DNA of 38,622 nucleotides from Rhodothermales bacterium. GTDB lineage: Bacteria; Bacteroidota; Rhodothermia; Rhodothermales; Bin80. Every line of letters begins with the position of its first letter. The first letter of the stretch is position 1. This document shows positions 1 through 38,622 of the stretch, in pieces. The position numbers and the translations under genes are program-made. The notes beneath the pieces were generated by a model. That model made no database searches. It had not been told where the DNA came from and saw nothing but the letters and a program-made list of their open reading frames with translations. The stretch lies in contig JAJECE010000111.1 of the NCBI GenBank assembly GCA_022822185.1, positions 1-38,622 on the forward strand, in the 5' to 3' direction.

Positions 1-323
1 TGAACCGCTCAATACTGGGAACAGGATGGGCGATACTGGAGCAGTTCCTGCGGGAGCGAGGCGTGGTGATCAAGGTGCCCCCGCATTATACATCGCAGAC
101 ATGTAGCAAGTGTTCCTATGTGAACGCAAAGAATCGGCAAAGGCAATCCGAGTTTCTATGTCTGGCGTGCGGGTACCAGGCGAATGCGGACACGAATGCG
201 TCCGTAAATATCCGGGCGTCGGGGATGGTGTCCTGGCACGAATTGTGCCGAACGGGTTGTGGAGCCTATGTAAGACCTGTCATTGCGGAGCGCAAGCCCA
301 CAATGACAGGCAACGGGCGATGA
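1..323 (+). CDS. tnpB: TnpB (IS200/IS605 family) C-terminal part, cut by window edge
   Basis: This is the 3' end of a TnpB-type RNA-guided nuclease gene from an IS200/IS605-family element. The frame is open from the first base, so the gene begins outside the window. Visible motifs, in order: the NRSIL...GW segment, a Y-T-S-Q-x-C-S-K-C first zinc knuckle, C-L-A-C second knuckle, and D-x-N-A-S-x-N-I containing the last RuvC aspartate. This order is the standard TnpB C-terminus. The family is known to use a guide RNA (reRNA/omega RNA) that overlaps the end of tnpB and the element's right end. Whether the missing part is intact cannot be seen. No tnpA is visible here. The tail after the NI motif is about 40 residues and Arg-rich, which is ordinary. 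Confidence 0.9.
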   Translation, partial: NRSILGTGWAILEQFLRERGVVIKVPPHYTSQTCSKCSYVNAKNRQRQSEFLCLACGYQANADTNASVNIRASGMVSWHELCRTGCGAYVRPVIAERKPTMTGNGR

Positions 324-336
324 AACACCAAAAAGA

Positions 337-375
337 CCATGAGAGTTGTTACTCATGGATATAATTCCCTTTCAA
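337..375 (+). mobile_element. Probable right end of the IS200/IS605 element (hairpin plus TCAA)
   Basis: Fourteen bases after the tnpB stop there is a perfect 7-bp hairpin: CCATGAG at 337-343, an 8-base loop, CTCATGG at 352-358. A TTCAA sequence follows at 371-375. IS200/IS605 elements end in subterminal hairpins, and in IS608 the right-end cleavage tetranucleotide TCAA lies a short way beyond the hairpin, so the arrangement fits. The exact end is inference; the hairpin itself is seen directly. It could instead be a simple terminator, but no U-run follows. Confidence 0.45.
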
Positions 376-675
376 CCTGACGGCCAGTCACCCAACATCC
401 TTACTCAACATTGCAAGATGTAAAGCACAAGAACAAAATCATATCATCTTTGCAGGCCCCCCATGAACATGTCCCGAAAGATGGCCCTGCTGTCAAGATA
501 TCGTACGGGACGGCCCGATTCGCCGGCCCCCAAAATGCTTGTTTTGGTCGTAGTACGCGGGTATATCCTGTATCTTTCTTATTACGGCACGATCTTTGAT
601 CAGTTTCCGTTGTAACACCCCGCTTGGTGCACGATTGCACAGGGATTGTCTAGTCAGTAATCACTCACATCTTCA
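376..675. other. Gene-free stretch after the IS end
   Basis: Short open frames on both strands here lack a start context, recognisable motifs or a coding-like composition, and I do not call them. No RNA gene is recognised. It is the spacer between the mobile-element end and the promoter region of the TonB receptor gene. Confidence 0.5.
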
Positions 676-706
676 TTGCTTTGATTCTTTATCCAATATA
701 GTTTTC
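676..706 (+). promoter_or_regulatory. Candidate Bacteroidota-type promoter for the TonB receptor operon
   Basis: TTG at 676-678 and TAGTTTTC at 699-706, separated by 20 bases, approximate the Bacteroidota sigma-ABfr consensus (TTTG ... TAnnTTTG). The second element matches seven of eight positions only if the last base is ignored. It lies about 75 bases before the preferred start at 783. Weak, pattern-based evidence only. Confidence 0.3.
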
Positions 707-782
707 GATGGTGCGGCCCTTCTAAATCGGTAGTATGGCAGCAACTCTGGGATCTTTTGCCTCTGTAGGCTATCCCCAATTC

Positions 783-3113
783 ATGAGACATATTTGGAAG
801 TTTTCATTGCTGCTGCTGTTGATTCATCCAGAGTTTGCAGCAGCACAGAGTTTCTCGGTCAGCGGCTATGTCGAGGACGCAGCGAGTGGGGAACGGATTC
901 CGCGTGTGAATCTGTATCTGATTGATCAACGAGCAGGGACGAGCACAAACGATTTTGGGTACTTCAACCTGAATGTACCCGGCACAGTGTCTAGACACAC
1001 AGACATCAAAGTGTCAGTCACGCATGTGGCCTATGTGTCCCAACTGTTGGAATGGTCTGTGCAATCGGATACGACACTGGTCCTTCTCCTGCAGCCCCGT
1101 ATCGCCACGCTTGATTCGGTCATTGTAACACCCGAACTTGCGGGGATGCAGGCGGGAACCCAAATGAGCCGGCACACCCTTTCCGCCGCGCAGATTGAAG
1201 CCATGCCCGCAATCCTGGGCGAAGCAGATGTGATCAAGGCGCTTCAATTCCTGCCGGGCGTTCAGCCGGGAAAAGAAGGGTTCAGCGGAATCCATGTCCG
1301 GGGAGGACGGGCAGACCAGAACCTGATTCTGCTGGATGGGCTGCCACTCTACAATCCGACTCATGTTCTGGGCCTCTTCAGCGTGTTCAATCCCTCCGCC
1401 CTGAAACAGGTGGAGATGCTCAAGGGAGGCTTTCCCGCCCGGTATGGAGGCCGCCTCTCGTCAATCATCCGGCTGACCATGAAAGAGGGGAATCTGAAGC
1501 ACTTTGGCGGAGAAGGAAAATTAGGATTCCTGACCTCCCGGCTGATGCTCGAAGGACCCATTGTGCGCGACCGGGCCTCCTGGATCATTTCTGCACGCCG
1601 AACTTTTCTGGATCAGGCCACCCGGTGGTTTCAACCCAAAGAAAACCGATACGGGGTGTATTTCTATGACCTGAATTTCAAGGCCAATTATATTATTTCC
1701 AGAAAAGACCGGATTTACCTGAGCGGCTATATGGGGCAGGACACCTACTCGCATCGTACCCGCCCCAAACGGAAAAATCTCCTCGGAGACGAGACGCATA
1801 TGAGGGTAAACTGGCGGAACCGGCTAGTTTCACTGCGGTGGAACCGTCTTGTGAGTGATCGCATGTTTGTTAATCTCACGGCAGGCATTGTCGGGTATGA
1901 CGTTACGAGTCGGTATACGTCCAGAGAGACGGTCTTTGAGGAAACAGAGACGTACCTCTCTTCCTGGGAATCCTCCATCCTGGACTACACGGTCCGTCTG
2001 GATGCCGAATACAAGCCTGGACTGCGTCACTATTTTCGATTCGGAGCCGAAGCTACATCCCGCCTGCTCCTTCCATCATCTACGAACGATGTAATTACGG
2101 GGCCGGAGAATTCTGAATCCAGATCACGCCCATCCTCACGCTTTGAGACGGGAGAATACGCTCTGTATGCTGAAGATGAGGTTTATCTTCCCTGGGAAAT
2201 AGCCATGAACCTTGGACTGCGTTTTTCAAGTGGGCAAAATGAGGGACACACGACACGAGCCGTCGAACCGCGGATCAGTCTGAATGTGCCGCTGAGCAGC
2301 CGCATGGATGCGAAGGTATCCTACGCTTTTATGCAACAATACATTCACCGATTGACAGGAAGCGGAAGTTCGCTTTCCCGGGATATCTGGATCCCTTTCA
2401 TGCCGGGACTGGATCCGCAGAAGGGTTCGCAAATTGCAGCCGGACTGGCATATCGCTTCCCTGGACAACAGATCCGTATCACCCTGGAAGGATACTATAA
2501 ACATTTGGGAGATCAGATTGAATACCGACCGGATGTACTTCCCTATCACGCCACGGTGCGGGGCTGGCCTTCCGTCGTGGAACGGGGGCAGGGAAAAGCC
2601 TATGGGGTGGAAATTCTGCTACGGCGACAGCAGCGCCGCCTGCGCGGCTGGATTGGCTACACCTGGAGCCGATCTAGGCGATTATACGAGGGGCTGAACG
2701 GAGGCGAGGCTTATCCCGACGGGTATGAGCGTAAACATGACTTCTCTGTGGTCGGCCAATACCAACTGACCGAATATACCCTGCTTTCGGCTTCCTGGAT
2801 TTACAGCAGCGGGTATCCGATCTGGCTGCCTGCCGGACGATACTTTGACTACAACTATGGAGAAGATTGGTTTGAGTACGGTTCCATCAACCGTGCCCGC
2901 GTTCCCGCAGCCCACAGGCTTGACCTGACCGCACAGTTCACCAAGGAAATTAAATGGGGCAAACGCACCTTCAGTCTGGGGATCTTCAATGTGTACAACC
3001 GGCGCAATCCCTCATTTGTCTATCCGAAAAGAGATTACTATGGAGTTATTCGCTGGCAGCGGCTCTCCCTTGTACAGCTGATCCCAGATTTTTCTTACGC
3101 AATCCGATTCTGA
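783..3113 (+). CDS. TonB-dependent outer-membrane receptor with carboxypeptidase-regulatory-like N-domain
   Basis: A 776-residue outer-membrane transporter that takes up an unidentified large substrate, energised by TonB. I start it at 783 rather than the in-frame ATG at 735, because 783 gives a clean signal peptide (MRHIWKF, a Leu-rich core, then AAAQ). Residues about 24-105 resemble the CarboxypepD_reg-like domain found before SusC-type and related receptors (SGYVED...IPRVNLYL...GYF). The plug follows at about 125-235, with the HVRGGRADQNLILLDGLPLYNP and GGFPARYGGRLSS signatures. The rest is beta-barrel-like, rich in alternating aromatic residues, and ends in Tyr-Ala-Ile-Arg-Phe as outer-membrane barrels do. 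Its stop overlaps the ATG of the DUF4249 gene (TGATG), so the two are probably translationally coupled. This receptor/DUF4249 pairing is common in Bacteroidota. The substrate cannot be read from the sequence. Confidence 0.9.
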   Translation: MRHIWKFSLLLLLIHPEFAAAQSFSVSGYVEDAASGERIPRVNLYLIDQRAGTSTNDFGYFNLNVPGTVSRHTDIKVSVTHVAYVSQLLEWSVQSDTTLVLLLQPRIATLDSVIVTPELAGMQAGTQMSRHTLSAAQIEAMPAILGEADVIKALQFLPGVQPGKEGFSGIHVRGGRADQNLILLDGLPLYNPTHVLGLFSVFNPSALKQVEMLKGGFPARYGGRLSSIIRLTMKEGNLKHFGGEGKLGFLTSRLMLEGPIVRDRASWIISARRTFLDQATRWFQPKENRYGVYFYDLNFKANYIISRKDRIYLSGYMGQDTYSHRTRPKRKNLLGDETHMRVNWRNRLVSLRWNRLVSDRMFVNLTAGIVGYDVTSRYTSRETVFEETETYLSSWESSILDYTVRLDAEYKPGLRHYFRFGAEATSRLLLPSSTNDVITGPENSESRSRPSSRFETGEYALYAEDEVYLPWEIAMNLGLRFSSGQNEGHTTRAVEPRISLNVPLSSRMDAKVSYAFMQQYIHRLTGSGSSLSRDIWIPFMPGLDPQKGSQIAAGLAYRFPGQQIRITLEGYYKHLGDQIEYRPDVLPYHATVRGWPSVVERGQGKAYGVEILLRRQQRRLRGWIGYTWSRSRRLYEGLNGGEAYPDGYERKHDFSVVGQYQLTEYTLLSASWIYSSGYPIWLPAGRYFDYNYGEDWFEYGSINRARVPAAHRLDLTAQFTKEIKWGKRTFSLGIFNVYNRRNPSFVYPKRDYYGVIRWQRLSLVQLIPDFSYAIRF

Positions 3114-4129
3114 TGAAACTCTGGACTATCATCGTTGCGGCCGTTTTTTCCTGGCATTGCTCGGTTCCGGTTGAACTGGAGTTTGAATCCGACTATACAC
3201 CTAAAGTGGTGGTGAACGCAGAGTTCGCTCCAGATGAAGAGTGGATGGTGCAACTGAGTCGGAGTGTTGCCTATGCCGACAGTATAGATTGGAGTCAATA
3301 TGTACTCACCAATGCCTCGGTCAAAATCCATGATTCCCAGGGAAATATGGAATCCCTGATTCATATGGGCGAAGGAATCTATCAATCCCCCGTAAGCAAT
3401 ACTCCAAGGGCAGATACCCGGTACACGATTACCGTGAATGCTCCCGGGTTGGCAGAAGCCCGGGCATCTTCTATTGCCCCCTCCGCTGAGATGGCATTGG
3501 TTGATATCCGTGAGGTTCCATCCGCTGATTCCACCAATCGTTCATTTCGTGTGCGCCTCCGTATTGAGGATCAGCCGGGACAGGACTACTACAGCTTAAC
3601 TGTACAATACTTGCGGCCCCTTTGCCAGGTAGAGGAATCAGGACGACAGGAGATCAATGCAGTCGAGGGCGGAGGCACCTCTGCGTACTCCACGGGATTT
3701 GATTCGGATTTTCCTGCAATGCGTACTTCAATACTGGATGTCAACGACCCAAGCGGCTCCTGGTCATCCGAAGCGGTCGGGTTCATCGACGGTCAGGCAT
3801 ACTTCTCAGACCGCTCGTTTGAGGGGGAATCCAAGTTGATTGAACTGGCGCTGAATGTGCCGCACTATGAGGCTCTGACTCCCCATCTCCAGATTTCTGT
3901 GGCAAATTGGAGCGAAGAATTATGGTTCTATACCGAGTACTTGTTCCTGAACTACATTTTTGAGCCGAATATTTTTGAGGATACCCCCAAAGTGATTTAT
4001 TCCAATGTTCACGGGGGATTAGGAATATTCGGAGGAATTGACTATGAATACCTGCGGTTTGATCATAAAGGTGCATCATGGAATGAGGAAGACCTGCAGG
4101 TGGACATGATCCAGCCCTGCACACAATAA
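3113..4129 (+). CDS. DUF4249 family protein, partner of the TonB receptor
   Basis: About 338 residues, probably envelope-attached. I start it at the ATG overlapping the receptor's stop codon (3113); a longer in-frame start at 2954 would lie inside the receptor gene. The N-terminus is a short export signal (MKLWTIIVAAVFSWHC); Cys16 may be lipidated, although the lipobox is not canonical. The following P-K-V-V-V-N-A-E-F and the later RYTITV-APG pattern are those of DUF4249 proteins, which are predicted Ig/jelly-roll-like and regularly follow TonB receptors. The function of DUF4249 is not established; position suggests it helps the receptor bind or present substrate at the cell surface. The end is a normal TAA. 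Confidence 0.8.
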   Translation: MKLWTIIVAAVFSWHCSVPVELEFESDYTPKVVVNAEFAPDEEWMVQLSRSVAYADSIDWSQYVLTNASVKIHDSQGNMESLIHMGEGIYQSPVSNTPRADTRYTITVNAPGLAEARASSIAPSAEMALVDIREVPSADSTNRSFRVRLRIEDQPGQDYYSLTVQYLRPLCQVEESGRQEINAVEGGGTSAYSTGFDSDFPAMRTSILDVNDPSGSWSSEAVGFIDGQAYFSDRSFEGESKLIELALNVPHYEALTPHLQISVANWSEELWFYTEYLFLNYIFEPNIFEDTPKVIYSNVHGGLGIFGGIDYEYLRFDHKGASWNEEDLQVDMIQPCTQ

Positions 4130-4204
4130 AGACATCGGATCCGCTATGCCTAGACTGTTGACCTCTCCTCCCCCTGATCCAGCCCTGAACCCTCGAACCT
4201 TAAC

Positions 4205-6592
4205 ATGATTTTTCTCTTCATCATCTTATCTGGACTAGGCCAGTCAGCCCCATCCTGCCCGCCTGATTGTATTGTAGAGGCGGCATCTGCCACCAGCCTC
4301 ATTCTGATTGATGGCGTGCTGGACGAAGAGGATTGGCAGCAGACTTCGCCTGCCGGAGAATTCCTTCAGGCAACCCCCGATGAAGGCGAACCGGCCGCGT
4401 TCAAAACTCAAGTGCGTATTCTGCACGACCAGCGGGTTCTTTACGTGGGAGCAACCCTGCATGATCCCGACCCGCGCCGGATACGGCGCACTCTTGGCCC
4501 CCGTGACCAATTCAACCGTGCCGACTGGTTCTCTATTGCACTGGATGCCAATAATGATCAGCAGTCGGCCTTTCATTTTGCGGTCAATGCAGCGGGCGTG
4601 CGTGTAGAAGGATTTGAGGTGGATGGGATCGCCCCCAGTGAATGGACCACAGAGGATGTATTTGGAGAAGAACTCCTTCAGTTTGATCCCGCCTGGGATG
4701 CCAAATGGTCTGCAAAAGTAAGGGTGGACAGTGTAGGGTGGACCGTAGAGATGGCCATTCCGATTTCCCTGCTCAGAATTACGAGCCTTCGGGAGCGCAA
4801 CTGGGGCATCAATTTTCGTCGCTGGGTCGCCCGTGCCGCTGAATTCAGCGAATGGGCTCTGGTGCCGCTTCAGAAGCGTAATGGCGGCGCGGTATCCCAA
4901 TTTGGAACCCTTCATCTGGCGCAGACCGTCCGCCCGGCCATCTACCGCTACGGCTACATGCATGCAATGGTGGCAAATTACCGGAGCGTGGGAGAGGAAA
5001 GGACCACGACCGTTCCGGTTCCAGGCATTGATGGCGGCCTTGCACTGGGGCGTGACATTCTTCTTCAGGCAAGTCTGGCCCCGGAGATTTATCCGGCAGA
5101 CCTCAACACCTATGTTCACGATTTCTCTGTAATTGATGCAGAAATTTCTAATTACGATCAACTCTTCCCTGCGAGCCGTCAGTTGATCGCCTCTACTGCA
5201 TCCGGCTCCAATCAATTATTTGACCGAATGGATGGCATGCCCTGCTTTATTCCATTGGTGGGCGGCACATCACTGCATGGACGACTTCCCGGCAGGATCA
5301 CACTGGCCGGGATTGGGAGAGTATCTCTCCCGTTGGACAACGGTTTCTATAATATACCCACCGGATTCACAGGGCGCATCCAGAAAGATATCGGAACAGA
5401 ATCCCGGATTGGGATTTCGGGGGCCATGGAGCCGTTTAGCCCGGAGAGCAACGAAACCACAACTCCCTTTGAGGGGATTTTGTCTGGATTCTCAATGGAC
5501 TGGGACCTCCGCAGCCAGCGTCGCCCGGCACGTCTATCCGGTCAGATCGGGGTCTCCCAGTCCTCAGGCAGAAACTACTGTAACCGCTACACTGAGCAAG
5601 ATCCCCAGGAGTTTCGTGACGGGGCTGCGGCCCGCGTTGAATATGGGCAGCTGGGCAAAACCTACAACTGGTTTACCCGCATAAAAGTAACGCATCCAGA
5701 CTACATGGCACCCCCGCTTTATCGACGGCTCCTTCCAGATCGGACCGAGGTGAGCGTCGGGGTCCGGCATGCGCGTACAAATCAATCCGGGATCATCCGG
5801 CAGGGCCAGTTTAATATGGCAATCTCTCAATGGCTTTCCTATTCGGATCTCAAACCGGAAGAAACCATTCTGACGGGCGAGGCCGCTGTATTAACCTCTG
5901 GATATAATCAGATATCGCTTGGACTCCATGTCGGCATACAATCATCCGGGCATTTACGTCTGGGAGCAGATGCCTCCGCATCCACCGATATTCGCCGACG
6001 ATTGATTCTTACCCCTGGCGCGGGGCTGAACTGGATGCAGAATGGTCTTCGGATTTCATATGGCCTGATCAATGTTAGAGGGGGACTCGGCACTAGGCTT
6101 ACGCTGGATATGCAGATCATGGCTACGCACACCTCTGGAAATATGAACTCACCAACCTGGCTGTCCGAATTTCTGGCAAGTGAGCCGATCTTTACGACCC
6201 GACGCGATGATGCGCATCCGTCATTTCAGTGTCACTCAAACTTCGGGGTAGCGGATACCCGGGAAAAATCGTCTAACTGTGTCCGAGCCTATACCTTCGT
6301 CATGATTGGGCTATCCTCAAGGCTGAACTTTGAAATCGGGCTCCATGCACTGGGAATTGGTACCACAGATCACCTGAATCGGCAACATATGAAAGACGGG
6401 CGAGCAGATCTGATTGGCAGAGTTATATGGGAGTTCAAACCTAGTGCATTTATAACCCTCGGAGCCCATCTGGGAAGATCTGTCCGCTCCCGGGCAGAAT
6501 GGGAACATCTGCCCGACTTATTGACGATTCCCATGCAGGGGGATGATTACCATTTTTTCAGTTTTTCAATTACCCGCCGATTACAGCGCTGA
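4205..6592 (+). CDS. DUF5916 / CBM9-like domain outer-membrane protein
   Basis: A 795-residue exported protein. After a short hydrophobic signal, residues about 25-235 match the carbohydrate-binding family 9-like (DOMON-type) domain seen at the start of DUF5916 proteins: IDGVLDEEDW near the beginning, then VLYVGATLHDPDP, W-F-S-I-A-L-D-A-N-N-D, FHFAVNAAGV and the W-x-V-E-M-A-I-P segment. The remaining ~550 residues are rich in alternating polar/aromatic strands and end FSITRRLQR, consistent with a C-terminal outer-membrane barrel. It follows the DUF4249 gene by 75 bases on the same strand and is probably cotranscribed with the receptor. The family's role is unproven; glycan binding at the outer membrane is the usual inference. 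Unusual for the family is a handful of Cys residues in the barrel part. Confidence 0.8.
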   Translation: MIFLFIILSGLGQSAPSCPPDCIVEAASATSLILIDGVLDEEDWQQTSPAGEFLQATPDEGEPAAFKTQVRILHDQRVLYVGATLHDPDPRRIRRTLGPRDQFNRADWFSIALDANNDQQSAFHFAVNAAGVRVEGFEVDGIAPSEWTTEDVFGEELLQFDPAWDAKWSAKVRVDSVGWTVEMAIPISLLRITSLRERNWGINFRRWVARAAEFSEWALVPLQKRNGGAVSQFGTLHLAQTVRPAIYRYGYMHAMVANYRSVGEERTTTVPVPGIDGGLALGRDILLQASLAPEIYPADLNTYVHDFSVIDAEISNYDQLFPASRQLIASTASGSNQLFDRMDGMPCFIPLVGGTSLHGRLPGRITLAGIGRVSLPLDNGFYNIPTGFTGRIQKDIGTESRIGISGAMEPFSPESNETTTPFEGILSGFSMDWDLRSQRRPARLSGQIGVSQSSGRNYCNRYTEQDPQEFRDGAAARVEYGQLGKTYNWFTRIKVTHPDYMAPPLYRRLLPDRTEVSVGVRHARTNQSGIIRQGQFNMAISQWLSYSDLKPEETILTGEAAVLTSGYNQISLGLHVGIQSSGHLRLGADASASTDIRRRLILTPGAGLNWMQNGLRISYGLINVRGGLGTRLTLDMQIMATHTSGNMNSPTWLSEFLASEPIFTTRRDDAHPSFQCHSNFGVADTREKSSNCVRAYTFVMIGLSSRLNFEIGLHALGIGTTDHLNRQHMKDGRADLIGRVIWEFKPSAFITLGAHLGRSVRSRAEWEHLPDLLTIPMQGDDYHFFSFSITRRLQR

Positions 6593-7047
6593 TTGTGCTG
6601 GCCCATCTATCGCAAATAGACAGATGGACATATATCACCTACCCGTTCCGTTCCTTTCGGGAGACCGTACAGGCAGGAGACTTCACGCCAAAAGATGCCT
6701 GTGGGCAATTTAATGTCTGGGGAAACGAGGTTTTTGCAAAACGAATAATCCAGGCTAAAAAGCACTCCTGAGTGCACTCAGGTGAGCAAAAACCTTCAAG
6801 ATTGAGAGTTCTGCAAGATGCCCCCTTATCCGTGATTACTCCGCATGGAACGTGTGCTGACAAACCGTACGACCATCTGCGATCCGCGTGTTCAAATCTC
6901 TGATATTGTGTTCTCCGGAAAATTCGTGCACAGATCTGTCCAGGTGCTTTCATTTTCATACATCATTCGTTATCCCTATCCCAATGCAAAGTTGTCCGCA
7001 TGATTGCAAAAATCAGCGGCATATTGCCATTTACAAAACAAAAATCT
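6593..7047. other. Gene-free spacer with a 16-bp perfect palindrome
   Basis: No credible gene lies between the DUF5916 gene and the first 2OG-oxygenase gene. The spacer holds a perfect palindrome, CCTGAGTGCACTCAGG, at 6767-6782, and shortly after the DUF5916 stop an inverted repeat CCATCT...AGATGG (about 6603-6627). Neither is followed by a T-run, so they are not clear terminators; the palindrome could be an operator. Confidence 0.5.
6767..6782. repeat. 16-bp perfect palindrome CCTGAGTGCACTCAGG
   Basis: The sequence equals its own reverse complement over 16 bases. It lies about 290 bases before the first 2OG-oxygenase start. Dyad symmetry of this length suits a dimeric repressor site or a cruciform; there is no T-tract for a terminator. 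Role unknown. Confidence 0.5.
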
Positions 7048-7055
7048 TATCTTTG
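7048..7055 (+). promoter_or_regulatory. Candidate -7 element TATCTTTG upstream of the first 2OG-oxygenase gene
   Basis: TATCTTTG matches the Bacteroidota -7 consensus TAnnTTTG exactly and lies 19 bases before the preferred ATG at 7075. A weak ATTG at 7023-7026 sits 21 bases upstream as a possible -33 element. If used, the transcript leader would be very short. Pattern evidence only. Confidence 0.35.
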
Positions 7056-7074
7056 GACTCCAAACTTATCCACA

Positions 7075-9462
7075 ATGGCAAACCAAGACATTACCCCTGA
7101 ACAGGCAAACAAGCAGCGCCTCATTAAACTGCTTGAATCCGTTGATCGTCCGGGAAATTACTGCGTAGGGGGAAGCCTGCCGGTCTTCATGCCGCAAATC
7201 ATCCTTGAGAATGTGGGCACCCTCTCATTTCCCGTACCCCAGGTACAGATTGACACACTGGTTGAGATGGCGGAGCAAGCCCCCTACGGCAAAGGAACCA
7301 AGACGCTCACCGATACGTCCGTACGTGACTGCTGGCAGATTGATGCCAGTCAGATTCGTGTAACCGGCAAAGCCTGGGCAGATTCGTTCAAGGAAATCAC
7401 GAACCTCGTGAGCGAAGGTTTGGGGCTTAACCAAGGACAGTTCGGTGCCAAACTATACAAGCTTCTTGTCTATAAGGAGGGCGGATTCTTTGCCGCCCAC
7501 CGGGATACGGAGAAAGTTCCAGGGATGGTTGCAACCCTGTCCCTATCGTTGCCAACTCCTGGAGAAGGCGGGGAACTCTCTATTCGCCACGGAGATCAGG
7601 AAACCGTCTTCAACATGAATGCAGAGGAACCATCCGAGCTTTCGTATGCTGCATTTTATGCGGATTGCCTCCATGAGGCCCGACCGGTGACGAAAGGCCA
7701 TCGCATCTCTCTCATCTACAACCTGTTTGTTCAATCCGGCGAACAGTGGAGTAGTGCACCCGATTATAGTGAATTGGTAGGGAAGGTCAAGGAATGTCTG
7801 GCAGACTGGGTGGACAGTGGTACAACCGAGAAAATCGTTTGGGTACTTGATCACTCCTACAGCGAAGATGGACTCTCGTTTGGCACCTTGAAGGGTACTG
7901 ACGCGGCGGTGGCACAAGTTCTGGCAGAGGCCGCCGGTCAGGTAGACTGTGATATGCACGCTGCTATACTGCACATTCAAGAGACGGGCGATCCAGAAAT
8001 AGATTATGATGGCAGTTACTGGGGAGATACCACCGTTGGCTCGACCATTGAAGAACTGCATGACCGTACAGAGCATCTGGAAAACTGGGTCGCACATGAT
8101 GACAGCCGCCCACCCTTCGGCAATATTTCCGTCCGTGAGGGAGAACTTATTCCGATAGACTCAACGGATGACCTGGACCCTGACGAGGAACGGATAGAAG
8201 GATACATGGGCAACGCCGGCCCGACACTGGAACTCATCTACCGGCTAGGGTCGCTTGTCGTGTGGCCCAAGTCAAACACCCTGAATATTGTGGCGCGTGG
8301 GGGCCTCCGGCACGCCGTGTCCTGGGTGGCGACCCAATGCGATAAGGCGAGCGGCACCGAAATGCAGCGCATGCTGTCTAAACTGACAGACATGTGGCCG
8401 GAAAGCCGCAGTTTCTATAACGACCATAACCGGCCCGTAATGCTGCAGATTCTAGGCACAAACGGCAATGCTGACCTGGCGGCAGATTTTCTCAATCAAA
8501 CCGTGCTGATCCACTACGATGGCAGTGAAAATGAGCAACTCGCCAAGCTCATGCCCGTGGTCGGCCCTGAGTCCGCCGAAGAGTTTTTGCCAAAATTGAT
8601 AGAACAGTATCTGATCAAGTATCCGAAAGAGGTGCTATCTCTACTCGCACGGATCACAGAGACTTTGGGGCAGGCGGAACCGGTCTGGCACAAAATGATG
8701 CAGGGGCCGGCAAAACTTGCCCTCTCATCAGTTCGCCCGTTACTGGAAAATGTTACAGAAATCGTCACCAGAGTGCACTACGATGATGTTCGGAGGAACA
8801 ATGAGTGCGGCATTTCGAAAGCCTATAATGATAACCCGCTTGATTCTACTATAATCCGCAGCATTTTCTCGCTCACCTGGCACCTGAATCTGACACAGGA
8901 ATCTGTTGAAACGGCAGCGACAATTGCAAACTTCCCGAAGGCAGCCACACCAGATCGCATGGTACCCGAGGCGCTGGCAGATCTTTCCAAGATTGAACGA
9001 GTTCGCAGTACCGAGGCCTACAGGTTACTCTGGAGGCAATCTGTTGATTTCCTGCTCCAGCGCAGCAGTGCTCCCCCTGAAGCCCCGGTCAACTGGATCA
9101 TTGATGCTGACATTCCCTGCACCTGCGAACTCTGTACTGATCTGCAGGAATTTTGTCTGAACCCTGATCGCCGCACCAAAAGCTTCAAGGTCGCCAAGGC
9201 ATCCCGTCGGATTATCCACAAGACGATTCAAGTGCTTGGCCTGAACATGGATCATGTCACCGAGCGTAAGGGAAGCCCCTACACCCTGCACTGCACCAAG
9301 AACCGAGACGGTCACAAACACAGGCTTATTGAGTACTCCGAAGATGTAAAGCATATTGAACGTCTGTTGACACTGACTCCTGAGAATGCAACAGGAAACG
9401 CAGAGGTACGACGGATAAAGCGCCTTGAAGCCGCCAAGAGGACGTTTCAGAACAGCCGGTAA
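7075..9462 (+). CDS. 2-oxoglutarate/Fe(II) oxygenase-like protein with long C-terminal Cys-cluster region, copy 1
   Basis: A 795-residue protein. I start it at 7075, where MANQ aligns with the start of the paralogue at 9660; the earlier in-frame ATG at 7000 has no counterpart. Residues about 100-225 form a prolyl-4-hydroxylase-like double-stranded beta-helix: KLYKLLVY...GGFFAAHRD gives metal ligands His142 and Asp144, GELSIRH follows, then HEARPVTKGHRISLIYNL with His200 as the third ligand and Arg210 for 2-oxoglutarate. All expected active-site residues are present, so activity is likely. The middle (about 230-660) is probably helical and unrecognised. Near the end is a C-T-C-x-x-C cluster (Cys682, 684, 687; also Cys694), then an Arg/Lys-rich segment and TERKGSPYTLHCTK. 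From memory, large fungal oxygenase-like proteins have a similar tail; unverified. The substrate is unknown. No signal peptide, so cytoplasmic. It stands beside immune-type genes, but a defence role is only inference. Confidence 0.8.
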   Translation: MANQDITPEQANKQRLIKLLESVDRPGNYCVGGSLPVFMPQIILENVGTLSFPVPQVQIDTLVEMAEQAPYGKGTKTLTDTSVRDCWQIDASQIRVTGKAWADSFKEITNLVSEGLGLNQGQFGAKLYKLLVYKEGGFFAAHRDTEKVPGMVATLSLSLPTPGEGGELSIRHGDQETVFNMNAEEPSELSYAAFYADCLHEARPVTKGHRISLIYNLFVQSGEQWSSAPDYSELVGKVKECLADWVDSGTTEKIVWVLDHSYSEDGLSFGTLKGTDAAVAQVLAEAAGQVDCDMHAAILHIQETGDPEIDYDGSYWGDTTVGSTIEELHDRTEHLENWVAHDDSRPPFGNISVREGELIPIDSTDDLDPDEERIEGYMGNAGPTLELIYRLGSLVVWPKSNTLNIVARGGLRHAVSWVATQCDKASGTEMQRMLSKLTDMWPESRSFYNDHNRPVMLQILGTNGNADLAADFLNQTVLIHYDGSENEQLAKLMPVVGPESAEEFLPKLIEQYLIKYPKEVLSLLARITETLGQAEPVWHKMMQGPAKLALSSVRPLLENVTEIVTRVHYDDVRRNNECGISKAYNDNPLDSTIIRSIFSLTWHLNLTQESVETAATIANFPKAATPDRMVPEALADLSKIERVRSTEAYRLLWRQSVDFLLQRSSAPPEAPVNWIIDADIPCTCELCTDLQEFCLNPDRRTKSFKVAKASRRIIHKTIQVLGLNMDHVTERKGSPYTLHCTKNRDGHKHRLIEYSEDVKHIERLLTLTPENATGNAEVRRIKRLEAAKRTFQNSR

Positions 9463-9570
9463 AACATGGATCCCCCCGTCTCCAAATCGTATCCTGACAA
9501 TTGAGCCGTGTCCAGAAACAATCTCACGCCAAAAAGCAACTGGAGAATCATAGCTTTCACAATGAGAAAG

Positions 9571-9603
9571 TCCACCTGTCCTGAGGCGGATACAGCAGGT
9601 GGA
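9571..9603 (+). repeat. 8-bp inverted repeat between the two oxygenase genes
   Basis: TCCACCTG at 9571-9578 and CAGGTGGA at 9596-9603 are perfect reverse complements with a 17-base loop. It lies 57 bases before the second gene's ATG and about 110 bases after the first gene's stop. No T-run follows, so a regulatory hairpin or operator is as likely as a terminator. Confidence 0.45.
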
Positions 9604-9659
9604 GAACCTGAGATGCAGGATTGTATTTACCGTTTTATTCGGTTCCAGACATAACCATT

Positions 9660-12050
9660 ATGGCAAGCCAAAAGACTCATTCTGAACAGATAAACAAACA
9701 CCGCCTCATTGAACTGCTCAGGTCTATTGACCGTCCGGGAGATTACTGTGCAGGAGGGACGCTGCAGGTGCCGATGCCGCAGATCAGTCTCAAAAATGTG
9801 GAACCCCTCTCATTTCCTGTGCCAAAGACGCAAATCGACGCACTGATTGAGATTGCGGAACGCGCCCCCTATGGTAAAGGGACCAAAACACTCACCGATA
9901 CATCCGTGCGTGACTGCTGGCAGATTGACGCGCGAAAAATCCGAATAACCGGCAAAGCATGGGCGAATTCTTTCAAGAAGATCATGAACCTCGTGAGTGA
10001 TGGCTTAGGGCTTCAACAGGCACAACTTGATGCAAAACTATACAAACTCCTCGTCTACACGGAGGGGGGATTCTTCGCAGCCCACCGGGATACAGAGAAA
10101 GTGCGGGGAATGGTGGCAACCCTCTCTCTGTCGCTGCCAACTTCCGGAGAAGGCGGGGAACTCTCCATTCGCCACGCAGGGAAAGAAACCGTCTTCAACA
10201 TGAATGCCCAGGAGCCATCCGAGTTATCGTATGCTGCATTTTATGCGGACTGCCTTCACGAAGTCCAGCCGGTGACAAAAGGCCACCGCATCTCACTTGT
10301 ATACAATCTGTTCATACGATCCGGCAAAAAATGGACCGGGGCACCTGACTATACAGACTTAACCGATAAGGTGAGGGAATGTCTGGTAGATTGGATCGAC
10401 AGCGGTGAGACCGAAAAAATCGTCTGGATGCTTGATCACTCATACAGCGAAGGAGGCCTCTCGTTTAATACGTTAAAAGGCACCGACGCAGCGGTTGCAC
10501 AGGTTCTGGGAGAGGCGGCCGACCATACAGGCTGTGATATGCACGCCGCCGTGCTATACATTCAGGAAACGGGCGAACCTGATCTAGATTATGATCCCGA
10601 CGATTGGGGAAAAGTCATAATTACTTCAACCTTTGCGCACTTCATTGAACGTGATGAATATCTGGAAAACTGGATCGCCCGTGATGGAAGCCGTCCGCCT
10701 TTCGGAGAACTTTCAATCCAGGAGGAAGAACTGCTTCCTACTGCTTCAATTGACGGATTAGAACCTGACGAGGAACTGCTGGAAGAATACATGGGCAACT
10801 ACGGTCCAACCCTAGACCTCATCTACCGCGTCGCCGCCCTTGTTGTATGGCCCAGAACGAAAACCATCAAAATTGTGTCAAGTGCTGAATTCGGAAATGC
10901 AGTGTCCTGGGTAGCAACACAGTCGAACCAGATCAGTGATGCCGCAATGCGATGCCTGCTAGTTCAGTTGGCAGAACTGTGGCCAGAAGATCAAGACAGA
11001 CATAACAATGATCATCGATCAACTGTGCTTGGACTCTTGAGTACCGCCGGTAATGTGGGCATGGCCACGGACTTTCTTGATCGGGTGATACAAGTCCGCT
11101 ACAACGGCAGCGAGAACGAGCACCTCGCCGACCTCATGCCCCTGATCGGTCCTGATACCGCTAAGGAATTCTTGCTGCACTTGATCGAACAGCACATGCT
11201 GACACATCCCACAGGGATTCTGTCCTTACTTGCAATGATTACAGAAAAACTGGCGCAGCATGAACTGGTATGGTACAATATGATGCGAGAAACCGTGCAA
11301 TCCATTATGTCGCAGCTTCCCACAGTGCTGAAGAAGATTACCGAAACCGTCAGCAGAATGCCCCAAAACGATGGCCATGGGAAGAATGAGTGTATTACCT
11401 GGGGGCCTGATTGCGAAAATCCCCTTGATTCTACGGCAATCCATAATCTTTTTGCACTCACCTGGCATCTGGATCTCCCACAGGAGTTTCTGGAAGCGGC
11501 AACGACGATTGCCGACTTCCCAAAGGCCGCTACACCAGACCGTATACTCCCCGAAGCTCTGGCAGACCTGTACAAGATTGAACAAATCCGCAGTACCGAG
11601 ACCTACAAGCTACTCTGGAGGCAGTCCGTTGACTTCCTGCTCCAGCGTAGCAGTAGTGCTCCCGCCGAAAAACCCAGTGACTGGATCATTGCTGTTGATG
11701 TTCCCTGCACTTGCGAACCCTGCACGGAACTGCAGGCATTTTGCCTGAACCCCAGTAGACGTACAAAAACCTTCAGGATTGAGGATGCCGCGCGTCAGCG
11801 TATCCAGGAAGCGATTGACGGGCTTGGTCTGGACATCAGCTACGTAACTGTGCGCAAGGGCCACCCCCACGCACTGAGATGCACGAAGACACTGAAGGGA
11901 CACAAGCGCAGACTAGTCCAATACTCCGAGGATATCAATTATATTGAGCGCCTGCTGACACTGGTGCCAAAGGACGAGGCAAAAAATGCGGAGGCAGATC
12001 GGATAAAGCGCCTTGAGGCAGCCAAGGCGGCGTTTCCAGACAACCGGTAG
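9660..12050 (+). CDS. 2-oxoglutarate/Fe(II) oxygenase-like protein with long C-terminal Cys-cluster region, copy 2
   Basis: A 796-residue tandem paralogue of the preceding gene, nearly gap-free against it; 39 of the first 60 residues are identical. I start it at 9660 (MASQ) by alignment with copy 1, instead of the in-frame ATG at 9621. The catalytic set is kept at the same positions: His142-Arg-Asp144, His200 in HEVQPVTKGHR, Arg210. The C-terminal cluster is Cys683, 685 and 688, followed by VRKGHPHALRCTK. Identity stays high along the whole length, including the unrecognised middle, so both domains are probably under selection in both copies. The divergence shows an old duplication, not an assembly artefact. 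Two intact catalytic copies suggest different substrates or a heteromeric enzyme. It ends with TAG, which shows that TAG is a normal stop in this genome. Confidence 0.8.
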   Translation: MASQKTHSEQINKHRLIELLRSIDRPGDYCAGGTLQVPMPQISLKNVEPLSFPVPKTQIDALIEIAERAPYGKGTKTLTDTSVRDCWQIDARKIRITGKAWANSFKKIMNLVSDGLGLQQAQLDAKLYKLLVYTEGGFFAAHRDTEKVRGMVATLSLSLPTSGEGGELSIRHAGKETVFNMNAQEPSELSYAAFYADCLHEVQPVTKGHRISLVYNLFIRSGKKWTGAPDYTDLTDKVRECLVDWIDSGETEKIVWMLDHSYSEGGLSFNTLKGTDAAVAQVLGEAADHTGCDMHAAVLYIQETGEPDLDYDPDDWGKVIITSTFAHFIERDEYLENWIARDGSRPPFGELSIQEEELLPTASIDGLEPDEELLEEYMGNYGPTLDLIYRVAALVVWPRTKTIKIVSSAEFGNAVSWVATQSNQISDAAMRCLLVQLAELWPEDQDRHNNDHRSTVLGLLSTAGNVGMATDFLDRVIQVRYNGSENEHLADLMPLIGPDTAKEFLLHLIEQHMLTHPTGILSLLAMITEKLAQHELVWYNMMRETVQSIMSQLPTVLKKITETVSRMPQNDGHGKNECITWGPDCENPLDSTAIHNLFALTWHLDLPQEFLEAATTIADFPKAATPDRILPEALADLYKIEQIRSTETYKLLWRQSVDFLLQRSSSAPAEKPSDWIIAVDVPCTCEPCTELQAFCLNPSRRTKTFRIEDAARQRIQEAIDGLGLDISYVTVRKGHPHALRCTKTLKGHKRRLVQYSEDINYIERLLTLVPKDEAKNAEADRIKRLEAAKAAFPDNR

Positions 12051-12234
12051 CCGGACGGATTCACCTGACTCCACTCCAAAGCGCATTCCGACGATTGAGC
12101 GATTCGTTACAGATTCAATATGGGCGATTGTATCTTCGAATAAACTTGGCGATAAACCACCCCTTCTGTCTGGCCTCAAGTTGATTGTTGTCAAACATTA
12201 ATCCATCCACTTTCAACAGATGTACATCCATTGA

Positions 12235-12255
12235 GGGGATGCACCGTAAATCCCC
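12235..12255. repeat. 6-bp hairpin between convergent genes
   Basis: GGGGAT at 12235-12240 and ATCCCC at 12250-12255 can pair across a 9-base loop. The spacer 12051-12281 separates convergent genes, so a bidirectional terminator is plausible, but no T-run is seen on either side. Nothing else is recognised in this spacer. Confidence 0.3.
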
Positions 12256-12281
12256 GCCATTCCAGTATGAACACACCCAAA

Positions 12282-12893
12282 TCAATCCGAGGAATTTCTG
12301 AGCCGCATGGGCCGAGACAAGTCATATAAACATTGACCACGATACTTGAATGTCACATCAACGAGGTAACGCAATCTATCGGAGAAATCGGCAATTCTCC
12401 CCCAAGGAACTACGGATATTCTGACTTGAGAATTTAATAGATTATCAATGATCCGTGCAGGCATATAAGGATATCGAAGTTCGTATTCCTCTCGGCTTGC
12501 AACCGCAGTCCAGTGGTCAGAAGCAACATCTGGATACACCAACTCCTTTTCCCTCGGCCTCGGTGCAATTCCTAAATCCGAAGTCCCTGGAAGATTGATC
12601 ACTAAGATACCCGATTTCTTGTTGACCGCTCCATCGTACATGCTTGAGTAAATCTCCCAGTCAACATGTTTTCTGCCCTTGGTTCCCTGTCCGACAAGCA
12701 CAACTGTTACAGTGGAATCCCGCAGTTAACCGTCTCTAATGATCTTTCGTATCTGGTCACTCGGAAGAGAATCATTAATGTCACTAGTATCTACGGATTT
12801 GTCGATAAATATCTTATGGTGATCCGCCATCTTTACAAGGTGGTCCCTGTAGCACTGATCCTGATGGTGATAACTGACAAACACCTTATGCAT
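12282..12893 (-). pseudogene. ThsB-like TIR (DUF1863-type) gene interrupted by one in-frame TAA
   Basis: Read from ATG at 12893, this frame encodes 203 positions with a single TAA at codon 56 (12726-12728) and no frameshift. Before the stop: VFVSYHHQDQCYRDHL and a D-K-S-V-D segment. After it: LRDSTVTVVLVG, then T-K-G-R-K-H-V-D-W-E-I-Y-S-S-M, and G-I-L-V-I-N-L-P. These are the consecutive motifs of the TIR-like family that includes Thoeris ThsB; the Glu of DWEI is the likely NADase residue. From memory, relatives have Tyr before L-R-D-S/T, so a single TAT/TAC to TAA change would explain the break. Downstream codons remain clean, so the event is recent, or a sequencing error, or a GTG start at 12701 allows a truncated product lacking the first TIR strand. 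A strong GAAGGA ribosome site lies 7-8 bases before the ATG and the SLOG gene ends 15 bases upstream. Third gene of the TIR/SLOG operon. Confidence 0.85.
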
Positions 12894-12908
12894 GGGGAAA
12901 TCCTTCGT

Positions 12909-13742
12909 TTAATTGACTTGGGATGAGTTCCGTTGGCGTAATCTGTACATTCCCCGAAGAATCAAGACCATAATCTGAGTCATAAAAGGGGTGCTGGCCA
13001 ATAGTTTGTTCTCCTCAGCCGTCAAGCCATTATTCAAATCTTCTCCAGTCCACTGCTTGAACTCACAACGACCGGACCAACCGCCGTTGCGTGACAGATC
13101 GTCCCATGGTTTGTCTATACCAAGCGTCTCTGCTATATCACGGGTACATCCGCCAAACCCGCCGATCAAGAATAATGGTTGTCCTGTACGAAGGGATATC
13201 ATTGCTTCTTCGGCCACACCCGGCATACGCCCCTTAAAGTTTTCTACCTGACCGCCAAGAAGCACTCGTGCGTCAGTCAATGAACTCTGGAGTTCGCGCA
13301 TTGCGGTCAGTCCAGAGATCCACTCGTCCTGGGTTGGAGCATGTGTTGATAGATTGCGCCGAGTCTCTAAGGTCAGAGGAGTCCCATCACAATCAAGGAG
13401 CACCACCTCACCTGTGCCTTGGAGATCATCAATGAGTGCATCAATCTGATCTACAGGGGTTCCGATATGAACAGGCCATGCTAAATGATTAGTGATTCTC
13501 ACTGGATTCTTTTTTAAGTCAGCAGAGGATGTATACCTCAAAACTAGGCTAAAGAGAAGTTTTGAGAATCCCCAGGTACGTAGATCCCCGCCATAGGCAA
13601 GGTTGATATCAATCGCAAGAAGTTGAATTGCTAACTCAGCTGTAGCCTCCTTGAGATGTCCTTCACCCAAACCTAAAAACCGCATATCAGGACTATCTGA
13701 CGTTGAAACTGCAACCGTTATGGGAGATTTAACCGAATTCAT
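12909..13742 (-). CDS. Stand-alone SLOG-domain protein of a TIR operon
   Basis: A 277-residue cytoplasmic protein consisting essentially of a SLOG (Rossmann-like nucleotide-ligand sensor) domain. Visible signatures: VAVSTSDSPDMRFLGLG at the first strand and loop; L-A-Y-G-G-D-L-R-T-W-G-F at 49-59; the L-G-G...G-R-M-P-G-V-x-E-E-A stretch at 162-180; and F-L-I-G-G-F-G-G at 191-198. SLOG domains are known as sensors of nucleotide-derived signals; in Thoeris ThsA the SLOG domain binds the TIR-made cyclic ADP-ribose isomer. Its start overlaps the stop of the upstream TIR gene by four bases (ATGA), so the two are translationally coupled. I infer that it senses a product of one of the flanking TIR proteins, or processes it. 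No fused SIR2, transmembrane or nuclease domain is present, so the effector must be another protein. Confidence 0.75.
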   Translation of the reverse strand: MNSVKSPITVAVSTSDSPDMRFLGLGEGHLKEATAELAIQLLAIDINLAYGGDLRTWGFSKLLFSLVLRYTSSADLKKNPVRITNHLAWPVHIGTPVDQIDALIDDLQGTGEVVLLDCDGTPLTLETRRNLSTHAPTQDEWISGLTAMRELQSSLTDARVLLGGQVENFKGRMPGVAEEAMISLRTGQPLFLIGGFGGCTRDIAETLGIDKPWDDLSRNGGWSGRCEFKQWTGEDLNNGLTAEENKLLASTPFMTQIMVLILRGMYRLRQRNSSQVN

Positions 13743-14932
13743 ATCATATCCTCAGCTAACCATTGAGAGATCGTTCGAACTTGAAGACCATCCCAGGTCT
13801 CATTAAACAGATTCATCTCCTCCTTACCGAGGGGAGGATCAGGGTAGATTACATTCCCCTGCATTTTATGTTCCCCCGCAGTAGCCACTACGGAAAGAAG
13901 TTCCGGTGGACGAGACATGAAAAATGTATCTGCTGGATGCTCCGGCAATACGGCAATACGGCAGCGCCAGAGAAAATCTAGAAGCACCTCATCTATCAGC
14001 CGGCTGGCAATTTGAGGAAAAAGACTTTTCGCAGCAGGATCCATACGAATGACCGGAACATTACCGAGATATGGGAAAGATCGTTCATCCCCTGAACGAA
14101 GACAATCCACAACAATCATGGGAACCCCCATCCGTTTTGCCTCAATAACCTCCGTGCGGCACCATTGACTGGAGGAATAATTATCCGTGTGAATTGCAAG
14201 AAAGATGGATTTCCCGATATGATGGTAAATGACATCAAGAAATTTTGTACCTGCAGGAATGTCATAGATGTCAAGAAAACTGGATAAGGCACTGTTATCT
14301 TGGAGCCAACTTCGCATTGCCTTCGCGATTTCCTCTCCATCTTGGTCACGCTTCGTATGGCTAAGAAAAATATGTATTTTTTCAAGATGTTGCTCAAGCC
14401 CAGTTTCTTCCTGTCCTGGATGGTTGAGCATGTACAGGTACAGTCGTAACATCCGGGCAAATTCATATCCAAGTTCACTAATAAATCGCTGCTCACGTAC
14501 CTCTCCCGCCGAATCCCACTTGTCCCAGCGGAGAAACTGTTGCTCCAACTTTAAATCGTCCAGAATGCCCGGCTCCATGGCAACCGGGAGCAGACTGGTG
14601 CCGAGACCTTGTACGGATACTTTTGTACTTAAGTCATGGATGTATTCAACCCATTTAGTATCCTGCACGAGACTACCATCAATCATTGCTACAATAATAA
14701 TGGGACATTCGGCTTGCCAATTCACATGCAGAGGAACGGGAGAGCCAAGATTGTCCGCTCTCTGGAAAGTTACCTCAATACCGGCTTGACCGGTAAGGTC
14801 GAGAAAGCCACCCATGTCGAAATGATCTTGAATCTGCTGTGCTATACGAGTTCCCTCATCAAAGTCGGGATGCCACACAACATAGACCAGTAACGAGGGA
14901 GATAGTATATATTCCATCAGTAATTTGGACAT
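13739..14932 (-). CDS. Double TIR-type protein, first gene of the TIR/SLOG operon
   Basis: A 397-residue soluble protein. Residues 186-296 form a clear TIR domain: IHIFLSHTKRD on the first strand, F-L-D-I-Y-D-I-P-A-G-T at the BB-loop region, FLAIHTDNYSSSQWCRTEV with Glu261 in the W-C-R-T-E context of catalytic TIR NADases, then PMIVVD. Residues about 13-135 look like a second, divergent TIR-like fold (LLVYVVWHPDFDEG, later PIIIVAMIDGS), without an obvious catalytic Glu. About 100 residues after the second TIR match nothing I know. It is the promoter-proximal gene and overlaps the SLOG gene by four bases. It could be the NAD+-consuming effector or a signal-producing enzyme; the other TIR gene in the operon is nonsense-mutated, so this may be the only active TIR here. 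Confidence 0.8.
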   Translation of the reverse strand: MSKLLMEYILSPSLLVYVVWHPDFDEGTRIAQQIQDHFDMGGFLDLTGQAGIEVTFQRADNLGSPVPLHVNWQAECPIIIVAMIDGSLVQDTKWVEYIHDLSTKVSVQGLGTSLLPVAMEPGILDDLKLEQQFLRWDKWDSAGEVREQRFISELGYEFARMLRLYLYMLNHPGQEETGLEQHLEKIHIFLSHTKRDQDGEEIAKAMRSWLQDNSALSSFLDIYDIPAGTKFLDVIYHHIGKSIFLAIHTDNYSSSQWCRTEVIEAKRMGVPMIVVDCLRSGDERSFPYLGNVPVIRMDPAAKSLFPQIASRLIDEVLLDFLWRCRIAVLPEHPADTFFMSRPPELLSVVATAGEHKMQGNVIYPDPPLGKEEMNLFNETWDGLQVRTISQWLAEDMI

Positions 14933-15411
14933 GCGCTCAACTCAATTACTCTTTGCTATTCTAACCGATCACCTTGCAAGTCTGCAGTTCTTTAAATGTG
15001 TTGTTGTCGGCCCCTTCGTAACTCGAATGGAAGGGTTTTGATCCACCGGGATGTCCAAATTTTCGATTTGGTTTGCGTGGATTTTCTTTTGATTTCAAGG
15101 CGTTGTACGATCTATGCAGGCAGCTCAATGATCACATCCAACGGTGTCGAATTTGGCGTTACTTCGTGCCACAATCTGACAGAGATTTGACACCCGATAG
15201 AAATAGTTGAACTTTTAACGATTCAACAACTCGCTCCCCTGCCCCGCTGCGCATGCTTTACTCCTGAAATGAATCTCTCAGGGCCCCACAGTGAAATACA
15301 TAAACTGCGGTGGACTACAAGGAAGCCTTCCTTGCGGATATACCTGGAGCAGAGCACAACCCTGCGCCTTTCCTCACAAAACACATCCCTGCGATTTCGG
15401 CCGGAATCGAA
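14933..15411. other. Spacer upstream of the TIR operon with two small hairpins
   Basis: No convincing gene in 479 bases; a 64-codon frame on the plus strand has no motif or ribosome site. It must hold the promoter of the minus-strand TIR operon and the 3' end of the oxidoreductase transcript. Two perfect hairpins are visible: CCAAAT/ATTTGG at 15055-15071 (5-base loop) and CAAGGAA/TTCCTTG at 15318-15334 (3-base loop). Neither has a good T-run on the minus strand. Confidence 0.4.
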
Positions 15412-16740
15412 CTAGTTTGCTGTCAGGCTTTGCCCATCCCAGGTGACCATTTTCTCCATTTCGATGGAGGCATTGATCATGTGAGCGCAGGCAGCAGCAT
15501 GATGCCCCACCTCTGCATCCTCCTTCGTCGCACTACCGTCACGAATGGCATCAAGCCACTCCCGAATATGTACATGCATGGAATCCTCTCCCTCTGCATG
15601 ATAAACCTCTTCACCGGCAATTGTCGACTGGGGACGGCTGGAAGGCATTTCTTCATTCCGAGTTGCAGGGTCTGCAATGTAGGCATCCGCCAACGCTTTC
15701 GGCCAACTGGCCGTGATCCAGCCATTGCTCTCATTGACCCGTTCGGGAATGAATCGGAGTCCACCTCCAAATACCAGGGATCCCTCCGTTCCCAGAATCC
15801 GCATCCCCCCTGAATTGCCTCCCTGATTGTTAAATGTACCACTGAGGTTCACCATAAAGCCATCTGGATACTTCAGGGATGCATTGATCGTATCCGGCAC
15901 ATCCCGGGAGTGGATCCACCGGTACAGATCTCCCATGGCCATCACGCGTTCAGGGATTTGCGCATTCATTACATAGTTGATTGTCGTACAGGTATGGACA
16001 TACAGATCTGTAGACAGACCACCCGAGTAGTCTTTATAGCACCGCCAGCGAAAGAACCGCTCAGGATTGTACGGTCGCTTAGGTGCAGAACCGAGGAATA
16101 GATCCCAGTCCACGGTTGCCGGGGACGCGTCGGGAGGGATCGGGTAAATCCATGCGCCGGAAGCAGTATTCCGGTTCGTGCTTGCACGGATCATCGTGAC
16201 CTGTCCAAGTTTTCCTTCCTGGATCATCTGTCGTGCCTTTTGCACCAGGATCCCGTTGGGGCCGGGGCTCCCCACCTGCACCGCAAGGTTATTTCGTCTC
16301 TGCGCCTCAATGATACCTGCCCCCTCCTCAATGGAATAGGTCATAGGCTTTTCGATGTACGCGTGCTTACCTGCATTCAACGAGTCAACCGAGTGCCGAT
16401 AATGCCAGTGATCCGGGCTGGAGATCACCACCGCATCAATGTCATCCCGGGAGATGATTTCGCGGTAGTCTGCCATTGTGTCGGCCCTGCCATCTGTACG
16501 ATCCCTGATACGCTCTAGACGGCCGGTATAGGCATCGCAGGCAGCTACGACCTCAACCTCAGGAAATGCCTTGAGAGACTCCACCAGTCCGTGCGCTCTG
16601 GCCCCGGAACCAATCATTCCAATAGTGATGCGGTCACTCGGAGCAACGAAGGAGGGACGGGCCCCCATCGCAAGCCCCGCGGTGCCAATTGCGCTGGAAC
16701 GCATAAAATCCCGCCTGGATACTAAAAAACGCTGTGCCAT
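15412..16740 (-). CDS. Tat-exported Gfo/Idh/MocA family oxidoreductase
   Basis: A 442-residue NAD(P)-dependent sugar or glycoside oxidoreductase. The N-terminus SRRDFMRSSAIGTAGLAMG is a twin-arginine export signal, as in many secreted members of this family. The Rossmann motif I-G-M-I-G-S-G-A-R-A-H-G follows at about 38-49, then SSPDHWHYRHS and K-H-A-Y-I-E-K-P-M, the family's E-K-P signature with its catalytic lysine. The C-terminal half has the family's alpha/beta substrate domain. It is the last gene of a minus-strand operon, two bases after the DUF1080 gene's stop. Together with DUF1080, which is linked to 3-keto-glycoside cleavage, it probably oxidises or reduces sugars at C3 outside the cytoplasm. 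The exact substrate is not visible. Confidence 0.85.
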   Translation of the reverse strand: MAQRFLVSRRDFMRSSAIGTAGLAMGARPSFVAPSDRITIGMIGSGARAHGLVESLKAFPEVEVVAACDAYTGRLERIRDRTDGRADTMADYREIISRDDIDAVVISSPDHWHYRHSVDSLNAGKHAYIEKPMTYSIEEGAGIIEAQRRNNLAVQVGSPGPNGILVQKARQMIQEGKLGQVTMIRASTNRNTASGAWIYPIPPDASPATVDWDLFLGSAPKRPYNPERFFRWRCYKDYSGGLSTDLYVHTCTTINYVMNAQIPERVMAMGDLYRWIHSRDVPDTINASLKYPDGFMVNLSGTFNNQGGNSGGMRILGTEGSLVFGGGLRFIPERVNESNGWITASWPKALADAYIADPATRNEEMPSSRPQSTIAGEEVYHAEGEDSMHVHIREWLDAIRDGSATKEDAEVGHHAAACAHMINASIEMEKMVTWDGQSLTAN

Positions 16741-16742
16741 GA

Positions 16743-17741
16743 TTACAAGATTGGTGTTAAGACAAGGTTTCGATAGAGAACACGACCATGATCTCCTTGA
16801 AGATAAATGGGGCCCGGTGCAACTTCATCTGCTGTCATCGCCCCACCCGTGACCCCAAGGACCGGCTGGTTATCGATGATCGTTGTACCGTTCAGCACGA
16901 CCGTAAGATGGCGCTGATAGAGTGTAATATCCATGGACTGCCATTCACCCGCGGACTTTTCCACAGTGGCCGTCGGCTGGATTCTGCTGTAGAGCGCCCC
17001 CATGTGATGACTGTCTGCATCCATCCCGTAGGTGTCAGCAACCTGGATCTCATAGATCCCTCGAAGATAGACCCCGCTGTTGCTGCCTTTGGGGATGTTC
17101 ACATCCAGCGTGAGGCGAAAATCCTCAAAGGTTGCATCCGTGCGAAGATTCCCGTAACGAATATACTCACCGTCTTCGGGCTGTACCGGATCATTGACCA
17201 GCATGCCGTCTTCGGCCTTAAAACCATTGACCTGCGCATCATTGATCAGGCTCCATCCCGTGAGATCTGTACCATTAAACAGGTCAATCGGATCGCCGTA
17301 GGCTATCTGGGACAGATCCGGCGCAGGCGGTAGTTCCGGGATTCGATCTGCGGTAAATTCGACGATCTGGCTACCGATCCCGGAGTGGTCAGGGAATTGA
17401 GCCATGCCTGCCAGACGATCCCCGTCAGGCCGGAGTGTAAGCGTGTTTGTGAAGGTAAGGGTCCGCTGTCCCCCATCTGCCAGATCCCGGTCGACCGTCT
17501 GGGTCCGTGTGACTGTCAATTGATCCCCGGTAATATTTGCACTGGCCACCGGAAGCACACTGCCACCATACCAAAGTAATGACGCATCTACCATACCCTG
17601 ATCATGGGTGACCTCAAGCCAGCCTGCTCCTCCAGGCAAATGGAGCGCCCATCGCCCCTCAAAGGAGGCAATATGGTCCTGAGCATGGACGGAAAACGTA
17701 CATAGCGCGAAGAAAATCGCAAATAGGAATCTTGAAGGCAT
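16743..17741 (-). CDS. DUF1080 (3-keto-disaccharide hydrolase-like) secreted protein
   Basis: 332 residues from the ATG at 17741, chosen because it starts a clean signal peptide (MPSRFLFAIFFALCTFSVHAQ); an in-frame ATG at 17813 would extend it into the previous gene. The N-terminal ~125 residues form a lipocalin-like or beta-rich region that I cannot assign. Residues about 150-330 are DUF1080: DLFNGTDLTGW, then DFRLTLDVNIPKGSNSGVYLRG, YEIQV, and G-P-I-Y-L-Q-G-D-H-G-x-V-x-Y-R-N at the end. DUF1080 proteins adopt a concanavalin-like fold, and several are reported or predicted to hydrolyse 3-keto-glycosides. The gene lies between the CBM9-like gene (52-base gap) and the oxidoreductase (2-base gap), which supports a 3-keto-sugar pathway. 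Confidence 0.8.
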   Translation of the reverse strand: MPSRFLFAIFFALCTFSVHAQDHIASFEGRWALHLPGGAGWLEVTHDQGMVDASLLWYGGSVLPVASANITGDQLTVTRTQTVDRDLADGGQRTLTFTNTLTLRPDGDRLAGMAQFPDHSGIGSQIVEFTADRIPELPPAPDLSQIAYGDPIDLFNGTDLTGWSLINDAQVNGFKAEDGMLVNDPVQPEDGEYIRYGNLRTDATFEDFRLTLDVNIPKGSNSGVYLRGIYEIQVADTYGMDADSHHMGALYSRIQPTATVEKSAGEWQSMDITLYQRHLTVVLNGTTIIDNQPVLGVTGGAMTADEVAPGPIYLQGDHGRVLYRNLVLTPIL

Positions 17742-17793
17742 AAGAGTTTTTCTGATTAGTGCGGCTAGAATATAACAAGATTTAATAATATCA

Positions 17794-18639
17794 TTATTCG
17801 GCTCGCCGCTCAATGGGAGTTTGGGGGCCGGTCAGAATCATGCGTCCCCAGGTTGCATCATCATCTCCCGTCCCGTAGATCATAAAATGTCCGCCGTAGG
17901 GTCCGCCATCCGGGTCACAGTGAACGATCTCCAGTCCATAGACATCTCCGACACTGGGAGGTGTCCAGCGGGAGTCACTTACTCCCAATGTAGGTGCCAT
18001 TTGTACCTTTGCCTCCAGTATAAAATCCGCATCTCCCGTCCCCCAGGGATCAAATTCAAACGCATACGACACCGCCTCTGCCGGAATCGGTTCTTCCAGT
18101 TGCCGCTCCGTGGCCGTTCCATGCCGCCACCATGCCGCGTAGTCCGGGCGGGTTGCATCTGCAACAAAGCAGAACGCATTGTCCCCGTGCCCGAAATATT
18201 CTGGAGCCTCATCTCGGGGAGCTTCCACAAAAAAACAGATACTGTCCCGCAAATACCACGCTTGCGGCTCGTTCCCCGGGGCATCCACATCATTTACATT
18301 GTCCTTCACCTCGGCCCCGAAATACAAATATTCCGAATCCCACGCGACATAGTAGCGGGCCTGGAGATCATTTTCTGGATGTGGCTCATTGCCATGATCA
18401 GTAAGCCGGTTCCGCCGGCCATCATCGTACCAGAATGTGTGACGAAGACGATAGATATCCCAGATACCGTCTGTAAACGCAAAATCTTTCCACTCGGATA
18501 ATTGCCCGTCTATTTCGGGGGTTAGTTCCAGTTGGGGTACCAGAAGTTTGACCGTTTCTGTTGGACGCGGGGCATCCTGACCGATTGCAAAGTACGCCGG
18601 AACGATCAGCAAAAAAAAGCAAGCCGTACGCTTAACCAT
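17794..18639 (-). CDS. Secreted CBM9-like (sugar-binding) protein
   Basis: 281 residues with a signal peptide (MVKRTACFFLLIVPAYFAIGQ). The rest is a single CBM9-like/DOMON-type domain: LELTPEIDGQLSEWKDF at the first strand, YYVAWDSEYLYFGAEVKDN, then SICFFVEAPRD, WRHGTATE and FILEAKVQMAP. Such proteins bind sugars or heme; with a DUF1080 hydrolase and a sugar oxidoreductase downstream, glycan binding is more likely. It is the first gene of the catabolic operon. The 5' half and about 40 bases of its leader are duplicated upstream at 19559-19975 as a decayed copy. A TAA at 17794 ends it normally. Confidence 0.75.
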   Translation of the reverse strand: MVKRTACFFLLIVPAYFAIGQDAPRPTETVKLLVPQLELTPEIDGQLSEWKDFAFTDGIWDIYRLRHTFWYDDGRRNRLTDHGNEPHPENDLQARYYVAWDSEYLYFGAEVKDNVNDVDAPGNEPQAWYLRDSICFFVEAPRDEAPEYFGHGDNAFCFVADATRPDYAAWWRHGTATERQLEEPIPAEAVSYAFEFDPWGTGDADFILEAKVQMAPTLGVSDSRWTPPSVGDVYGLEIVHCDPDGGPYGGHFMIYGTGDDDATWGRMILTGPQTPIERRAE

Positions 18640-18807
18640 GATTGATAAGAAATTTGTTGGAGCCTAAAGTTAGCAGTTCTCAGAATATCCTGCACCATCA
18701 TACGCAGTACTATTCGTAAAACAAACGCCAATCCTGCGGCATTGAGCGTTTGACTGGAAATCCAGATATTTCAAACAGACCACTTCCAGGTAATGATTCC
18801 CGATTGG

Positions 18808-19566
18808 TTACGGTCCTGTTGCCATACCTCGCTTCCTTGCTTTATAATTGTCATGGTTGGACAGATACTTGGTGTGTCTCCTTATGACTTCGGCCGATAA
18901 ATTATCAAAGTGGCACTCCACCAGAATTTCTGCTGTGTGCGGATAGACCTTTGACAGATCGCTGATCACCCAGCCGATTCCCGTCTGAATGAATCTCTCC
19001 CGCTCTTTGACCAAAACAACGATGGTTGACTTGATCAGGGGATGGTATGTCTCATCCTGAACCACCGCCCTGAAGGGCACAATTGACGCACGTCGATTCC
19101 ATAAATTAGATTCTCTGCACCAACCGGCAATACGTTCGGCAACTTCCGGACCATGGCGAACGATTGCCGGTCCGAGCACGCGCACACAAAACCAGTCTGT
19201 GGTAGACCAATCAACAAATGCGCCGCAAGAGAATAGATCTTCAACTTCCGTCAACAAGTTATCTGCTTCCACCCGTTTCTGTAGATATTTCTGAATGTAC
19301 AGCGTACCCGCAAACTTGTCTTCGGCATGTTCCTGTCTGATCAATGATACTGCAAGATCTAACTCTTCTTCTCCCGATAGTTGCTGCAGTCCGTGAAACT
19401 TCCTCCATTCAGCCACAATTCTGGCAACCTCGGGGGTCTTGATACCGCGATAACGAATGGCATGCTTCAGATAGTTCTCAAACCACCTCTTGGTATGCAT
19501 ATCCGCCGCATCATCCAGCCGTCTCTGCAAATCGTAGATCAACTCGGATATACCGGAATTACTCAT
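18808..19566 (-). CDS. AlkD-like DNA alkylation repair glycosylase
   Basis: A 252-residue all-helical HEAT-like repeat protein matching DNA alkylation repair (AlkC/AlkD) enzymes, which excise N3- and N7-alkylated purines without base flipping. The AlkD active-site pattern is present: W120-S-T-T-D124 (AlkD Trp109/Asp113), W156-N-R-R in the LWNRRASIV helix, and Trp199 in GIGWVISDLSK (AlkD Trp187). The start ATG at 19566 overlaps the last codons of a degenerate CBM9 copy (GAATATGAGTAA), so its transcription and translation may come from that copy's duplicated leader. The gene was apparently joined to the duplicated segment by recombination. Besides repair, bacterial AlkD relatives occur near genes producing or resisting DNA-alkylating agents, but none is seen here. 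Confidence 0.8.
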   Translation of the reverse strand: MSNSGISELIYDLQRRLDDAADMHTKRWFENYLKHAIRYRGIKTPEVARIVAEWRKFHGLQQLSGEEELDLAVSLIRQEHAEDKFAGTLYIQKYLQKRVEADNLLTEVEDLFSCGAFVDWSTTDWFCVRVLGPAIVRHGPEVAERIAGWCRESNLWNRRASIVPFRAVVQDETYHPLIKSTIVVLVKERERFIQTGIGWVISDLSKVYPHTAEILVECHFDNLSAEVIRRHTKYLSNHDNYKARKRGMATGP

Positions 19567-19935
19567 ATTCCCGCAAATACGATGCTTTGTTCTCGTTCCT
19601 TCGGGCCTCTACATCATTTACATTATCGCTCACCCAAGCTCCAAAATACAAATATTCCGAATCCCACACAGCATCATAGCGGGTCTGGAACTCATTGCCA
19701 TGATCAGCAAGCCGGTTCCGCCGGCCATCATCGTACCAGAACATGTGACAAAGACGGGAGATATCCCAGACACCGTCTGTGAACGCAAAATCCTTCGCTC
19801 GGATAATTGCCCATCTATTTCGGGGACTATTTGCAGTTGGTGTCCCGGAAGTTTGCCAGTTTCTATTGAGCACTGGCCGGTTACAAAATACACCGAAACG
19901 ATCAGCCGAAAAAGACAAGCCATACACTTGACCAC
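19559..19935 (-). pseudogene. Decayed 5' copy of the CBM9-like gene
   Basis: This segment is homologous to the first ~135 codons of the intact gene at 17794-18639. It begins at GTG 19935 (the intact gene's ATG is GTG here) with a signal-like start. Near 19800 one base is missing compared with the intact gene (CTTTCCACTC there, CCTTCGCTC here), shifting the frame; the downstream part then reads DFAFTDGVWDISRL and W-D-S-E-Y-L-Y-F-G-A-W-V. A block coding for about six residues is also deleted. Homology stops at Y-L-R-E, exactly where the AlkD-like gene starts. Upstream, similarity continues to about 19975, including GTTAGCAGTTCT shared with 18668-18679. It is a truncated, frameshifted remnant. 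Confidence 0.85.
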
Positions 19936-20067
19936 GATTGAAGCAAAACCTGCTGGCCCCCAGAGTTAGCAGTTCTGACAATACTATGCACAGAATCTCT
20001 TTTGAATATCCAGAAACCAAGGATGATATACACCCGGCGGGAAGAAACACTCATTTCTGGCCCGACA

Positions 20068-20310
20068 TCAAGGAGGCCGTAACCGGCCCTGGACATCTGA
20101 ATTCGTCCCCACCAATATGTCTCTTCGTTCGCCGATAAATATTGAGCAAGTCTTATCATCGGGATTGAAATGAACCGGTCCTTGATTGACACTGAACATA
20201 TGCGAAACCCAACGCGCTGCTGGAGGGTATATATCCAGCCTATCCGTTTGTTTGGACTTTTTCGGAAGCATTCGTGATTTACATCCGAAGCAGATGATCG
20301 CAGCTGGCAA
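20068..20310 (-). CDS. Small uncertain ORF, 80 codons
   Basis: An 80-residue frame beginning MPAAIICFGCKSRM with a Cys-x-x-Cys pair and a basic stretch. I recognise no family. It occupies most of the spacer between the decayed CBM9 copy and the methyltransferase gene. An overlapping 140-codon frame on the same strand looks less protein-like. It may be a small real gene, a fragment, or chance. Confidence 0.25.
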   Translation of the reverse strand: MPAAIICFGCKSRMLPKKSKQTDRLDIYPPAARWVSHMFSVNQGPVHFNPDDKTCSIFIGERRDILVGTNSDVQGRLRPP

Positions 20311-20416
20311 AGTAAGAATTTCATGTTGATGTGGATGTGGATTTTACAGTTCCGGTTTGAGGCGATAGGTAGTGATCTGAGTTCCGCATCGAAAATAACC
20401 CGTTGGATTAAACGAA

Positions 20417-21526
20417 ATGTTGGTTGATAATCAATGGAGTGGACGTATCAGATCAGGGGAGATTGCGTCTTTGATCCGATGCGTTGACTTATTTTGCGGA
20501 GCAGGTGGGCTGACACATGGACTCGCCTCGGTGGGAATTAATGTCGGGCTTGGCATTGATATTGATCCGAGCTGCAAATATCCGTACACAGCAAACAATA
20601 ATGTCTCGTTTCTCTTAAAATCAGTTAAAGACACCACTTCTGCGGACATTTCTAAATTCTTTGATGACGCACCCTTAAGGATGTTAGCAGGATGTGCACC
20701 CTGTCAGCCATTTTCGTATTACAGCCGGGCACAGTCAAACTCGTCTGACCGGCGATGGCATCTCCTGGAACAGTTTTCGCGTCTCGTTCGGGAGACTACT
20801 CCCCATCTCGTTACCATGGAAAATGTTCCGCTACTGCAGCGTGAAGATGTATTTTCCAGTTTTCATACAGAACTTCGGCAGCAAGGATTTGATGTGATTT
20901 ATCGTGTGGTCAACTGTGCTGACTACGGAGTACCTCAACAGCGGAAAAGACTCATCCTGCTTGCTTCTCGTCTGGGTCCAATCAACCTGATTGCGCCAGA
21001 GACCCCGGAGGGATATCGTATTACCGTAAAAGATGCGATTGGCAATCTTGTTCCCCTGAAGGCGGGCGAACGCTGCAGTTCCGATTCAATGCATCAGGCC
21101 TGTGACCTCTCCCCTATTAATCTGCAGCGCATTCAGGCCTCAAAACCGGGTGGGAGCTGGCGGGACTGGGATGAGCATTTGATCGCCAAATGTCATCGCA
21201 AAAAATCTGGACGTACATATAGTAGTGTTTACGGCAGAATGGTGTGGGATAAGCCGTCACCTACGATGACAACACAGTTTTATGGATTTGGCAACGGCCG
21301 TTTTGGACACCCCGAACAGGACCGGGCAATTTCGCTGAGAGAAGGTGCAATCCTGCAGAGTTTTCCCGTAAATTACAAATTCGCTCCTGAAGACACATCT
21401 GTTTGTAAGAGAACCGTCGGCCGATTGATTGGTAATGCTGTTCCTGTCAAACTTGGGGCGGCGATTGGTAAAAGCATCGTCTCCCATGTCGAAAAATGGC
21501 TTGAATCAAAGGAGCGGATACTATGA
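20417..21526 (+). CDS. DNA (cytosine-5-)-methyltransferase
   Basis: A 369-residue C5-cytosine methyltransferase that transfers a methyl group from S-adenosylmethionine to cytosine in a specific DNA site. Motifs in order: I, DLFCGAGGL (24-32); IV, A-P-C-Q-P-F-S with catalytic Cys96; VI, M-E-N-V-P near 135; VIII, Q-Q-R-K-R-L near 174; IX/X, R-E-G-A-I-L-Q-S-F-P and G-N-A-V-P. The target-recognition region between VIII and IX is about 100 residues, a normal size for a single-site enzyme; the site cannot be predicted. It lies directly upstream of the GHKL-ATPase/nuclease gene on the same strand, so it most likely protects the host DNA from that nuclease. Its stop overlaps a 49-codon frame that fills the gap to the nuclease gene. 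Confidence 0.92.
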   Translation: MLVDNQWSGRIRSGEIASLIRCVDLFCGAGGLTHGLASVGINVGLGIDIDPSCKYPYTANNNVSFLLKSVKDTTSADISKFFDDAPLRMLAGCAPCQPFSYYSRAQSNSSDRRWHLLEQFSRLVRETTPHLVTMENVPLLQREDVFSSFHTELRQQGFDVIYRVVNCADYGVPQQRKRLILLASRLGPINLIAPETPEGYRITVKDAIGNLVPLKAGERCSSDSMHQACDLSPINLQRIQASKPGGSWRDWDEHLIAKCHRKKSGRTYSSVYGRMVWDKPSPTMTTQFYGFGNGRFGHPEQDRAISLREGAILQSFPVNYKFAPEDTSVCKRTVGRLIGNAVPVKLGAAIGKSIVSHVEKWLESKERIL

Positions 21527-21672
21527 AATTTCCCATGGCTCGTTATTTTCTTATGATGCTGTTGCCACTAACATTGCAATCCAAGGCTCTTTTGGGCTCC
21601 AGGAACATCGGTATTGGGCTTCAAAAGTATGATCAAAGCAGTGCCAATTTTGGATCAACGACAAAAACATAA
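21523..21672 (+). CDS. Small 49-codon ORF between the methyltransferase and nuclease genes
   Basis: An ATG overlaps the methyltransferase stop (ATGA) and opens a 49-residue frame (MKFPMARYFLMMLLPLTL...) that ends 12 bases before the nuclease gene. The spacing is that of an operon gene, but the N-terminal hydrophobic stretch has no known relative and another frame here (ISHGSLFSYDAVATNIAIQG) also looks protein-like. Either a small operon member or a remnant of a deleted gene. Confidence 0.3.
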   Translation: MKFPMARYFLMMLLPLTLQSKALLGSRNIGIGLQKYDQSSANFGSTTKT

Positions 21673-21684
21673 CCTTAAAGCTAT

Positions 21685-23679
21685 ATGAGTTCCCCAAAAT
21701 ACAGTGCCCCATCCCCGAGTACGGAGCAAGCCTTTGAAATGAGGGTGGGGTTGAATGTACTTGATCACCTAGGAATTAACCTGTACAGCAACATCGCTGC
21801 CGTTCTGACCGAGGTGATCGCCAATGCATGGGATGCGGATGCAAAAAATGTCACCATCCAGATTGATCATGGAGAAGACAGTCGTATTACGATGATTGAC
21901 GATGGAGTCGGTATGACGATTGACGACATCAACAACAAATATCTTCTGGTTGGGTATCGCCGACGTGATCAGGATATGAATAATGGGAAGCGCACGAAAA
22001 AGGGGCGAACGGTTATGGGGCGAAAAGGATTAGGGAAGCTTTCGCTATTCTCAATCGCAGATGTTATTGAAGTTCAGTCTGCAAAAGATGGGCAGTCTCA
22101 TGGGTTTCGGATGAGCGCTGTTAAAATTCGCGAAGCCGCAAGAAACCAGTCCCGGACCTATTATCCTGAATCCTTGAACAGAAACAAACTTGATATCAAT
22201 CAAGGCACCAAAATTGTCCTCAAAGAAATCAAACGTCAGCGATTAGGGCCTGGTGCAACAGCATTACGCAAGAGACTCGCAAGACGATTTTCCATTATTG
22301 GAGAGACGCACGATTTCAGGATTACGATCAATGAGAAACCGGTTACATATCATGACCGGGATGATCTCTCGAAAGTTCAGTTTCTTTGGATGCTGGGAGA
22401 GTCGGATATTGAATCTGGAGCCGCCCCCGGATTAATCAAGAAAGCAAACCTTCCAGGTCAACTTGATCACTGGGATAAGAACTGGAAAGTTCGTGGATGG
22501 ATCGGAACAGTCCAGAAACCGAAGCAACTTGACAACCCGGATGTTGGCAACCTCAATAGCATTGTGGTCTTTGCCCGTGGGCGTCTATTTCACGAGAACA
22601 TCCTGGATAAAGTCAATAATGGGAGGCTCTACACAAAATACCTGACAGGGCAAATTGAGGCGGATTTTCTTGACGATGACCATAATGCTGACATTGCCAC
22701 CAGTGATCGGCAGCGCATTCAGGAGGATGATCCACGCTACATCCAATTACTCAAGTTTCTCAAGTCAAGTCTACAGAAAATTGACGGACAGTGGAACGAA
22801 TTGCGTCACAAAATCGAACTGAAGCAAGTTAAGGAAACATTCCCTGCTCTGGATGCATGGTTCAAATCTCTGCCCGAAGGTTACAGGAATCAGGCAGAAA
22901 AACTAGTTGCGAAATTGAGTTCTCTTCCATTAGAGGAGGAAGATGATCGGAAACTTCTGTATAAACATGGAATCCTGGCATTTCAAAGAATGAAAGTTCG
23001 CGGGTCAACGAGGGAATTGGTCGATCACATCGGAGAACCAGATAAGCTTCTGCAAATTCTCTCGGATCGGGACGCATTTGAAGCCTCACTTTACAGAGAT
23101 ATCATCAGGTCACGTCTTGAAGTTATTGAGCAATTTCAATCTCTTATAGAGAATAACCAGAGAGAAAGACTACTCCAGAAGTTTCTATTTGATCATCTAT
23201 GGCTTCTTGATCCCGCATGGGAAAGGGCGACCTCCAGTGCTGTAATGGAATCACATCTAACCGAGGAAGGTGTGATCATTCAGGATATGACGGCAAAGGA
23301 GAAACTTGGCCGTGTTGACATAGCCTACCGCACAGATGCGGGAAAGCATATTATCGTTGAATTGAAGAGAGCCGAACGAAGGATAAAGCTCCTAGACCTA
23401 GTGGAACAGGGGCAAACCTATGTAGATAAGGTGAAGAAAATACAGCAAAATCAAGGGGATAATTCACCTAATATTGAAGTTATATTTGTTATCGGGAAAC
23501 CCTTGGACGAGGAAAGTAGTAATCCTGACCGTGTTAAAGCATCCATGGCCTCGGTGTCACCGGGCAGTCGTATTGTGCACTATGATTTCCTTATACGGAA
23601 TGCTCTGGAGGCCTATTCGGAGTACTTGGAGAAAAGTGCAGAGATCGACAAGATTGACAAGATTATTGATCAATTATAA
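21685..23679 (+). CDS. GHKL (MORC/MutL-like) ATPase fused to PD-(D/E)XK nuclease, restriction component
   Basis: A 664-residue cytoplasmic protein. N-terminal GHKL ATPase (about 15-400): E43-x3-N47-x2-D50-A (N box), DDGVGM at 72-77 (D-x-G-x-G), and G-R-K-G-L-G-K-L-S at 112-120 (lid/G box). The middle is helical. The C-terminal ~180 residues are a restriction-endonuclease-fold domain: D545 in G-R-V-D-I-A-Y and E559-L-K561 in I-V-E-L-K-R, followed by QGQTYVDKV. Aravind and colleagues described MutL/MORC-like ATPases of this kind in bacterial restriction-modification loci, and the upstream C5 methyltransferase fits that setting. The ATPase presumably clamps or moves on DNA and gates cleavage of unmodified sites. 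All catalytic residues are intact. The 3' end (K-I-D-K-I-I-D-Q-L) and the following spacer are AT-rich compared with neighbours, consistent with horizontal transfer. Confidence 0.85.
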   Translation: MSSPKYSAPSPSTEQAFEMRVGLNVLDHLGINLYSNIAAVLTEVIANAWDADAKNVTIQIDHGEDSRITMIDDGVGMTIDDINNKYLLVGYRRRDQDMNNGKRTKKGRTVMGRKGLGKLSLFSIADVIEVQSAKDGQSHGFRMSAVKIREAARNQSRTYYPESLNRNKLDINQGTKIVLKEIKRQRLGPGATALRKRLARRFSIIGETHDFRITINEKPVTYHDRDDLSKVQFLWMLGESDIESGAAPGLIKKANLPGQLDHWDKNWKVRGWIGTVQKPKQLDNPDVGNLNSIVVFARGRLFHENILDKVNNGRLYTKYLTGQIEADFLDDDHNADIATSDRQRIQEDDPRYIQLLKFLKSSLQKIDGQWNELRHKIELKQVKETFPALDAWFKSLPEGYRNQAEKLVAKLSSLPLEEEDDRKLLYKHGILAFQRMKVRGSTRELVDHIGEPDKLLQILSDRDAFEASLYRDIIRSRLEVIEQFQSLIENNQRERLLQKFLFDHLWLLDPAWERATSSAVMESHLTEEGVIIQDMTAKEKLGRVDIAYRTDAGKHIIVELKRAERRIKLLDLVEQGQTYVDKVKKIQQNQGDNSPNIEVIFVIGKPLDEESSNPDRVKASMASVSPGSRIVHYDFLIRNALEAYSEYLEKSAEIDKIDKIIDQL

Positions 23680-24031
23680 AAGTAGAAAATATCCTCTAAT
23701 TGAGTTCAATCTAATTGGACGATACCATTCAAAATTTTTCATTATCCTAAAACTATACCTCATACTGATTGAGGATGAGACCTGTGTGAGCCATATTTTT
23801 TTGAATCTATGATTGTCAAATGAATACGCCCTAGGGCGCGAAAAAGTTGTGTGACGAAGCCGGGAACCGTACTGACTCCACCGCACTTGAAATGATGTGG
23901 TCTCAAAATTTGCTTTCATGAATTATATACTCTCTTTCCAGACTAATACCGGGAAGCAGTTCATATACTGAATTAAAATCATTGAGATCGCTTGATTGAT
24001 GACGGGAGGACTTCTTACAGAGCCGGACTAG
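23680..24031. other. AT-rich spacer after the restriction gene
   Basis: No supportable gene in 352 bases. A perfect 12-base palindrome, CGCCCTAGGGCG, lies at 23827-23838. Frames on either strand lack motifs and ribosome sites. A GGGAGGA at 24003-24009 resembles a ribosome site but is too far from the ATG at 24032. Confidence 0.4.
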
Positions 24032-24499
24032 ATGGAGGTTTTGTCGCAAGTATATGTGAGGACACTTGCGGCTAAAGCAGGCTATCTGACTTCGGTGCCC
24101 GAACCTAATTGGGATAGCCTTGACCTAAGACTCCAGGCCGGAGGTGATTATCGTCCTGCCCTTGACCTGCAACTGAAGGCCACAACAACATTCCCGGAAA
24201 ATCCAGAAAGCATTCTTTCTTTTCAGTTGTCAATAAAGAATTACCGTGAACTCCAGATCGAGACATAGACACCCCGACTTCTCGTGATTCTGGCGCTGCC
24301 AAAGGAGAGGGAGCAGTGGATATCGCTCACTGAGCAAGAACTTGTGCTCCGCCGCCGAGCCTATTGGCTTAGTCTGCAGCAGAGCTACAATGAAATCATC
24401 GACCAAGAAACCGTTACGGTTCACATTCCGTTACAAAACGTGCTGAATATTGAGACTCTGCAAGATCTAATGGAAAAATCCAGAAAAGGGGAACTCTAA
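24032..24499 (+). pseudogene. DUF4365 gene interrupted by one in-frame TAG
   Basis: One continuous frame of 155 sense-or-stop positions with a single TAG at codon 79 (24266-24268). The first part reads LSQVYVRTLAAKAGY, then D-S-L-D-L and P-A-L-D-L-Q-L-K-A-T, the DUF4365 start with a D...D-x-Q-x-K pattern like a PD-(D/E)XK nuclease core. The second part continues without gap: TPRLLVILALPKEREQW, L-R-R-R-A-Y-W-L-S-L and T-V-T-V-H-I-P, the standard DUF4365 C-terminal half. Codons on both sides of the stop are clean, so the mutation is recent or a sequencing error; reinitiation at GTG 24284 would give only the C-terminal half. The stop codon overlaps the next gene's ATG by one base (TAATG), so the pair is a translationally coupled module. 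DUF4365 is of unproven function, often placed near defence genes. Confidence 0.8.
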
Positions 24500-25626
24500 T
24501 GAACATTAATCTTTACGACCGAAATACATTGCTAGATGTGTCACCAACCGCCCTTTCCGCCTACGCACGCACCGCTGGCTGGGAAAAGCATGGCACATAC
24601 CGGACACACTCGGACATCTATGTTGGCGAGGATCTGCCGGAAATCATCATCCCTCGGACAGAACACTTGGGAGGCTACGCAAGTGTAGTGGCAAGGTTAA
24701 TCAAAAGTTTTGCCCGTGCCGGGCATCAGGAAGAAACCAGCGTCTATCGCTCGCTCGTGACGACAGACCGTGATGCCATCCGCCTCCGTGTCGGAGAGAG
24801 TGAAGAGGGTAGCGTAAAACTGAATAGAGGAGTGAACTTAATCCAGGGAGCCCGTGATATGCTCCTGGCAATTGCATGCTCTCTGGATAAATCTAAGGGA
24901 GTCTACCGGGTCGGACCTAAAGCGACAGAGATAGTATCCGGATTCCGTTTGGGGCAGACCGACAGAGGGTGTTTTGTGGTAACAATCCTAACAACAGTAA
25001 TCCCGCCCCCGATTCCGTCATTATTTCCTGATCAACCAGACCCGGACGCACCTGTTGAACGTCGGCTAACTACCCGCTTGATGGAAGCTTTGACAGTTGT
25101 GCGTACAGCTGCCGAACAGACTGCCTCCGGAGATGAAGATGCTTTCCGTGACGCGACGAAGAGTGGTGTAAGTGCAAACCTGTGTGAAGCTCTGGATAAA
25201 ATTCTCAGTTCTTTCTCAACCCTGGATGTAAGTGTATCTTGGGCTCAGATTCGACCGAATACACGACCGAATCGAACCATACGATTTGGCGTTAAGGATG
25301 CACCTTTATTACAGCATGTGGCCCAAATATTCCGAGAGCATGCTCCACAGCCTGATATTGAGTTGTCTGGGCATGTCCAGTTACTGAAACGCCGAGAAAA
25401 CGAAGAAGATGGAACGATCCGTCTGAATACTTTCGTTGACGAAAAACAGCATTTAGTTACAGCATTGCTGGAGCGTCAGGATTATGAACAGGCCGTCCAG
25501 GCTCACAGGGATAAAGCAATGGTTGTACTTTCTGGTGACCTTGAACGCACGGGACAACGGTGGAGGCTGTGGAATCCAAGCCTAAAACGTGTACTCTCGC
25601 AAGAGGAAGCTGACCTCGACAATTAG
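24499..25626 (+). CDS. Unrecognised 375-residue partner of the DUF4365 protein
   Basis: I do not recognise a family. The protein is soluble, without signal peptide or membrane segment. A central Pro-rich joint (VIPPPIPSLFPDQPDPDAP, about 170-188) divides an N-terminal alpha/beta half, with I-I-I-P-R-T-E-H-L-G-G-Y near 50, from a helical C-terminal half. It ends QEEADLDN with TAG. Its ATG overlaps the stop of the DUF4365 gene, so synthesis depends on translation through that gene; the in-frame TAG there could reduce its expression by polarity. The tight pairing suggests it works with the DUF4365 protein, for example as regulator, sensor or inhibitor of a nuclease-like partner. No catalytic motif is evident. 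Confidence 0.65.
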   Translation: MNINLYDRNTLLDVSPTALSAYARTAGWEKHGTYRTHSDIYVGEDLPEIIIPRTEHLGGYASVVARLIKSFARAGHQEETSVYRSLVTTDRDAIRLRVGESEEGSVKLNRGVNLIQGARDMLLAIACSLDKSKGVYRVGPKATEIVSGFRLGQTDRGCFVVTILTTVIPPPIPSLFPDQPDPDAPVERRLTTRLMEALTVVRTAAEQTASGDEDAFRDATKSGVSANLCEALDKILSSFSTLDVSVSWAQIRPNTRPNRTIRFGVKDAPLLQHVAQIFREHAPQPDIELSGHVQLLKRRENEEDGTIRLNTFVDEKQHLVTALLERQDYEQAVQAHRDKAMVVLSGDLERTGQRWRLWNPSLKRVLSQEEADLDN

Positions 25627-25734
25627 TACTTCTAACGGAACGACTTCGTAGGGTCAAGAAGTGGCCCGGTGCTTTTAGGATCAGGAGTACTTATTGTTCC
25701 CCGTTCATTGCGCCTTGAGTCCGTTTCCACTTCC

Positions 25735-25960
25735 TGCCCTCCGAATCAGTCGTGCGGGTTTCCGCCCCCGGCTCTCCAGACGGATCATGCGGCTCGCTAT
25801 CGGAACACTATACTTCGTTCGTTGATGGCTTCCATCGGGGCTGCACACTTCCCGAAAACATCACGACCTCCACATTGCGTACTGCCTGACCTCGTTACGC
25901 CCAGACAGTTCAGCCTCGTTGCCCGTGCTCCCCACTGATTGGAAACTTTTATGTGGCCGC
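25735..25960 (-). mobile_element. Possible mobile-element relict with a structured GC-rich segment
   Basis: Read on the minus strand, 25738-25800 runs GAGCCGCATG..., GGAGAGCCGG, GCGGAAACCCGC and GATTCGGAGGG. This order resembles the conserved GAGCC...GGTTCGGAGGG hairpin segment I associate with bacterial group II intron elements, but with broken pairing. No reverse-transcriptase or transposase reading frame is present. The 89-codon plus-strand frame across it (25669-25938) is not protein-like. The assignment is from memory and uncertain; a decayed remnant of some element is the safer statement. Confidence 0.25.
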
Positions 25961-26042
25961 CTAGAATAAAGTTAATGTCACTACACATACATGCAACGTC
26001 AGAATATCCCTGCATTCGTACATTCACGTGGACATTTTTAAA

Positions 26043-26264
26043 ATGAACGGAAAAATTCCGGAAAAAGAAGCGGTTCTCAGTCGAAACCCAAACGTAGACA
26101 GAAAGTTGGTTGAAGCTCACGAAGAGTTGGAAAAGGAACTTCATGAACTGGAAGTAGATACGCGAACACGCTACACTATGGGGATCCCTATCACAGAAAA
26201 ACACAGGAACCCTGTCCTGTTAATTACAGGCCGGCGAAGGGGACGCAAAGAGGATACAGATTGA
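26043..26264 (+). CDS. Small hypothetical protein, 73 residues
   Basis: An ATG at 26043 opens a 73-codon frame (an in-frame GTG at 26028 is an alternative). The protein is highly charged and helical in its middle (R-K-L-V-E-A-H-E-E-L-E-K-E-L-H-E-L-E-V), probably a short coiled coil, with a basic end (GRRRGRKEDTD). I recognise no family. The composition is protein-like on this strand, and the frame ends with TGA. It stands alone between the relict at 25.8 kb and the convergent gene at 26401. Confidence 0.45.
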   Translation: MNGKIPEKEAVLSRNPNVDRKLVEAHEELEKELHELEVDTRTRYTMGIPITEKHRNPVLLITGRRRGRKEDTD

Positions 26265-26400
26265 AACCGGAAACAGTTTTGCGGTCCTCTTGTCTATGAA
26301 TACGGGTTTAGTGATCCGCGTTTAAGCATTTCGCTGATTCGTAGTCTCAGAACTTCCTGTCCCCAGCGCATGAAAGGCCGGTTGGATGGTATAATCTGGA

Positions 26401-26847
26401 TCAGAAACGAATATAGCCGCCTAACTGGAACAGGGTAAGCACATCGTCAGATACGTTCCCGAAATGAACCGATAGACGCGCCCCATAACGACCCCCAATC
26501 GTCAAACTGGCTCCAAAGGTCGGAGACACATCCCCTCCGTCATACTCGATGCCGCTGCGCAGTGCCGGCCGGACCGCCTGATCGGTACTGCCGAGCCGGA
26601 TGGAAGCCCCGATCCGGTTTGCCGACCCTGCAAAATTATGGCAGCGGTAGGTTTCCACCGTGCCATAGATTGATACCGGACCAATCACCTCCGTACTGAC
26701 TCTTGCATATTTACCAGGACAGGCATCCGCACTCCCGCCCACAAGCCCCGCCTCAAGCATGAATCGTCCCGTCGAATCCTGTGCCAATAACTGCGCCGGG
26801 GCAAGTAAAACCCATACCAGCAATAACTTCCAAACTCCAGTTTTCAT
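26401..26847 (-). CDS. Small exported beta-barrel-like protein
   Basis: 148 residues with a clear signal peptide (MKTGVWKLLLVWVLLAPAQLLAQ). The mature part alternates polar and hydrophobic residues in about eight strands, contains two Cys (in DACPGKY and TYRCHNF) that could form a disulfide, and ends G-G-Y-I-R-F with the terminal Phe typical of outer-membrane barrels. I do not recognise a named family. It follows the sulfatase gene by 75 bases on the same strand, so it may be cotranscribed. Confidence 0.6.
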   Translation of the reverse strand: MKTGVWKLLLVWVLLAPAQLLAQDSTGRFMLEAGLVGGSADACPGKYARVSTEVIGPVSIYGTVETYRCHNFAGSANRIGASIRLGSTDQAVRPALRSGIEYDGGDVSPTFGASLTIGGRYGARLSVHFGNVSDDVLTLFQLGGYIRF

Positions 26848-26922
26848 TTGAGCCTATGTTTACGGCGAATGATCGCCTCCTTTACCTCCCGAAGTTAACG
26901 ACTGCGGGGGAGTATTGCACTA

Positions 26923-28284
26923 TCATTCATAATCCCATTTGAGGATCCACGGATCTCCAGTCCTCTGCTGATGAGTTCGAATCCTCGCCTGATACTCTTC
27001 CAGTACTGCCTGCGCACCGAGACTGCCGGCAAGATTGCGGACCTCATGTGGATCGCTCTCAAGGTCATACAGTTCAAACTCCGGGCGGTGCAGGTAATCA
27101 TGGACACGGCGCTTTCCGTAGTGTGACAACCCGTTTGCAAGTGTACTCTGCCAGGTTTCTGATGCATGGAGATCCGTGGCAAATGGATACGGCAGTTCAT
27201 GGGCAATATTCCAGATCAACTTGTAACGCCGCCCCCGAACAACCCGCATGGGATAATACATCGTGACCTCATGGAAAGTATGGGAGGCAAACACCTCATC
27301 CCAGCCCGCAGAAGGACTCTGCGTCATTATCTCCTTGAAACTGCGCCCGTGCACAGGAGGAAGTTCCGGTCCCGCACCTGCCAAATCCAGAAGAGTCGGC
27401 GTTAAATCCGCCCAGGTGATCATGGCATCGCAAACCCCCGGTGCAACATCCGGCCTCCGAATCACACACGGCAAGCGCATACCCGGCTCGTACAGGGTCG
27501 TCTTTGCCCCGGGAAAGGCAATCCCGTTATCGGAAAGAAATATCATAATCGTCTGATCCCAGACACCTGACTGCTGCAACAGCTCTATCAACCGCAACAG
27601 ACCGCGGTCAGCCCGCTGCACCGACATGTAATAGCGGGCAAGTTCTGCCCGGGTTTCGGGGAGATCTGGCAAATAATCCGGTACCAGAACATCGTCCGGG
27701 GAGACCGGATCACTCCCGTTCCGCACGAAAGGGCGGTGCGGCTCATTCGTGCAGAAATACAAAAAGAACGGGCGTGAATCGTTCCGGGTAAATACGGATG
27801 CACATGCTTCAGCACGCTCCAGGGGAGAAGCCCCTGGTAACACAACCTCATCCTCAAACGCATAGACAGATGGCGGGGCCACATGATACTTGCCAGTTCT
27901 TACCGTTCGGTATCCCGCATGCCGGAGGAACACCGGCAGAGACTGTACATGATCAAAGGTTTTGAAATGATGAAAATCGTGCATATGACCATACTGGCCG
28001 CTGGCGTGATTATAGAGGCCGGTCAGGATAACGGACCGGCTGGCACTGCAGGATGCCGTCGTGCAAAAGGCATGTGTGAACCGTGTACCGTGCTCCGCCA
28101 ACAGGTCAAGCCCCGGGGTTTTAATCACGGGATTCCCGTAGCAGCCGGCATCACCGGTTCCCAGGTCATCCACAACAACCATCACAATGTTTGGCGGTTT
28201 GCTGGACTGGAACCGGCCTGCCAGCACAGAAGTGGCAGAAACTGTCTGAAGAAATGACCTCCGAGTGAACCGTTCACTATACAT
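26923..28284 (-). CDS. S1-family sulfatase, Tat-type signal
   Basis: 453 residues. The start FTRRSFLQT with a hydrophobic stretch is a twin-arginine-like export signal. The sulfatase core begins with N-I-V-M-V-V-V-D-D (metal ligands Asp39/Asp40). C79-S-A-S-R83 is the C-x-P/A-x-R signature whose Cys becomes formylglycine through a sulfatase-maturating enzyme. Further motifs: T-G-K-Y-H near 150, FLYFCTNEPHRPF, and I-F-L-S-D-N-G. The A-S-R form and the short C-terminal domain resemble the S1 subfamilies acting on sulfated glycosaminoglycan-like sugars; the exact substrate is not certain. It is divergently transcribed from the propeller-cytochrome gene across 90 bases, so a shared regulatory region is likely. 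No maturase gene lies in the window. Confidence 0.9.
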   Translation of the reverse strand: MYSERFTRRSFLQTVSATSVLAGRFQSSKPPNIVMVVVDDLGTGDAGCYGNPVIKTPGLDLLAEHGTRFTHAFCTTASCSASRSVILTGLYNHASGQYGHMHDFHHFKTFDHVQSLPVFLRHAGYRTVRTGKYHVAPPSVYAFEDEVVLPGASPLERAEACASVFTRNDSRPFFLYFCTNEPHRPFVRNGSDPVSPDDVLVPDYLPDLPETRAELARYYMSVQRADRGLLRLIELLQQSGVWDQTIMIFLSDNGIAFPGAKTTLYEPGMRLPCVIRRPDVAPGVCDAMITWADLTPTLLDLAGAGPELPPVHGRSFKEIMTQSPSAGWDEVFASHTFHEVTMYYPMRVVRGRRYKLIWNIAHELPYPFATDLHASETWQSTLANGLSHYGKRRVHDYLHRPEFELYDLESDPHEVRNLAGSLGAQAVLEEYQARIRTHQQRTGDPWILKWDYE

Positions 28285-28374
28285 CGTAGTAATGGCTTAA
28301 GTTTTGATTCATTTTGGGAATAGCGCAATCTGTAATTCCTTGACTTCGAAAACACAATCACATCTTATCACCTA

Positions 28375-31300
28375 ATGACTCCAAAAAAATTCTCTTACGC
28401 ACCATTGGCAATCATTTTTGTACTTGCTGCACTCTGCATGCAATGCGGATCCAGTTCACCGGGACCTCTACAACCTCTTTCTTCAGGGGATCATGTTGTG
28501 CTCATCGGGAATAATTTATGCTCCCGCATGATGAATTTTGGATACTTTGAGACGGAGTTGCATCAGCGGTTCCCCGAATATAAGTTAACGATTCGGAACA
28601 TGTGTGACGGGGGCAATACACCGGGTTTTCGTCCACACCCGGGGCGCGTTTCTCCGTGGGCCTTTCCAGGAGCGGACAGCTTCTACACAGAACTGGCCCA
28701 GTCTTCAGATAGCCAGGGCCACTTCGAAACCCCGGACGAGTGGTTGACGCGGCTGCAGGCAGATGTGATTGTGGCATTTTTCGGCTTCAACGAATCATTC
28801 AAAGGCCTGGAAGAGGTAGATTCCTTTGAAAAGGAGATGGATGCGTTTGTGCAACATACGCTCTCGCAGACCTACAACGGGGAGAGTGCACCCGGCTTAG
28901 TGCTGATTTCTCCGATCGCCTTTGAAGACTTGTCTCACGAGATGGATCTCCCTGACGGTGCGCAGGAAAATATCCGCCTATCCGCGTATTCGGAAGTAAT
29001 TGAACGCGTTGCAGAGCGGTATTCACTGCCCTTTGCCGATGTCTTTTCAACCTCTAAAAGCTGGTATCGGCGAACGCTGCCCCCCCTCACGATTGACGGC
29101 TCACAACTCAATGAAGAAGGATATATACTCCTGGCACCCGACATCGTAGATCAGGTATTTGGAGGCGAAGAGGTACTGGACAGCCAGGCACATACCCGCC
29201 TGCTGGCTGCCGTCCGGGATAAGAATTGGCACTGGCATAATGATTTTAAGATCCCCAACGGAGTACATGTATACGGGCGGCGATATAATCCGTTTGGCCC
29301 GGATAACTATCCTGCAGAACTGGAGAAGATTCGTCAGATGACGGCGATCCGGGACACCGCAATCTGGCTGGCCGCCGAAGGAACGTTCATGGATATTGCA
29401 GCCGCCGATGCACAAACACATGAACTTCCCGAGGTGGAAACCAATTATGTGCCAAGTGACAAAAACGGGAACCTCGAGTATCTGTACGGAGACGATGCCC
29501 TCGCAACTTTCACAACCGCTCCCGGGTACGAAGTCGAACTGTTCGCTTCTGAAGTGGAGTTCCCCGATCTGGCCAATCCGGTTCAGATGTCCTTTGACAA
29601 TCAGGGGCGTCTGTGGATTGCAGCGATGCCTACCTACCCTCACTGGAAGCCGGGAGATCCGCACCCCAATGATAAACTGTTAATTCTTGAAGACCTGGAT
29701 CAGGATGGCAAGGCAGACCGGCAGATCATCTGGGCGGACAGTTTACATATTCCCGTCGGATTTGAATTTGCCCCCGAGGGAGTCTATGTGAGTCAAGGCA
29801 CAAACCTCATACTCCTGTCCGATACGGACGGAGATGATCAGGCGGACACCCAGCAAATCGTACTGAGCGGTTTTGATGACCATGATACCCATCATGTAAT
29901 CAGTGCATTTACCACAGACCCATCCGGTGCAATCTACATGGGGGAAGGTCTCTTTTTGCATACCAATGTTGAGACCTCGTATGGGCCGTCTCGAGGAACG
30001 AATGGGGGGTTTTTCCGCTTCAACCCGCAGCGGCGCCACCTAGAACGAACCGCACAGTTATCCATCCCGAATCCGTGGGGGATTGCATTTGACAAATGGG
30101 GGCAGCCGTTTTTTGCAGAAACCTCGGGCCCGGATATGCGCTGGATGCTGCCTGGTACCGTAAAGCCGCGTTACGGCGTAGCAACGCATAAATCCTATAA
30201 CCTGATTGAAGATGCGCATCGTGTGCGGCCGACCTCCGGTCTGGAGTTCGTGTCCAGCCGACATTTCCCGGACGAGGTTCAGGGAGATCTCCTGATCAAC
30301 AACACCATTGGATTTCTGGGCATGAAGCAGCATACCATGATGGATGACGGGACCGGGTATGTGAGTACGCACCGCCAGGACCTGATTCAAAGCAGTGACG
30401 GAAACTTCCGCCCCGTAGACATGGAGTTTGCGCCGGACGGATCTCTGTATTTTCTTGACTGGCATAATGTACTGATCGGTCATATGCAGCATAATGCCCG
30501 TGATCCCCTGCGTGACCATGTGCACGGACGTGTTTATCGAATCACCTACCCCGCCCGTCCGCTCGTCGAACCCGCAAAAATACATGGCGCAAGTATCGAG
30601 GAACTGCTCCAGAATCTAACCTTGCCGGAGTACCGTACCCGCTACCGTACCCGGAGAGAACTGCGAGGCCGGGATCCCGCCGGGGTACTGTCTGCGCTGG
30701 ATCTCTGGATCTCCGGACTGGATTCCAATCACGAAGACCACGAACTTCATCTACTGGAGGCACTCTGGGTGAGCTGGGGATTAAATCAGGTGAAAGAAGA
30801 CCTGTTAGAGGAACTCTTGAACGCAGAAAATTTTCGGGTTCGCGCTGCCGCGGTTCGGATCCTTCGATATAATCCGCAACTTCCAAAGCAAATTGAATTA
30901 CTTACGGAAGCAGCAGACGATCCGCATGGCCGGGTGCGCACAGAAGTCATGGCGGCGGCATCCTATCTGAGTCCAGAACTCGGATTACCGATTGTCGAGA
31001 AAGCAAGCCAGAATGAACTTGACAAATGGAATATGAATGTGTCCATAACAGCATTGGCGCATTTACAGGGGCAGCGCGTTCCGGTAGATCAACCAGACGA
31101 AGAAACGCCCGACCTGAATGCTCCGGATCTGGCACTTTATACACTCGGCAGAGAGATTTATGCACGGGACGGCTACTGCAGCACCTGCCACCGGCCCGAC
31201 GGGAAGGGACTGCCTGCATCCGGTTTCCCTCCACTAGCGGGGACCGAATGGGTCTTGGGGAACTCTGAGCGGCTGATTAAACTTACCCTGGATGGCCTCA

Positions 31301-31527
31301 TAGGGCCAATTACCGTTCTGGGGCAGGATTATCCTGGACAAGTACCGATGACCCCCTTCCGGAACCTGCTCACCGATGAAGAAACTGCCGCGGTATTAAC
31401 GTATGTGCGCAATGCATTCGGCAACCAGGCATCCGCAATCCACCCAGATCAGGTGGAAACCGTGCGAAGCAATACCGCAAACAGACGAGGGTACTATACG
31501 GCCGAGGAACTCCTCAACGATCAATAA
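28375..31527 (+). CDS. SGNH-like / PVC-type beta-propeller / HEAT / cytochrome c fusion protein
   Basis: A 1050-residue envelope protein with a signal peptide (Cys24 may be lipidated). Residues about 38-265 resemble the SGNH-hydrolase-like domain that often precedes PVC-type proteins, including A-F-F-G-F-N-E-S-F; but the nucleophile position reads G45-N46-N47 and the C-terminal D-x-x-H reads D240-G-S-Q243, so it is probably not a hydrolase. Residues about 380-720 form the PVC-type membrane-bound dehydrogenase/NHL-like propeller (MSFDNQGRLWIAAMPTYP, D-L-D-Q-D-G-K-A-D, F-A-P-D-G-S-L-Y-F-L-D-W). HEAT-like helices fill 730-900. The end is a class I cytochrome c: C935-S-T-C-H939 and a Met in QVPMTPF near 991. 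The family is thought to oxidise sugars or similar substrates, with electrons leaving via heme. A sulfatase gene follows after 17 bases. Confidence 0.85.
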   Translation: MTPKKFSYAPLAIIFVLAALCMQCGSSSPGPLQPLSSGDHVVLIGNNLCSRMMNFGYFETELHQRFPEYKLTIRNMCDGGNTPGFRPHPGRVSPWAFPGADSFYTELAQSSDSQGHFETPDEWLTRLQADVIVAFFGFNESFKGLEEVDSFEKEMDAFVQHTLSQTYNGESAPGLVLISPIAFEDLSHEMDLPDGAQENIRLSAYSEVIERVAERYSLPFADVFSTSKSWYRRTLPPLTIDGSQLNEEGYILLAPDIVDQVFGGEEVLDSQAHTRLLAAVRDKNWHWHNDFKIPNGVHVYGRRYNPFGPDNYPAELEKIRQMTAIRDTAIWLAAEGTFMDIAAADAQTHELPEVETNYVPSDKNGNLEYLYGDDALATFTTAPGYEVELFASEVEFPDLANPVQMSFDNQGRLWIAAMPTYPHWKPGDPHPNDKLLILEDLDQDGKADRQIIWADSLHIPVGFEFAPEGVYVSQGTNLILLSDTDGDDQADTQQIVLSGFDDHDTHHVISAFTTDPSGAIYMGEGLFLHTNVETSYGPSRGTNGGFFRFNPQRRHLERTAQLSIPNPWGIAFDKWGQPFFAETSGPDMRWMLPGTVKPRYGVATHKSYNLIEDAHRVRPTSGLEFVSSRHFPDEVQGDLLINNTIGFLGMKQHTMMDDGTGYVSTHRQDLIQSSDGNFRPVDMEFAPDGSLYFLDWHNVLIGHMQHNARDPLRDHVHGRVYRITYPARPLVEPAKIHGASIEELLQNLTLPEYRTRYRTRRELRGRDPAGVLSALDLWISGLDSNHEDHELHLLEALWVSWGLNQVKEDLLEELLNAENFRVRAAAVRILRYNPQLPKQIELLTEAADDPHGRVRTEVMAAASYLSPELGLPIVEKASQNELDKWNMNVSITALAHLQGQRVPVDQPDEETPDLNAPDLALYTLGREIYARDGYCSTCHRPDGKGLPASGFPPLAGTEWVLGNSERLIKLTLDGLIGPITVLGQDYPGQVPMTPFRNLLTDEETAAVLTYVRNAFGNQASAIHPDQVETVRSNTANRRGYYTAEELLNDQ

Positions 31528-31544
31528 AAGGCTGTATCTGCATA

Positions 31545-33266
31545 ATGAGAGTTGGCGGCTTGATTTTTTTGAATCTTGCAATCATTCTGGCCGGGTGTAG
31601 TTCGCCTGATCCCTTGTCACGCCCGAATGTGATTCTCGTGATCACAGATGATCAGGGATATGGGGATATCGGTGCACATGGGAATTCCGCCATCAAAACC
31701 CCCGTACTTGATCGCCTGCACGACGAAAGTGTACGTCTGACAGATTTTCATGTAGATCCAACCTGCTCGCCGACGCGGGCGGCACTCCTGACAGGACGCT
31801 ATTCCACCCGAACCGGGGTTTGGCACACCATCATGGGACGCTCTTTGATGGCGCCTGAAGAGGTTACACTGGCCGAACTGTTCGCTGAGGCGGGGTACCA
31901 GACAGGAATGGTCGGCAAATGGCATTTAGGAGATAATTACCCGCTTCGTCCACAGGATCAGGGCTTTCAGGAAGCCTTCTATCATCCAGCGGGCGGGGTT
32001 GGACAGGGGCCGGATTATTTTGGAAATGATTACTTTGATGACCGGTATATTCGGAACGGGGTTCTGGAGCAAACCACAGGATATGTGACCGATGTGTGGT
32101 TTGATGATGCACTTCGTTTCATCGAGGAGCATCAACATGAACCGTTCTTTCTGTATCTGGCAACGAATGCACCGCATAGTCCATATTTTGTGGAGGAAAA
32201 ATATGCGGCGCCATACCGGGAGGAAGGGTTTTCGGATGTTATGGCACGCTTCAGCGGCATGATTACCAATATTGACGACAACATGGGGCGGCTATTGGCA
32301 AAACTGGATTCGCTCAAGTTGAATGAGAATACGATCTTGATCTTCATGACCGATAACGGTTCCGCAGAGGGATGGATGAACCGGCGCGAGGGAGAGGGAA
32401 CCTGGGGAGGATTCAATGCGGGGATGCGTCAGGGGAAAGGATCCGAATACGACGGGGGACATCGCGTCCCTTTCTTTTTACGATGGCCGGCTGCCGGCTA
32501 CACTGAGTCCCGGGAAATAGATGCCCTGACGGCCCATGTTGATGTATTGCCCACGCTGGCCAAACTCTGTGACCTGTCCTTACCGGCAGATCTGGACGGG
32601 ATAAGCCTAGTGCCAATGCTGAATGGGAATGATCCCGTTGAACGTACACTTTTTGTACACTCACAGCGCGTTCCCTACCCGATCAAATGGCGTAAGTCCG
32701 CCGTGATGACCGAGCGCTGGCGACTGGTAAACCAGAATGAGTTGTATGATATCCTGGAGGATCCCGGGCAGGAAACCAATCTTGTGCAACAGTTCCCGGA
32801 TGTAGCCCATGAATTACGCGCCGCATATGAACAGTGGTGGAGTCATCTTACGCCGGCCTTCGACAAATATGTGCGGATCGGTCTCGGAGCGGATGCAGAG
32901 AATCCCCTGACGCTGAATCCGCATGACTGGCATGTAAACCGTCAGTCTGAATCCGTATGGAATCATCGGCAAGTCCAAAATGGTGTAACCGGCAACGGAT
33001 ATTGGGCGGTTGATCTGCTACAGTCCGGCAACTACACCTTTGAACTGCGCAGATGGCCGAGGCATATGGACAAGTCTATGGAGAGGGTTACGGCACGCAT
33101 AAAAGTCGGCGAGCAGGAATCACAAATCCCCCTTACTCTCAATCAGACTTTCGCAACCTTTGAATTTGCACTCAACGCGGGCCCCACCACGATACAGACC
33201 TGGCTCATTCAACCGGACGGCAGGGAACATGGTGCCTATTTTGTCTATGTGGAGCGAATAACATGA
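31545..33266 (+). CDS. S1-family arylsulfatase-type lipoprotein
   Basis: 573 residues. MRVGGLIFLNLAIILAGC is a lipoprotein signal with Cys18 as the lipidation site. The core starts P-N-V-I-L-V-I-T-D-D-Q-G-Y-G-D (Asp35/Asp36 bind Ca2+). C74-S-P-T-R78 is the canonical formylglycine signature, followed by A-A-L-L-T-G-R-Y and G-K-W-H-L-G. The sulfatase part ends near 440, and a further ~120 residues (HNRQ... to YFVYVERIT) form a beta-rich C-terminal extension, possibly carbohydrate-binding. The gene follows the propeller-cytochrome gene by 17 bases and is probably cotranscribed; together they look like a desulfation-plus-oxidation unit for sulfated glycans. Confidence 0.9.
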   Translation: MRVGGLIFLNLAIILAGCSSPDPLSRPNVILVITDDQGYGDIGAHGNSAIKTPVLDRLHDESVRLTDFHVDPTCSPTRAALLTGRYSTRTGVWHTIMGRSLMAPEEVTLAELFAEAGYQTGMVGKWHLGDNYPLRPQDQGFQEAFYHPAGGVGQGPDYFGNDYFDDRYIRNGVLEQTTGYVTDVWFDDALRFIEEHQHEPFFLYLATNAPHSPYFVEEKYAAPYREEGFSDVMARFSGMITNIDDNMGRLLAKLDSLKLNENTILIFMTDNGSAEGWMNRREGEGTWGGFNAGMRQGKGSEYDGGHRVPFFLRWPAAGYTESREIDALTAHVDVLPTLAKLCDLSLPADLDGISLVPMLNGNDPVERTLFVHSQRVPYPIKWRKSAVMTERWRLVNQNELYDILEDPGQETNLVQQFPDVAHELRAAYEQWWSHLTPAFDKYVRIGLGADAENPLTLNPHDWHVNRQSESVWNHRQVQNGVTGNGYWAVDLLQSGNYTFELRRWPRHMDKSMERVTARIKVGEQESQIPLTLNQTFATFEFALNAGPTTIQTWLIQPDGREHGAYFVYVERIT

Positions 33267-33640
33267 GAACCGGTTCAACTGGACGCAATTTCGGCACGTA
33301 TCTATACGCATCGCCCCTAAATCCGCAATCAGCCTATGACCGACATGACCTTCACGTAATATTCGCATAGGTATGATGATCGTATACACTCTGCTGCTCA
33401 GGACAATCTTCCGCACAATTCAGATTTGGATTTAAACACAGTGTACCCACACTCTTAGAAGTCCATCTGCAGGTGAGCCAGTGCAATAAGAACCAATTTA
33501 CGCACCGTATCTATATCTATACATAATCTTTTCGTGATGCCGAGAAGCCTACGATCTGACCGGGTTTGTGATCAATCCCTTTGTACTCACCATCTCCACA
33601 GTTTGGGAACTGACCTTTTGAATCACGCTCTTTTGACGGC
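33267..33640. other. Gene-free spacer before the SLC13-type permease gene
   Basis: No supportable gene in 374 bases. A GAACCGGTTC palindrome lies immediately downstream of the sulfatase stop, at about 33267-33276, and could be part of a weak hairpin. The spacer must include the permease promoter, but I cannot single out a convincing element. Confidence 0.4.
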
Positions 33641-36022
33641 ATGCTGAGTCCCGACATAATTATCGTCCTGGTGATTGTCCTGAGTGCAGTCATCCTGTTC
33701 GTAACCGAGTGGATACGCTATGACGGTGTTGCGCTCATCGTTTTACTTGCACTGGCAATCAGCGGTGTAATCCCGATGTCACGCGCAATTGAAGGGTTTG
33801 CGAATCCTGCTGTCGTGACGATTGCAGCGGTGCTTGTACTCAGCGGAGGATTATACCGTACTGGCGTGGCCAACCTTCTTGGTGCCCAGGTGCTGCGTTT
33901 TGCTGGAAACTCACCGGTGCGCCTCACCATGGTCATGATGCTCACTGCCGGGCTGATGTCCGGGGTGATGAATAACATTGCTGCCACTGCGCTCCTGCTC
34001 CCGGTCGTCCTTGACATTTCCCGCCGTCTCGGGATGCGCCCTTCCAGGCTGCTCATCCCGCTTGCCTTTGCTTCACTGCTTGGAGGAATGACCACACTCA
34101 TTGGAACCGGACCCAACATCCTTTTATCGACCATTATTGAGCGATCCGGCCAGGGTTCCTTCGGCCTCTTTTCGTTCACACCGGTGGGCATTGCGGCGCT
34201 CGTTCTGGGTATTCTTTACATGATCCTCCTGGGGCGTCACTTTCTTCCCGACCGGCGCTCCAAAAATGATCGTTCCATGACCGAGGTGGATCTGCGTGAC
34301 CGTTATGCCCTGAATGATGCAATTTTTTGCTTACGGGTACCAGAACTCTCTGCCCTTGACGGGCGGAGTTTGGTGCAGACCCAACTTGGACGTGCGTTAG
34401 GGGTTGATTTGCTGGCCGTCCAGCGCAATGGTCATATTCTCCGGGCCCCCAAACCAGATTTTTTGCTTCAGGGTGAAGATCTTCTCATCTTTGAAGGTAC
34501 TCCCGATGGTCTGGATGATTTACGCTCATGGGGACAACTGGACAATCACAATCATTCAGAGGACCTTCTGCACCTGCTAACGGAAAACGCCGCCGCTTTT
34601 GCTCAGGTGGTCGTTGATTCAGGTTCAACCATTGCCGGAAGCGCGGTGCGGAATCTGGATTTTCGGAATCGCTTTCATGCCCATATCCTTGCAATCAAAC
34701 GCGGAGATCAGATCCATACGGTATCTCTATTAGAGACCCGGCTCCGAGCGGGAGATATATTACTCCTGCTCGGGCAGCAGGAACAACTGGAGCAGCTGGA
34801 CTACACAGACGAATTCAGTTCTATTGAGTGGGTGGATCTTGATACAGCCACCAGAAAATACGGCCTCTACCGGCTCCTGACCCATCTCGAAATTCCACAG
34901 GGATCTGCCCTGGATGGACGCAGTCTGGCATCCACCCGTCTTGGTTATGCCTTTGGGTTGACCGTCCTCGAGATCCAGCGAAATAACGCATCCGGCACAG
35001 AGAAAATCTTCCTTCCTGGCGCATCCGACCCGCTTCAGGCGGGGGATCGTCTGATTGTGCAGGGAAGTCCGGAGTCCTACGCGGTGTTCCGGGCACTTCA
35101 ACTTCTGGAGAACCACAAAATCGATGGTCCGTCTATGGTGAGAGAATTGGAATCGGAAGACATTGGGTTCGCAGAGGTAACGCTTGCCCCCACTTCAAAG
35201 AATATTGTAGGCCGGTCCCTGAGTGAAATTTTCTTCCGGGATTCCTATGGTCTCTCTATTCTGGCAATCTGGCGTGGAGGGGAGACGATCCACTCGAATA
35301 TCCATCTCAGTGAGACTCCAATGCAGTTCGGAGATGCTCTTCTAGTCTATGGGCAGCGGAAAAAGATCCAGTTACTGGGGAAAGACCCGCGCTTTCTGGT
35401 GCTTACCGATAAACTCAGCGAGGTATTTCGGACCCGCCGCGCCCCGATTGCAGGATCGATCATGCTGGGGGTCATCCTGTGCGCATCACTCAACCTCGTT
35501 CCGGTGTACATTGCAGCATTAGCGGGAGCGCTACTGATGGTGTTTACCGGCTGCTTGAGGGGGAATGAGGTCTACAAACTCATTGAGTGGCGGGTGGTTG
35601 TCTTATTGGGCGGGATGCTGGCCCTTGGACTGGCTATGGAGGAATCCGGCGCGGCCGAACTTCTGGCGCGTGAGGTCATCGGACGGGCGGCGGAGGCGGG
35701 CCCCCGGTTTCTGATCGGGAGCCTGTTTCTCCTTTGTGCTTTGGCCGCGCAGTTCATCCCCACATCTGCTGTTGCGGTTCTAGTTGCACCGATTGCACTG
35801 AGTACGGCACTAGATTTGGAGATCTCCGCCGAAGCGTTGCTCATGGTCGTTGCCGTGGGCTCATCCTGTGCATTTTTGACTCCTTTCGGCCATCCCGTAA
35901 ATCTTCTGGTCATGAGTGTCGGTGGATACAAAGTGACCGATTACACGCGCACGGGGGCCCCTCTCTTTGTCCTGCTGCTTCTTTTGGTTGTTTTCTTTTT
36001 ACCCGTAGTCTGGCCACTGTGA
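33641..36022 (+). CDS. SLC13-family permease with four RCK_C (TrkA-C) domains
   Basis: A 793-residue inner-membrane transporter of the ArsB/NhaD-like SLC13 (CitT/DASS) type, which usually moves sulfate, dicarboxylates or similar anions with Na+ or H+. Transmembrane helices fill residues 1-200 (first at LVIVLSAVILFVTEW) and about 600-793, with the G-T-G-P-N region and the M-N-N-I-A-A-T motif. Between them lie four tandem RCK_C-like domains (about 220-295, 305-385, 405-490, 500-580), each with the D/A-G-R-S-L/V...LLAIQR...L-x-A-G-D-x-L-L-V pattern. Two such domains are usual; four are less common. RCK_C domains bind small ligands and likely gate transport. Sulfate as substrate would suit the neighbouring sulfatases, but that is inference. 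Confidence 0.85.
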   Translation: MLSPDIIIVLVIVLSAVILFVTEWIRYDGVALIVLLALAISGVIPMSRAIEGFANPAVVTIAAVLVLSGGLYRTGVANLLGAQVLRFAGNSPVRLTMVMMLTAGLMSGVMNNIAATALLLPVVLDISRRLGMRPSRLLIPLAFASLLGGMTTLIGTGPNILLSTIIERSGQGSFGLFSFTPVGIAALVLGILYMILLGRHFLPDRRSKNDRSMTEVDLRDRYALNDAIFCLRVPELSALDGRSLVQTQLGRALGVDLLAVQRNGHILRAPKPDFLLQGEDLLIFEGTPDGLDDLRSWGQLDNHNHSEDLLHLLTENAAAFAQVVVDSGSTIAGSAVRNLDFRNRFHAHILAIKRGDQIHTVSLLETRLRAGDILLLLGQQEQLEQLDYTDEFSSIEWVDLDTATRKYGLYRLLTHLEIPQGSALDGRSLASTRLGYAFGLTVLEIQRNNASGTEKIFLPGASDPLQAGDRLIVQGSPESYAVFRALQLLENHKIDGPSMVRELESEDIGFAEVTLAPTSKNIVGRSLSEIFFRDSYGLSILAIWRGGETIHSNIHLSETPMQFGDALLVYGQRKKIQLLGKDPRFLVLTDKLSEVFRTRRAPIAGSIMLGVILCASLNLVPVYIAALAGALLMVFTGCLRGNEVYKLIEWRVVVLLGGMLALGLAMEESGAAELLAREVIGRAAEAGPRFLIGSLFLLCALAAQFIPTSAVAVLVAPIALSTALDLEISAEALLMVVAVGSSCAFLTPFGHPVNLLVMSVGGYKVTDYTRTGAPLFVLLLLLVVFFLPVVWPL

Positions 36023-36239
36023 CTTCCGGCGGTATACTGGTTTGGGCAGGGACCTGAAGATCACGGCCCTTGCAGAGCGGATCTGTCCGATACACTCACT
36101 CCAAATATTTTAGCAGGGGGAGCAATCGAAAACATAGAGCGGCCGCCGCCGGGCACTTTTGTCAGAGAAAAATGCCTCGCCTCAATGCATGAACAGCCTG
36201 CCCCAGAAACTAAAACGACAGGATCAAATGAAAAATCAG

Positions 36240-36251
36240 TATACTAGTATA
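36240..36251. repeat. 12-bp perfect palindrome TATACTAGTATA
   Basis: The sequence equals its own reverse complement and lies 66 bases before the ATG at 36306, in the otherwise gene-free spacer 36023-36305. It suits an operator for a dimeric regulator; AT-rich palindromes of this size also arise by chance. Confidence 0.35.
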
Positions 36252-36268
36252 AACTCACCATTCTCTAA

Positions 36269-36285
36269 CCCCGCTTAATTCGGGG
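36269..36285 (+). promoter_or_regulatory. Hairpin just before the HhH-nuclease start codon
   Basis: CCCCG (36269-36273) and CGGGG (36281-36285) can pair over a 7-base loop, ending 20 bases before ATG 36306 and 8 before a possible TTG start at 36294. No T-run follows, so translation control or mRNA stability is as likely as termination. Pairing is seen; function is inference. Confidence 0.35.
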
Positions 36286-36305
36286 CATTCCCCTTGAACA
36301 AAGAG

Positions 36306-38057
36306 ATGATTTTTTTCAATCACAACAAATGGCTGCGGTTCACAGTGTGGATTGGAGTACTGATTTTCCTGACCTTCTGCCTGAGAGGCGGTGCAAATTC
36401 GGCCTTTGCCCTTGAAATGGATTCGGATCGCTGGCTGATTAAATTTTCGGCATCCGATGTGCCGTCTGCAGAGCCCTCCTCCAATACTGCGGCAGTCGTG
36501 ATCCGCCGCTGTGACGACATCAATACAGCAAGTGCCGGCGATCTTCAGCGCGTCAAAGGCATCGGCGCGGCCAAGGCGCAGGCGATTATCAACTATCGCA
36601 ATCAGTTTGGTCCATTTGAGTCTCTGAACGAGTTGACGCGCGTCAAAGGCATTGGGCCGGCCACGATTGAGAATTTCCGCAGCGCAAACTTTTGCGTGCC
36701 GGAATCCACCAGATCTGGCAATTCCGCCGAACCCGAAGCAGAGCCCCCATCCAATGATCCAGCACCCACTGACTGCAGCAACATCAATACAGCGAGTGCC
36801 GCGGATCTTCAGCGCATCAAGGGGATCGGTGCATCTAAGGCGCAGGCGATCCTGGACTACCGCAATCAGATCGGGGCTTTTGAGTCTCTGGACGAGTTGA
36901 CGCGTGTAAAAGGCATCGGGCCGGCCACGATTGAGAATTTTAGGGAGGCAGGTTTCTGTGCGCGGGAATCTACCAGTACCGACGACGAGTCCCAAGCACA
37001 GGAACCCTCCGAGGATTCAACCGACAGCAATTGCACCAACATCAATGCGGCAAATGCCTCGGACCTTGAGCGCGTTAAAGGAATTGGCCCGGCCAAAGCG
37101 CAGGCGATTCTGGACTATCGGAAGCAGTCTGGCACCTTTCAGTCCCTGGATGAACTGGCACGCGTAAGGGGGATTGGGCCTGCTACCGTAGCGAACTTCC
37201 GTAGTGCAGGCTTTTGCATCCACGAATCTTCCGGCACAGGGAATCATTCCCAGGATCAGTCGCAATCCTCCCTGGGCGATTCAACGACCACTGCCAACAG
37301 TTGTGACAACATCAATACAGCGAGCGCTGCGGACCTTGAGCGGGTTATGGGAATTGGCCCCATCAAAGCACAATCTATTCTGGACTTACGCCATGCGAAC
37401 GGAGCGTTCCGTTCCCTGAACGCCCTGCTTGAAGTTCAGGGGATCAGTCCTCCCACGCTCAGAAATTTCCTTGATGCCGGGTTTTGTGTTGAGGTGCCGG
37501 ACACCGCCGCACCTCTGGAAAAGCCCGCTCCCGTACCCTATGCTCGAAGCCTGTACGGATCTTGGTGGGACGAAGATGGTGACTGCCAAGACACGAGAGA
37601 GGAGGTATTAATCGCTAACAGCCGCATTGCGGTAAATCTGGATGAGACCGGTTGTGAAGTCGTTGCGGGCGAATGGCTTGATGTGTATACCGATTCGGTC
37701 ATTGTAGATCCCAAATGGATTGACATTGACCATTTTATCCCACTGGCCGAGGTGCATCGCAGCGGGGGGATGGAGTGGACATACGTGGATCGTGTGATGT
37801 ATGCAAATGATTTGAGTAAGGATGGAGCGCTGATCCCCGTCTCGGCCGGCACGAACCGATCAAAAGGAGACCGTGACCCTGCACAGTGGCTCCCGCCAAA
37901 CGAGAGTTATCACTGTCAATATATTGAGCGCTGGATCGCCCTCAAGGAAACATGGAAACTAACCATGGACTCCGATGAGCACCAGACTGTGGAGAAGATA
38001 CAGTCCGAGTGCATGTCGGACCCCGAAATTTCCGCATCCAGTGGCCTGGATCAGTGA
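36306..38057 (+). CDS. Exported nuclease with four ComEA-like HhH modules and C-terminal HNH domain
   Basis: 583 residues from ATG 36306 (a TTG at 36294 is in frame but less likely). A hydrophobic segment (FTVWIGVLIFLTFCL...SAFA) is a signal peptide or anchor. Then come four ComEA-type modules of about 60 residues, each with two helix-hairpin-helix motifs (I-N-T-A-S-A-x-D-L...V-K-G-I-G-x-A-K-A-Q-A-I and L-x-R-V-K-G-I-G-P-A-T) and each bracketed by Cys at its start and an F-C at its end, suggesting one disulfide per module outside the cytoplasm. Acidic Ser-rich linkers separate them. The C-terminal ~170 residues match the DUF1524-type HNH nuclease: D-E-D-G-D-C, I-D-H-F-I-P-L with the catalytic His, and N-R-S-K-G-D-R-D-P. 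The modules bind double-stranded DNA non-specifically, so the protein probably degrades or processes extracellular DNA. A role in DNA uptake or defence against incoming DNA is possible. Confidence 0.85.
   Translation: MIFFNHNKWLRFTVWIGVLIFLTFCLRGGANSAFALEMDSDRWLIKFSASDVPSAEPSSNTAAVVIRRCDDINTASAGDLQRVKGIGAAKAQAIINYRNQFGPFESLNELTRVKGIGPATIENFRSANFCVPESTRSGNSAEPEAEPPSNDPAPTDCSNINTASAADLQRIKGIGASKAQAILDYRNQIGAFESLDELTRVKGIGPATIENFREAGFCARESTSTDDESQAQEPSEDSTDSNCTNINAANASDLERVKGIGPAKAQAILDYRKQSGTFQSLDELARVRGIGPATVANFRSAGFCIHESSGTGNHSQDQSQSSLGDSTTTANSCDNINTASAADLERVMGIGPIKAQSILDLRHANGAFRSLNALLEVQGISPPTLRNFLDAGFCVEVPDTAAPLEKPAPVPYARSLYGSWWDEDGDCQDTREEVLIANSRIAVNLDETGCEVVAGEWLDVYTDSVIVDPKWIDIDHFIPLAEVHRSGGMEWTYVDRVMYANDLSKDGALIPVSAGTNRSKGDRDPAQWLPPNESYHCQYIERWIALKETWKLTMDSDEHQTVEKIQSECMSDPEISASSGLDQ
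36510..37487 (+). repeat. Four tandem HhH-module coding repeats
   Basis: The repeats begin with Cys codons at 36510, 36774, 37032 and 37302, spaced 264, 258 and 270 bases. The first three are nearly identical in the V-K-G-I-G blocks; the fourth is more diverged (V-M-G-I-G, then V-Q-G-I-S-P-P). Spacing changes are multiples of three within the linkers. Such repeats can vary in number by recombination. Confidence 0.8.
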
Positions 38058-38171
38058 CAGAGGAGCCGACGTGGATTACATCCTCCGCTCTGTAAAGCTG
38101 GGCATGTGAAGCAATCCAAAGATTTTCCGGTATGCTGACCCAAGTCCGGAAATCACCACTTTAGTTTATTG

Positions 38172-38196
38172 CGAAGAAACCCGCACTGAACGCGGG
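38172..38196 (-). terminator. Intrinsic terminator of the right-edge minus-strand gene
   Basis: On the minus strand, CCCGC (38196-38192), a 7-base loop and GCGGG (38184-38180) form a 5-bp hairpin followed by TTTCTTC. It lies 72 bases after the stop codon of the minus-strand gene. Stem and T-rich tail are modest but correctly oriented. Confidence 0.5.
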
Positions 38197-38267
38197 AAGG
38201 ACAAACTTCTCCCGATCCCGCATCATTTCATGCAAGTGTCCATTCCCGTCATCCGCCACGGAATCGG

Positions 38268-38622
38268 TTACTTGAGCAGGGTCATCATCTTGACGGCTCT
38301 CTCTTTTTCGGTTTGCAGCACATACATGTAAGTGTCACTGGCCAGCCCCGCCCCGCTGAACCGCACGCTATGGCGACCGGCCGGCTGCACACCATCCAGC
38401 AAGGTCTGTACCTTCTGCCCCAGCAGATCATACACCGTGAGCGTAACCTGCCCGGTTCGGGTCAGCGAAAATTCAATGGCGGTCGTCGGATTGAATGGAT
38501 TCGGGTAATTCTGCTCCAGCACGAAGTCCGTCGGAATCTCCTCCCCCAGAGATTCTATGGAGGTCGTGGGATCCGGCATGACATGAACGGCCCCGGAGGG
38601 CGTGCCGAGTCCCACCGCATTC
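38268..38622 (-). CDS. C-terminal part of a secreted protein with Por-type sorting domain, cut by window edge
   Basis: About 117 residues are visible, open to the window edge. The last ~85 are a C-terminal sorting domain: F-V-L-E-Q-N-Y-P-N-P-F-N-P-T-T-A-I-E-F, V-T-L-T-V-Y-D-L-L-G-Q-K-V, A-G-R-H-S-V-R-F, then a Lys-rich end KMMTLLK. This domain directs proteins through the type IX (Por) secretion route for surface attachment or release, and the NPFNP form is common in Rhodothermota/Balneolota and Ignavibacteria. The catalytic or binding part lies outside the window, so the protein's function is unknown. Confidence 0.85.
   Translation of the reverse strand, partial: NAVGLGTPSGAVHVMPDPTTSIESLGEEIPTDFVLEQNYPNPFNPTTAIEFSLTRTGQVTLTVYDLLGQKVQTLLDGVQPAGRHSVRFSGAGLASDTYMYVLQTEKERAVKMMTLLK

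Follow-up and report, generated by a model that had tools for sequence, protein, structure and literature searches.

PHD-type protein hydroxylation underlies oxygen sensing in animals and the modification of ribosomes and of EF-Tu. To our knowledge, few bacterial members of this type have known substrates. The PPHD of Pseudomonas putida hydroxylates Pro54 of EF-Tu and uses an HxD...H motif (PMC6235002), and OGFOD1 acts on the ribosomal protein uS12 (PMC4396695). The R3H domain consists of a three-stranded antiparallel sheet with helices at the N-terminal side and between strands 1 and 2, and its R-x3-H motif lies in helix 2 (PMC7708074).

Two tandem genes of a Rhodothermales bacterium are predicted here to encode a PHD-type oxygenase joined to a fixed alpha/beta domain, a helical solenoid and a tail with a Cys knuckle and an R3H-like domain. 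For the family to which they belong, the sole annotation is '2OG-Fe(II) oxygenase'; its single parts are of known kinds, and the combination was not found in the literature searched.

The gene pair

The window analysed is the whole stretch of 38,622 nucleotides of contig JAJECE010000111.1, from an assembly of 3.7 Mb in 132 contigs. The nearest named relatives of this genome are Rhodothermales MAGs, which we infer from bin names and gene content to be sponge-associated. The two reading frames (Table 1) lie head-to-tail and are similar across their full length; 2OG-FeII_Oxy_3 (PF13640) was the sole Pfam family above its cut-off (27 bits) in either of them. The tandem paralogous 2OG/Fe(II) oxygenases of about 795 residues that the initial annotation had read from the DNA are thus borne out.

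The sister species G297 carries the same pair at 97%. Between the orthologues of these two species dN/dS was 0.15 and 0.20 for the oxygenase copies; the Gfo/Idh gene next to them gave 0.05 and the nearby TIR gene 0.25. These values indicate that both copies are under purifying selection and are kept. In the tree, copies A and B were mutual nearest relatives (support 98), and therefore the duplication took place within the genus. A duplication specific to this lineage produced the tandem genes, and selection has maintained both. A second, independent side-by-side pair of family members was observed in a Verrucomicrobiae genome, with reading frames of 694 and 953 aa.

Table 1. Positions of the oxygenase features, neighbouring genes and partner genes (window positions unless a locus is named)
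Feature	Position	Strand	Basis
2OG oxygenase paralogue A, 795 aa	7075..9462	+	ORF and translation; Pfam 2OG-FeII_Oxy_3 38.6 bits
A: catalytic double-stranded beta-helix, PHD/PPHD type (residues 25-220)	7147..7734	+	AF2 model and fold search
A: H142-x-D144, iron ligands	7498..7506	+	invariant in 66 homologues
A: H200 (iron) to R210 (2OG carboxylate)	7672..7704	+	H in 100%, R in 98% of 66 homologues
A: alpha/beta middle domain (residues 230-400), conserved H260-x-Y262, LK..D276, GN380xG	7762..8274	+	model; retained in the 399-aa stand-alone viral-contig protein
A: helical solenoid (residues 400-664)	8272..9066	+	model; weak hits on designed helical repeats in the profile search
A: CxCxxC cluster (C682, C684, C687)	9118..9135	+	kept in 95-97% of 66 homologues; lost from several members of the same genus
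A: R3H-like domain (residues ~685-742), R711-x3-H715	9127..9300	+	model pLDDT 95.6; VIA rows; sub-threshold Pfam R3H
2OG oxygenase paralogue B, 796 aa	9660..12050	+	ORF and translation; Pfam 38.9 bits; 63% identity to A
B: H142-x-D144, H200, R210 active-site residues	10083..10289	+	translation and alignment
B: CxCxxC cluster (CTCEPC)	11706..11723	+	translation and alignment; R3H-motif Arg kept, His replaced by Gln
Imperfect 13-nt palindrome 5' of gene 1	6762..6787		
8-nt pair 5' of gene 2	9571..9603		
SLOG and TIR genes	12909..14932	-	
AlkD-type, C5 methyltransferase, ATPase restriction enzyme and PDC-M02B genes	18808..25626		
Full-length paralogue of G270 (contig 35), 799 aa	L028:8761-11157		
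Side-by-side pair in a Verrucomicrobiae genome	L067:6504-12331		
Alphaproteobacterial 217-241 aa partner	L011:10861-11565; L097:12305-12994; L101:12326-13048; L109:12307-13002; L112:12284-12934		
Acidobacteriota 207-294 aa partner	L076:12337-13218; L080:12403-13278; L069:2528-3148; L071:11205-11843; L094:3034-3905		

The catalytic domain

A full-length AlphaFold (AF2) model was built with 66 sequences and had a mean pLDDT of 90. The complete H-x-D...H...R active site noted earlier is present in both copies: H142, D144 and H200 were found in all 66 homologues, and R210 in 65 of them. In the structure searches (Foldseek/VIA), the best match of the double-stranded beta-helix (residues 25-220) was P. 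putida PPHD-EF-Tu (4iw3; Z 14.3, rmsd 4.7, 177 aligned), followed by PiuC (Z 13.8) and PHD2 (Z 13.4), whereas AlkB ranked lower (11.6). PiuC is not a prolyl hydroxylase, and its score is tied within 1 of that of PPHD. The model favours a PHD-like catalytic fold, the kind that hydroxylates proteins. The window protein resembles Pseudomonas PPHD (an EF-Tu prolyl 4-hydroxylase) and PHD2/EGLN1 in the fold of this region, the HxD...H ligands and the 2OG Arg; however, the PPHD and PHD2 chains are catalytic units of about 200-230 aa that have no middle domain, solenoid or R3H-like tail, and they share only 13-17% identity with it.

AlkB enzymes have an R-x-N-x-T-x-R signature after the distal His. 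This signature was absent from the copy A sequence HEARPVTKGHRISLIYNLF. In PADLOC-DB only the CRISPR-associated generic '2OG' models matched (best E 4.8e-11), none of them beyond the generic 2OG domain.

In one full-length paralogue of the same genus (G270; Table 1) the frame is open but the iron ligands, H-x-D and the distal H, have been lost, so catalysis appears dispensable in some members. Judging from its sequence, some members of the family may work solely through binding, or may be decaying. This inactive paralogue adjoins a BnzA-like defence gene.

The middle domain and the solenoid

The middle and the C-terminal part had been described as unassigned. By sequence search this still holds, whereas by structure the model resolves an alpha/beta domain, a solenoid and an R3H-like domain. 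The PDB sequence search with copy A gave 0 matches; that with the family profile gave mostly designed helical repeats and was uninformative for the C-terminus.

The middle domain (residues 230-400) has strongly conserved residues of its own (H260, Y262, K273, D276 and N380). The oxygenase and middle domain also occur without the rest, as a unit of about 400 aa. The example is a protein of 399 aa on a phage-like contig (L113), which was the one family match among viral contigs; deposited phages in the phage collection gave none. Beside this protein on the contig (IMGVR_UViG_3300017766_005490), genes for a RecT-like protein, a YqaJ-type nuclease and a serine recombinase were recognized by eye. 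In one relative the reading frame stops early, at 337 aa, within the oxygenase-plus-middle unit.

Giant-virus proteins gave the best structural matches in BFVD, matching the first ~400 residues by fold over 400-450 alignment columns. The matches among Fe2OG proteins of Terrestrivirus, Yasminevirus, Orpheovirus and Tupanvirus (388-535 aa) suggest an oxygenase and a middle domain; however, these proteins are too short to hold both the solenoid and the tail, and the long alignments have high rmsd. Giant viruses probably carry the oxygenase-plus-middle unit, the shared middle domain being deduced from predicted folds.

OGFOD1/Tpa1p, the ribosomal uS12 prolyl 3-hydroxylases, are similar in that an N-terminal catalytic domain is followed by a non-catalytic one, and OGFOD1 was the second-best Foldseek match (4nhy). 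The second domain of OGFOD1 is a double-stranded beta-helix of about 270 aa, whereas residues 230-400 of the window protein have only about 5 strands. Homology to OGFOD1 over the whole length was rejected, as the long Foldseek alignment had no superposition (rmsd 23 A).

The C-terminal tail

Both copies contain the C-T-C-x-x-C cluster (CTCELC in A, CTCEPC in B) followed by a basic segment (TERKGSP and TVRKGHP, R-K-G-x-P), in agreement with the first reading of the DNA. The cluster is lost in some close relatives, and therefore zinc binding, itself presumed from the Cys pattern, would not be essential in all members. R711 (66 of 66) and K742 are invariant; H715 is found in 37 of the 66 homologues (56%), including copy A, and is Gln in copy B.

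Folded alone, the tail reached a pLDDT of 95.6. The predicted order is alpha-beta-alpha-beta-beta (helix 61-71, strand 77-81, helix 84-97, strands 101-106 and 113-118 of the tail model), with the R-x3-H motif in helix 2 and a three-stranded antiparallel sheet, which is the R3H topology. VIA matches of the tail included 7zw0 (Z 7.4), 2lrr (Z 7.1), 1ug8 (6.5), 1msz (6.5) and 3gku (6.3). The R3H structures in this list (FAP1, 7.4; Smubp-2, 7.1; PARN, 6.5; the Jag-like 3gku, 6.3; SPAG7, 5.7) covered the same ~60 residues; the similarly arranged ribosomal S8, TusA and ALBA were also in the list, and Z values of 6-7.4 are in a range possible for a merely common arrangement. By eye, Smubp-2 and the tail share the R-x-x-x-H, eight residues ending in G-L, a G plus an aromatic residue, hydrophobic strand residues and a K.

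Pfam R3H (PF01424) was the sole Pfam match of the tail of A, at 12.7 bits (E 0.14) and below the gathering score of 26.8. It was also the commonest weak Pfam match of the family tails, seen in 4 of the 66 with a best E of 0.014, and in a search of the window genome with the R3H model the tail of A was one of only two weak matches. A profile-profile comparison with nine Jag R3H sequences and two PDB segments placed the R..H in register, though not above shuffled columns. Since the sequence signal is sub-threshold and the profile comparison is no better than shuffles, the tail is called R3H-like and is not counted as an R3H member. Among the 296 genomes of the window's phylum no R3H gene was found at E 1e-4; in this phylum the tail was clearly found only on the family oxygenase or as a broken fragment.

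The tail is similar to the R3H proteins Smubp-2, PARN, FAP1/NFX1 and Jag/KhpB in topology and, in copy A, in the R-x3-H of helix 2. It differs from them in its score below the Pfam cut-off, a longer turn between strands 2 and 3 (T-x-R-x-G-x-P), the CxCxxC in front and the fusion to an oxygenase. The modelled tail is probably a CxCxxC knuckle, presumably for zinc, with an R3H-like, putative nucleic-acid-binding fold. No metabolic family matched the C-terminus in the sequence and structure searches.

Distribution and transfer of the family

The profile search of one species-level genome collection confirmed at least 570 loci of the family. The 80 loci fetched from these belong to Pseudomonadota, Acidobacteriota, Verrucomicrobiota, Bacteroidota, Nitrospirota and others; in the window's own phylum the family is rare (7 of 296 genomes). 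Family members are also found on plasmids of Bradyrhizobium, Microvirga, Acidiphilium, Thiodictyon and Streptomyces, and 12 of 23 were predicted to be conjugative. The tree required 11 changes of phylum label against a minimum of 3, a count that paralogy and MAG binning can inflate. Taken with the plasmid copies, these changes make transfer the likely reading, and by phylogeny and replicon the gene likely travels as accessory cargo among bacterial phyla and on plasmids.

Genomic neighbourhood

In the window's genus, a block of Gfo/Idh, sugar hydrolase, CBM9, sulfatase, DUF7133 and transporter genes is largely conserved. The stretch that adjoins Gfo/Idh has almost no content in G207 and G278 and contains restriction-modification genes in G270; synteny breaks at this point in the window and in G297, where the oxygenase pair is present with the SLOG and TIR genes. 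The oxygenase homologues of G167, G215, G246 and G270 are located at other sites, and type I restriction genes flank the G246 copy. This variable interval, together with the homologues at other sites, indicates that the pair is island cargo in this genus.

The pair adjoins immune-type genes, as had been pointed out: the SLOG and TIR genes lie 0.9 kb past it and face the opposite way. The SLOG (LD_cluster2) gene overlaps the end of the TIR gene, and the TIR protein weakly matches Thoeris ThsB and ThcB4. From these matches, the two genes may form a Thoeris-like two-gene system. Further along the window are genes for an AlkD-type DNA-alkylation repair protein, a C5 methyltransferase, a BbrUII/HgiDII-type ATPase restriction enzyme and the candidate defence protein PDC-M02B; the last three interrupt a gene block that is contiguous in the related genome G167.

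Across ~90 loci the nearest genes are diverse, including PIN toxins, methylases and genes for carbohydrate, tRNA-modification and biosynthesis functions; no recurrent iron or biosynthetic neighbour was found, which agrees with the earlier remark that no metabolic partner was obvious, and the homologues were not consistently in housekeeping contexts. The PADLOC share was similarly modest in the nearest genes (148) and in genes 5-6 positions away (131), these counts being approximate as families are listed rather than proteins. A specific adjacency to defence genes was therefore rejected, and the survey gave no repeated association with TIR/SLOG or restriction genes of the kind once suggested. 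The family mostly stands alone, and its link to immunity is only circumstantial.

TOTE stands for TPR, OB, TBP, Effector (PMC12458937). TOTE-type AEP primase-helicase(-DUF559 nuclease) genes were found within 10 kb at 7 of the ~90 homologue loci (L092, L068, L074, L048, L069, L080 and L016), adjacent in about 5. These loci are on distant branches in Actinomycetota, Verrucomicrobiota, Pseudomonadota and Acidobacteriota. The TOTE domain occurs in 23 of the 296 genomes of the window's phylum (~8%); fewer than 0.4 such neighbours are expected even at one copy per genome. No PF22548 (TOTE-type) match was found in the window's genome. The association is treated as a lead because it was noticed post hoc and defence genes cluster.

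Possible functions

The pair had been proposed to modify a protein, a nucleic acid or a small signal. Protein and nucleic acid are both plausible, with structure favouring protein; the specific link to TIR/SLOG was not upheld. Each gene may encode a stand-alone PHD/PPHD-type Fe(II)/2OG protein hydroxylase that is targeted by its tail and solenoid to a nucleic-acid-bound or ribosomal protein and is carried as mobile accessory cargo, here as a duplicated pair; this is advanced tentatively, with somewhat less than an even chance of being right. The tail and solenoid would position the enzyme at its target, a protein bound to nucleic acid or associated with the ribosome (compare PPHD/EF-Tu and OGFOD1/uS12), and the N-terminal domain would hydroxylate this protein with O2 and 2OG. 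The gene itself would be accessory cargo, located in the window's genus at variable sites with defence genes.

Some of the same features might also fit an enzyme that modifies nucleic acids, in which the R3H-like tail and the Zn knuckle would grip ssDNA or RNA and a base would be hydroxylated or demethylated, in defence or against it. The tail speaks for this, as do AlkB-DNA structures in the same match list (Z 11-11.6) and the excess of TOTE-type neighbours; however, the catalytic domain ranks nearer to protein prolyl hydroxylases and lacks the AlkB signature, and the TOTE link might reflect clustering in defence islands and has no counterpart in the window's genome. This explanation is considered unlikely.

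An anti-phage component that works with the TIR/SLOG neighbours, such as one that modifies a signal or arms an effector, is more doubtful and is regarded as improbable. It would be consistent with the closeness of these genes, with the variable site beside the conserved Gfo/Idh block, and with the type I restriction genes and the BnzA gene next to other copies of the genus (G246 and the inactive paralogue of G270, respectively). However, a TIR/SLOG neighbour was seen among the loci examined only in the window and in the sister species, and on the opposite strand; the nearest neighbours are mostly unrelated, and the density of defence genes is similar farther away. The least probable explanation is an accessory metabolic or stress enzyme (a small-molecule hydroxylase or a PiuC-like iron-uptake factor), to which the PiuC structures and weak matches to the PiuC family PRK05467 (NCBIfam; 24-33 bits) point, but these matches are far under the equivalog cut-off of 143 bits, no iron or biosynthetic gene recurs nearby, and the conserved CxCxxC and R3H-like tail would be left unexplained.

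Returning to protein hydroxylation, a broader and speculative extension, also judged improbable, is that mobile hydroxylases with R3H-like/zinc tails target translation or replication machinery bound to nucleic acids in phage and plasmid conflicts, sometimes beside TOTE effectors. If true, oxygen-dependent protein hydroxylation would be an immune or counter-immune step. Hundreds of bacterial genes, across phyla and on plasmids, combine a complete active site with a tail whose modelled fold is probably nucleic-acid-binding; a substrate identified for any one member would give a lead to what the family does and would test whether oxygen-dependent hydroxylation has a role in genome conflicts.

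Upstream repeats and partner genes

An unusual inverted repeat had been reported before each gene. The first is an imperfect 13-nt palindrome within a 10-nt outer pair and the second is only an 8-nt pair, and their folding z-scores are weak (-1.75 and -2.06). The two are unrelated, and an element shared by both genes was therefore discarded.

There is no universal operon partner among the family loci; lineage-specific partners exist. In alphaproteobacteria (rhizobia, Reyranella), a gene of 217-241 aa is located 43-46 bp downstream of the oxygenase and encodes a CxxC...CxxC ribbon and an FSRTRRRYERQGLL motif. It matched no Pfam family above threshold. Plasmids of Legionella, Nonomuraea and Halococcus carry relatives of it, and on such plasmids no copy of the oxygenase was found. 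In Acidobacteriota, an uncharacterised gene of 207-294 aa lies directly downstream of the oxygenase and contains the pattern FSTSTL...IVPWLA...SPPERDYFFQYSWVIPG.
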